The notes under the pieces: generated by a model
What the model saw: only the letters and a program-made list of their open reading frames with translations
What the model was told of the DNA's origin: nothing
Database searches by the model: none
Made by a program: the position numbers and the translations under genes
From: a virus
IMG/VR virus record: IMGVR_UViG_3300034198_016345
Span: 1-35,192 of that record
DNA length: 35,192 nt
Direction: 5' to 3' (one strand)
Shown: piece by piece, positions 1-35,192 of the stretch
How the letters are laid out: the number at the start of each line of letters is the position of its first letter
Numbering within the stretch: position 1 is the stretch's first letter

Positions 1-81
1 TATCTGCTCAATTTGTTCTGTGGTTGGTTCAAAACCTGCGTCATAAAGGCTTTGCTGAATAGTATCGTGCCAATAACTCAT
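1..81 (-). CDS. Small hypothetical phage protein (3' end cut by window)
   Basis: The first 27 codons of a minus-strand gene run off the left edge of the window. The ATG at 81-79 overlaps the stop of the tiny upstream ORF (78-134) in an ATGA arrangement, as expected for translational coupling inside the early-left operon. The visible residues (MSYWHDTIQQSLYDAG...) resemble a short, widespread family of unknown Acinetobacter phage proteins, judged from memory. No function can be given. Confidence 0.6.
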   Translation of the reverse strand, partial: MSYWHDTIQQSLYDAGFEPTTEQIEQI

Positions 82-134
82 CCCTTAATCCCCCTCAGCG
101 CAGCAACAACTTGCTTGATTTTGTAGTTATTCAT
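78..134 (-). CDS. Tiny ORF, 18 aa, in early-left operon
   Basis: An 18-codon ORF (MNNYKIKQVVAALRGIKG) fills the gap between two minus-strand genes. Its ATG begins one base after the stop of the upstream gene and its TGA overlaps the ATG of the next gene. This gapless packing is the main reason to call it. The Shine-Dalgarno match is weak, so its translation may depend on coupling. It could instead be a chance ORF in a short spacer. No function is recognised. Confidence 0.35.
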   Translation of the reverse strand: MNNYKIKQVVAALRGIKG

Positions 135-135
135 C

Positions 136-489
136 TCAATCACCAGTCTTTTTTAGTTGACGCAGTTCTGCCTGTAGCTTTCGAACCTTTCTCTTAAGGT
201 CACGAATTAATGGCCCATCTTGTTCTTGCGTAAACAAATACCACTTATCAAACCACTTCTTTACCTGATCCACTCGCCCATAAACTTCACAAGAGCGTGT
301 GATAAATCTTCTTTCAAATTTGCATTGATAGGAGTTGTCAGTTTGCTTAACTATGGAAATAACACCTTCATCACCTGAGAAAACAGCACATAAGCCTTTT
401 TCTACATCACGTAAGGCAGGGGATATTTTTCTATGGAAGTTGAATCCAATAGTTAATCCCTCGTCAGTAGTAGTAGTTCCATCAGTCAT
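136..489 (-). CDS. Hypothetical protein with basic C-terminal coiled coil
   Basis: A 117-residue protein of unknown function. I prefer the ATG at 489 over a GTG nine bases upstream because a GGAG lies 8 nt before it and it follows the stop of the upstream membrane peptide by one base. The N-terminal 80 residues are mixed alpha/beta with no motif I recognise. The last 25 residues (from about LIRDLKRKV) form a strongly basic, heptad-like helix that could dimerise or contact nucleic acid. The gene sits in the leftward early operon downstream of the repressor-controlled promoter near 2130, so it is probably made early in lytic growth. Confidence 0.7.
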   Translation of the reverse strand: MTDGTTTTDEGLTIGFNFHRKISPALRDVEKGLCAVFSGDEGVISIVKQTDNSYQCKFERRFITRSCEVYGRVDQVKKWFDKWYLFTQEQDGPLIRDLKRKVRKLQAELRQLKKTGD

Positions 490-490
490 C

Positions 491-604
491 TCACACACTC
501 CAAATCGCAGGGCAGATATATCGGTACAGCACGATTAGAGCTGCAATAAACGCTAGGAAAAACACAACCATTAGGGCTTTGATTGATTTTTGGTGGTCGA
601 TCAT
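491..604 (-). CDS. Small single-pass membrane peptide, 37 aa
   Basis: A short gene whose ATG overlaps the stop of the preceding gene (601-603) in an ATGA junction and whose TGA ends one base before the next ATG. The peptide has a short hydrophilic start (MIDHQKSIKA), then one hydrophobic segment of about 20 residues (LMVVFFLAFIAALIVLY), then a short tail. It is therefore a predicted single-span inner-membrane peptide. Small membrane peptides of this type are common in phage early operons, but a role cannot be assigned from sequence. Confidence 0.6.
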   Translation of the reverse strand: MIDHQKSIKALMVVFFLAFIAALIVLYRYICPAIWSV

Positions 605-1092
605 TGTGGTTCTCCATTGAGCTGAGCATTTAAGCTGTTATAAACATCACGGAATAAAGCCCATTGGCCCTTGTCTTTGATTTCACGAATATATCGATGC
701 GCAACAACGTTTCTTTCGAAGTCCCAAAAGATACGAGCCTTATCAACACCAACTACAAAAAAGAAGTTCGGGTGTTTTCTCCATTGAGTTAGAGTTCCTT
801 GCTCAACTAAATCCATAATTTCTTTTGGAATTTCAGAAGACACATACTCAACGTATTCTTGCTTTGATTCTTCACGAGCTATGGCGCTCTTTGTTGCCTC
901 AATGCTCTTATCAAGATTGCGCAGGGAGTCGTTTTGCTTCTCCCAACGATTCATAGTTGCAAAGCCATTTTGCTTGTCATTAAGTGGCTGACCATTAGCG
1001 GATTTAACATCATCGTAGTGAGCCATAAGTTTTGTATTGAAAAGTGCTTCTTTCTTCTCAAGTGATTGCTTCAAAACATCCAGTCTTTTCAT
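601..1092 (-). CDS. Hypothetical early phage protein, 163 aa
   Basis: Begins at an ATG with a GGAG about 8 nt upstream and ends in a 4-bp overlap with the next gene. The N-terminal 80 residues are charged and probably helical, with coiled-coil potential (KQSLEKKEALFNTKL; NLDKSIEATKSAIAREE). The C-terminal half has a compact aromatic-rich region (HPNFFFVVGVDKARIFWDFERN) that looks globular. I do not recognise the family. It lies third in the leftward early operon between a predicted exported protein and a membrane peptide. No catalytic motif is visible. Confidence 0.7.
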   Translation of the reverse strand: MKRLDVLKQSLEKKEALFNTKLMAHYDDVKSANGQPLNDKQNGFATMNRWEKQNDSLRNLDKSIEATKSAIAREESKQEYVEYVSSEIPKEIMDLVEQGTLTQWRKHPNFFFVVGVDKARIFWDFERNVVAHRYIREIKDKGQWALFRDVYNSLNAQLNGEPQ

Positions 1093-1110
1093 TCTTCTTC
1101 TCCGAAGCCC

Positions 1111-1518
1111 TTAAGCGGGCTTTCTCAATTCTTGTTCGATTACTTGGACGATTTCTTGAACGCTTTTGGTGCTTAAGTAGTAGTTTGCTACTTCACCATT
1201 TTCGTCATAGATACGAGGTTCTTTAATCTCTTTAACTTCTACTTCGTTCCAGCTATAACCAACGCTATTGCTGTGAGTTGATAAGTTAGCAACATACTCA
1301 AACTCAACAACGTATTGCTCGTTTAGAGTTTCTACAGCAGCTTTGCTTGTCTTAACGTTGATTGATTCAAGTTTGAATGGGGCAGTTACTTCAATCTGCT
1401 CAACTACTGGAGCTAATTGTTGTTCTTTCGCAGGGCTAAACGCATAAGCTGCTGTTAGCATTCCCATCACTCCAAGTGCTGTGCACATTGGTTTGACTAC
1501 GTTCGTTTTTATGTTCAT
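1111..1518 (-). CDS. Predicted exported protein with signal peptide
   Basis: A 135-residue protein whose start codon overlaps the stop of the pentapeptide gene (ATGA). Residues 1-27 look like a Sec signal peptide: basic start (MNIKTNVVK), hydrophobic core ([13 protein letters not shown]), and an AYA-F junction suitable for signal peptidase I. The mature part is acidic and beta-rich with no recognised motif and no lipobox. A periplasmic location is inferred. An exported protein in an early phage operon could act on the envelope, for example in superinfection exclusion, but that is a guess. Confidence 0.7.
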
Positions 1519-2054
1519 GACGTAGACTCCTCTACTGGATGAACATAGCTATCACACATGCTTAAAAGCATTAATTTGTGTTGATTCCAAAAATCAAGCG
1601 CATTACTATCCATGAGCGAAATGCGTTCATCATCAAATGATTTCCATTCTTCTACTTTGTGATTTTGACAACCAATCCGCATATCCCCAGTGCCATTGAT
1701 AACCACATCCCAGCGAAGGCCATAAATGACCAGTGGAGCTGCTTTGGCACCGCTAAGGTTGGCACCGCTAAGGTTGGCACCGCGAAGGTTGGCACCGCTA
1801 AGGTTGGCACCGCGAAGGTCGGCACCGCGAAGGTCGGCATCGCGAAGGTCGGCATTGCGAAGGTCGGCATTGCGAAGGTTGGCACCGCTAAGGTTGGCAC
1901 CGCGAAGGTCGGCACCGCGAAGGTCGGCATCGGCAGCTATCGCAGCCTCAGCAACATGACGAGCAATCATTCCTGATTCCATTCCTTCAGGAATTTCACA
2001 AGTAAATAGAACTTCGCCAGTCCAACGGTTTTTGATTTCATGATTTTGTGTCAT
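1515..2054 (-). CDS. Pentapeptide-repeat protein, first gene of early-left operon
   Basis: A 179-residue protein. Residues 1-40 are a non-repeat head ([17 protein letters not shown]). About residues 42-102 contain 12 tandem pentapeptides of the A(D/N)LXX type ([20 protein letters not shown]). The C-terminal 75 residues form a separate domain with GLRWDVVI and [11 protein letters not shown]. Pentapeptide repeats fold as a right-handed quadrilateral beta-helix. Known long members (Qnr, MfpA) mimic DNA and bind gyrase, but three coils are too short to assume that here. Similar head-repeat-tail proteins occur in many prophages with no known role. Its promoter (2127-2154) is overlapped by a repressor operator. 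Confidence 0.85.
1746..1931. repeat. Twelve tandem 15-bp units coding the pentapeptides
   Basis: On the plus strand the unit is GGCACCGCTAAGGTT with variants such as GGCACCGCGAAGGTC and GGCATTGCGAAGGTC, repeated about 12 times without interruption. The units are near-identical at DNA level, so long open frames appear on both strands here. Only the minus-strand pentapeptide frame continues into non-repeat coding sequence with a sensible start. Repeat number could change by slippage in whole codons without breaking the frame. Confidence 0.9.
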
Positions 2055-2074
2055 ACTTATCTCGCTCTGTGAGT

Positions 2075-2107
2075 AAACCGCCTAGACTTCCAATCCTGAG
2101 GCGGTTT
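2075..2107 (-). promoter_or_regulatory. Leader hairpin of early-left transcript
   Basis: A perfect 9-bp stem (AAACCGCCT at 2075-2083, AGGCGGTTT at 2099-2107) with a 15-nt loop lies between the early-left promoter and its first gene. Read leftward it would form near the 5' end of the mRNA and might act as an attenuator or antitermination signal. Read rightward it is followed by a short T run and could terminate transcripts opposing the operon. Its direction of action is not settled. Confidence 0.45.
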
Positions 2108-2126
2108 TTGTTTGTGTATGAGATTT

Positions 2127-2154
2127 AGTTTACCAAAGGAAACTTATAAGTCAA
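2127..2154 (-). promoter_or_regulatory. Early-left (PL-like) promoter
   Basis: On the minus strand a TTGACT -35 (2154-2149) is followed after 16 bp by TAAACT (2132-2127) as -10. The 16-bp operator at 2128-2143 covers the spacer and -10, so bound repressor would block polymerase, as at lambda PL. It would drive the operon from the pentapeptide gene to beyond base 1. Confidence 0.6.
2128..2143. promoter_or_regulatory. Repressor/Cro operator, left site 1
   Basis: GTTTACCAAAGGAAAC, an imperfect palindrome. It belongs to a set of five 16-bp sites in the two control regions flanking the repressor module, with consensus GTTTAYNNNNRKAAAC and variation at the inner positions. It overlaps the -10 of the leftward promoter. 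Confidence 0.7.
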
Positions 2155-2160
2155 CAAAAA

Positions 2161-2176
2161 GTTTATTAAAAGAAAC
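2161..2176. promoter_or_regulatory. Repressor/Cro operator, left site 2
   Basis: GTTTATTAAAAGAAAC matches the operator consensus; its centre is 33 bp from left site 1. A shorter GTTTGGAAAC at 2189-2198 may be a degenerate third site. The pair lies between the leftward promoter and the rightward promoter of the 65-aa gene, so it could control both. Confidence 0.6.
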
Positions 2177-2202
2177 TTTTAATTCTATGTTTGGAAACTT
2201 TA

Positions 2203-2211
2203 TGTTTTAAT
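2203..2211 (+). promoter_or_regulatory. Extended -10 promoter for the 65-aa gene
   Basis: TG-T-TTTAAT is an extended -10 element with no good -35 at the usual distance. Initiation near 2218 would give a leader with a 7-bp hairpin (2223-2229 with 2235-2241) just before the GGAG Shine-Dalgarno of the gene at 2256. Confidence 0.4.
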
Positions 2212-2255
2212 AGCCAAAAGAAAACCCACACTGGGTGGGTTATTTGGAGTTTATT

Positions 2256-2453
2256 ATGAGTAATGAAAAAGAAGTTGCAGTTATTCCTATGGGCACTTCA
2301 GTAAGTATTATGGGTTGCCGATTTACTTTATTAGAGGATGTTGAGGTTGAAGCAAATCAAACTGATCTTGATTCTATCCTTAAGGAGCAACAGGATTGGT
2401 TAAACCAGCCTAAGATCAGAATGGCATCATCAGATATGCTCCCTGACCTTTAA
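2256..2453 (+). CDS. Hypothetical protein, 65 aa, in immunity region
   Basis: I start this gene at the ATG at 2256 because GGAG lies 6 nt upstream; the longer in-frame extension has none. The protein is small and acidic. It has a hydrophobic beta-like stretch (VAVIPMGTSVSIMGCRFTLLEDV) followed by an acidic helix. No family is recognised. It is the only rightward gene between the left operators and the repressor operon, and its last 24 bp overlap the end of the convergent Cas2-like gene. Its promoter sits beside left operator 2, so it is probably silenced in the lysogen and made on induction. Confidence 0.7.
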   Translation: MSNEKEVAVIPMGTSVSIMGCRFTLLEDVEVEANQTDLDSILKEQQDWLNQPKIRMASSDMLPDL

Positions 2454-2705
2454 CCAGTTAACCGAGCTCTGGGGAATATTAAATGAACCCCAGTTTTTAG
2501 CGTCAACTTTAATTACAAAAAAGCTATCATCATTATCCACAAATTTTCTCAAATGATCGCGCACGGCAAAAACTGCAAGGTCGCTTTCTACTAACCATAC
2601 AGATTCTAAGGGTTTCGTATAAGCCCCTAGTGCGATTATCCCATTCTGAATTGTTGGGTAGTCTCTTCTTTTGTGTAAGTCATAACTAATTAAGTAAATT
2701 GCCAT
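2430..2705 (-). CDS. Cas2-like (SinR-family-like) small protein in rex position
   Basis: A 91-residue protein starting at the ATG at 2705, with GGAG 7 nt upstream; a longer reading has no ribosome site. It opens with a hydrophobic beta strand and polar turn (MAIYLISYDLHKRRDY). It continues with a helix, LGAYTKPLESVWLVES, a second helix (FAVRDHLRKFVDNDDSFF) and VIKVDAKNWG. This order and the Y-D and L-S-x-W-L positions match the ferredoxin-like fold of Cas2 and of proteins annotated as SinR family. There are no other cas genes and no CRISPR array. It is the last gene of the repressor operon, the place of rexB in lambda, so it should be expressed in the lysogen. A nuclease, toxin or exclusion role is inference. 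Confidence 0.65.
   Translation of the reverse strand: MAIYLISYDLHKRRDYPTIQNGIIALGAYTKPLESVWLVESDLAVFAVRDHLRKFVDNDDSFFVIKVDAKNWGSFNIPQSSVNWLKVREHI
2469..2498 (+). terminator. Rightward terminator inside the convergent Cas2-like gene
   Basis: CTGGGG (2469-2474) pairs with CCCCAG (2488-2493) and is followed by five Ts on the plus strand. It lies 16 bases after the stop of the 65-aa gene, so it should end that transcript. It is also coding sequence for the C-terminal part of the minus-strand Cas2-like protein. Confidence 0.6.
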
Positions 2706-2773
2706 TCTTTTTCTCCGCCCGATATGTTGTAAAGACTGTGTCGGGTTCATAGTTTTATTATTCAATACACAAG

Positions 2774-3076
2774 TCAAACGTTTGAATACTTTTCCAAAAA
2801 CTCATCTATCCATCCTTGCGCTACAGCAAGATTGGTTATATCAGTAAGTTTTAGATTGGTTTCTTCTGCTTCATTAAATCCTTCAATGATAGCCTCAAAA
2901 ATATTTGCTTCACTAATGACCTCGCGTGCAATTTCCGCAGCATCATAGCTTTGCTTAGCCTTTTTAAGTGAGGCTATTTGTTTATCTATTCCTGCACCAA
3001 TTTTACCTAATGCCAATTTGAACTCTTGGCGATTGATCGTTAGCGCAGTTTTGGATTTATTAAGTGTTGCAATCAT
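2774..3076 (-). CDS. Hypothetical 100-aa protein, partner of Cas2-like gene
   Basis: The gene lies 29 bp downstream of the repressor stop and upstream of the Cas2-like gene on the same strand, the position of rexA in lambda. The protein is mostly helical: a basic start (MIATLNKSKTALTINRQEFKLALGKIGAG), a charged helix (KQIASLKKAKQSYDAAEIAREV), and an acidic helix-rich end (FEAIIEGFNEAEETN). No enzyme motif or membrane segment is visible. An antitoxin-like or adaptor role for the downstream Cas2-like protein is possible because of the pairing, but nothing in the residues proves it. Confidence 0.75.
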   Translation of the reverse strand: MIATLNKSKTALTINRQEFKLALGKIGAGIDKQIASLKKAKQSYDAAEIAREVISEANIFEAIIEGFNEAEETNLKLTDITNLAVAQGWIDEFLEKYSNV

Positions 3077-3105
3077 TTTATTCTCTTTTATTTAAGAAGT
3101 TTGAT

Positions 3106-3849
3106 TTATCCAGCACGCCAAAATTGACGTCCCATTACTCTGAAATTTAAACCATTCTGTTCAGTAACTTCACGATCTCTATATTTTGAGTTCAAACTGT
3201 GGAGAATAAGTTTTCCGCCTTCTTCCTTGAATATTTGTTTAATCATGCCTTCACCCTCAAAGTAAACTGCATAGATCTCACCATCAATTATTTCTGTCTG
3301 GGATATATCAATACCTACTAGGTCCTGGTCATGAATGAAGTCAGACATACTGTCACCCTTTGCTTTAATGATTCTCATGCATTTAGGATCAATATGTTTT
3401 CTATGAAAAAATGAAGGTGGGAAAGGGAATTTTCCATTGATAACGTCAAAGTGAAACTCAATTGACTCACCTGCACCACATGAAAAATTTGCTTCCACTA
3501 CATCAACCCAAATAAAGCCATTTTCTGTTTCATAGTCAATGACAGTAGGCTCATGTATGTCATTCACATCAAAAGAAGATTCATTAGTATTTTTTAGTCC
3601 ATGTTTATCCATGAACTCTTGCATTTTAAATGTGTTTAATTTTTCTGGCTCTTTCCCAAACAATAACCAATCTTGAGATGTTTTAAGAGTTGCTGCAAGG
3701 GCAGGCATATACTCTGCTTTTGGAACATTTGTACCTGCCACCCATTTAGATACAGCGCCTTTTGTAGCACCCGTTGCGTCGACCAAATCAACTTGGCGAA
3801 CTTTAAGCTCGGTCATTCTTTGAATAATACGATCACTTATAGAGCTCAT
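3106..3849 (-). CDS. CI/LexA-like phage repressor with S24 autocleavage domain
   Basis: A 247-residue repressor. I start it at the ATG at 3849, which has GAGGA 7 nt upstream. Residues 5-60 are an HTH of the Cro/CI class (QVDLVDATGATKGAVSKWVAG). The C-terminal half is a peptidase S24 domain with a Cys-Gly cleavage site at 124-125 (NFSCGAGE), nucleophile Ser167 (KGDSM) and general base Lys204 (GMIKQ). The 37-residue Ser-Lys spacing is that of LexA. RecA-stimulated self-cleavage after DNA damage should therefore trigger induction. It maintains lysogeny by binding the 16-bp operators on both sides and probably regulates its own promoter through the site at 3868-3883. Confidence 0.93.
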   Translation of the reverse strand: MSSISDRIIQRMTELKVRQVDLVDATGATKGAVSKWVAGTNVPKAEYMPALAATLKTSQDWLLFGKEPEKLNTFKMQEFMDKHGLKNTNESSFDVNDIHEPTVIDYETENGFIWVDVVEANFSCGAGESIEFHFDVINGKFPFPPSFFHRKHIDPKCMRIIKAKGDSMSDFIHDQDLVGIDISQTEIIDGEIYAVYFEGEGMIKQIFKEEGGKLILHSLNSKYRDREVTEQNGLNFRVMGRQFWRAG

Positions 3850-3867
3850 AGAAAATTCCTCATTATT

Positions 3868-3883
3868 GTTTCCTATAGTAAAC
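3868..3883. promoter_or_regulatory. Repressor/Cro operator, right site 3 (repressor-proximal)
   Basis: GTTTCCTATAGTAAAC matches the shared operator palindrome in the opposite orientation. It lies 19 bp before the repressor ATG and overlaps a TACTAT that could be the -10 of the leftward repressor promoter, so occupancy here would shut off repressor synthesis, as OR3 does in lambda. Confidence 0.7.
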
Positions 3884-3890
3884 AAACATA

Positions 3891-3919
3891 TTGCCTTGTT
3901 GATAAACTTATGGTTTACT
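3891..3919 (+). promoter_or_regulatory. Early-right (PR-like) promoter
   Basis: TTGCCT (3891-3896), a 17-bp spacer and TTTACT (3914-3919) form a plausible rightward promoter whose -10 lies inside operator 3913-3928. An alternative -10, TATAAA at 3929-3934, lies between two operators but lacks a good -35. Either way the rightward start is covered by operator sites. Confidence 0.5.
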
Positions 3920-3928
3920 AATGGAAAC
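3913..3928. promoter_or_regulatory. Repressor/Cro operator, right site 2
   Basis: GTTTACTAATGGAAAC differs from left site 1 at only two inner positions. Its centre is 45 bp from right site 3 and 22 bp from right site 1, about two helical turns, which would allow side-by-side binding of two dimers. Confidence 0.75.
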
Positions 3929-3934
3929 TATAAA

Positions 3935-3950
3935 GTTTATAGAGGTAAAC
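3935..3950. promoter_or_regulatory. Repressor/Cro operator, right site 1
   Basis: GTTTATAGAGGTAAAC ends two bases before the cro ATG and contains the likely ribosome site (AGAGG). It fits the five-site consensus and could block both transcription and the start of the early-right message. Confidence 0.7.
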
Positions 3951-3951
3951 C

Positions 3952-4140
3952 ATGACAGTAGATGATTTAGTAACCCACTTTAAGGTTGCTAAAGACATTG
4001 AATTAACTGGAAAGCTGAATGTAACTCGCGGAACAGTAAGCAAGTGGCGTTCAAGAGGTATCCCTCGCGATACGCAAGCCAGAATTCAAATCTTAACTAA
4101 AGGCAAACTTAAAGCCGATATACAAGCGTTGAGCGCTTAG
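3952..4140 (+). CDS. Cro-like HTH repressor
   Basis: A 62-residue basic protein divergent from the repressor. Its middle reads as a helix-turn-helix (LTGKLNVTRGTVSKWRSRG), typical of the small Cro/YdaS-type regulators that sit opposite a CI gene. In lambda-type switches the equivalent protein binds the same operators with a different preference and turns off the repressor during lytic growth; here the five operators are the likely targets. Its ribosome site is inside operator 3935-3950. It is followed within 8 bp by the CII-like gene, so the two are co-transcribed. Confidence 0.88.
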   Translation: MTVDDLVTHFKVAKDIELTGKLNVTRGTVSKWRSRGIPRDTQARIQILTKGKLKADIQALSA

Positions 4141-4148
4141 GAACAACC

Positions 4149-4511
4149 ATGAGCAAAGTATCTATTGAACTAAGTGCAAGCGCGAGAAATAGCATCACAA
4201 GGGTTTTGCGCATCCTTGCAAATAGCAACAACTCCCAAATTGCAGAGAAGCTTAACCTTGATCCAACGACATTCTCACGCTTTAAAAACGATAAGAAAAA
4301 CAATGGATTGACGGATATTGAAAACGTTTGCGCGATGTTGGATTTGCTTGAATTAAAAATCGTACCGAAAAAATACAAGTTAATTCACAAGGAAAAATTA
4401 GCAGCACTTTTGAATTTATCAAAAGCGTATATGGGACGCCTAGGTTCTGTCGATGACTTGTTTCAAGACGACATCGAAGACTTTGGGATTAATGAAGAAC
4501 TTGGATATTAA
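4149..4511 (+). CDS. CII-like transcriptional activator
   Basis: A 120-residue protein in the lambda cII position, between cro and the replication genes. Residues 10-55 match the CII family: SARNSITRVLRILANSNNSQ, then IAEKLNLDPTTFSRFKND, an HTH that reads like the CII S-x-x-AE-x-L-G-V-x-x-S-T-I-S-R-W pattern. It should activate establishment of lysogeny from a leftward promoter upstream of the repressor. The C-terminal 60 residues differ from lambda CII and the protein is a little longer (lambda CII has 97 residues). Its stop codon overlaps the U-tract of an antisense RNA terminator. Confidence 0.8.
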   Translation: MSKVSIELSASARNSITRVLRILANSNNSQIAEKLNLDPTTFSRFKNDKKNNGLTDIENVCAMLDLLELKIVPKKYKLIHKEKLAALLNLSKAYMGRLGSVDDLFQDDIEDFGINEELGY

Positions 4512-4543
4512 AAAACCGCTTTCCAGTTGGAGCTGGCAGCGGT
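4510..4543 (-). terminator. Terminator of the OOP-like RNA
   Basis: ACCGCT (4515-4520) pairs with AGCGGT (4538-4543), with a second helix CCAG/CTGG inside (4523-4526, 4533-4536). Only the minus strand has the U run (six), so it ends leftward transcripts. There is no leftward gene that would need it apart from the small RNA. Confidence 0.75.
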
Positions 4544-4572
4544 CGTATTCATAGGAGTCAAATCGAATGAAC
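4510..4572 (-). ncRNA. OOP-like antisense small RNA, about 63 nt
   Basis: A minus-strand promoter (4579-4607) would start RNA at about G4572. The transcript ends at a strong intrinsic terminator whose U-tract is the complement of the A run at 4510-4515, overlapping the cII stop codon. Its place, between cII and the first replication genes and reading leftward toward cII, is that of lambda OOP RNA (77 nt). It is fully complementary to the mRNA carrying AGGAG (4553-4557) and ATG (4567) of the 26-aa ORF, so base pairing could block that start or create an RNase III site after cII. This is prediction from signals only. Confidence 0.6.
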
Positions 4573-4647
4573 ATAGAAATTCTAACACATCATTCCAGAC
4601 AGGTGAAGCACCCGAGGAGTGCACAGGGTGAGGGACATGATGAGTAA
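4567..4647 (+). CDS. Small ORF, 26 aa, upstream of replication gene
   Basis: An ORF with a clear AGGAG nine bases before its ATG. It encodes 26 mostly polar residues and overlaps the start of the DnaT-like replication gene by 8 bp. It may be a leader peptide that couples translation to the replication gene. Its ribosome site and start codon are exactly what the antisense OOP-like RNA would cover. Short length limits confidence that the peptide itself has a function. Confidence 0.5.
   Translation: MNIEILTHHSRQVKHPRSAQGEGHDE
4579..4607 (-). promoter_or_regulatory. Promoter of the OOP-like RNA
   Basis: On the minus strand TTCACC (4607-4602), an exact 17-bp spacer and TAGAAT (4584-4579), with TG one base before the -10 (extended -10). 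This is one of the better sigma-70 matches in the window and it points against the operon. Confidence 0.6.
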
Positions 4648-5530
4648 CAAGATAGTAAATGAAATCCGAGAATTGCCAATTCATAGCACACCTAAGCACT
4701 TGCTTTGGGTGATAGCTGATATTGCAGACGACAATGGCCAGACTGGCTGGTATGCACCAACATCACGCTTGATTAAAGAGACTGGCTTGAGCAATAAAAC
4801 AATTGCTGAATGTGTTTCTTATCTAAAAGATTGCGGAATTTTATCTGTAACAGGTGGTGCAGGCAGACAAAATCACTACTCAGTTAATGCTCAAAACTTT
4901 AACCCGACTGTAAAATATTCGCCTAAAAAACAATCAAAACCAGTGAGCGAGGTTCACCAGTGTGCCAGTTTTACCAGTGAACTAGGTTCACAACCACCAG
5001 TGAACCTCTCTCCAAAACCAGTGAACTTGGCGCAAAAACCAGTGAGAGAGGTTCACACTATCCATCATATCCCTCAATATCCCTCTGTTTATCCATCTAT
5101 AGGTGATGCAGAGAATGCACCTAAGGTTAAGTCAGAACCTAAGGTAAAACGCATCACTAAAAAACAAGCTGGCATCAATCGACTTGTTGAACTTGGTTGT
5201 GATGAAAAATATGCACATGACTGGATGGTTAATCGTAAAGGCGCACCACTAACAGATTCAGTTCTTGAAAACCTAATTGAGCAAGCAACCAAAGCAAACA
5301 TCACTTTGGCTACAGCAGTTCAATGGACAGCTAAGAAGGGCTACCAAGGATTTAAAGCCGATTGGTACTTGAAAGACCAACAACCGCAACAGAACACTGG
5401 CTACCAATCATCTGCCCAACAAACAGCGAATGAACAAGCCAAGTGGGACAACTTCCTGAAAGGGAAAACTCAACTTGTGGATGTCTCGCCAAAAAAGACG
5501 TTTCTGATTGAGGGGGTGGGTCATGCGTGA
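4640..5530 (+). CDS. Replication initiation protein: winged-helix plus DnaT-like domain
   Basis: I start at the ATG at 4640, five bases after AGGG; an ATG directly before it and a GTG further upstream are less well placed. The protein has 296 residues. About residues 10-85 are a winged-helix domain of the HTH_36 type found at the start of phage O-like replication proteins (YAPTSRLIKETGLSNKTIAE). A low-complexity linker rich in PVNL/PVSEVH repeats follows. About residues 180-250 resemble the primosomal DnaT C-terminal domain, ending in AVQWTAKKGYQGFKADWYL. The combination suggests origin recognition plus single-strand binding and helicase recruitment. The next gene, a probable helicase loader, overlaps it by 8 bp. 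Confidence 0.8.
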   Translation: MSNKIVNEIRELPIHSTPKHLLWVIADIADDNGQTGWYAPTSRLIKETGLSNKTIAECVSYLKDCGILSVTGGAGRQNHYSVNAQNFNPTVKYSPKKQSKPVSEVHQCASFTSELGSQPPVNLSPKPVNLAQKPVREVHTIHHIPQYPSVYPSIGDAENAPKVKSEPKVKRITKKQAGINRLVELGCDEKYAHDWMVNRKGAPLTDSVLENLIEQATKANITLATAVQWTAKKGYQGFKADWYLKDQQPQQNTGYQSSAQQTANEQAKWDNFLKGKTQLVDVSPKKTFLIEGVGHA

Positions 5531-6362
5531 GTTCACCCAAGACGATGCTATCCGTCTGATAGCAAAAATGCGCTCGTTCTACGGGAAGAAATTCTCTGAT
5601 CAATGGTCAGGTGTAGATCCAGAAGATATCGCAGATTCAATGGTTGAGTGCTTCCAAGGCTTAACAGCAGAAGATTTCAAACGCGGTGTAACCAAGATGA
5701 TGAAATCAACCTTCTGCCCAACAGTACCAGAGTTTAGAGCGTGGTGTGAGCCTAAGGCAGATGCTTGGTTGGATGCGCATGAAGCGTGGGCCATTGCAAA
5801 GCAATCAATTGAATTTGGTACAGGTCGTGAATTGACAGTGATCTGGACTGAGCAAGCGGCTAAAGCATTTGAAAAGTGTGCTGACTTGGTTGCAACTGGT
5901 GACAAGTTCCAATTGGCCGAAGCTAAGAAAATCTACGTTTCGATCTATGAGCGCCTAGTAACCGAAGCAAAAGACCAAGGATTAAAACCAGTCTACAACG
6001 TGAGCTTAGGTGTTGATCCCGATCAGCGAATCAGCGCGATCAAACAAGCCGAAGTAGCAGGATTCTTAACTGGTCCAGAAACTCAATTACAGCTTGAGCA
6101 TAAGCAAACTAAAGCAGAACAACAGGCAGAAGCTGAGCAATACAAATCAACGGCTCAAAAGGCCATTGCTGAGTTACGCGAAAAACTAAAGCTCAAAGCA
6201 CCAGTGAACAAAATGTCTGATGAGATCAAAGAGGTTCAACCTTGGGAACTCAAAGAAGATTCTGAGTACTGGCCCGATCCATTCGACCAGAAAGAACAAT
6301 ACATCGAAAGCCTAAAAGCAGAGGGTAAAGCTGTGCCGATGGCGTTGAGAGGTGCAGCGTGA
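5523..6362 (+). CDS. Probable helicase-loader (lambda P-like) replication protein
   Basis: A 279-residue protein starting at the ATG at 5523 after a purine-rich AGGGGG site. The first 70 residues (FTQDDAIRLIAKMRSFYGKKF, then MVECFQGLTAEDFKRGV, then CPTVPEFRAWC) look like the N-terminal part of phage replication P and related loader proteins, which bind host DnaB. The middle is helical and the tail is acidic with tryptophans (VQPWELKEDSEYWPDPFD). No Walker motif is visible, so it is not an AAA loader of the DnaC type. Assignment rests mainly on position directly after an O/DnaT-like gene and the N-terminal pattern. Confidence 0.6.
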   Translation: MREFTQDDAIRLIAKMRSFYGKKFSDQWSGVDPEDIADSMVECFQGLTAEDFKRGVTKMMKSTFCPTVPEFRAWCEPKADAWLDAHEAWAIAKQSIEFGTGRELTVIWTEQAAKAFEKCADLVATGDKFQLAEAKKIYVSIYERLVTEAKDQGLKPVYNVSLGVDPDQRISAIKQAEVAGFLTGPETQLQLEHKQTKAEQQAEAEQYKSTAQKAIAELREKLKLKAPVNKMSDEIKEVQPWELKEDSEYWPDPFDQKEQYIESLKAEGKAVPMALRGAA

Positions 6363-6670
6363 AACATCCTCTAGATAATCAAACTGTGGATTGGTGTGCT
6401 GATCAGATTAATACAGGGGCTTTAATCGCACTTAATCAAGAGATCGCTGTAGGAAAAACAATCAATCTTTTGCACTACGCAGTAAGACAAACAATCCCAT
6501 TTCAAGTGCGTGATGTAGCAGCGAATGTGACTGAGGTTTATGGGTCAATGGCAACTCGATATTTAAACACTCTGGTTCGTTTAGGCCTATTGGAAAAGGT
6601 AACACCTCACAAGTACCAGCCTACAGATTTAGCAAAGCGAATGATGAATATTGGAGATAACAATGAATAA
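6359..6670 (+). CDS. Small winged-helix-like protein
   Basis: Starts at a GTG that shares four bases with the stop of the previous gene. The 103 residues include a segment (FQVRDVAANVTEVYGSMATRYLNTLVRLGLLEKV) that reads as a winged-helix DNA-binding fold, with a basic turn and HKYQPTD wing after it. A regulatory or replication accessory role is likely. No named family is recognised. Confidence 0.65.
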   Translation: MKHPLDNQTVDWCADQINTGALIALNQEIAVGKTINLLHYAVRQTIPFQVRDVAANVTEVYGSMATRYLNTLVRLGLLEKVTPHKYQPTDLAKRMMNIGDNNE

Positions 6671-6980
6671 GAAAAAACAACTCAGAACTTGGTTAGAGAT
6701 TTGCGTTGGTCGTGGCACAGCATTGGCCAATGCAATGAGTGTAAGTCGTCAGTTCATTCATAGTGCTTCATTGGGCAAGACGCGCATATCAGATCAACAG
6801 TGGGGAGCAATCACCTTTGCAATGAACATTGTTGAGCTTGATGAAATGCGCAATCAAAAGAGCATCGAACATAACATTCTTAAAGCAGCTCGTAACAGTC
6901 ACAACAAAGACAGTGAAATAAAAAACATGTCTTTGGCTGAGTTAGACAAATGGGTTGATGTATTGGGGAGAGTGGCATGA
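6663..6980 (+). CDS. Small HTH (Cro/YdaS-like) regulator
   Basis: I start at the ATG at 6663, which has GGAG 6 nt upstream, rather than a TTG four codons earlier. The 105-residue protein begins with a helix-turn-helix resembling YdaS/Cro proteins (LRTWLEICVGRGTALANAMSVS, then RQFIHSASLGKTRISDQQW). The HTH domain ends near residue 55 and the rest is charged and helical. It overlaps both neighbours by a few bases. Several HTH genes in one early operon suggest layered control, but its targets are unknown. Confidence 0.65.
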   Translation: MNKKKQLRTWLEICVGRGTALANAMSVSRQFIHSASLGKTRISDQQWGAITFAMNIVELDEMRNQKSIEHNILKAARNSHNKDSEIKNMSLAELDKWVDVLGRVA

Positions 6981-7222
6981 ACGACAATGTGAATCATCCA
7001 AAGCACTACACAAGTGACCCAAGTGGTATTGAGTGCATCGAGATTACAAGACACCGTAATTTCAATATTGGTAATGCTATCAAGTATTTGTGGAGAAATG
7101 GCCTCAAAGATTCAGATAGCCAAGTACAAGACCTAAAGAAAGCAGTTTGGTACATCAATGACGAGATCAAGCGTTTAGAAAGCATTACCAAACGTGACTC
7201 AAGTGACGGAGAAGGGCGATGA
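6977..7222 (+). CDS. DUF3310 protein (T7 gp1.7-like nucleotide kinase family)
   Basis: The 81 residues fit DUF3310 from end to end: NHPKHYTSD near the start, GIECIEITRHRNFNIGNAIKYLWR, then QDLKKAVWYINDEI. The family includes T7 gene 1.7, reported as a nucleotide kinase acting on dTMP and dGMP. This short form keeps the conserved HPxHY, GNAxKYLWR and DLxKAxWY signatures. It may adjust nucleotide pools for phage DNA synthesis; activity of the short form is not established. Start and stop overlap both neighbouring genes. Confidence 0.88.
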   Translation: MNDNVNHPKHYTSDPSGIECIEITRHRNFNIGNAIKYLWRNGLKDSDSQVQDLKKAVWYINDEIKRLESITKRDSSDGEGR

Positions 7223-7473
7223 AGAAATTTGACTGGTTTTTATTGGGATACACGTTCAAGACAACCATTGGGCATGGTACAGGGTCTGTTGTTAAAGGCT
7301 TTAGCTTAGATAGTGGTGATAAAAATATTACCAATGCTGATATAGCAAAACTCACAGAGATGGCAAAAAAATCAGCAACCATCAAAGAACCAATTGTTGA
7401 TTTTTACATCATGAGTATTTCCTATCTTGGGCATATGACAGAAAAGGAATTCAATGAGGAGCAAAGCCAATGA
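7219..7473 (+). CDS. Hypothetical early phage protein, 84 aa
   Basis: Coupled to the DUF3310 gene by a 4-bp ATGA overlap and to the next gene in the same way. It begins MKKFDWFLLGYTFKTT and includes VKGFSLDSGDKNITNADI, a pattern seen in small unknown Acinetobacter phage proteins. No signal peptide, membrane segment or catalytic motif can be seen. The gene is supported by perfect operon packing rather than by homology. Confidence 0.65.
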   Translation: MKKFDWFLLGYTFKTTIGHGTGSVVKGFSLDSGDKNITNADIAKLTEMAKKSATIKEPIVDFYIMSISYLGHMTEKEFNEEQSQ

Positions 7474-7808
7474 ACGCGATCCGACTATTTAGACGACACG
7501 ATATAAACGACATCAAGAACATGCTTGAAACTGTTCCAGAGGGCGCAACTCACGTAACTGAAGATATGCGCATGTTTATAAATGAACACTTTGATCACTT
7601 AGAAACAATTAAAAATCAGATTCCAGTTCTAGCTCGAATTGTGGACCTCAAGCGCCTCGTTGAGAGCATCGACTTGGTTAATTCCTACGGAGGTGTTCAG
7701 GAATCTGAGTGGGAAATATCTTCACAAGATGATCTCCCTGAACATTGCTACCGATTACGTCAAGCAATTGATGACTACGAGGCAATTTATGGAGGTGAGC
7801 ATGTTTAA
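7470..7808 (+). CDS. Hypothetical early phage protein, 112 aa
   Basis: Overlaps the preceding gene by 4 bp and the following one by 8 bp. The protein is acidic and helical (DINDIKNMLETVPEGATHVTED; HLETIKNQIPVLARIVDLKRLVE) with no recognised domain. Its end contains the GGAGG ribosome site of the next gene. Confidence 0.65.
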   Translation: MNAIRLFRRHDINDIKNMLETVPEGATHVTEDMRMFINEHFDHLETIKNQIPVLARIVDLKRLVESIDLVNSYGGVQESEWEISSQDDLPEHCYRLRQAIDDYEAIYGGEHV

Positions 7809-8010
7809 AGTCGGTGATTGGGTTGTGTTCGATACAACCAAGCCATATTGCAGATTGCTGCCAGCTTGCTTGATGAAGTTTATTCAGGTTGAAGACGGGG
7901 ATGCCATAGTTGAATCACAAGGCCGATGGTGCTTGGTGAGCCTTGCAGCATTAAAACTGGCATCTGAGGATGACATTGAAGCAGGCCACAGAATTGAGCA
8001 GGTGAAGTGA
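7801..8010 (+). CDS. Hypothetical small beta-rich protein, 69 aa
   Basis: The ATG at 7801 has a near-perfect GGAGG five bases upstream; the much longer in-frame reading that starts earlier only shadows the previous gene. The protein (MFKVGDWVVFDTTKP..., then GDAIVESQGRWCLVSLAALKLAS) looks like a small SH3-like beta barrel, as in many short phage proteins beginning with F-K-V-G-D. A nucleic-acid or protein binding role is conceivable but not shown. Confidence 0.65.
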   Translation: MFKVGDWVVFDTTKPYCRLLPACLMKFIQVEDGDAIVESQGRWCLVSLAALKLASEDDIEAGHRIEQVK

Positions 8011-8309
8011 TGAGAAGTGAATTTGAGAAAACTGTAGTTTTAGATGATTTTGACCCACTTGAATATGCTTGGTTTGATCCAAAGCGGAACAGATACATTC
8101 CTTATTCTAGAGACGAAGTCTGTCTAGATGCTTCTATAACTTTAAATGCCGGCTGGGAGGCATTTCAGTATCAACAATCAAAAGTGGATGAGCTGCAAAA
8201 GCGGGTGGATTCGTGTCAAGAACTGATACAGAAATGGAATGGTGGTGGTTATGACATATTTGATGTGTTTAAAGAGTTAGAGCAAGCGCTCAAGGGTGGT
8301 GGGGAATGA
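8010..8309 (+). CDS. Hypothetical early phage protein, 99 aa
   Basis: Starts at the ATG of a TGATG junction, so it is translationally coupled to the previous gene. It has a DDFDPLEYAWFDPKRNRYIPYS segment and a C-terminal coiled coil (QSKVDELQKRVDSCQELIQKW). I recognise no family. The final residues (LKGGGE) overlap the next gene by 4 bp. Confidence 0.65.
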   Translation: MRSEFEKTVVLDDFDPLEYAWFDPKRNRYIPYSRDEVCLDASITLNAGWEAFQYQQSKVDELQKRVDSCQELIQKWNGGGYDIFDVFKELEQALKGGGE

Positions 8310-8560
8310 AGCTAAGAACAATCCCACAAGAGTATGAATCAATACTTTTTGAGGGCATCACAGAAGAACTAGACGCTTTTCTGAAAGGCACTGATTCAAA
8401 GGTGTATGTGCAAGGCGATTGCTTTGTGTTGTCTGGGTTTATCGGGAATCAGGGTGTTGATATAGGTGATTATTTATATAAATCAGATTCACCCCTAACC
8501 CTTGTTCATGTCGCACATAAGGATAAATCATTCAGTAATTACTTTGAGGTACTGCCATGA
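8306..8560 (+). CDS. Hypothetical early phage protein, 84 aa
   Basis: Coupled on both sides by 4-bp overlaps. The protein begins MKLRTIPQEYESILFEGITEE and has a beta-rich second half (KVYVQGDCFVLSGFIGNQGV). No domain is recognised. It directly precedes a predicted nuclease gene. Confidence 0.6.
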   Translation: MKLRTIPQEYESILFEGITEELDAFLKGTDSKVYVQGDCFVLSGFIGNQGVDIGDYLYKSDSPLTLVHVAHKDKSFSNYFEVLP

Positions 8561-8958
8561 CCACATTCAAAGAGGCTCAAAGAAGTAGATCAAAACCTTT
8601 GACACGCTCAAGCGTGTCAAGGAAGTTTGGCAAGACAGTCAGCAAAGGTGAAGCTCTATTAGAGAATCACCTCAATGCTTTAAAGATTCCATTTACTAAA
8701 GAATATCGGTTTCATCCAGAGCGCAGATGGCTGGCAGATTTCAGAATTGATGACATGCCCATCCTGGTAGAAGTCGAAGGCGGTGTATTCAGTAACGGTC
8801 GCCACACAAGAGGTGAAGGCTACACAAAAGACTGTGAGAAGTATTCAGCAGCAGCGGTGAATGGTTGGTTCGTGATTCGTGGTACTACAGCACAGATCAA
8901 AGAGGGATTAGTCATCCAATGGATTGAGAAGCTTATTGAACGGTTGAGAGGTGGGTGA
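8557..8958 (+). CDS. PD-(D/E)XK endonuclease-like protein
   Basis: The 133-residue protein has the layout of the small phage PD-(D/E)XK nucleases related to DUF559 and Vsr. It has a conserved Glu in the first helix (SKGEALLENHL), then EYRFHPERRWLADFRID with the metal-binding Asp of ADF. ILVEVEGGVF follows with the E-x-E pair, then GRHTRGEGYTKDCEKYSAAA and GWFVIRGT. These match the catalytic core and the following helix of this group. It probably cuts structured or mismatched DNA during phage replication or recombination. The lysine of a classical E-x-K is replaced by E-V-E, as is common in this branch. Confidence 0.8.
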   Translation: MTTFKEAQRSRSKPLTRSSVSRKFGKTVSKGEALLENHLNALKIPFTKEYRFHPERRWLADFRIDDMPILVEVEGGVFSNGRHTRGEGYTKDCEKYSAAAVNGWFVIRGTTAQIKEGLVIQWIEKLIERLRGG

Positions 8959-9041
8959 TGGGTGATATTGGATTTTGGTTATTCGCCTGCGTGGCAGTGG
9001 TTTGTTACACAATTCTAAAAATGAACGGTATTGAAATTTGA
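8958..9041 (+). CDS. Tiny membrane peptide, 27 aa
   Basis: A 27-codon ORF begins at the ATG of a TGATG junction with the nuclease gene and ends 9 bp before the next gene. The peptide is almost wholly one membrane span (IGFWLFACVAVVCYTILKM). Tight coupling and the hydrophobic pattern support it, but no function is known. Confidence 0.5.
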   Translation: MGDIGFWLFACVAVVCYTILKMNGIEI

Positions 9042-9050
9042 GGTGACGGT

Positions 9051-9608
9051 ATGAATGCAGTAGCAACTAAGTTTGAACAGTTTGAATGGTTGACTCATGG
9101 CTTAACAGCGAGTTCGCCAAGTTTGGAACCATGTGTTCGCGGCACAGGAGAGAAACCATTGGATTATCAAGATCGCTTGGGTGCTATTGCTTCAATGGAT
9201 ACTCAATTAGCAAAATCAGTAACAGCTTTAATTGTGTTTGATGGCAAGGCTCAGAGTGATTATGAGTATGTTCGTCAACACTTGGCAAATATCTTAATTA
9301 AGAATGCGGTAAATGATAAGAAGCGAGAGCCTGAGGGCATTGCAATGTATCATCTTGGTTGGTTGGTAGCGAAAATGGTTTTGGATTTCGCTTTGGATCC
9401 TGATTTAGAGGATAACTACACCGCTAAAGGGCGTTTGGCTTATGCGGGAATGAAGACGCATCAAATGTCGGTTAGCTCTTATCGCCAAACTTGGAAGACA
9501 TACGAAAACCTCATGACAATGGCAATAGAGTCAGCAATTGATGAAGCTGCCAAAGCTATTGAAAAGTATAAGAAAGAAACTTACAAAGTAGCTAAAAATA
9601 ATTGTTAG
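9051..9608 (+). CDS. Last early gene; candidate late-gene antiterminator (Q position)
   Basis: A 185-residue protein preceded by a GGTGA site. Mostly helical, with SSYRQTWKTYENLMTMAIE and a basic tail (KAIEKYKKETYKVAKNNC). I do not recognise a Q family signature. Two contextual facts suggest a Q-like role: it is the last gene of the early-right operon, and just after it come a candidate promoter and an intrinsic terminator, the layout of lambda Q, PR' and tR'. At least nine terminators also interrupt the downstream late region, so some antiterminator is needed. It could equally be an unrelated protein; the functional label is an inference. Confidence 0.45.
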   Translation: MNAVATKFEQFEWLTHGLTASSPSLEPCVRGTGEKPLDYQDRLGAIASMDTQLAKSVTALIVFDGKAQSDYEYVRQHLANILIKNAVNDKKREPEGIAMYHLGWLVAKMVLDFALDPDLEDNYTAKGRLAYAGMKTHQMSVSSYRQTWKTYENLMTMAIESAIDEAAKAIEKYKKETYKVAKNNC

Positions 9609-9634
9609 CATTTTTCTGATAACTAGAGTATAGT
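9605..9634 (+). promoter_or_regulatory. Candidate late (PR'-like) promoter
   Basis: TTAGCA (9605-9610), 18 bp, then TATAGT (9629-9634). A second -10-like TATACT lies at 9640-9645, and the two form an inverted repeat (AGTATAG, five Ts, CTATACT). A terminator follows within 50 bp, as at lambda PR'. Confidence 0.4.
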
Positions 9635-9679
9635 TTTTCTATACTGGTCGTATTACGGTTATCCGAGACCAAAGTCATT

Positions 9680-9706
9680 AAAGCTCATCGAAAGGTGGGC
9701 TTTTTT
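9680..9706 (+). terminator. Promoter-proximal terminator (tR'-like)
   Basis: A 10-bp stem (9680-9689 with 9694-9703) is capped by a C(GAAA)G tetraloop and followed by a T run. Before it, GGTC...CGG ttat CCG...GACC (9646-9670) forms another helix. A transcript ending here would be about 60 nt. Confidence 0.8.
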
Positions 9707-9707
9707 G

Positions 9708-9947
9708 TTGTCTGTAAAAAGACAATCTATCCTACTGGAGTGCCGACCAGTGGAACATGCCTTCGAGTAAAACTGCTTTATGCAGCCTAAACTAGGGAGT
9801 GGCGTCCCGACCTAAAGAGGATTGAAAGCAAGTAAAGCAGACCGTGCATGTTAGGTATGTGTGATTGTGAGTAGCGGTAGATCAGTTGCCGAGCTGATCA
9901 ATATCGTAATCTAAGGCAAGGGTGTGGCAGTTTGCCATGCCCTTTTT
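9708..9947 (+). ncRNA. Candidate structured RNA with terminal hairpin, about 240 nt
   Basis: No ORF fits here, but complementary segments are dense. They are TTGTCT/AGACAA (9708-9713, 9720-9725); CTACTGG/CCAGTGG (9732-9738, 9747-9753); a long-range pair AACATGC/GCATGTT (9754-9760, 9846-9852) enclosing an exact 8-bp pair CTGCTTTA/TAAAGCAG (9773-9780, 9833-9840); GGGA/TCCC (9795-9798, 9805-9808); and GATCAG/CTGATC (9880-9885, 9894-9899). CTGC/GCAG (9773-9776, 9782-9785) would compete with the 8-bp pair, so two folds are possible. The RNA ends in an 11-bp terminator. I recognise no known riboswitch or ribozyme signature. A weak promoter match (TTGTTG, 17 bp, TATCCT at 9705-9733) might give it its own start. 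Confidence 0.55.
9918..9947 (+). terminator. Strong terminator ending the structured region
   Basis: An 11-bp stem (9919-9929 with 9933-9943, two G-U pairs) with a GTT loop and a following T run. It lies 135 bases before the next gene, so it must be read through or marks the end of a separate RNA. Confidence 0.85.
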
Positions 9948-9955
9948 AATTTAGA

Positions 9956-10052
9956 GAAGTGAATGTGTTTTAGATATCACATCAGGATTAACCAGACCGA
10001 GAAAGCTCCAAGCGAGTGTATATAAACTGGAGTCTTAAGTTTCGTTCACTTC
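9956..10052 (+). promoter_or_regulatory. Three-way-junction-like leader before small genes
   Basis: GAAGTGAA (9956-9963) is exactly complementary to TTCACTTC (10045-10052). Inside are TGTG/CACA (9964-9967, 9978-9981) and CTCCA/TGGAG (10006-10010, 10028-10032). Together they could fold as a three-way junction just upstream of the 40-aa gene. No known riboswitch consensus is recognised. Confidence 0.4.
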
Positions 10053-10082
10053 ATCTAAGTTAATAACAATAAAGGTTCAGCC

Positions 10083-10205
10083 ATGGACGAAGAAGAACTC
10101 AAAGAAATTGAAGAAGATTGTCAGCAGTTTAAGAACGTAATCAAAACAGTGTTTTATTTGGCTGTGATGTTATTTGCAGCTTATTTGGTTTGGTGTAATT
10201 GGTGA
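10083..10205 (+). CDS. Small membrane protein, 40 aa
   Basis: ATG at 10083 with AAAGG seven bases upstream. The acidic N-terminus (MDEEELKEIEEDCQQF) is followed by one membrane span (VFYLAVMLFAAYLVW). It ends five bases before the next gene. As the first gene after the structured non-coding region it may be controlled by that leader. Function unknown. Confidence 0.6.
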   Translation: MDEEELKEIEEDCQQFKNVIKTVFYLAVMLFAAYLVWCNW

Positions 10206-10209
10206 TTGT

Positions 10210-10392
10210 ATGGACCTAATCGAAGCAAAAAAGAATCTTGAATCATTGCATCAAGACAAAGAAAAACTAGAAAGTCTTAATCATTTAAACGCGACACATC
10301 AGTTCAAAGAAGACTGTAAGCGTCGAGTGCATGATATAGACAAGCAGATTGGCAACATTCAACACAATATCAAACGCTATGCGAGACCGTAA
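10210..10392 (+). CDS. Small coiled-coil protein, 60 aa
   Basis: Starts at the ATG at 10210 (MDLIEAKKNLESLHQDKEK) with a GGTGA site; an in-frame upstream start is less likely because it would overlap the membrane-peptide gene. The protein is nearly all charged helix with heptad spacing, ending NIQHNIKRYARP. No known family. It overlaps the HNH-like gene by 14 bp. Confidence 0.55.
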   Translation: MDLIEAKKNLESLHQDKEKLESLNHLNATHQFKEDCKRRVHDIDKQIGNIQHNIKRYARP

Positions 10393-10660
10393 CCGACTGG
10401 AAGCGATTAGAAAGCTGCCGTGCATTAAGTGTGGTCAGAGTCCTAGTCAAGCCGCTCATTCAAATAGTTCAAAGCATGGTAAGGGTAGAGGAATCAAAGC
10501 AAGCGATGAGTTTACAGTACCTCTTTGCTACAAATGCCATTCTGCATTCGATAAGTTTGAACTAGGCACAAGACAAGAATCAGAAGCTTTGTTTGATGGG
10601 TGGTTGGAGAAGACTAATTTAATGTTAAAAATAGATACAAATTCTGACAGTGTTTTTTAA
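10379..10660 (+). CDS. HNH/DUF968-like zinc-binding nuclease candidate
   Basis: About 93 residues from the ATG at 10379; a TTG 30 bp upstream is an alternative and neither has a clear ribosome site. It shows C-x2-C (LPCIKCGQ), then AAHSNSSKHGKGRGIKASD, then PLCYKCHSAFD. This is the metal-binding pattern and H-N/H-x-C-x2-C-H layout of small HNH-type phage proteins related to DUF968 and the P1 Ref group. These act on DNA in recombination. It lies near NinB, another recombination gene, which fits. Confidence 0.7.
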   Translation: MRDRNRLEAIRKLPCIKCGQSPSQAAHSNSSKHGKGRGIKASDEFTVPLCYKCHSAFDKFELGTRQESEALFDGWLEKTNLMLKIDTNSDSVF

Positions 10661-10676
10661 TTAAATCATGTGGTTA

Positions 10677-10685
10677 TGGTATAAT
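10677..10685 (+). promoter_or_regulatory. Extended -10 promoter before the 113-aa gene
   Basis: TG-G-TATAAT is a perfect extended -10. No strong -35 is present, as usual for this class. Expected start is near 10692, giving a short leader with GAGGG before the gene at 10714. Confidence 0.6.
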
Positions 10686-10713
10686 TTAACTCTATAAAAG
10701 AGGGTTATTTGAT

Positions 10714-11055
10714 ATGCAAGAATTAGATAAAAATCGCTATATTGATTTAGATAATCTTGATCTTAGACATGTGCCATATGACCTATTAACACATCTACAA
10801 TCTGAGTGTGCAGGTGAAATTGAGCGGAAGCTAGAAGCGAAAAAAGTAAGAGCTTGGCGATTAGATGCCAAAAACCTTTATGGTGATAGATTTTTTAGAC
10901 ATGATGAATTGGATCAAGCTAAGAAATTGATGTGTGATCTCTTGGATAAGTATATAGATTGCCCACAAAGTCTTGGTAGAATTGAGTTACTTCCGATTAA
11001 GATTGTTCCTGAAATACTGGAAGATCGGATTAAAGAACAACAGGAATATGATTAA
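10714..11055 (+). CDS. Hypothetical protein with its own promoter and terminator
   Basis: A 113-residue protein (MQELDKNRYIDLDNLDLRHVP...) of unknown family, helical and charged, with no membrane segment. It is a complete small transcription unit: consensus extended -10 at 10677-10685, GAGGG nine bases before the ATG, and an intrinsic terminator right after the stop. That layout, inside a region otherwise served by the late transcript, is typical of a moron gene expressed from the prophage. Its function may concern the lysogen rather than particle assembly. Confidence 0.7.
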   Translation: MQELDKNRYIDLDNLDLRHVPYDLLTHLQSECAGEIERKLEAKKVRAWRLDAKNLYGDRFFRHDELDQAKKLMCDLLDKYIDCPQSLGRIELLPIKIVPEILEDRIKEQQEYD

Positions 11056-11056
11056 G

Positions 11057-11076
11057 CCACCCTCGGGTGGTTTTTT
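11057..11076 (+). terminator. Terminator after the 113-aa gene
   Basis: CCACC (11057-11061), loop CTCG, GGTGG (11066-11070), then six Ts. Confidence 0.85.
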
Positions 11077-11090
11077 ATTGATCATAAGAG

Positions 11091-11099
11091 TGTTAAAAT
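11091..11099 (+). promoter_or_regulatory. Extended -10 promoter of a small RNA
   Basis: TG-T-TAAAAT, an extended -10 with one mismatch. A start about seven bases downstream falls at 11105-11106, the first base of the first hairpin of the small RNA. Confidence 0.5.
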
Positions 11100-11104
11100 G
11101 ATTG

Positions 11105-11193
11105 GGCATTATGTATGCCAGCTCTTGTGACCAACTTGGTATCACTTAGAGCCTAAACCCTTAGTTAGTTTTGACGGACGCTAAGGGTTTTTT
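11105..11193 (+). ncRNA. Candidate stand-alone small RNA, about 88 nt
   Basis: Between two terminators lies a unit with its own promoter and no ORF. Three stem-loops follow in series: GGCAT/ATGCC (11105-11109, 11115-11119); a composite stem GCTCT-GTGACC with GG-TCAC-AGAGC (11121-11132, 11138-11152); and a 9-bp terminator hairpin. Almost every base is paired or in a loop. Size, own promoter and intrinsic terminator fit a trans-acting small RNA. Alternatively it is the leader of ninB, with the terminator as attenuator. No known RNA family is recognised. Confidence 0.55.
11156..11193 (+). terminator. Terminator between small RNA and ninB
   Basis: AACCCTTAG (11156-11164) pairs perfectly with CTAAGGGTT (11181-11189), and six Ts follow. 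The 16-nt loop is large. Confidence 0.8.
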
Positions 11194-11207
11194 ATTGCGA
11201 GGTTGAA

Positions 11208-11684
11208 ATGCAAATTACTATACGCAACCACGCAGATATTGCGCCAGTTACAAACCATTTGAATAAGAATCACGCTCAAGCTGCAGTAGAAGGTAAGCCA
11301 CTTGTAGTGACGATTAAACCTTTTGAGAAAGACAGATCAAAGGCACAGAATCGGCTTTACTGGCTCTGGATGGCGCAATGGTCAAAGAATCAAGGCACTG
11401 ACAAAGATTCAGAGCACCTCTACTTCAAAAAGAAGTTCTTAGCACGAATCTTTGATCGGGATGATGTAGGACAATACAGATCAACCTTTGTCGCGGTTAG
11501 AAAACTGAAAGAAGAGCAGCACTCAATGTATCAGCAAGTCGCTGATGGGTTGAATGAACTGATTAGCACAACTGATGCATCAATTACTCAATTCACAGAA
11601 TACTTAAACGACATACATGCATTTTGCTTGAAACAAGGGTGTTACTTAGAAACACCAGATGACCTTAAATATGCTTTGGAGTAG
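11208..11684 (+). CDS. ninB: NinB recombination protein
   Basis: A 158-residue member of the NinB (Orf) family. It has the expected KDRSKAQNRLYWLWMAQWSKNQ motif, the HLYFKKKFLARIF helix and a C-terminal ITQFTEYLNDIHAF region. Lambda NinB (146 residues) binds single-stranded DNA and can replace the host RecFOR mediators in phage recombination. Ribosome site GAGG nine bases before the ATG. In lambda ninB lies in the early nin region; here it lies after the putative late promoter, immediately upstream of the packaging genes, isolated by terminators on the left. Confidence 0.88.
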   Translation: MQITIRNHADIAPVTNHLNKNHAQAAVEGKPLVVTIKPFEKDRSKAQNRLYWLWMAQWSKNQGTDKDSEHLYFKKKFLARIFDRDDVGQYRSTFVAVRKLKEEQHSMYQQVADGLNELISTTDASITQFTEYLNDIHAFCLKQGCYLETPDDLKYALE

Positions 11685-11686
11685 TC

Positions 11687-11878
11687 ATGTTCTTGATAAA
11701 ACCTCACCCCCAAAAGCTAAGATATGCAGATCAAGCAAAAGTACAACAAACAGAATTTCTTTTGAAAAAATACCTTCCAATGGAAATTGAGGTTTATAAA
11801 AAAGCATTGAAAGATGGTGATAGTGAAATTCAAGAGAAAATACTGTCGCGCCTTAATAAGCATTTGAAGGCAATTTAG
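11687..11878 (+). CDS. Hypothetical small basic protein, 63 aa
   Basis: Begins two bases after the ninB stop. It is basic and helical (KPHPQKLRYADQAKVQQTEFLLKK..., IQEKILSRLNKHLKAI). No domain is recognised. Tight spacing suggests co-expression with ninB, and a basic nucleic-acid-binding role is possible. Confidence 0.6.
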   Translation: MFLIKPHPQKLRYADQAKVQQTEFLLKKYLPMEIEVYKKALKDGDSEIQEKILSRLNKHLKAI

Positions 11879-11958
11879 AAACGCCTGATGATTTGAGGTG
11901 GTATTTCCATTGAATGCCAATTATTATTATCTATCCATAACAAAAGATAGATTATTTA

Positions 11959-12201
11959 ATGAAAGTAAAAGATTTAATAAATGAATTGCAAAACCTTGAC
12001 CAAGATCTTGAATTGTATTTTTTAACTGAAGATAAAGAAATTACTAAAGATATGAAACTTGCTGAGGTCTTTGGTTTTAAAGATGTCCATACTTCAAACG
12101 TGACAACTAAAAGAAACCTTGATGGTAGTTTTGAGTTCACTTTCTTTCCAGATGAAAATGGACGAGAAGTAGCATTTATTAATTTCACCAAACATGTTTA
12201 A
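11959..12201 (+). CDS. Hypothetical protein, 80 aa, with hairpin leader
   Basis: Starts MKVKDLINELQNLDQDLELYFLTEDKE, an opening shared by a broad group of small unknown bacterial and phage proteins. It ends in a beta-rich segment (FEFTFFPDENGREVAFINF). There is no clear Shine-Dalgarno. A 7-bp inverted repeat (ATCTATC at 11929-11935, GATAGAT at 11946-11952) ends six bases before the ATG, and a terminator follows the stop. It may therefore be an independently regulated unit. No function known. Confidence 0.65.
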   Translation: MKVKDLINELQNLDQDLELYFLTEDKEITKDMKLAEVFGFKDVHTSNVTTKRNLDGSFEFTFFPDENGREVAFINFTKHV

Positions 12202-12204
12202 AAG

Positions 12205-12227
12205 AACCGCCCAAGTGGCGGTTTTTT
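12205..12227 (+). terminator. Terminator upstream of terminase genes
   Basis: AACCGCC (12205-12211), 5-nt loop, GGCGGTT (12217-12223), then a T run. The terS gene starts 13 bases later, so late transcription must pass this signal. Confidence 0.85.
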
Positions 12228-12239
12228 AATGAGGTAATT

Positions 12240-12659
12240 ATGGAACAAATCAAAGGCGCAGAACCTTTAGCAAATGAGCGTCATGAGAAGTTCTGCCAAG
12301 AATTATTAGCAAGTCCCGAGTTTAGTATCAAAGAAGCTGGCAAAGCAGCAGGCTATAAACATCGTCAAAATTCATGGGATGCTTATAAACTTCCTCAAGT
12401 TCAAGAGCGTATTGAATATCTCAAATCAATGCGCATGGCTGAGCTTGGAATTGATCAGTATTTTGTTGCTAAGAATCTCAAAGACATCGCAAAAAAAGCA
12501 TTTGATGAAGGGGAGTTTTCACCCGCCATTAAAGCAAATGAGTTATTAGGTAAGCACATGGGCATGTTCAGTGACAAGGTTGAACATAAACATAGTGGTT
12601 CAGTTGATTTAAGTTTAAAGGTGGTATTCGAAGATGAAGGAGAAGCGAGTACCAAGTAA
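12240..12659 (+). CDS. Terminase small subunit
   Basis: A 139-residue protein of the Terminase_2 (PBSX-type) family. It has LANERHEKFCQELL and then IKEAGKAAGYKHRQNSWDAYKLPQVQERIEYL, the HTH that binds the packaging site, followed by an oligomerisation helix and an ELLGKHMGMF segment typical of the family. It recognises phage DNA and delivers it to the large subunit. Its end overlaps the terL start by 26 bp. First gene of the packaging-head cluster. Confidence 0.9.
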   Translation: MEQIKGAEPLANERHEKFCQELLASPEFSIKEAGKAAGYKHRQNSWDAYKLPQVQERIEYLKSMRMAELGIDQYFVAKNLKDIAKKAFDEGEFSPAIKANELLGKHMGMFSDKVEHKHSGSVDLSLKVVFEDEGEASTK

Positions 12660-13920
12660 GTTTAAGCCACTCTATACGCACCTCACCAATAACAAGCTGT
12701 TCTATGTCTACCATGGTGGTCGTGGTGGTGGTAAGTCATGGGAAATTGCAGATTATCTACTGATTGAGGGTGCTCAAAGAAAGCACCGAATCCTATGTTG
12801 TCGTGAAATTCAGAAATCAATTAAACAATCAGTACACAAGCTTTTGTCTGATCGCATTGTATCGCTCGGACTAGAAGGGTTTTATCAGATTCTGGATACT
12901 GAAATACGTGGGGCGAATGGCACAGAGTTCTCTTTCTCTGGTCTGCAAAACCACACAGTTGATTCAGTCAAATCCTTTGAAGGTGCAACAATTACATGGA
13001 TTGAGGAAGCTCAAACAGTCAGTGGCTACTCGCTCAAGATTCTTATTCCAACAGTAGTCCGCACCCCGAACTGCATGATCATCATGTCTATGAACCCTAA
13101 GTTGCCAAGTGATGCGGTATATGCTGATTATGTGGTTGTAGAGCGCGATGACACTGTGGTGGTGCAGATCAATTACACGGACAACAAGCATTGCCCTGAT
13201 GACCTAATCAAACTTGCTGAGCAAATGCGAGATTCGGATTTTGATGAGTATGAGCATATCTATCTAGGTAGACCCAAAGAGATTGCAGATGGAGCAATCT
13301 ATAAGGCTGAGTTTGAGCAAATCAAACGTGAAAACAGGATTTGTAAAGTGCCTCATGATCCTAATCTTCCTGTCTACACCTCTTGGGATTTAGGAATTTT
13401 AGACCCGACTGCTATTTGGTTCTTCCAGATATTTGGTAAAGAAGTTCGTGTCATTGACTACTACGAAGCAAATAATGAGCCGTTATCGCACTACGCCAGA
13501 ATTCTTGATGAGAAAAAAGAAAAGTTTAGCTACAACTATGGCAAACACTTTGCGCCACACGATATCGCCGCACGCGACCTGTCAAGTGGAGTGAGCCGCG
13601 AGGAAACAATGGCTAAGCTTGGTTATCTCATGACCAAAGGCGCAAGGCTTGGCGTTGAAGATCGTATTGAGGCAACTCGCCAGATGCTTAAAAACGCATG
13701 GTTTGACGCAGATAAATGTAAGTATGGCATCAGAGTGCTTCAGAACTATCGTCGTGAATTTAACGACAAGCTAGAACAATTTAAGGCTACTCCTGTTCAT
13801 GACTGGGCATCACATGGCTCAGATGCATTTGGAGAGGGCGCGATAAGCATTAACAAAATGTGCACACCAGTTAAAACAAAAGTCCAAGTAATCCCTACAG
13901 CACATCGCTGGAACAATTAA
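12634..13920 (+). CDS. Terminase large subunit (PBSX-type ATPase/nuclease)
   Basis: A 428-residue packaging motor. Walker A is GGRGGGKS at residues 28-35 and Walker B is ITWIEE at 120-125. The C-terminal RNase-H-like nuclease begins near YTSWDLG (about residue 250), with further acidic positions in HDIAARD and HDWASHGSDAF. This matches Terminase_3/PBSX-family proteins, which pump DNA into proheads and cut it by a headful mechanism. It pairs with the upstream small subunit. Length is normal for the family. No frameshift or missing motif is seen. Confidence 0.95.
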   Translation: MKEKRVPSKFKPLYTHLTNNKLFYVYHGGRGGGKSWEIADYLLIEGAQRKHRILCCREIQKSIKQSVHKLLSDRIVSLGLEGFYQILDTEIRGANGTEFSFSGLQNHTVDSVKSFEGATITWIEEAQTVSGYSLKILIPTVVRTPNCMIIMSMNPKLPSDAVYADYVVVERDDTVVVQINYTDNKHCPDDLIKLAEQMRDSDFDEYEHIYLGRPKEIADGAIYKAEFEQIKRENRICKVPHDPNLPVYTSWDLGILDPTAIWFFQIFGKEVRVIDYYEANNEPLSHYARILDEKKEKFSYNYGKHFAPHDIAARDLSSGVSREETMAKLGYLMTKGARLGVEDRIEATRQMLKNAWFDADKCKYGIRVLQNYRREFNDKLEQFKATPVHDWASHGSDAFGEGAISINKMCTPVKTKVQVIPTAHRWNN

Positions 13921-13939
13921 TTTTAAGTGAGGTCAAGTT

Positions 13940-16006
13940 GTGACTAAAGAAGAACAACTTGCGGATCTTCTCGCCCGTGCAAAAAAGCAATTCGACACTA
14001 TTCAAAGCGCTGTTAGAGATGAACGTCAACAGTGTTTAGAGGATCGTCGCTTTTATTCGATTGCTGGCGCCCAATGGGAAGGCCAATTGGGTGAGCAGTT
14101 CGCAAACAAACCAAAATTTGAAGTCAACAAAATCCACTTGGCTGTCATTCGCATCTTTAATGAATACAGAAATAACCGTATTACAGTTAATTTTGTCTCC
14201 AAAGATGGTTCAAAAAATGATGATTTAGCTGATACATGTAATGGGCTATATCGTGCTGATGAGCAAGATTCAGGGGCAGAAGAAGCTTATGACAACGCGT
14301 TTGAAGAGGGCGCGGCTGGTGGAATGGGTGCATTTAGATTTAGAGCTTGTGAGGAAGATGATGAAGATGAAGAAAATGAACGACAACGCATCCGAATTGA
14401 ACCTATCTTTGATGCAGATTCGTGTGTGTTCTTTGACCTGGATGCTAAGCGTCAAGATAAGGCGGATGCTAAGTTTTGCTTTGTTTTGTCATCATTGACG
14501 CCTGATCGATACAAAGAAGAATACGACGATGATCCTGCATCTTGGGACAAAGACATTCGCAATGATGAGTTTGATTGGTGTACGCCAGATGTTGTTTATG
14601 TCGCCGAATACTTCGTTGTAGAAAAAGTTAAAGAAAAGATTCATATCTTCCATCTGATCGATGGCACCGAGGAGCGCCATACAGAAGATGATTTGGAAAA
14701 AGACCCTACTATCCGTGAAAAACTTGATGCTACAGGCGCTCAAGAACTTCGTATCAAAACGATTGAACGCCGAAAAGTACATAAGTACATTTTGAGCGGC
14801 TCAGGAGTTATCGAAGACTGTGGGTATATAGCAGGTCGAAATATTCCAATTGTTCCATACTATGGGAAGCGATGGTACATCGATAATGTTGAGCGCTGCA
14901 TGGGCCATGTTCGTCTCCCAAAAGATGCACAACGACTTAAGAATATGCAGTTAAGCCGTCTTGGAGAGATTGCGGCTCTATCACCAATTGAAAAACCAAT
15001 CATGGACCCTGAGCAAATAGCAGGTTTTGAAAATATGTGGGCGGAGGACAATGTCCAGAACTACCCATATTTGCTCGCAAATGCTTTACGCGATCCTCAA
15101 GGCAATATCATAGCAACAGGGCCAACTGCCTATACAAAACCGCCTCAAGTTCCGCCTTCTTTGGCTGCTTTGCTTCAAATCACTGATACAGACATTAAAG
15201 AGCTTTTAGGCAATCAAGAGCAGGGTGAAAAGATCAGTGCCAATGTGAGCGCAGAGGCGATTGACTTGGTTCAAGGCCAACTTGGCATGCAATCTTACAT
15301 TTATGTAGACAACATGGCTAAGGCTATAAAGCGAGGTGCAGAGATTTGGCTTTCAATGGCCAAAGAACTTTATGTTGAGGAAGGTCGTCGCATGAAGACG
15401 ATTGGCAAGCAAGATGAAGTTGATAGTGCTGAATTATCGCGACCTATTGTTGGAGAATCTGGTCTTGAATATGAGAACGACTTAACTAAAGCATCATTCG
15501 ATGTCAGTGTTGATGTTGGGCCAACTTCTTCAAGCAAGAAATCTGCAATTGTCCGTTCAATGCAAGCCTTGCTTCCTTATACAACTGATCCTCAAGACTT
15601 AAAAATCCTTCTAGCCATGATCTACATGAATATGGAAGGCGAAGGAATCAAAGACTTCCGCAACTATTACCGCAAGTATTTGGTACAAGCTGGTGTTGTT
15701 GAGCCTACGGAGGAAGAACAGCAGCAGATGATGGAGGCAGCACAGAATCAGCCACCTGATCCAAACGCGCAGTATTTAGAAGCAGCAGCAGAAGAAGCTT
15801 CTGCCAAAGCTCAAAAAGCCAAAGCAGACACTGTCAAAGTGATTGCAGACGCAGAGAAAACCCGCGCTGATACAGCCGCTACGTTAGCCAAAATGGATCG
15901 AGATGACCAAAAGGCGACATTAGATATGGTTCAGAAAATTAACCAAGCAACACAACAAAACATGGCGTCCGCTCAGCCTATGAGTGAGGGAGTTACAAAT
16001 GTCTGA
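13940..16006 (+). CDS. Portal protein, P22 gp1-like
   Basis: A 688-residue protein starting at GTG with GAGG nine bases upstream; no suitable ATG is nearby. It shows the P22-type portal signature: an early helical segment with EDRRFYSIAGAQWEG, IRIFNEYRNNRITVNFV, then IEPIFDADSCVFFDLDAKRQD and PIVPYYGKRWYIDN. The C-terminal 120 residues are rich in Ala, Gln and Lys (AAEEASAKAQKAKADTVK), the extended helical barrel of P22-like portals that points into the head. The portal is the DNA channel and the docking ring for terminase and then gp4. It overlaps the scaffold gene by 8 bp. Confidence 0.93.
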   Translation: MTKEEQLADLLARAKKQFDTIQSAVRDERQQCLEDRRFYSIAGAQWEGQLGEQFANKPKFEVNKIHLAVIRIFNEYRNNRITVNFVSKDGSKNDDLADTCNGLYRADEQDSGAEEAYDNAFEEGAAGGMGAFRFRACEEDDEDEENERQRIRIEPIFDADSCVFFDLDAKRQDKADAKFCFVLSSLTPDRYKEEYDDDPASWDKDIRNDEFDWCTPDVVYVAEYFVVEKVKEKIHIFHLIDGTEERHTEDDLEKDPTIREKLDATGAQELRIKTIERRKVHKYILSGSGVIEDCGYIAGRNIPIVPYYGKRWYIDNVERCMGHVRLPKDAQRLKNMQLSRLGEIAALSPIEKPIMDPEQIAGFENMWAEDNVQNYPYLLANALRDPQGNIIATGPTAYTKPPQVPPSLAALLQITDTDIKELLGNQEQGEKISANVSAEAIDLVQGQLGMQSYIYVDNMAKAIKRGAEIWLSMAKELYVEEGRRMKTIGKQDEVDSAELSRPIVGESGLEYENDLTKASFDVSVDVGPTSSSKKSAIVRSMQALLPYTTDPQDLKILLAMIYMNMEGEGIKDFRNYYRKYLVQAGVVEPTEEEQQQMMEAAQNQPPDPNAQYLEAAAEEASAKAQKAKADTVKVIADAEKTRADTAATLAKMDRDDQKATLDMVQKINQATQQNMASAQPMSEGVTNV

Positions 16007-16871
16007 ACAAGAGCAAGACACCATTCAACCTTTAGATCCTGAATTAAGTACTGATCAACCTACTCTTGACCCCGAAGCTGGTGGTCAAGATCCTGATCAA
16101 CCGCCTGATCCAGAAGAAGGTGAATTCTTCATTGGAATTGAAGGCGAAGAACCGCAGCAGCAAGAAGATCCGTTCCGAGGCGAGCCAGCACCTGAGTGGG
16201 TGAAGGATTTACGCAAAAAGGAACGTGAGAATCAGAAGCGAATCAAAGAGCTTGAATCTGAATTGTCTGTTCATCGCAAACCACAGGAAATCGAATTAGG
16301 CGAGAAGCCTACTTTGGATAGTGTTGGTTATGACACAGATGAGTATGAGCGCCAAGTAACCGACTGGTATGCAAAGAAAGCTCAATACGAGCAGCAAGAG
16401 CAAGCCAAGAAAGCAGAGCAGGAAAAGGCAAATAAGAACTGGCAAGACCGTGTCAGTAATTATGAAGCCAAGAAAGCAGAGCTCAAAACCAAACACAAAG
16501 TTCATGATTACGATGAAGCTGAAGAAGTTGCGAGAGGCACTTTAAATGAGCTTCAACAAAACATGATTGTGATGGGAGCTAAACAGCCTGAATTGCTTAT
16601 CTATCATTTGGGTACAAATCCTGAGAAGGCAAAGAAGCTTGCAGGTATTACAGACCCAATTCAATTCGCTTTTGAGGCAGGTTCATTAGACCACCAATTG
16701 AAAGTTCAGACACGAAAACCACAAACATCACCTGAGCGAAAAGTCACAGGTTCAGGCTCACTGAGCGGAACAACTGATTCGACTCTAGAAAAGTTACGCG
16801 CCACTGCTGCAAAAACGGGCGATTACACACCTGTTATCAAATACAAGCAGCAAAAGCGTCAGAAAGAATAA
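15999..16871 (+). CDS. Scaffolding protein, P22 gp8-like
   Basis: A 290-residue protein, very acidic at the N-terminus (proline-rich, DPEAGGQDPDQPPDPEEG) and highly helical and charged in the middle (KKERENQKRIKELESELS; YEQQEQAKKAEQEKANKN). It ends in a basic tail (VIKYKQQKRQKE) that in P22 gp8 binds the coat protein. Size is close to P22 gp8 (303 residues) and it sits between portal and coat as in P22. It directs procapsid assembly and leaves before or during packaging. I chose the ATG at 15999, just downstream of a GTGAGGGAG site. Confidence 0.85.
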   Translation: MSEQEQDTIQPLDPELSTDQPTLDPEAGGQDPDQPPDPEEGEFFIGIEGEEPQQQEDPFRGEPAPEWVKDLRKKERENQKRIKELESELSVHRKPQEIELGEKPTLDSVGYDTDEYERQVTDWYAKKAQYEQQEQAKKAEQEKANKNWQDRVSNYEAKKAELKTKHKVHDYDEAEEVARGTLNELQQNMIVMGAKQPELLIYHLGTNPEKAKKLAGITDPIQFAFEAGSLDHQLKVQTRKPQTSPERKVTGSGSLSGTTDSTLEKLRATAAKTGDYTPVIKYKQQKRQKE

Positions 16872-16887
16872 TTTGGAGAAATAAAGT

Positions 16888-18150
16888 ATGGCTAATGCAT
16901 TTAGCAAAGAAGAAATCGTTGCATGGGAACAACTCTGCGAAGGTTTTGAAGATTCAGAAGTAATGGCGCGCAATGTATCAAAGTACACCATCAATGGTGC
17001 AGATGCAGCGCGTACAAATGACACGATTTGGCGTCCAACTCCTTATATAGCCACTTCGTATGATGGTATGGATCAGACTTCAAACTTTAAAGACAAAACA
17101 CAGTTGTCAGTTCCATCGACAATCGGTTTTAAAAAGTCCAGTCCGTTCTTGCTTGATGCCTCGGAATTACGTGACGCATTACAGCAACAACGCCTAGGTG
17201 AAGCGGCTCGACAAAAGCTTGGTTCTGACATTAACACTGCTGTTGCTCGTACTGCTGCAATGCAAGGCACCGTAGTAGTTGCTCGTCCAAATGCTGCAAC
17301 ATCTTATGATGACATTGCTCTTGCTGATGCTGCTTTAACTGAGCAGGGCATTAACAGCGAAAATCGTAAATTCATTTTGTCTGCACGTGATTACAACGGT
17401 TTGGCAGGTGATTTAGCGAAATCAACTCGCTCATTCACTGGCAATAAGTCTAACGACGCTTACACTCGTAGCTTCGTAGGTGAAGTGGCTGGTTTTGATA
17501 CATTCAAAGCTGATTATGTGCCTCGTTTAGCTGCTGCTACTGCAACAGGTGTGACAATTGGTGCTGCTAACCAATATTATGTGCCTAAAGCAACGTCAAC
17601 TGCCTCTACTGGTGAAGTTGGTAACGTGGATAACCGTTATCAAACAATCACAGTGGCCAACACAACTGGCGCGTTGAAAGCAGGTGACTGTTTCACAATT
17701 ACTGGTGTTGAATCAGTACATCACATCAATAAGGAAGCAACCGGTCAGCTTAAAACCTTCCGTGTTATCTCTGTGAACAGCGCTACATCACTTGTTATTT
17801 CTCCTCCAATCATTTCTGCTCAAGGTGGAAGCGAAGCTGAGAAGCAATATCAAAATGTATCAGCTACGCCTGCCAATGGTGCCGTAGTTAATGTGATCAA
17901 CATCAAAACTGCATATGCGAATCCGTTCTGGCATAAAGATGCAATTGAATTGATTCCAGCTGTTGCTGCTGTACCACGCGATGCAGGTGCTGCGGTGATG
18001 ACCTACACAACTTCAAGTGGTATTGAGATTGTGTTCCAGAAGCAGTACGACATTAACACCATGAAAACCAAATTCCGTTTGGATACATGGTTCGGCGTGG
18101 TTATGACTAACCCTGAAATGTGTGGTATTGAGTTGTTCAACCAAACCTAA
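16888..18150 (+). CDS. Major capsid protein, P22 coat (gp5)-like
   Basis: A 420-residue coat protein close in size to P22 gp5 (430). It opens MANAFSKEEIVAWEQLCEGFEDSE and contains GQ-poor but otherwise typical P22-coat segments: RPTPYIATSYDGMDQTSNF, LRDALQQQRLGEAARQKLGSDIN, and the C-terminal TTSSGIEIVFQKQYDINTMK with RLDTWFGVVMTNPEMCGIEL. Residues of about 225-345 form the variable insertion (I) domain on the HK97 fold. GGAG precedes the start, and a strong terminator follows the stop. Confidence 0.95.
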   Translation: MANAFSKEEIVAWEQLCEGFEDSEVMARNVSKYTINGADAARTNDTIWRPTPYIATSYDGMDQTSNFKDKTQLSVPSTIGFKKSSPFLLDASELRDALQQQRLGEAARQKLGSDINTAVARTAAMQGTVVVARPNAATSYDDIALADAALTEQGINSENRKFILSARDYNGLAGDLAKSTRSFTGNKSNDAYTRSFVGEVAGFDTFKADYVPRLAAATATGVTIGAANQYYVPKATSTASTGEVGNVDNRYQTITVANTTGALKAGDCFTITGVESVHHINKEATGQLKTFRVISVNSATSLVISPPIISAQGGSEAEKQYQNVSATPANGAVVNVINIKTAYANPFWHKDAIELIPAVAAVPRDAGAAVMTYTTSSGIEIVFQKQYDINTMKTKFRLDTWFGVVMTNPEMCGIELFNQT

Positions 18151-18166
18151 TCTAACCTAGACCTAG

Positions 18167-18206
18167 TGACGACAAATGCCCGCTTATTGCGGGCGTCGTC
18201 ATTTTT
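18167..18206 (+). terminator. Terminator after the coat gene
   Basis: A two-part stem: TGACGAC/GTCGTCA (18167-18173, 18195-18201) and GCCCGC/GCGGGC (18178-18183, 18189-18194), then five Ts. The ribosome site GGAGG of the next gene starts immediately after the T run, so read-through and translation are closely linked here. Confidence 0.85.
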
Positions 18207-18216
18207 GGAGGCTGAA

Positions 18217-18654
18217 ATGTCAGATGAATATCCTAAAGCGTTGTACCGCGGTGATTCCAAAACCTATGAGCATGTCATTGCGGATGGTGAAGAGCATGAA
18301 CAGCATTTGCGCGAACAAGGCTATGTCAATTACTCGGAATTAAAAGAACCTGAAGTAATTGTTATTGGCAAAGCAAGTGGTTCAGGTGGTGAGTTATCAA
18401 AGGTCAAACAAGAACTTCTTGATGCGCTCAAAACAATTGAATCTAAGGATGAAGAAATCCTTGATCTAAAAGAAACTTACATTGCTGAAAACAACCAGTT
18501 ACGCCAACAAGTGCGTTTCTTAGAGCTTGGTAATTTGGGTGCAGGTGATCTTCAAAAAATCCTTGACGAGAAACAAGTGAAATATGGTGCACGTGATAGC
18601 AAAGATGAGCTTGTGAAGCTTGTATTTGATGCTGAATATCCTCAAGAGGTGTAA
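18217..18654 (+). CDS. Head-associated protein with coiled coil and HeH/LEM-like domain
   Basis: Starts at the ATG at 18217 with GGAGG; an in-frame GTG upstream lies inside the terminator. The 145-residue protein has an N-terminal acidic region (MSDEYPKALYRGDS), a central coiled coil (LSKVKQELLDALKTIESKDEEILDLK), and a C-terminal helix-extension-helix resembling HeH/LEM/SAP domains (LGAGDLQKILDEKQVKYGARDSKDELVKLV). Such proteins occur between coat and connector genes in many phages, with DNA- or capsid-binding roles proposed. No P22 counterpart is known to me at this place. Confidence 0.7.
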   Translation: MSDEYPKALYRGDSKTYEHVIADGEEHEQHLREQGYVNYSELKEPEVIVIGKASGSGGELSKVKQELLDALKTIESKDEEILDLKETYIAENNQLRQQVRFLELGNLGAGDLQKILDEKQVKYGARDSKDELVKLVFDAEYPQEV

Positions 18655-18656
18655 TC

Positions 18657-19139
18657 ATGTCATGGACTAAGCGGCAAATCATTGATCAAGCACTTGAAGA
18701 AATAGGTCTTGCAGCAACGTCCTTTGATTTGCAACCAGACCAGTATGAAAGCGCAAGACGCAAAATGGACACCATGATTGCTGTGTGGTCATCAAAGAAC
18801 ATACAGATTGGATATCCATTACCTAGTGAGGCAAACAGTAGTGATTTAGATCAAGAGACTAACGTTCCTGACTATGCTATTGAAGCCATCTACTTAAAGT
18901 TGGCTATTAAGATTGCCCCATCCTTTGGGAAGGCCATCTCACCTGAAACAAAAACACAGGCAGCGGAAGCTTATAACAACTTGGTAGCCATGGCAGTCAA
19001 GATGCCACCACAGATGAAATATAGCTGCTCATTACCAAGTGGTGCAGGGCATAAGTATCGCTGTGACAAGTTCATCATCAACAAGCAAGACAACAATGTT
19101 TTAACCCCAGCACAAGATATGGAGTTCTTTAATGAGTAA
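18657..19139 (+). CDS. Tail accessory factor / head completion protein, P22 gp4-like
   Basis: A 160-residue protein (P22 gp4 has 166) with the family pattern: KRQIIDQALEEIGLAATSFDLQ, QYESARRKMDTMIAVWSSKNI, and PDYAIEAIYLKLAIKIAPSFGK. In P22 twelve copies bind under the portal and form the adaptor ring that begins tail assembly. Its start is two bases after the previous stop and it overlaps the next gene by 8 bp. No additional lysozyme motif is obvious. Confidence 0.9.
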   Translation: MSWTKRQIIDQALEEIGLAATSFDLQPDQYESARRKMDTMIAVWSSKNIQIGYPLPSEANSSDLDQETNVPDYAIEAIYLKLAIKIAPSFGKAISPETKTQAAEAYNNLVAMAVKMPPQMKYSCSLPSGAGHKYRCDKFIINKQDNNVLTPAQDMEFFNE

Positions 19140-19584
19140 ACGACTTAATACTGTTGATTCCTTAATCTTGGGCGATCAAGTTGTAATTTATCGTGGTAAC
19201 TGTACAGACTTTCGAGCAGTTCCCATTGATGTCTTAAAAGATGAGATTCTTAAAGACATTCCAATTCCAGAATTTAAAACACCAGTAGTTCAGCACTACA
19301 ACCCTAATGGTGACTTCACAATGTATGTGGAGAATCATTCAGAAGGGACATTCTTGCTATTCAACCCTACAACTGGGATTACAAATGGAACAGTGGTTTT
19401 GCCTGATGCCGCCGAGGTTGTGGATAAGCAAATTGTTTCATTCACATGCTCTCAACAAATCACCAATTTAACTGTAAATGGCAATGGTGCTGCTGTAGTT
19501 GGTGCGCCTAATGCGATTTCAGCAACAGCATTCTTTAAGATTCAATACGACAAATTATCAGGTACATGGTATCGAGCGGGGTAA
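19132..19584 (+). CDS. Hypothetical virion protein between gp4 and gp10 homologues
   Basis: 150 residues; the first 50 are mixed (LGDQVVIYRGNCTDFRAVPIDVLKDE) and the rest is beta-rich with a Gly/Asn/Thr-rich body ending in TAFFKIQYDKLSGTWYRAG. That end recurs in phage tail-tip and decoration-like proteins. It stands where additional tail-hub proteins are often found in P22-like phages and may be part of the neck or a tail-needle-like piece, but no homologue can be named. It overlaps gp4 by 8 bp and is followed within 2 bp by the gp10 homologue. Confidence 0.65.
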   Translation: MSKRLNTVDSLILGDQVVIYRGNCTDFRAVPIDVLKDEILKDIPIPEFKTPVVQHYNPNGDFTMYVENHSEGTFLLFNPTTGITNGTVVLPDAAEVVDKQIVSFTCSQQITNLTVNGNGAAVVGAPNAISATAFFKIQYDKLSGTWYRAG

Positions 19585-19586
19585 AC

Positions 19587-20984
19587 ATGCAAATCCCTAT
19601 CTTAAATGGCATTTATACTGATCAGAACTCTGATTTCCGTACCTCATATCCAAGAAACATAATTCCAGTGCCTAAAGAACAGGGGATTTCGCAGGGTTAT
19701 CTTCGACCTGCTGAGGGCATTGATCAATTTGCAAATGTACCTGCTGTTGATCGCGGTGGTATTGAATGGAATGGTGTTTGTTATCGAGTTTGTGGCAACA
19801 AATTCATAAAAGTTGATGCCAATGGTGTGGTGACTGAAATTGCTGATGTAATGGGTTATGGCCCTTGTAATTTCGATTACTCCTTTGATTATTTGGCTAT
19901 CAATTCCCACCCACATTTGTATCTCTACAATGGCACTGAGCTAAAACAGATCACTGATAATGATCTTGGTGTAGTAGTCGATGTGCTTTGGGTAGATGGT
20001 TATTTCATGACAACTGATGGTGAGTTCCTTGTCGTCACAGAATTGAATGATCCATTTCAAGTAAATCCTCTTAAATATGGCTCATCAGAAGTTGACCCTG
20101 ATCCTATTAATGCATTGATCAAAGTGCGTAATGAAGTTTATGCACTTAACCGGTACACAATCGAGATATTTGACAATGTCGGTGGCGATAATTTCCCATT
20201 TGCTCGCATTGATGGAGCGATGGGAACGCGTGGCACATTAGGTACCAAGACTTGCTGCAAATATATGGATGCAGTTGCATTCCTAGGTGGTGGCAAGAAT
20301 GAGCCTGTTGCTTTGTGGCTATCTGCCAATGGCTCAACCAATAAAATCTCTACTCGTGAAATTGAACAAATCATTCATCAATACAGTGAAGAAACTCTAT
20401 CTCAGTGCTTGATGGAATCTCGCTTGGTAGATGGTCATAACTGGCTGTACCTTCATTTACCTGATCAAACTCTTGTTTACGATTCAGCCGCATCAGAAGC
20501 CACACAGCAGCCTGTCTGGTTCACTTTAAGCTCAGGATTGATCCAAAGCCAATACTTAGCTCAAAACTTTGTATGGTGCTATGGAAAGTGGATTGCAGGT
20601 CACCCTGTCCTTGCAAAACTAGGTGTTTTAACTAATGAACATGGTGAGCATTGGGGTGACGAAGTTTCATGGGAATTTGGCACAACTATTCTCTATAACG
20701 AGTCTCGCGGGGCAATCTTTCATCAAATCGAATTGGGCTGTTTAACTGGTCGAGTTGCTTTGAATAAAGATCCAATCATTTCTACATCATGGTCGTCCGA
20801 TGGTGTGAACTGGTCCAATCCAAAACAGATTAGATCTGGAAAGGTTGGTGAACAGAACAAGAGGCTTGTTTGGTTTCAGCAGGGTTATATGAGCAACTGG
20901 CGTATTCAGAAGTTCTCTGGCACATCAGATAGCAGACTCACTGTAGCGCGCATAGAGGCATATATAGAGCCTTTGGGGGTGTAA
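19587..20984 (+). CDS. Packaged-DNA stabilisation protein, P22 gp10-like
   Basis: A 465-residue protein, near the 472 of P22 gp10, starting at the ATG at 19587 after GGGG. Family segments include FRTSYPRNIIPVPKEQGISQ, GYLRPAEGIDQF, a beta-propeller-like series of strands, and NASGSTN-type motifs (LWLSANGSTNKISTREIEQIIHQYS). The C-terminal part (CLTGRVALNKDPIISTSWSS, then WSNPKQIRSGKVGEQNKRL) closes the propeller. In P22 six copies bind gp4 and hold DNA in the head; the tailspikes attach at the gp4-gp10 interface. Confidence 0.92.
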   Translation: MQIPILNGIYTDQNSDFRTSYPRNIIPVPKEQGISQGYLRPAEGIDQFANVPAVDRGGIEWNGVCYRVCGNKFIKVDANGVVTEIADVMGYGPCNFDYSFDYLAINSHPHLYLYNGTELKQITDNDLGVVVDVLWVDGYFMTTDGEFLVVTELNDPFQVNPLKYGSSEVDPDPINALIKVRNEVYALNRYTIEIFDNVGGDNFPFARIDGAMGTRGTLGTKTCCKYMDAVAFLGGGKNEPVALWLSANGSTNKISTREIEQIIHQYSEETLSQCLMESRLVDGHNWLYLHLPDQTLVYDSAASEATQQPVWFTLSSGLIQSQYLAQNFVWCYGKWIAGHPVLAKLGVLTNEHGEHWGDEVSWEFGTTILYNESRGAIFHQIELGCLTGRVALNKDPIISTSWSSDGVNWSNPKQIRSGKVGEQNKRLVWFQQGYMSNWRIQKFSGTSDSRLTVARIEAYIEPLGV

Positions 20985-21352
20985 TGGCTACCACAGATCA
21001 ATTCAAAGTCTTACGAAGCGATTTAGAGCGAATGTGTGGTGGTAATCAGCGATTAGTGAAGGCATTCGAGAATTTATTCCGAATCCTTCCTATCAACAAT
21101 GATCCCACTGACGAAGCAATTGAAGCAGCACAGATTACCGCTGACACCGCAACGGCTCAAGCATTCTTAGCATTATCGATTATTGATGCAGTCAAACAAC
21201 TTGCAGAAATCATAGCAACAGAGCCTAAGCATGTTTGCACTGTTCAACAATTCGAAGACTTAAGTCCAAGAACTGAAACAGTTCAACAAGATGTAATCAT
21301 TCCTTCCTATCAGCTTACAGAGCCGATGAATCTAAATTTAGAGGTCTATTAA
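20984..21352 (+). CDS. Hypothetical tail-associated protein, 122 aa
   Basis: Starts in a TAATG overlap with gp10. Mainly helical: KVLRSDLERMCGGNQRLVKAFENLF, then EAIEAAQITADTATAQAFLALSIIDAVKQLAEII. This could make a short trimeric or dimeric coiled coil, so it is one candidate for the position of the P22 tail needle (gp26), which follows gp10 in P22. It is much shorter than gp26 (233 residues) and no signature is recognised, so the idea is weak. Confidence 0.6.
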   Translation: MATTDQFKVLRSDLERMCGGNQRLVKAFENLFRILPINNDPTDEAIEAAQITADTATAQAFLALSIIDAVKQLAEIIATEPKHVCTVQQFEDLSPRTETVQQDVIIPSYQLTEPMNLNLEVY

Positions 21353-21353
21353 G

Positions 21354-21686
21354 ATGGGCGTAAAAGTATTAAACATCATCCCTTCAAAAGTGGCTGAAAA
21401 TTCCCAAACCACTCAATTTACAGCAGAAGCAAATACAACAATTGATAAGTTCACAGTAACGAATACATCTGCTGCTGTAGCAAAGTTTAGTTGCAATTTG
21501 GTTTTGGTTGGTGGCACTGCTGCGAGCTCAAACCTCATTATTAAAGAGAAATCAATTAGTGCAGGAGAAACCTATGTTTGTCCTGAGCTTGTAGGCCATT
21601 CTTTGGAATCTAAAAGCTTCATTAGTACGTTATCTGATACAGCAGGTGCTTTAACTATTCGTGCATCAGGTCGGGAGATTACTTAA
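21354..21686 (+). CDS. Hypothetical beta-sandwich virion protein, 110 aa
   Basis: A small protein rich in beta strands: TTQFTAEANTTIDKFTVTNTS, KFSCNLVLVGGTAASSNL, ISAGETYVCPELVGHSLE, ending ALTIRASGREIT. The pattern fits an immunoglobulin-like or jelly-roll decoration or tail protein. Short overlaps tie it to its neighbours in the head-tail cluster. No named family. Confidence 0.65.
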   Translation: MGVKVLNIIPSKVAENSQTTQFTAEANTTIDKFTVTNTSAAVAKFSCNLVLVGGTAASSNLIIKEKSISAGETYVCPELVGHSLESKSFISTLSDTAGALTIRASGREIT

Positions 21687-22168
21687 TGGATAGTTCACTA
21701 TTAATGAGCGCCTTGGCCTCAAGCAATATTCAGCAATCAAATGGTGATTTTACTGATCGAGTACACGGTCTTCAAAATGCACTCTTACAACAGGAACAGG
21801 CATGGCATGGTGAAATACACCATTTTGCACCAGGAGTATACCTAAGAGAGTTTCGCTGTTTTGAAAATACTTTATTGGTAGGGAAAACACATCGTCATGA
21901 ACATTTGTTTGTACTACTTGAAGGCAAGTGTGAAGTAGCAACTGAAGATGGCCCTAAATTTCTTGAAGCTCCATACATTGGTAAATCACCTGCAGGTGTA
22001 AAAAGAGCACTTTACACACATACAGACATTATTTGGATAACCATTCATGCAACTGACGAAACTGACATTAGCAAAATAGAAGAATGGCTAGTGGTTCCAG
22101 ATGAAGAGGTTAGAGATTTTCGTCGCGATATGGGGTTAGACCCTATTGTTGATGTAAAGGAGAAATAA
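21686..22168 (+). CDS. Cupin-domain protein within the head-tail cluster
   Basis: 160 residues. The central part is a cupin: KTHRHEHLFVLLEGKCEVATED gives the H-x-H-x-(n)-E/G metal-type motif 1, and SPAGVKRALYTHTDIIWITIHAT gives motif 2 with a His at the end of the barrel. Comparable cupin proteins occur beside tail genes in other short-tailed phages, with no defined role. It may bind a metal or sugar, or be a structural barrel. The N-terminal 35 residues are non-cupin and polar. It overlaps its upstream neighbour by one base and lies just before the ejection genes. Confidence 0.8.
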   Translation: MDSSLLMSALASSNIQQSNGDFTDRVHGLQNALLQQEQAWHGEIHHFAPGVYLREFRCFENTLLVGKTHRHEHLFVLLEGKCEVATEDGPKFLEAPYIGKSPAGVKRALYTHTDIIWITIHATDETDISKIEEWLVVPDEEVRDFRRDMGLDPIVDVKEK

Positions 22169-22169
22169 C

Positions 22170-22835
22170 ATGAGTGTATGGGCAGCAGGCGCTGTAGCTG
22201 TTGGCACAATTGGCGCAGGTTATCTCGGAAGTCAGGCATCAAAAAAAGCAGCAGGTCAGGCATCAGATGCCCAGATACGTGCAGCCGAAATCGCAGCAGA
22301 AGAGCAACGCCGACAGTTTGATAAAGTCCAAGGACTTTTAAATCCATTTGTAAATGCGGGAACATCTGCATTAGGTGGTCAACAAGACTTACTTGGTCTA
22401 AATGGAATGCAAGCACAACAGGATGCAATCAATGGCATCCGCAACAGTTCCGAATTTCAAACTTATCTTGATTTGGGTGAAAATTCACTACGCCAAAATG
22501 CTGCTGCTACGGGTGGATTGCGTGGTGGTAATACTCAAGCCGCTTTAGCTCAATTCTCACCTCAATTGCTAAATCAAATGATCAACCAACGTTATTCAAA
22601 TCTTGGTGGATTAACTGCACTTGGTCAGAATGCAGCAGCAGGTGTTGGTAATGCTGGTATGCAATCCGCAAGCAACATTGGAAACTTAATGCAACAGGCA
22701 GGAGCTGCTCAAGCAGGAAACTACATGGCTCAAGGACAAGCTAATGCAAATATGTGGGGCAATTTTGCTGGTGCACTAGGAACTATTGGTGGTGCCTATA
22801 TGAACAGAAATAAAGCATCTACAGGAGGGTTTTAA
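22170..22835 (+). CDS. Ejection (DNA transfer) protein, P22 gp7-like
   Basis: 221 residues (P22 gp7 is 229). A hydrophobic Gly/Ala start (VWAAGAVAVGTIGAGYLGSQ) is followed by a helical charged stretch (ASDAQIRAAEIAAEEQRRQFDKVQGLLNPF). A low-complexity Gly/Ala/Asn/Gln body (GGLRGGNTQAALAQFSPQLLN) and a second hydrophobic Gly-rich end come next. This is the known composition of P22 gp7, which leaves the particle with the DNA and helps build the conduit across the envelope. Confidence 0.85.
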   Translation: MSVWAAGAVAVGTIGAGYLGSQASKKAAGQASDAQIRAAEIAAEEQRRQFDKVQGLLNPFVNAGTSALGGQQDLLGLNGMQAQQDAINGIRNSSEFQTYLDLGENSLRQNAAATGGLRGGNTQAALAQFSPQLLNQMINQRYSNLGGLTALGQNAAAGVGNAGMQSASNIGNLMQQAGAAQAGNYMAQGQANANMWGNFAGALGTIGGAYMNRNKASTGGF

Positions 22836-24209
22836 ATGGTTAGTCCAATAGATTATCGACTTGATGTGCTTAACCCTGTTCAGCAAGCTATGCAAGGGTA
22901 TAACTTAGGAACTCAAATGGCAGTTAACCAAAGTGCCATTCAAGCAGCCCAAGCAGAGGAAGCCAGAAAACAGCAACAGTTTTTAGCCCAACAAGAACAG
23001 CAGAAAGCTATGTATGACTTCTCATTGAAGCCAGATAAATCAACTCAAGATTTTGTAGATTTCACAGTTCGTTATCCACAACTCACAGAGCAATATAAGA
23101 AATCTTGGGAAATGATGGATAGTGGACAGCGCGCAGATTCATTGAAAACTGCGGCAGAAGTAATGTCTGCAATAAAAACTGGCAATCCAAATGTTGCTCA
23201 AGAAATTCTTGAAGAACGTGCTAAAGCTTACGAAAATAGTGGTCAACGAGAATCTGCATTTAACATGCGAAGAATGAAAGGGATGATATCTAAAGATCCA
23301 AATAGCATTTATTCATCTTTGGGATTGTTTGGAAGTGCTGTTAGCCCTGACGAATTCGGCTCTATGATTGATAAGTTTGGATCTGGGGTTCGTGCTGATC
23401 AAATGCAGCCTTATGAAATTGCAGGCAAGCAAGCTCAAACAGCTTACACACAATCGCAAACTGCAGGCCAGAATATTGAGAATCTATACAAGCCGCAACA
23501 AATCGAATCTGATCTCAAGAATGTTAATTCTCAAATCAGTTCGCGTGAGGCTGATGATGCATACAAACAGCAGCAGCTCTTTTTTGAGAAAAACAAGCCA
23601 GTCAATTTTGGTATTGATAAAGAAGGTCGTAAGTATGCTGTTATGCCAAATGGAGAAGCTCGTTATGTGAAAGATGCTCAGGGTAACTACATTACTGACA
23701 TTAAGTCTGAAAAGCCAATGACTGCAACAATGCAGAAAGAACTTTTTGAGACTGATGATGCAATCTCAAGTTCACAATCAGTAATTTCAAATCTGAAAGA
23801 GGCTTTGCGGCTTAGTCCAAAAGCTTATCAAGGTGTTGGTGCTTCTAACCTTGCAACTTTGGCAGGGAATGCAAGGATAGACAAGGAGCGTGCTGAAAAC
23901 ACTGCTATGCTTAACAATATTGTTACTACCAATGCTTTAGATGCCTTAAAGTCTACCTTTGGTGCAGCCCCAACTGAGGGTGAGCGTAAGATCCTTCTAG
24001 AGATTCAAGGTTCCGTAAATCTTCCTGCTAAGCAGCGAGAAGCAATTTATAATCGTGCACTACAAGCTGCAACAAGGCGCTTAAATACCTATCAAAAGAA
24101 AGCAGATGCTATTCGAGGTGGTAGTTACACTTCATCGGAATATAGTAATGCTCAAGCACCACAACAACAGCAAGCTACAAGGCCTGTTGCACGTAGTTTT
24201 TTCGATTAA
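22836..24209 (+). CDS. Ejection (DNA transfer) protein, P22 gp20-like
   Basis: 457 residues, close to P22 gp20 (471), beginning at the base after the gp7 stop. It starts MVSPIDYRLDVLNPVQQAMQ and then has an Ala/Gln-rich helical region (QSAIQAAQAEEARKQQQFLA), followed by long charged helical segments with no transmembrane span. It ends with LNTYQKKADAIRGG and a Gln/Pro tail. Position after gp7 and composition support an ejected protein. Sequence identity to P22 gp20 is probably low. Confidence 0.75.
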   Translation: MVSPIDYRLDVLNPVQQAMQGYNLGTQMAVNQSAIQAAQAEEARKQQQFLAQQEQQKAMYDFSLKPDKSTQDFVDFTVRYPQLTEQYKKSWEMMDSGQRADSLKTAAEVMSAIKTGNPNVAQEILEERAKAYENSGQRESAFNMRRMKGMISKDPNSIYSSLGLFGSAVSPDEFGSMIDKFGSGVRADQMQPYEIAGKQAQTAYTQSQTAGQNIENLYKPQQIESDLKNVNSQISSREADDAYKQQQLFFEKNKPVNFGIDKEGRKYAVMPNGEARYVKDAQGNYITDIKSEKPMTATMQKELFETDDAISSSQSVISNLKEALRLSPKAYQGVGASNLATLAGNARIDKERAENTAMLNNIVTTNALDALKSTFGAAPTEGERKILLEIQGSVNLPAKQREAIYNRALQAATRRLNTYQKKADAIRGGSYTSSEYSNAQAPQQQQATRPVARSFFD

Positions 24210-24251
24210 TTTCTATGATATATTCCCTTCATAACAATGAGGGGAATATTT

Positions 24252-24491
24252 ATGTATTTAGGTATAGGAGCTCTATTAATTATTGCTTTTGCTTGGTGGT
24301 TATTATGGAGCAAGATGTGTGATATTGAGCAAAAACAATTGAAAATGAATGATGAAATAACATCATCTTTAAAATATTTAGAAGAACAATTGAATTTAAC
24401 GCAGAGTATGATAGAGCGGGTTGAGGATAATATCCCGCCTGTTTCACAAGATGTGAAGGACATATGGAAAGAAAGAGAATTAAATAAATAA
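24252..24491 (+). CDS. Membrane-anchored coiled-coil protein A (moron candidate)
   Basis: I start at the ATG at 24252, which has GAGGGG seven bases upstream; an ATG 15 bases earlier lacks a site. The 79-residue protein has one N-terminal membrane span (LGIGALLIIAFAWWLLW) and then a heptad-rich charged helix (KQLKMNDEITSSLKYLEEQLN). The layout matches the next gene, suggesting related function or an old duplication. It interrupts the ejection-protein cluster and has an AT-rich upstream region, so it may be an accessory gene acting at the host membrane. Confidence 0.65.
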   Translation: MYLGIGALLIIAFAWWLLWSKMCDIEQKQLKMNDEITSSLKYLEEQLNLTQSMIERVEDNIPPVSQDVKDIWKERELNK

Positions 24492-24502
24492 GTGAATTTA
24501 AT

Positions 24503-24757
24503 ATGAGTATATTTGGCTTAATTGTAGTTGGGTGCATAATGTGGTGGCTTGCCCGTCAAAATGATAAGAAAATGGACGAAAATTTTCTTAATCTTTCTTT
24601 GCGTTGTGACTATCTTGAAAAGCGAGTGGAAGAATTAGAAGCTTCAACTAGGCAAAATGAAGAAGATATTGAATGCTATAAGCGCAAAGTAAATACACTA
24701 AGCCAACGCTTACATGAACTAGAAAAGCCATATCAAAATAGTATTTTTGATGACTAA
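24503..24757 (+). CDS. Membrane-anchored coiled-coil protein B (moron candidate)
   Basis: 84 residues: a membrane span at the N-terminus (MSIFGLIVVGCIMWWLA), a basic hinge (RQNDKKMDEN) and a long coiled coil (CDYLEKRVEELEASTRQNEEDIE, then LSQRLHELEK). Same architecture as the gene before it, with little residue identity. Two tandem proteins of this kind could form a membrane heteromer. Two terminators follow. Function unknown; envelope-level interference with other phages is one possibility. Confidence 0.65.
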   Translation: MSIFGLIVVGCIMWWLARQNDKKMDENFLNLSLRCDYLEKRVEELEASTRQNEEDIECYKRKVNTLSQRLHELEKPYQNSIFDD

Positions 24758-24761
24758 AATT

Positions 24762-24785
24762 AAAGCACCAGAAGGTGCTTTTTTT
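24762..24785 (+). terminator. Terminator after membrane protein genes
   Basis: AAAGCACC (24762-24769), AGAA loop, GGTGCTTT (24774-24781), then Ts to 24785. Confidence 0.85.
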
Positions 24786-24827
24786 ACGCCTGTAATTAAC
24801 ACAACCAAACCACATATCTTTTAAACG

Positions 24828-24854
24828 AACCTGTCCATAGCGGCAGGTTTTTTT
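24828..24854 (+). terminator. Second terminator before the Rha gene
   Basis: AACCTGTC (24828-24835) pairs with GGCAGGTT (24842-24849), one G-U pair, and a 7-T run ends at 24854. It is 42 bases beyond the preceding terminator. Downstream, GCCTGA/TCAGGC and GTGTTT/AAACAC repeats (about 24855-24897) offer alternative folds in the rha leader. Confidence 0.8.
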
Positions 24855-24916
24855 ATGCCTGAGTGTTTTATTTGCATTCTGCATTCAGGCCAAACACAAC
24901 TCCAAGGAGTAAATCT

Positions 24917-25429
24917 ATGAATGCTATGTTAAAACCAATTGCAATTGTAAATGTTGAAAATGGTCAGCCAATGACTAGCACTATGCAAATAGCATTGGGT
25001 CTGGGTATTCAGCATGCCACAATCATTAAACTAGTTAGAACTTATATGCCAGACTTTCAAGAGTTTGGCTTGGTCAGATTTAAAATCCAACCAAGATTAG
25101 AGGGGCAGCATGGAGGTGGGGAAGCAAAGTTTGTTCCATTAAACGAGCAACAAGCAACTTTCTTAATGACCTTAATGCGAAATAGCCCAAGAGTAATTGA
25201 GTTTAAAAAAGCACTTGTAAAAGCTTTTTTCGAAACTCGTGAATTTATTCGATCTCAAGACCAGAGTTACAACAACATCCATAACAAATTAACTTTGCAA
25301 CTTGATTTGGAGAAAGCAGATGCAAGCCTAGCAGGAAGTATTCTTGGTAGCTATCGAAAAAAACGAGACTTGCTTATGACTGCTATTTCAGAAGTTGAAA
25401 GCCTAATGCAGCCATGTTTATTTGACTAA
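24917..25429 (+). CDS. rha: Rha family phage regulatory protein
   Basis: Starts at the ATG at 24917 with AAGGAG seven bases upstream. The 170-residue protein has the Rha domain in residues 5-105: PMTSTMQIALGLGIQHATIIKLVR, then FKIQPRLEGQHGGGEAKFVPLNEQQATFLMTLMRNSPRVIEFKKALV with the family's L-x-E-x-Q-A-x-F/L-L signature. Rha of phi80-like phages interferes with growth in hosts lacking IHF, and the family is thought to be regulatory and DNA binding. The C-terminal 60 residues are a specific helical extension. It is bracketed by terminators on both sides, so it is a separate unit placed among virion genes. Confidence 0.85.
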   Translation: MNAMLKPIAIVNVENGQPMTSTMQIALGLGIQHATIIKLVRTYMPDFQEFGLVRFKIQPRLEGQHGGGEAKFVPLNEQQATFLMTLMRNSPRVIEFKKALVKAFFETREFIRSQDQSYNNIHNKLTLQLDLEKADASLAGSILGSYRKKRDLLMTAISEVESLMQPCLFD

Positions 25430-25440
25430 ACTGAATCAAT

Positions 25441-25461
25441 ACCGCCTTCGGGCGGTTTTTT
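25441..25461 (+). terminator. Terminator after Rha gene
   Basis: ACCGCC (25441-25446), TTCG tetraloop, GGCGGT (25451-25456), then a T run to 25461. Confidence 0.88.
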
Positions 25462-25479
25462 ATTACCTAAGGAAAAGTT

Positions 25480-26100
25480 ATGGCTTCACGACAAGATTTA
25501 GAAAATGCCCTTCAAAATCCTAATGTGCGAAAAATGCTTGATGTAATTGCCAGTGCAGAAGGCGTTAAGCATGGTTATAACACCATCTTTGGCAATTCAA
25601 GATTAGCTAATCTAAGTGCACATCCTAACCTAAGAAAGAAGTTCACACAGACTGATGGTCGAGAGAACTACACCACAGCAGCTGGACGCTATCAGTTTTT
25701 AAACAAAACGTGGAATAACCTTGCTAAAACTTATGGTTTAGATGATTTCTCCCCTAAAAACCAAGACCTTGGTGCAGTAGCTCTAATTGCTGGTAGGGGC
25801 GCTTTAAATGATGTTTTGAATGGCAACTTTAAGGGCGCAATAGGTAAGTTGGGTAGTGAGTGGGCATCTTTACCTACATCCACTTTTGCTCAAGGTAAAC
25901 GCTCTTGGAATTTCATCAACAAGCAACTTGGCAGTAATAATCAGGGGAATTTATATGAACCTGAAATGGTGCCAAAAAATATGATTGCAGCGAAAAGTAA
26001 TTATGAGCCAGAGCTTGTCCCTAAATCCATGATGCAAACAACACAGATTCAACAACAAGTTTATGAACCTGAACTTGTTCCAGCAAACATGATGACTTAA
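25480..26100 (+). CDS. GH104 (lambda R-like) lytic transglycosylase, probably virion-associated
   Basis: 206 residues. Residues 15-150 match the lambda endolysin fold: LDVIASAEGVKHGYNTIFGN with the catalytic Glu27 in AEG, then SAHPNLRKK, then TTAAGRYQFLNKTWNNLAKTYG, LDDFSPKNQDLGAVALI, and EWASLPTSTFAQG. The enzyme would cleave the glycan strand of peptidoglycan. A C-terminal extension carries three copies of a 10-residue motif (YEPEMVPKNM, YEPELVPKSM, YEPELVPANM at 159, 175 and 195). There is no signal peptide. Because a GH108 endolysin gene lies in the lysis cassette and this gene is among ejection genes, I infer it opens the wall during DNA entry. Confidence 0.8.
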   Translation: MASRQDLENALQNPNVRKMLDVIASAEGVKHGYNTIFGNSRLANLSAHPNLRKKFTQTDGRENYTTAAGRYQFLNKTWNNLAKTYGLDDFSPKNQDLGAVALIAGRGALNDVLNGNFKGAIGKLGSEWASLPTSTFAQGKRSWNFINKQLGSNNQGNLYEPEMVPKNMIAAKSNYEPELVPKSMMQTTQIQQQVYEPELVPANMMT

Positions 26101-26111
26101 AGGTAATTAAA

Positions 26112-28286
26112 ATGGCTGAGCAAGGTGCTAATACACAAAGTCGTATTGATGCAGCAAGAAAAGCAGGACTATCAGATTCAGAAATCCTGCAAGGAATGAA
26201 AGAAAGCAATCGCTATGCAGATAGTTTTAAAAATGCTTATGCAGCTGGACTTACTGATCAGGATATTGCAAGCGATTTTGGTTTGAATGTTCAGGATCAA
26301 GCTGATCCAAATGATCAAAAGCTTTGGATCGAAAACGGAAATGTAAATGTTGTAAACCCACCTATTCGAATTACAGCTTCTGGCGAGAAATATGTCCCAC
26401 CTGATGTTGAGCAAATCAAAAAAGAGGAAATGCTCAATCAAGCGCGAGAAGCAGGGCCAGTACAGCCTTGGGAGGCAACATTATTTGGAGCAACAAGGCT
26501 TGGCTCGGGAATTAATCAAGGTATATCTTATGCTGCTGATGCTTTGAGTGAAGGAATAAATAATATCCTTGGCACTGATCTTGACACTAATTCATATGAT
26601 CGCGTAACTAAAGAGCGACAAGAGGTCAGTGACTGGAATAATTTGCGAAGAGAAGCAAATGGTCAGGGAATGGATGTTTATGGGTTTTTAGGTGAATTAG
26701 GATCTACAGCACCACTTGCAGCGGGAAGCATTGGTCCTACTTTATTATCCACAGCAGGTAGAAGCGCCTTATCAGGAGCTGGCATTTCTGCGGCAAGCTT
26801 TGCAAATGATGCTGAACAACGCACTGACAATACAGCATTTGGTGCAATTGGCGGTGCCATTGGTGGAACCTTAGGAAAGGTATTAGCATCAGGTATTGTA
26901 AAAGGCATTAATGTCATAAAAAACAATCTTCAAAAGCCAGCTCAAGAAATTATGAATACAGGTGATGAGTTTGGTGTACGCACATCTACAGGTGATTTAA
27001 CTCAAAACCCATTTATTCAACGAGCTGAAGTAGCAATGGAGCAAGTCCCTGTTGTAGGAACTTCAGGCTTTCGAAAAGCTCAACAAGAAGAAGTGAAACA
27101 AGCTGCAAAAAACCTGCTTGGAAAATTCAAACAGAACCTTTCTTCAACAGAATTCAAAAGCCTTAACAATATTCAAAATGCTGCAGCATCTGGTGATAAG
27201 AATGCCCAGCGGATTGTAGGAATCATCAATAGTGCTGATGACACTGGAAAAGTATTGCAAGCAGCAGCTGAGGTGAAAAGTTGGAGGGCCTCCAATATTG
27301 CTTCTCAAATGTACAACCGTGTTGAAGCCCTTGCAGGAAATTCCAGAGTGCCAACTTCAAACACTGTGCAAGCGATTGATAGTGTTATTGCTAGTGACTC
27401 TAAAGTTGTTCCAAATGAAAGGCTTTTGAATGAACTTACCTCAATTAGAGAGAAAGTTTCTGATCCGACAATTAATGTGAATTTCTCTGAACTCAGAAAT
27501 GCAAGATCTAGATTGGGAGAGCTTGTTGATCAATGGGGTAGAGATGGTGAAAGCACAGCAGGATTGACAGCTATTCGTAATTCCATAGATCAAGATATGA
27601 GTGACTTTGCTCTATCAAGTGGAAAGCCTGAACTTATCAATGCCTTTAAAAATGCCAATGGATTTTACCGTAATTGGCAAACAGGGAGAGATAAGGCATT
27701 AGCTAACTCTATGCGAAGCCAAACACCAGACCAAATCTACAATACGTTCATTAAGGTTGGCCAAGGAGATAAAGCCAAAAACTTTTATCGGAACTTGGAC
27801 CCTAAAGGTCAAGCTGCTTTGCGTTTTGAGATGATCAACAAAGCTATTGAGAAGGCGTCTAATGAATCTAAAGACGTATTTAGCCCTGCAAAATTTGCTC
27901 TTGAATTTGAGCGTCTAAATAAGCCTTACCAAAATATTTTCTCTGGTTCTGACAAAGCTCAAATGGATTCATTTGTGAAGCTCATGAGGCATGTGGAGAG
28001 AGCGGGTCAATATGCAGAAAATCCTCCAACAGGAAACAGGATTGCACCTATTTTGATGGGTGGTGCGGCAGTTGCTAATGCCCCATTGGCCATTAAGGCC
28101 GCCACTGTTACTGGTATAGCAAATGTTTTATTCACCACCAAAGCAGGGCAAAGACTACTTCTCGCTTCGAAAGAACTCCCTGTGGGCTCAGAAAAGTTAA
28201 CGAACATTTTAAAGATGGCTGAGAAATTGAGTCAGCAAAGTGGTCGAGCAGGATCAACATCAGAACAAAAGAGGTCAAATGAATGA
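26112..28286 (+). CDS. Ejection (DNA transfer) protein, P22 gp16-like
   Basis: 724 residues, somewhat longer than P22 gp16 (609). The N-terminus (SRIDAARKAGLSDSEILQGMKES, then AYAAGLTDQDIASDFG) has two short helical repeats also seen in other ejection proteins. A Gly/Ala-rich hydrophobic stretch near residues 190-265 (APLAAGSIGPTLLSTAGRSALSG; GAIGGAIGGTLGKVLASG) could insert in membrane, followed by a long helical body. Together with gp7- and gp20-like proteins it would form the channel for DNA entry. Ends in a 4-bp overlap with the fibre gene. Confidence 0.82.
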   Translation: MAEQGANTQSRIDAARKAGLSDSEILQGMKESNRYADSFKNAYAAGLTDQDIASDFGLNVQDQADPNDQKLWIENGNVNVVNPPIRITASGEKYVPPDVEQIKKEEMLNQAREAGPVQPWEATLFGATRLGSGINQGISYAADALSEGINNILGTDLDTNSYDRVTKERQEVSDWNNLRREANGQGMDVYGFLGELGSTAPLAAGSIGPTLLSTAGRSALSGAGISAASFANDAEQRTDNTAFGAIGGAIGGTLGKVLASGIVKGINVIKNNLQKPAQEIMNTGDEFGVRTSTGDLTQNPFIQRAEVAMEQVPVVGTSGFRKAQQEEVKQAAKNLLGKFKQNLSSTEFKSLNNIQNAAASGDKNAQRIVGIINSADDTGKVLQAAAEVKSWRASNIASQMYNRVEALAGNSRVPTSNTVQAIDSVIASDSKVVPNERLLNELTSIREKVSDPTINVNFSELRNARSRLGELVDQWGRDGESTAGLTAIRNSIDQDMSDFALSSGKPELINAFKNANGFYRNWQTGRDKALANSMRSQTPDQIYNTFIKVGQGDKAKNFYRNLDPKGQAALRFEMINKAIEKASNESKDVFSPAKFALEFERLNKPYQNIFSGSDKAQMDSFVKLMRHVERAGQYAENPPTGNRIAPILMGGAAVANAPLAIKAATVTGIANVLFTTKAGQRLLLASKELPVGSEKLTNILKMAEKLSQQSGRAGSTSEQKRSNE

Positions 28287-29170
28287 GCAACAGAGTCTCA
28301 ACTCCTTTTCCAATATACAGTGACACAGATGGAAGCCCGCTAGATGCGGGCTTTATCTTTATTGGAGAGTCGAATAAAAATCCTATTCTCTCTCCAATTG
28401 CCATTTTTTACGATGCTGCACTGACGATGCCTTCTGAGAATCCTGCAAGGACTCGAAATGGGTATGTTGTTAAGAATGGTGCGCCACGACAGTTATTCTG
28501 TGCTGAACCTTTGGTTTCAATAGCTGTTCAAAACAAGCGAAAAGAACCTGTTTGGAACTTAGCAACAGTCAATCTTAATCCGGGTGTGACTACTGACGCT
28601 GTGATTGACACAGCCACAGGTCAATCACAAGCAACAATTAATGCAGACACTTTGCGTAAGTCTCAAAACCTTAATGACCTACCCAACAAAGAACAATCTA
28701 GAGACAACCTTTCTGTTTATTCGAAGGCTCAAGTAGACGCAAAGATTGTTGATGCAACAGAAGAAGTGAAGGGTATTTCACGTATTGCCACCAAGGATGA
28801 AGTTACGGCAGGGACGGCTGACAACTTGGTTGTTACGCCAAAAAAACACGCTGAATACTTCATCGAAAGATCCATTGGATTTGATCAGAAGTGGCAAGAC
28901 CTGACTACCTCACGCGAAGTTGACACTGAATACACCAATGACACCAAAAGCCCAATCCAAGTGAACATCATCATCAATGGTGATATTGCCACAGCTGCAC
29001 GCAATACAACCTGTGAAGTTGATGGGGTCACAATTGTTCGCACATCAAATGCTAATGAAGATGCACAAACAAAAACAGTGAGTTTCATTGTTCCACCAGC
29101 TAGCAAATACAAGGTCACAGGGATTAAGTCAATCCTGACATGGCTTGAACTAAGAAAATTACCTACATAG
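28283..29170 (+). CDS. Tail fibre with P22-type head-binding domain, no enzyme domain
   Basis: 295 residues. Residues 1-100 are a P22 tailspike-type head-binding domain (YSDTDGSPLDAGFIFIGE, then ARTRNGYVVKNGAPRQLF). Next comes a fibre-type shaft (NLNDLPNKEQSRDNLSVYSK; GISRIATKDEVTAGTADNLVVTPKK). The last 90 residues are a beta-rich tip (YTNDTKSPIQVNIIING, then IVPPASKYKVTGI) similar to fibre-tip domains of other phages. It lacks a beta-helix or hydrolase. It may carry a second receptor specificity or act as an adaptor. The first 100 residues clearly parallel the next gene, so the anchor was duplicated. A strong hairpin lies in codons 17-24. Confidence 0.8.
   Translation: MSNRVSTPFPIYSDTDGSPLDAGFIFIGESNKNPILSPIAIFYDAALTMPSENPARTRNGYVVKNGAPRQLFCAEPLVSIAVQNKRKEPVWNLATVNLNPGVTTDAVIDTATGQSQATINADTLRKSQNLNDLPNKEQSRDNLSVYSKAQVDAKIVDATEEVKGISRIATKDEVTAGTADNLVVTPKKHAEYFIERSIGFDQKWQDLTTSREVDTEYTNDTKSPIQVNIIINGDIATAARNTTCEVDGVTIVRTSNANEDAQTKTVSFIVPPASKYKVTGIKSILTWLELRKLPT
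28333..28353 (+). other. Hairpin inside fibre gene, covarying with the one at 29230
   Basis: AAGCCCGC (28333-28340), 5-nt loop, GCGGGCTT (28346-28353), followed by a U-rich stretch. It begins 51 nt into the coding region, at the codons for S-P-L-D-A-G. Confidence 0.6.
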
Positions 29171-29179
29171 GACAAATAG

Positions 29180-31396
29180 ATGACAAACCTAGTTATAAGC
29201 CCGCATGTGCCATTTACTGATATCGACGGAAGCCCTCTTAATGAGGGCTTTATTTTTATCGGTGAAAAAGATAAAGATCCTACACTATTTCCAATCGCAG
29301 TATATTGGGATGAGGCAAAAACATTACCTGTGATGCAACCAATACGAACTAAAAATGGTTTTGTAGTGAATGGTGATTCATTTGCAAAGATTTTCATTGA
29401 GGTAGAGAGCTGTTCGGTTTTAGTGAAAAATCGGAATCAGTCAAATATCTATTTTGAGCAAAACTCACCGCAGTTTACGAGCGTCTCATCTGCATCAGGT
29501 CTTGTGCAAACTGAAAAATCACGAGCAATGGCAGCTGAAACTGCTTTAAGTACATCAATTACAACTGAATCTAATCGTGCTACAGTAGCAGAGGGGTTAC
29601 TTCAAACCCAAATCAATGCTAATGGGGTTGGGAATCGAGCATATTTAACCTATGCAGCAATGAATGCAGATAAGGTAAATATTCCCGCAAAATCAAAAGT
29701 AACTGTCACTAATGATCCTACAACATCAAATAATGGTGATTGGCAGTACGATGGAACCAATTTCACCAAATCTACTTATGATCCAGTTTTACAAGCCAAT
29801 ACATACACTCAGCAATATGTTGCAGTTAATGCGCTTTCAGTTAAGCCAAATCTAACAACTGAAGACCTTAATACGGTTACTACTATTGGTATTTACCATC
29901 AGCCATCTGATGCCAACGCAACACTGGCAAATAACTATCCCGATACACGTGCTGGTACGCTTGAGGTAGTAGAGAGAAGCGGTTTTCTAGTCCAAGAATA
30001 TACAACTTGGTTTGGACGTAAATTCTGGAGAACCAAACAAGGTGCAAATCCTATGCAGTTGTGGCAAGAGGTCTCAACTGTTGCGAATTTTGAAAGCAAA
30101 GCTTTGATTGTTAAACCAAATCTTGCTACAGAGAATTTAAATACAGTTCTAGATCGAGGTATTTACCGACAGCCATCAAATACAAATGGTTCAATAGCAA
30201 ATGGGTATCCTGAGGATTCCGCTTCAGGTATTTTAAGAGTGTATTCAACCGACGCAAACTACACTGTTCAAGAATATACAACTTGGGTGGGGAACAAGTA
30301 TTGGCGTAGTAAATACACTACAAACAACTTTACTGTTTGGAAGAAAGTTGCAACCCAAGCACAAATAGATGAAGCGCTATCTCGGAAGGCTAACTTATCT
30401 ACTGAGGATTTAAATACTGTATTAACATATGGTATTTACCGACAACCTTCAGACGCGAATGCAACTCTCGCAAATAACTATCCTGATACTCGTGCTGGCA
30501 CATTAGAAGTCATTGAAGGTGGAGGGTTTGTTATTCAGGAGTACACTACTTGGTTTGGAAGAAAGTTTTATAGAACCAAGCAGGGTTCAAACGCGATTCA
30601 ACCTTGGCAAGAATATGCCAAGATGAGAAATATTGATCTTGTTGCACCCTACAAAGGAAAAAACTTTGCTTGGTTTGGCGACTCAATTGTGAATGGTAAT
30701 AATCACCCAAATCGAATAGCAGCAAATTTACAGGCCACTGTAAGTAAATTTGGCTTCAACTCATGCACAATGTCTAAAAATGCAGGATCACCAAATGGTT
30801 ATGACAAACTAACAATGTATCGATTTGGGCATGCAATCAACACGGGAGATTTCTCTGAAGTTGTGGCTGGAGCCCAATGGATTAAAGACAATAGTGGGCC
30901 TGATTTCACGCCTCAAGCAAACGCTATGGCTGTGATGGATTGGAATACAGTTGATTACATAATGATTGCATTTGGGACAAATGACTGGGCAGGTAGCACT
31001 CCATTAGGTGACACATATGTAGCAGACCCAAATGGCGAGACCTACATTGGGGCGGCTTGTTATGCAATAGAGCAGATTCAGACTCGATACCCACATATTC
31101 AAATCATGTTTATTGGCATGCCATTCCGTACTCGATGGTTTCAAACTCCTGTTCCAGATCGACCAGATCAAAACAGTGATAACACTCCAGATGCGCAAGG
31201 TAAAATTCTTGTTGATTATGAAAATGCACTAGTTGAAATCGGCAAGAAATACCATGTTCCAGTATTTGAGTTTAATAAGCGTAGTGACATTAATGCTATG
31301 ACTTACACCAACTACTACACAGATGGAGTTCATCCCAAAGAAAATGGCATTCAATTATGGACCAAGAAAATTGGTGCATTCTTGATGAATAACTAA
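29180..31396 (+). CDS. Tailspike: head-binding domain, three knob repeats, SGNH esterase
   Basis: 738 residues. Residues 1-95: P22-type head-binding domain (DIDGSPLNEGFIFIGE; PIRTKNGFVV). About 110-220: helical/linker shaft. About 221-298, 311-391 and 402-480: three pyocin-knob-like repeats (DLNTV..GIY.QPS; VQEYTTWFGRKFWR; W.E/K). About 490-738: SGNH/GDSL hydrolase with block I FGDS (nucleophile Ser502), block III GTND (Asn601) and block V DGVH (Asp715, His718). The enzyme should remove acetyl groups from capsule or surface polysaccharide on contact. Unlike most capsule depolymerase spikes it has no visible beta-helix. Knobs 1 and 3 are almost identical in protein but differ at many silent sites. 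Confidence 0.88.
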   Translation: MTNLVISPHVPFTDIDGSPLNEGFIFIGEKDKDPTLFPIAVYWDEAKTLPVMQPIRTKNGFVVNGDSFAKIFIEVESCSVLVKNRNQSNIYFEQNSPQFTSVSSASGLVQTEKSRAMAAETALSTSITTESNRATVAEGLLQTQINANGVGNRAYLTYAAMNADKVNIPAKSKVTVTNDPTTSNNGDWQYDGTNFTKSTYDPVLQANTYTQQYVAVNALSVKPNLTTEDLNTVTTIGIYHQPSDANATLANNYPDTRAGTLEVVERSGFLVQEYTTWFGRKFWRTKQGANPMQLWQEVSTVANFESKALIVKPNLATENLNTVLDRGIYRQPSNTNGSIANGYPEDSASGILRVYSTDANYTVQEYTTWVGNKYWRSKYTTNNFTVWKKVATQAQIDEALSRKANLSTEDLNTVLTYGIYRQPSDANATLANNYPDTRAGTLEVIEGGGFVIQEYTTWFGRKFYRTKQGSNAIQPWQEYAKMRNIDLVAPYKGKNFAWFGDSIVNGNNHPNRIAANLQATVSKFGFNSCTMSKNAGSPNGYDKLTMYRFGHAINTGDFSEVVAGAQWIKDNSGPDFTPQANAMAVMDWNTVDYIMIAFGTNDWAGSTPLGDTYVADPNGETYIGAACYAIEQIQTRYPHIQIMFIGMPFRTRWFQTPVPDRPDQNSDNTPDAQGKILVDYENALVEIGKKYHVPVFEFNKRSDINAMTYTNYYTDGVHPKENGIQLWTKKIGAFLMNN
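29230..29250 (+). other. Hairpin inside tailspike gene, covarying with the one at 28333
   Basis: AAGCCCTC (29230-29237), 5-nt loop, GAGGGCTT (29243-29250), then a U-rich stretch. It also begins 51 nt into the coding region. One base pair differs from the upstream copy (T-A instead of G-C), with pairing kept. Confidence 0.6.
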
Positions 31397-31408
31397 GAAA
31401 AACATGTC

Positions 31409-31432
31409 AAAGCCCCTTTAGGGGCTTTTTTA
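31409..31432 (+). terminator. Terminator between tailspike and lysis genes
   Basis: AAAGCCCC (31409-31416), TTTA loop, GGGGCTTT (31421-31428), then Ts to about 31432. The lysis cassette follows after 18 bp, so late polymerase must pass it. Confidence 0.88.
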
Positions 31433-31450
31433 TTATCTGGAGAAAAGTGA

Positions 31451-31846
31451 ATGGAACCAGTTTCAACTGGCGGTTTTGCAGCAATTTTAAAGTTTTACGG
31501 GGTAGCAATCATGGTGACTTTAGCAGTCGCTTTGGTAGCAGCTGTAGTGATGATGACTCGAATGCCTAGATCACCTCAAGAGTGGGCAGTTGGTTTGATT
31601 TGCACAGTGGTATCAAGTCTTGCAGGTGGGTCTTTCATTATTTTGAAATTCACCTTGCACGCATGGGCCACTGATACATGGGGATGGTTTGCTATTGGCG
31701 GTTTGTTCTTTGTATGTGGTTTGCCTGGTTGGGCATTGGTCCGCTGGATATTCAACTTTATAGACAAGCAGGAAGGCAAAACGATTGTTGAAGTGATCAA
31801 AGAATTCAAGAAAGCAAAGAATGATATTTCAGGTGGTGAGACATGA
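31451..31846 (+). CDS. Putative holin, multi-span
   Basis: 131 residues with three or four predicted membrane spans (VAIMVTLAVALVAAVVMM; WAVGLICTVVSSLAGGSFII; WGWFAIGGLFFVCGLPGWALV) and a charged C-terminal tail (EVIKEFKKAKND). It overlaps the endolysin gene by 4 bp, the usual partner arrangement. Such proteins form holes in the inner membrane and release the endolysin at a set time. It follows the pattern of putative holins annotated in Acinetobacter phages. Confidence 0.8.
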   Translation: MEPVSTGGFAAILKFYGVAIMVTLAVALVAAVVMMTRMPRSPQEWAVGLICTVVSSLAGGSFIILKFTLHAWATDTWGWFAIGGLFFVCGLPGWALVRWIFNFIDKQEGKTIVEVIKEFKKAKNDISGGET

Positions 31847-32358
31847 ATTTTGACAAAGCATTTGACCGGCTAATAGGACATGAGGCTGGTTATTCAATCG
31901 ATAAGCGCGATCCGGGTAACTGGACTGGCGGCAAAGTGGGTGTGGGGGTTTTAAAGGGCACTAAGTACGGAATTGCTGCTAATACCTATCCAAATCTTGA
32001 TATTAAGAAGCTGACCATAGAACAAGCCAAGCAGATCTATAAAAAGGATTGGTGGGATAAGTTGGGTGCAGATAGTTTGCATTCATCTATTGTATTTCAG
32101 CTTTGGGACTTTGCTGTTAATGCAGGGAAATCTCGTGCTATTAAAGAGCTTCAACAAGTTGCAGGAGTTTCAGATGATGGAATTATTGGTCCCAAAACTA
32201 TTGCTGCTGTAAAAGCCATGGATGTAAATGATGTACTTCTAAAGCTCAATGCAGAGCGTTTGAAGTTCTATACATCGTTAAGTACATGGCCTACATACGG
32301 CAAAGGCTGGACCAATCGAGTTGCGGAGAATCTAATCTATGCAGCGGAAGATAATTAA
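31843..32358 (+). CDS. Endolysin, glycosyl hydrolase family 108 type
   Basis: 171 residues. The N-terminal part has the GH108 signature with catalytic Glu14 (FDRLIGHEAGYSIDKRDPGNWTGG) and KGTKYGIAANTYP, then QAKQIYKKDWWDKL and VFQLWDFAVNAG. The end matches the peptidoglycan-binding half of the family (LQQVAGVSDDGIIGPKTIAAV). It cleaves cell-wall glycan for lysis. No signal peptide is present, so it depends on the holin. The Rz1-like gene overlaps its end by 20 bp in another frame. Confidence 0.92.
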   Translation: MNFDKAFDRLIGHEAGYSIDKRDPGNWTGGKVGVGVLKGTKYGIAANTYPNLDIKKLTIEQAKQIYKKDWWDKLGADSLHSSIVFQLWDFAVNAGKSRAIKELQQVAGVSDDGIIGPKTIAAVKAMDVNDVLLKLNAERLKFYTSLSTWPTYGKGWTNRVAENLIYAAEDN

Positions 32359-32488
32359 GAAGCAATGTAAACGCTCTAAATTTGCAATCCTCATTACAGT
32401 GCTGTGTCTCCTATTCTCAGGATGCACAGCTCATACCATTAAAACAAATGTCAGTATTTCGGTTTGCTTGCAGTGCGTTCAGGGTTAA
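32339..32488 (+). CDS. Rz1-like outer-membrane lipoprotein, 49 aa
   Basis: An ORF overlapping the endolysin end in a different frame. It starts with a basic region and hydrophobic core (KRSKFAILITVLCLLFSGC), where LFSGC is a good lipobox with Cys29. The mature part is only about 21 residues. Short lipoproteins downstream of endolysin genes serve as o-spanins (Rz1) that span the periplasm together with an inner-membrane i-spanin. No i-spanin gene is visible beside it, so either a partner lies elsewhere or it works alone. Confidence 0.6.
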   Translation: MQRKIIKKQCKRSKFAILITVLCLLFSGCTAHTIKTNVSISVCLQCVQG

Positions 32489-32489
32489 T

Positions 32490-32714
32490 TCACTCCCTCG
32501 CTATTTCCACGCCTTTCAATTTTCTACCTTCCGTCACCATGAATCTATTTGCTTCGCGCACTTCTAAAAACTTTACAGCCTCATCTTTTGTATCTAAAAA
32601 GACATATTGCTGAGTGACCATGCCATTTATATCTGAGTAGTCTTGGTAATCTTCAAATAGTGATTGCTGGATGTGCAAGTATTGCTTGCCTTTCTTGATG
32701 TAGAAGTACTTCAT
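32490..32714 (-). CDS. Small hypothetical protein coupled to the integrase
   Basis: Its ATG at 32714 overlaps the integrase stop in an ATGA junction, so it is translated with the integrase; a start four codons upstream would lie inside the integrase frame. The 74 residues (MKYFYIKKGKQYLHIQQSLF..., QQYVFLDTKDEAVKFLEVREANRF) are beta-alpha mixed, with no HTH or recognised excisionase motif. It could be a recombination directionality or regulatory partner of the integrase by position only. The gene converges on the lysis genes with a one-base gap. Confidence 0.65.
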   Translation of the reverse strand: MKYFYIKKGKQYLHIQQSLFEDYQDYSDINGMVTQQYVFLDTKDEAVKFLEVREANRFMVTEGRKLKGVEIARE

Positions 32715-33928
32715 TTCATGGCCCAACTATCAACGATATCCGCCCAGTCTTGCATCATTTCCCGTCTAGGTTTTAAGTGTTTTGAATGGTCATAAGATGC
32801 TTTAGTTCTATTTGATTCTGCATGAGCTAATTGTTTTTCCACCCACGCCTCTTCATAGCCTTTCTCATAAAGTAAAGTTGATGCTGTGGCTCTAAAATCG
32901 TGCGTAGTGACACCTTTCAAACCGATGTACTCCAACATGCTATTTAGAGTTTCCTTTGCCAACATACCTTCATTCTTTTTGCTATAGATAGCTGGGAATA
33001 CTAGTATTACATCACTTGAAATCTCGTATTGTTGTTTTAAAATGTTAAACACTTGATTTGAAATCGGTAGGACGTGAATCCTATCTTTTTTCATAGCTTC
33101 TTCAGGAAATCGAATAAGTCTATTCTCAAAATCAATCCAGTCCCATTGCATTTTTCTGATTTCAATAGCACGTAGCATTGTGTATAAAAGAATAAAGCCT
33201 GCATTCTTTACTGTTTGGGTGCCATTGTATTTGGGGAGACTTGTTCTAGCTTTGTAACGCTCTTCTTTTGTGAGTGCTCTAGCGTGATTTACACGCGGTC
33301 TTTTAATTACATCACGTACAGCATAGGTAGGATCATTTTCGGCACGAAGTGTTGCAATAGCATAGCGGATAACAGCCCCAAGGAATCTTCTATTCTCAAG
33401 CGCAGCAGATGCGCCAGTGAACCTACCATTTGATTCTTTCACAACACGATCGACAGTATTGTTTAAAATTTTAAGCACATCAGCTGCAGTTACATCACTT
33501 ACATTCTTTTTCCCGATAATGGGAGAGATATCTTTAGCTAAAGCAATATCAAATTTGCCCTGATATATTTCAGATTTTGCACTCATTCTTTTAAGCTTAA
33601 ATTCTGAAGCTATAGAATCAAAAGTATTTTGTGTTTCAGCCAAAGCTTGTGCTTTTATATTTTTTCGATCTTCGACAGGGTGTATGCCTTTGGCCAGTTT
33701 AGCCCGCATCTCATCTTTTAGCGTACGAGCATCAGCAAGACCAATAGAAGGGTATTCACCTAAGCTCATTGATGATTCTTTACCTTGATAAACGAATTTA
33801 AAACGCCATACCTTAGCACCAGTGGGGCGAACTTCTATATAGAGTCGATCAGCATCTAAAATACGATAAACTTTGTCTTGAGGTTTTAAAGTTTTAATTT
33901 TTGCATCAGAAAGCTTTACAGCAGCCAT
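32711..33928 (-). CDS. int: Tyrosine integrase, P4 type
   Basis: 405 residues. About 1-90 are the DUF4102 arm-binding domain (LSDAKIKTLKPQDKVYRILDADRLYIEVRPTG). The core-binding domain lies around 105-190. The catalytic domain holds Arg253 (MLRAIEIRKMQW), Lys280, His343 and Arg346 (HDFRATAS), His369 (QLAHAE) and Tyr379 (ASYDHS), the complete set. It catalyses insertion and, with an accessory factor, excision. Length and order match P4-like phage integrases. It stands at the right end of the prophage, reading inward, next to the presumed attachment site. Confidence 0.95.
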   Translation of the reverse strand: MAAVKLSDAKIKTLKPQDKVYRILDADRLYIEVRPTGAKVWRFKFVYQGKESSMSLGEYPSIGLADARTLKDEMRAKLAKGIHPVEDRKNIKAQALAETQNTFDSIASEFKLKRMSAKSEIYQGKFDIALAKDISPIIGKKNVSDVTAADVLKILNNTVDRVVKESNGRFTGASAALENRRFLGAVIRYAIATLRAENDPTYAVRDVIKRPRVNHARALTKEERYKARTSLPKYNGTQTVKNAGFILLYTMLRAIEIRKMQWDWIDFENRLIRFPEEAMKKDRIHVLPISNQVFNILKQQYEISSDVILVFPAIYSKKNEGMLAKETLNSMLEYIGLKGVTTHDFRATASTLLYEKGYEEAWVEKQLAHAESNRTKASYDHSKHLKPRREMMQDWADIVDSWAMK

Positions 33929-33949
33929 TTTAAAGAACCGAACAACACG

Positions 33950-33969
33950 TTACCCGTATTATTACCCGT
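33950..33969. repeat. Direct repeat TTACCCGT upstream of int
   Basis: Two copies of TTACCCGT, at 33950-33957 and 33962-33969, 12 bp apart start to start, 22 bp upstream of the integrase ATG. They could be integrase arm-type binding sites or operators. The rest of the 316-bp gap up to coaD has no gene; it is AT-rich and must contain the prophage end and the coaD promoter, but no tRNA gene or convincing att core is visible. Confidence 0.4.
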
Positions 33970-34202
33970 TTTACTTGTGAATTAAAACATATTAAAAGGA
34001 ACTAATAAGAACAATGGTAACTATAAATCAATAAGATATATATGGGTTTGAGAACTAAAACGTACTATATGAAATTCAAACACTTATTATTTTTTACAAC
34101 TGTTGCTTGCGCCATAATTTAAACTTCCACAATTAGCTCTATTGTGCCGTAAAACGCAACCTTTTTCCAATGTTTAGGAATTTCGCGTTTAGAGCCAACA
34201 TT

Positions 34203-34736
<534 letters not shown>

Positions 34737-34737
34737 C

Positions 34738-35001
34738 GTGTCTTTATATATTACAGATGAATGCATTAACTGTGATGTCTGTGAACCTGTATGTCCCAAT
34801 GAAGCCATTTATATGGGTGAGCTGATTTATGAGATTGATCCTGCACTCTGTACAGAATGTATCGGTCACCATGATCAGCCACAGTGTCAGTTGTTTTGCC
34901 CTGTGGATTGTATTCCGCTCGATCCCCAACATGTCGAATCGCATGATGACTTGATGGCGAAATACAAAAAGTTGACTGCGCAAAAAAATACGAGCAATTA
35001 A
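34738..35001 (+). CDS. YfhL-type 2[4Fe-4S] ferredoxin
   Basis: 87 residues from a GTG one base after the coaD stop; an upstream frame extension would overlap coaD. Cluster one is held by C-x2-C-x2-C-x3-C (CINCDVCEPVCP). The second has C-x2-C, an eight-residue insertion, then C-x3-C (CTECIGHHDQPQCQLFCPVDC), which is typical of YfhL/Alvin-type ferredoxins. Small electron carrier of the cytoplasm with a role in Fe-S or redox metabolism. Host gene, probably in an operon with coaD. Confidence 0.93.
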   Translation: MSLYITDECINCDVCEPVCPNEAIYMGELIYEIDPALCTECIGHHDQPQCQLFCPVDCIPLDPQHVESHDDLMAKYKKLTAQKNTSN

Positions 35002-35011
35002 CGGCGAACTT

Positions 35012-35020
35012 TGATAAGAT
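35012..35020 (+). promoter_or_regulatory. Extended -10 promoter of rnpB
   Basis: TG-A-TAAGAT, with a start seven to eight bases downstream, coinciding with the expected 5' end of RNase P RNA at 35028. Confidence 0.55.
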
Positions 35021-35027
35021 GCGCCAC

Positions 35028-35192
35028 GAAGTGGGCCGGACGGTCGCTGCTGTGGAGGTCTCCGTGACTGAAGCAGGGGAGGAAAGTCCGGGCTTCATAG
35101 GGCAAGGTGCCAGGTAACGCCTGGGCGGCGAAAGCCGACGGCAAGTGCAGCAGAGAGTAGACCGCCAATCCCTCCGTTCATCCCTTTAATAA
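35028..35192 (+). ncRNA. rnpB: RNase P RNA, 5' part (cut by window)
   Basis: The sequence from about 35028 matches bacterial type A RNase P RNA: the P1/P2 start GAAGTGGGCCGGACGGTCGC, the nearly invariant GAGGAAAGTCCGGGCT core (CR-I), GGTGCCAGGTAACGCCTGGG, and GGCGAAAGCCGACGGCAAGTGCAGCAGAGA fragments. It is the catalytic RNA that removes 5' leaders from tRNA precursors. The 3' half lies beyond the window end. Confidence 0.95.

Follow-up and report, generated by a model that had tools for sequence, protein, structure and literature searches.

A putative antisense RNA gene of the lambda OOP type, in a shifted register, at the cII/replication junction of Acinetobacter phages

The window analyzed here, a stretch of viral DNA of 35,192 nucleotides (IMG/VR record IMGVR_UViG_3300034198_016345), carries a set of leftward transcription signals at the junction between a cII-like gene and the replication genes. 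This locus raises the question whether these signals make up a small antisense RNA gene comparable to that of OOP RNA in phage lambda and, if so, on which of the flanking genes its RNA would act. Based on comparison with related junctions, we consider it very likely that a small antisense RNA gene of the lambda OOP type, in a shifted register, exists at this site.

The unit in the window and the genes around it

The early region of the window encodes, in this order, a CI-like repressor on the minus strand, a Cro-like protein, a cII-like regulator, an ORF of 26 aa, an O-like initiator and further genes. The cII-like regulator (4149..4511, plus strand, 120 aa, stop codon at 4509-4511) matches phrog_725 (E 2.2e-33) and, weakly, the CII-like phrog_191 (E 0.055); no match of this protein to the Pfam CII family was found up to E 0.1. 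The 26-aa ORF, hereafter the leader ORF (4567..4647, plus strand), has its ATG at 4567-4569 and a Shine-Dalgarno sequence, AGGAG, at 4553..4557. Its end overlaps the start of the gene for the O-like replication initiator (4637..5530, plus strand, phrog_678, E 1.4e-21) at 4637..4647, an arrangement in which translational coupling is possible. The gene after the leader is an initiator in the window but not in all relatives.

The leftward signals lie across this junction. On the minus strand, a consensus scan finds a −35 box, TTCACC (4602..4607), which matches the consensus at four of six positions and is separated by a spacer of 17 bp from the −10 hexamer TAGAAT (4584-4579); the latter is part of the extended −10 element TGTTAGAAT (4579..4587), and the promoter lies inside the leader ORF. 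The predicted RNA would start at about 4572 and end at about 4510 (4510..4572, minus strand, 63 nt between the predicted ends) and would contain, in the 5' to 3' direction, a hairpin with the complement of the ribosome site followed by a terminator hairpin. The fold of the window places this bulged, leftward intrinsic terminator hairpin at 4516..4542 (minus strand), and its U6 tract (4510..4515, A6 on the plus strand) includes the second and third bases of the cII stop codon. The AGGAG of the leader ORF, which is complementary to the predicted RNA, and the ATG both lie within it. Thus, the promoter and terminator of the original prediction were recovered at their coordinates, as were the unit of about 63 nt and the stop of the RNA at the cII stop codon, where the U6 tract and the codon overlap.

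Within the window, these signals carry unequal weight. The promoter by itself is not significant because 4 kb of sequence contain seven promoter-like sites, the unit's own included, which is fewer than the 9.4 ± 2.8 found in shuffles. A simple terminator scan of the 4 kb did not list the bulged hairpin of the unit. The fold of the RNA had a z of −4.3, with none of 200 shuffles as good. A scan of the window against Rfam at gathering thresholds gave no match at the unit; its sole match, RF03046 (Pseudomonadales-1 sRNA, 131 bits), lies elsewhere, at 9731-9899 on the plus strand. The argument that the unit exceeds chance expectation rests on its conservation among relatives, and the case depends on them.

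Conservation of the promoter among relatives

Relatives were sampled in several ways. Viral loci were gathered by their cII protein (the best 80 of 165 relatives), and nine named phage regions, ten loci from genome contigs and loci taken from a search of 175 Acinetobacter genomes were added. tblastn located a cII relative in 131 loci, counting copies of the window, and three loci were dropped as too short. The final set comprised 89 distinct cII/replication junctions of 180 nt, the window included. Relatives of the window cII are carried by Acinetobacter phages, by records of a plasmid collection and by genomes; in the search of the 175 genomes, 38 matched phrog_725, ten of them weakly (E above 1e-5).

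The pattern TGnTANNNT was present on the minus strand within the expected interval in 86 of the 89 distinct junctions and in one more by a wider search. Because the original prediction had named loss of the promoter in close relatives of the same gene order as evidence against it, the three junctions without a match (L083, L085 and L097) were inspected individually. In L083, the wider search recovered the −10 at a shorter distance because the cII frame reads on. L097 has the terminator and no canonical −10, and is a true exception. The junction of L085, from phage phi4197, has the appearance of a fusion of cII with the leader ORF by deletion.

Two observations on these loci stand apart from the count. 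Both L097 and L104 have a leftward terminator without a canonical −10, and by eye their first ORF is antirepressor-like. In phi4197 (2501-2818), cII appears to be fused to the interior of the leader ORF at ATTAGCA, and this locus lacks the terminator along with the greater part of the antisense unit.

blastp linkage, which superseded an initial 3-mer clustering into 20 groups, sorts the first ORFs after cII, which bear the −10, into 13 families; families 6 and 7 resemble each other (RQVKH) and were merged for a re-test with 12 families. The matching −10 sequences occupy codons of the form NTA NCA with variable first positions, six first-ORF families have the first residues MN[Y/H][S/Q]ILA in common, and common descent may account for some of the −10. 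Because the −10 bases are those of the search pattern and six families share their N-terminus, we took the −35 as the independent evidence.

Several observations on the −35 bear on whether the element is a promoter. First, in 50 distinct sequences aligned on the −10, the hexamer at 17 bp matched TTGACA at a mean of 3.14 of six positions, compared with 0.78-2.74 at the other offsets from 8 to 41, and its first base was T in all 50, as it is in the window. Second, TTG stands at 18 bp rather than 17 bp in four of the 13 family representatives, and when each family was represented by one sequence, the best match at either distance averaged 3.15 versus 2.15 ± 0.26 in shuffles, a score reached by one of 2000 shuffles; with the 12 merged families the mean was 3.08, reached by two of 2000. 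Third, as a control, the −10 pattern occurred at the same distance in 19 of 166 other ORF starts of these loci; each of these 19 is a cII start, their −35 match is 1.2, and none of them reaches 3. Comparison of the relatives shows the minus-strand element of the unit to be a conserved, predicted sigma-70 promoter rather than coding sequence.

The predicted RNA, its terminator and its register

The second signal of the unit is conserved as well: 86 of 87 junctions could be parsed into a hairpin and an adjacent run of 4-7 A on the plus strand, which is U on the RNA, the one without such a parse being L083. In the parsed junctions the predicted RNA is 53-69 nt long (median 60.5), and comparison recovers the putative two-hairpin RNA throughout, with two hairpin loops in all 74 distinct predicted RNAs. 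These 74 RNAs contain 41 distinct terminator hairpins, 17 of a CCRYT type and 24 of a GCCTGA type. The GCCTGA-type hairpins vary mostly in the loop, with seven of nine stem pairs invariant on the class alignment A3, and the stem changes therefore come mainly from the CCRYT class. Taking the end of the cII stop codon as reference, the run of A begins at −2 (37 junctions), −11 (45), −17 (3) or +1 (1).

The 5' hairpin bears the Shine-Dalgarno complement. Its arms are matched to each other, with −6.16 kcal/mol for cognate versus −4.57 kcal/mol for swapped arms and none of 5000 permutations as good. A MAFFT alignment across both terminator classes (A2) was poor and was replaced by one alignment per class (A3 and A4). 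On A3, RNAalifold recovered the terminator and nothing else (covariation term −0.32); on A4, it recovered the 5' hairpin and part of the terminator (+0.07). Column by column on A3, the terminator helix pairs in 99.4% of cells and the 5' helix as written in 34.8%, the latter value being low because spacing varies. Alignment-based covariation support is weak.

The polarity of the hairpin bears on an alternative in which it serves the rightward mRNA, either as an attenuator or by protecting the end of cII mRNA, and in which the promoter is a chance or coding match. At least four T directly follow the hairpin on the plus strand in 8 of 86 junctions, as this alternative would have it; however, three T or fewer follow it in 78 of 86, as against 4-7 A on the opposite side in 86 of 87. 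The comparison therefore shows a predicted terminator that is mainly leftward, and with the −35 peak also speaking against a chance promoter, we find this alternative scarcely credible. A further alternative holds that the junction is a linker at a module boundary, its DNA being kept because recombination swaps modules there. The genes on both sides vary, six first-ORF families begin with the same residues, and the apparent fusion of phi4197 at ATTAGCA would also fit such a linker, but the occurrence of 41 hairpin sequences with variable spacing, and the conservation of the −35 position deeper in ORFs that blastp does not link, make it highly improbable.

The original prediction had also placed the RNA mainly over the ribosome site and start codon of the ORF that precedes the replication gene. 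This holds beyond the window: comparison shows that the ATG with the best ribosome site lies under the predicted RNA in 80 of 87 loci, and at least one in-frame ATG does so in 83 of 87; in the remaining 7 of the 87, the predicted 5' end falls just short of the best-scoring ATG. The −10 starts 6-15, mostly 9-12, nt into the first ORF (58 of the 87 loci listed), and because it sits inside this ORF, the predicted RNA extends over both the ribosome site and the ATG and barely touches cII; in the window, it is predicted to overlap cII by 2 nt. The comparison likewise shows that the end of the first ORF overlaps the next start in 75 of 80 scorable loci, by 4 nt (42), 1 nt (27), 8 nt (5) or 11 nt (1), with the two abutting in four and no overlap in one; these overlaps were scored at a preset list of distances, and 7 of the 87 loci fell beyond the 500 nt examined.

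A peptide encoded on the antisense RNA was considered as well and set aside. The window RNA itself contains an ATG reading frame, and among the 74 distinct RNAs just 23 have an ATG frame of at least eight codons.

To follow the unit through the genus, we used a covariance model (R1) made of the hairpins and the last four −10 bases, leaving out the TG, the first two −10 bases and the −35. Because R1 was built on the GCCTGA terminator class, it undercounts the other class, and run on the window it did not find the window's own unit. R1 matches 77 of 175 Acinetobacter genomes; in a family-wide sample, and under strict filters and for this one terminator class, 65 of 328 genomes match, all of them in the genus set. 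Among the matches listed, 70 were read (30 returned loci and 40 picked), of which five could not be parsed. In the remaining 65 loci, the gene ending at the terminator, classified by blastp to references, is a CP76-type CII (PF06892) in 32, phrog_7146 in 21, phrog_725 in 6 and another in 6; the phrog_7146 regulator has a sub-threshold match to HicB. The strict extended −10 is present in 58 of the 65 loci (28/32 CP76-type, 20/21 phrog_7146, 5/6 phrog_725 and 5/6 other), although some of the chosen −10s may be chance matches. Nine of the 58 were dropped as duplicates or because they occurred in the earlier set, leaving 49 distinct upstream stretches. In these stretches, which were kept for their strict −10, the −35 peak is again at 17 bp (3.02, T in 94%), and a match of at least 3/6 at 17 or 18 bp is present in 40 of the 49, shared ORF families included. 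The −10 together with the −35 peak at these loci shows that the unit is kept behind other regulator families, which in turn makes it unlikely that the cII coding sequence is its conserved target.

In the same loci, regulators of different families (for example those of L218, L221, L225 and L236) share similar tails such as KEKA or NEKA, apparently because the A run and stem of the terminator form their last codons.

Possible targets and mechanism

How does this unit compare with lambda OOP? To place the lambda unit, its 5' end (38,675) and −10 were taken from the excerpts of PMC5869508 and positioned on NC_001416: the −10, CATAAT, shares bases with the start codon of O, and the 5' end of the RNA is one base before the AGGAG of O. 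A set of 80 lambda-CII loci gave 35 distinct junctions, one of them cut off, and by eye the other 34 have ATTATG or ATTATATG at the start of O as a candidate pO. Both systems have a leftward promoter, predicted here by sequence comparison, where cII adjoins the replication genes, an intrinsic leftward terminator near the 3' end of cII and a short RNA with two hairpins, which is 77 nt long in lambda according to the accessible part of PMC12197685 and 63 nt as predicted here. They differ in that the lambda −10 lies at the O start codon and that of the window inside the first ORF. Set on the lambda geometry, the Acinetobacter unit would lie closer to the replication genes, with a shift of ~13-16 nt for the 5' end and of ~35-50 nt for the 3' end. 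Thus, the likeness to OOP drawn in the original prediction stands for position and layout and less so for the target: 52 bases of cII lie opposite lambda OOP (excerpts of PMC5869508), as against 2 nt for the RNA predicted in the window.

This difference weighs on the classical function of OOP, that is, a main role in the RNase III-dependent destruction of cII mRNA and thereby in the choice between lysis and lysogeny. The position is as in lambda, and the lambda RNase III cut, which lies 12 nt downstream of the cII coding sequence in the excerpts of PMC5869508, has an equivalent site that would still fall within the duplex here. By contrast, the 52-base overlap of lambda compares with a predicted 2 nt in the window, the first base of the A run falls between −17 and +1 relative to the cII stop codon end in the 86 parsed junctions, and the unit is also found behind regulators of other families. 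We judge this function unlikely to be the main one.

We think it reasonably probable that the main effect of the RNA is on translation initiation of the replication operon. In the course of events that we infer for the cell, including its timing, leftward transcription would start at a sigma-70 promoter within the leader, the opening ORF of the replication operon, and give an RNA of ~63 nt that is terminated on the cII stop codon. This RNA would pair with the rightward pR-type mRNA at the Shine-Dalgarno sequence and start codon of the leader, and because the RNA is complementary to these sites, pairing and a block of the leader are the most likely mode of action. Blocked translation of the leader would, via the stop-start overlap, also block translation of the O-like initiator. 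Cleavage of the duplex by RNase III may in addition split the message between cII and the replication genes. The outcome would be that replication-gene expression is damped, whether it stems from phage DNA present in many copies or from read-through in a lysogen, and that cII mRNA is limited secondarily.

It could be argued that the promoter acts solely in cis, interfering with rightward transcription and leaving the RNA as a by-product. In the excerpts of PMC3985674, lambda pO is described as acting partly in cis, by interference with pR, which lowers pR transcription and affects replication, and this precedent favors such an action. However, the terminator and the 5' hairpin are both conserved, which would be unexpected if the firing of polymerase alone mattered, and we regard an effect in cis only as decidedly unlikely. 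The same excerpts report that oop leaves the stability of the O-P mRNA unchanged, which, like the action in cis, speaks against a mode based on the RNA alone, and that a role of pO/OOP in replication was proposed, doubted and revived. The competing explanations are not strictly exclusive, and the probabilities that we attach to them need not sum to one.

The preferred reading, in which the RNA acts at the leader, is reminiscent of CopA of plasmid R1. According to the available part of PMC5717011, CopA inhibits a leader frame (tap) that is coupled to the repA initiator. In that system (copB-copA-tap-repA, as described in the same excerpt), as in the Acinetobacter junction, an antisense RNA lies in the gap after a regulator gene and over a leader ORF, and the start of leader translation would be covered here in 80 of 87 loci, judging by predicted RNA ends. 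The differences are that the operon here is that of a phage and that the RNA and the genes are different; we claim no relation in sequence. We tentatively propose, giving it somewhat less than even weight, that the element is a standard exchangeable antisense-RNA junction of Acinetobacter temperate phages, retained with each kind of regulator in the cII position (phrog_725, CP76-type CII or the weakly HicB-like phrog_7146 protein) and irrespective of the ORF behind it, and that it acts as a CopA-like governor of replication, through a block of a short leader ORF with translational coupling to the replication genes, and not primarily as a regulator of cII.

The kind of RNA is already known. The accessible part of a review on phage sRNAs (PMC12197685) gives OOP for lambda and Stx phages. 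In the excerpts of PMC7067206, OOP-BTP1 of the Salmonella prophage BTP1 was annotated from RNA-seq and was so named because it lies in the position of lambda OOP; it shares this position with the Acinetobacter unit and differs in its host group. In the open-access literature, represented mostly by titles and the beginnings of abstracts, we found no report of an OOP-like RNA in Acinetobacter phages and none of OOP in a shifted register; in the accessible part of one Acinetobacter paper (PMC4192346), 'OOP' is an unrelated label. What appears to be new is the predicted shifted register without a long overlap with cII. A phage group in which the RNA faces the start of translation of the replication operon instead of cII would be a natural experiment separating the two roles of OOP, and the unit could serve as a computable mark of the boundary between immunity and replication in Acinetobacter prophages.

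Two further features may be mentioned. The window encodes a pentapeptide-repeat protein (PF00805, E 7.8e-26) at 1515-2054 on the minus strand. In addition, the relatives have a second extended −10-like pattern on the minus strand at the start of cII (window 4149-4163): codon 4 of cII is GTA or TTA in all 62 distinct starts and codon 5 is TCA in 48 of 62, the window having TCT at codon 5 and hence no TG. This pattern has a poor −35 and could be an activator-dependent leftward promoter resembling lambda pRE.

Follow-up and report, generated by a model that had tools for sequence, protein, structure and literature searches.

The window analysed here is the whole 35,192-nucleotide stretch of the IMG/VR virus record IMGVR_UViG_3300034198_016345. 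The roughly 470 nt that separate the open reading frame at 9051-9608 from the next one, at 10083, hold no convincing gene. The initial annotation had pointed to some 450 nt of gene-free, structure-dense sequence at this place, and comparison with shuffled sequences confirms it: none of 200 shuffles folded as well as positions 9706-9947 (z = -4.39), and one of 200 folded as well as positions 9948-10062 (z = -3.42). A scan of 2.2 kb turned up six terminator-like sites where 0.9 would be expected, and strong terminators stand at 9680-9703 and 9918-9944. ARAGORN detected no tRNA or tmRNA in the window. The features of the locus are collected in Table 1.

Table 1. Features of the locus, with positions in the window
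Feature	Positions	Strand	Remarks
Candidate late antiterminator (Q-like) gene	9051..9608	+	phrog_5656; fold match of model
pR'-like late promoter	9605..9645	+	Promoter-like sites; putative role
Initially transcribed region and tR'-like terminator	9645..9706	+	Putative role
Whole candidate RNA unit	9706..9947	+	Conservation limits; fold z = -4.39
5' hairpin TTGTC/GACAA	9708..9725	+	
RF03046 core	9731..9899	+	131 bits, model 1-164
P1 hairpin CTACTGG/CCAGTGG	9732..9753	+	Other pairing sequences substituted in relatives
Pseudoknot 1, 5' strand, AACATGC	9754..9760	+	Pairs with 9846-9852
Optional local hairpin CTGC/GCAG (supposed switch segment)	9773..9785	+	Changed or missing in relatives
P2 hairpin GGGA/TCCC	9795..9808	+	Rfam model alignment
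P3, long imperfect helix, internal loop GAAAGC/GAGTAGC	9821..9877	+	Apical loop carries pseudoknot partner
Pseudoknot 1, 3' strand, GCATGTT, in P3 loop	9846..9852	+	Covariation
3' H-type pseudoknot (putative)	9875..9899	+	Both stems kept in relatives; by-eye reading
Intrinsic terminator at the 3' end of the unit: stem-loop 9918-9944 with T-run	9918..9949	+	
Stem element ATTTAGA.GAAGTGAA / TTCACTTC-A-TCTAAGT	9949..10060	+	15-bp stem, hypervariable interior

No known riboswitch, ribozyme or tRNA signature had been recognised in the initial annotation, which proposed a covariance-model search against Rfam. That search overturned the earlier view: positions 9731-9899 (+) match family RF03046 (Pseudomonadales-1) over the full, untruncated length of the model (positions 1-164), with 131 bits (E=5.9e-31), about twice the gathering score of 68 bits. 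The consensus helices P1, P2, P3 and P4 all form; non-standard pairs are few and confined to P2 and P3. RF03046 is the sole Rfam match within the window, and no other family reached E<=1 in 9600-10100. The gene-free stretch is a real, conserved structured RNA and a member of an already catalogued family. A decayed coding region, one of the outcomes that the initial annotation had named as counting against its reading, is ruled out, since 19 distinct helices show compensating changes. We found no known function for RF03046, whose Rfam type is 'Gene; sRNA'; the Rfam 15 update names it as one of the families that each gained one covarying pair in their structure. A literature search for Acinetobacter late promoters and sRNAs came back empty, and one for A. 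baumannii sRNAs brought up nothing relevant.

What does the gene upstream of the RNA encode? The product of 9051-9608 belongs to phrog_5656 (E=5e-73), annotated 'unknown function'. It has no Pfam match above the cut-off, and the Pfam Q families (Phage_antitermQ etc.) gave no match even at E<=1. When an AlphaFold2 model of phrog_5656, built from 19 relatives (pLDDT 78), was searched with Foldseek, the first-ranked structure was lambda Q in its loading complex (7ubn_Q; prob 0.94, with a weak E of 0.44), and the rows after it had prob 0.14 or less. VIA-align matched the model to lambda Q with Z 10.6 (7ubn, 161 residues), 9.8 (7ubm) and 7.5 (4mo1) and to AlpA with Z 8.7 (7xya) and 8.1 (7xyb), values to be read with the caution that a Z near 10 can arise by chance among helical proteins. 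The first five rows were all lambda Q or AlpA, and the next unrelated row had Z 5.7. In relatives, the commonest gene directly upstream of RF03046 belongs to phrog_79, 'anti-termination protein Q-like' (52 proteins; representative E = 9e-33), and the window's own family accounts for 27 upstream proteins. Because the model matches the Q/AlpA fold and a Q-like protein stands at the same place in relatives, we read phrog_5656 as a diverged Q and probably a new Q family.

Downstream of this gene the initial annotation had placed a candidate late promoter and a terminator, and both are supported. The promoter-like sites comprise a -10 candidate, TATAGT (9629-9634), and a second -10-like hexamer, TATACT (9640-9645). 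Overlapping them is an inverted repeat, GTATAG (9628-9633) with CTATAC (9639-9644), a possible Q-binding element. Lambda pR' carries a sigma-dependent pause element, and by analogy the second hexamer may be one as well. The initially transcribed region contains a hairpin, TGGTC (9645-9649) with GACCA (9667-9671), and a tR'-like intrinsic terminator with a T-run follows at 9680-9703, 40 nt past the promoter. The locus thereby has the closely spaced promoter and intrinsic terminator by which Q-type late control is recognised. In a lysogen, or without Q, the unit at 9645-9706 would yield a short transcript of some 60 nt whose position resembles that of StxS. The promoter-terminator unit is nearly identical in the Acinetobacter phages TRS1, qsb1, R3177 and Aclw_8, and it is also conserved in RNA-less Acinetobacter plasmids. 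In the regions fetched from those four phages we found no RF03046-family RNA; other cassettes (tRNA or small ORFs) replace it behind the unit. In the window, RF03046 lies directly behind the pR'-tR'-like unit, in agreement with the earlier suggestion of a small RNA at the early/late junction.

The initial annotation had also raised an RNA-based antitermination element of the HK022 put kind, in which the nascent RNA would bind polymerase in cis and make it resistant to later terminators. The place at the head of a long late operon, the compact fold, the lack of a protein partner and the several terminators downstream would all suit such an element. However, the RNA lies downstream of tR' (9680-9703) and so cannot serve it, though it is upstream of the terminator at 9918-9944. 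A Q-fold protein, as modelled, is already encoded upstream and would be the simpler antitermination agent. About half of the phages with the same Q family are without the RNA, which is in turn retained downstream of differing Q families. It is also far larger than put, with no sequence link shown between the two. The proposal found no support, and we consider it the least probable of the readings weighed here.

Across the 10 nearest relatives, conservation runs from the end of tR' to the downstream terminator at 9918-9944. A long-range 7-bp pair had been proposed within this unit, together with covariation analysis as the way to check it. The pair, AACATGC (9754-9760) with GCATGTT (9846-9852), is exact and passes that check. 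We counted covariation on pieces aligned by rule in Python, MAFFT alignments having misplaced the type C pseudoknot strands. Over 41 distinct pieces, representing 19 distinct helices, 97% of cells are paired. There are 98 doubly changed cells compared with a shuffle mean of 33, and none of 2000 shuffles, which ignore relatedness, reaches that number. The percentage paired is likewise reached by none of 2000 shuffles, and slid registers are 24-41% paired; the number of pair types alone shows no excess (791 of 2000 shuffles reach it). The variants include AGTTAGC/GCTAACT, AATGAGC/GCTCATT, AGTGGGC/GCCCATT, TACATGC/GCATGTA, GGATAGG/CCTATCC, GGATGGG/CCCATCC, AATGCAC/GTGCATT and GAATTGG/CCAATTC. Since the 3' strand sits in the P3 loop, this comparison of sequences supports reading the pair as a pseudoknot that is missing from the nested Rfam model. 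The apical stem of P3 itself varies, with pairing kept, in type-C members.

Positions 9875-9899 are best read as a second pseudoknot, of the H type. Its putative stems are CGG (9875-9877) with CCG (9889-9891) and GATCAG (9880-9885) with CTGATC (9894-9899), for which relatives substitute CTATG/CATAG, CCATG/CATGG or CAGTA/TACTG together with ACCACAG/CTGTGGT or GCCACAG/CTGTGGC. The pairing proposed as a switch fared differently. The 8-bp pair CTGCTTTA (9773-9780) with TAAAGCAG (9833-9840) exists exactly in the window, but it is not conserved: of 63 distinct type-A relatives only 5 could form it in full, and we rejected the switch at 9773 on this count. In 45 of the 63 the segment instead retains a small local hairpin, whose sequence changes; otherwise it is missing.

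Terminators normally flank the RNA in this family. Under a strict terminator definition, a strong intrinsic terminator lies no more than 220 nt upstream at 107 of 120 distinct loci (1-5 in shuffles), and one lies within -30..+60 of the RNA 3' end at 87 of 124 (1-2 in shuffles). Normally bounded by terminators on both sides, the RNA is therefore a unit that needs either read-through or its own promoter, and its place between the two fits transcription by antiterminated polymerase. In types B and C the upstream terminator is mostly 80-200 nt away, and these types could have their own promoter.

In our large genome searches, run under stricter filters, RF03046 was found in 50 of 176 Acinetobacter species; 47 of these score above the cut-off, and some of the 50 carry two to four copies. 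Three other Moraxellaceae genomes gave weaker matches (46-62 bits), and among about 390 genomes drawn from part of the order the query was the only match. The GTDB contigs recovered by motif scan were all from Acinetobacter (18 of 18). To judge from these genomes, the family is nearly confined to Acinetobacter. Within phages its presence varies: 13 of 25 records with a phrog_5656 gene carry the RNA, some of the RNA-less records being fragments. We regard the RNA as accessory because about half of these records are without it.

Three types can be distinguished among the relatives, that of the window being type A. The 5' domain measures about 150 nt in the long form of type B and about 110 nt in type C, and both domains open with a Shine-Dalgarno sequence and a mini-ORF of 2-17 codons showing synonymous third-base differences. 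The predicted peptides include MPAYA, MPVYA, MPVYV, MPAFA, MPIFA, MPTF, MPIYESFLIS, MHKPSY, MK and MKDR, among others. The mini-ORFs (loci L158-L223, types B and C) lie about 40-116 nt upstream of the core and often read M-P-x-[YF]-A or M-K. In a crude scan reaching 200 nt upstream, a Shine-Dalgarno sequence with a mini-ORF turned up at 23 of 30 loci of type B, at 18 of 20 of type C and, as background, at 16 of 65 of type A; the window has none. A speculative reading, which we hold to be rather improbable, would make RF03046 the shared core of a family of Q-dependent late phage RNAs built from modules. The forms with a mini-ORF ahead of the double-pseudoknot RNA would capture or re-programme terminating ribosomes during lysis, phage tRNAs would belong to the same takeover of translation, and type A would be the form without a mini-ORF.

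What lies downstream of the RNA differs from locus to locus. A tRNA gene is found within 300 nt at 45 of 123 distinct loci, mostly tRNA-Arg(TCT) (35 genes), and typically sits directly behind the T-run of the RNA terminator. At L010, L039, L101, L108, L134 and others, tRNA-Arg(TCT), Trp(CCA), Met(CAT) or Ile(TAT) lies 80-90 nt past the start of the TGAGTAGC motif. The further gene order (small ORFs, an HNH/DUF968 protein, NinB, the terminase small subunit) is usual with or without the RNA. We rejected the HNH/DUF968 protein as a partner of the RNA, as it is found in a phage without the RNA too, and saw no dedicated phage protein partner among the neighbours of the RNA loci. With neighbours as varied as these (tRNA-Arg at 35 loci, elsewhere small ORFs or HNH), no single target in cis emerges, and on these variable neighbours we base the inference that the RNA acts in trans.

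Could the RNA instead be a leader that acts in cis? As an attenuator it would set read-through at 9918-9944 into the tRNA slot and the late genes, sensing a ligand, a ribosome or a protein. A conserved structured RNA followed by a terminator has the anatomy of a leader, conservation is unusually high in the linker AATATCGTAATCTAAGGC and in the terminator sequence, and the mini-ORFs at the start of types B and C recall those of attenuator leaders. Yet the one proposed switch pair is not kept, an unsystematic look for other conserved, mutually exclusive pairings found none, and the genes that would be regulated differ between loci. Moreover, the arriving polymerase would probably be terminator-resistant already through Q, and in several members of type C the RNA is not directly followed by a terminator. 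We therefore think a cis attenuator unlikely.

Two further readings also deserve consideration. The first is a particle like those of GOLLD and ROOL, homo-oligomeric or engaging ribosomes at lysis, in which the 7-bp pair would form between molecules. The RNA is phage-borne and structured, it joins a conserved core to changing 5' modules, and a tRNA gene is often near, features also described for GOLLD and ROOL (PMC12286853); covariation would look the same for an intermolecular as for an intramolecular pair. On the other hand, at about 240 nt the RNA is much smaller, the window has no Rfam match to GOLLD or ROOL, and the oligomer is put forward by analogy with those RNAs. We judge this quite improbable. 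The second is a base-pairing sRNA of the StxS kind that would regulate host or phage mRNAs. Late promoter leaders do yield phage sRNAs: StxS, a product of the PR'-tR' region, represses stx1B (PMC7873438). A short RNA would be expected in the lysogen from the pR'-tR' unit of the window as well. StxS, however, lies before tR' and RF03046 after it, and the RF03046 core is highly structured, with single-stranded segments that are mostly conserved, more like a structural RNA than an sRNA with a seed region. This reading appears very unlikely to us.

The structured DNA behind the RNA terminator is a separate element from the RF03046 unit. The initial annotation had seen there a three-way-junction-like element closed by an exact 8-bp stem. 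The 8-bp pair, GAAGTGAA (9956-9963) with TTCACTTC (10045-10052), is exact, but a 15-bp stem with a single bulged A (9949-9963 with 10045-10060) describes the structure better than a junction does. We found seven distinct versions of 65-115 nt, in which the ends are constant and the interiors mostly unrelated. The constant 15-bp ends (AATTTAGAGAAG...CTTCATCTAAGTTA) occur in the window and at L014, L092, L094, L150, L152 and L182. The element follows the tRNA slot in relatives; in the window it stands where relatives have their tRNA-Arg, and is itself not detected as a tRNA by ARAGORN; in phage qsb1 it comes directly after the tRNAs, and TRS1 has a divergent version at the same place. It may be a processing site or an exchangeable cassette. 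Other conserved late-leader segments (CAGCGCAAATGA..., GCCGCCACCCAGAT...), each ended by a terminator, were seen at L063, L076, L096, L165 and L173. The late leaders thus resemble arrays in which one RNA cassette can be exchanged for another.

We propose that RF03046 is an accessory, Q-dependent late RNA of lytic growth, made at the start of the late operon and acting in trans. We give this reading roughly even chances, and rank the cis attenuator, the GOLLD/ROOL-like particle, the seed-type sRNA and the put-like element all below it. The Q/AlpA-fold protein encoded at 9051-9608 would load on polymerase at the pR'-like promoter, and the modified polymerase would read through tR'. Only this polymerase would then transcribe RF03046 (core 9731-9899, unit about 9706-9947), and the transcript would end at its own terminator and be released as a discrete RNA. 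Folded into four helices and two pseudoknots, the RNA would act without a dedicated phage protein partner, probably on a host target. An orphan Rfam family thus gains a setting: the start of the late operon, behind a putatively Q-controlled terminator, in Acinetobacter prophages. Our work adds to this a better structural model with two pseudoknots, modular relatives with mini-ORFs, and the Q assignment, and the new setting and structure make the function of RF03046 testable in lysogens. The assignment of phrog_5656 to the Q/AlpA antiterminators, probable as it is, would in itself be useful for the annotation of Acinetobacter phages.

How does the locus compare with known systems? AlpA is reported to recognise a promoter element and to let polymerase bypass a terminator downstream of the promoter (PMC9371919). 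The lambda Q and P. aeruginosa AlpA systems and the window have in common a Q-fold protein (in the window, by its model) and a promoter with a nearby -10-like repeat. As in the lambdoid pR'-tR'-Q arrangement, an intrinsic terminator lies about 40 nt downstream of the promoter and late genes lie beyond; phrog_5656, though, has no detectable sequence similarity to the Pfam Q families. The window RNA has the same four-helix architecture as the RF03046 model, whereas the Rfam model we used is without the pseudoknot, the 5' modules and the terminator. The distribution seen here, almost Acinetobacter only plus three other Moraxellaceae, contrasts with a spread across Pseudomonadales. HK022 put acts on early transcripts ahead of terminators and without a protein; put and RF03046 are both structured RNAs in a phage leader near terminators, but RF03046 follows tR' and has a Q-like protein at hand. 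StxS and RF03046 both derive from late leaders in lambdoid prophages. StxS is made in the lysogen, between PR' and tR', whereas RF03046, behind tR', should be lytic. GOLLD and ROOL are phage RNAs near tRNA genes, of unknown function, that form RNA cages (PMC12286853). They share with RF03046 that they are phage-borne, pseudoknotted, near tRNA genes and without a protein partner, but they are several times larger, unrelated by Rfam model, and known to form nanocages.
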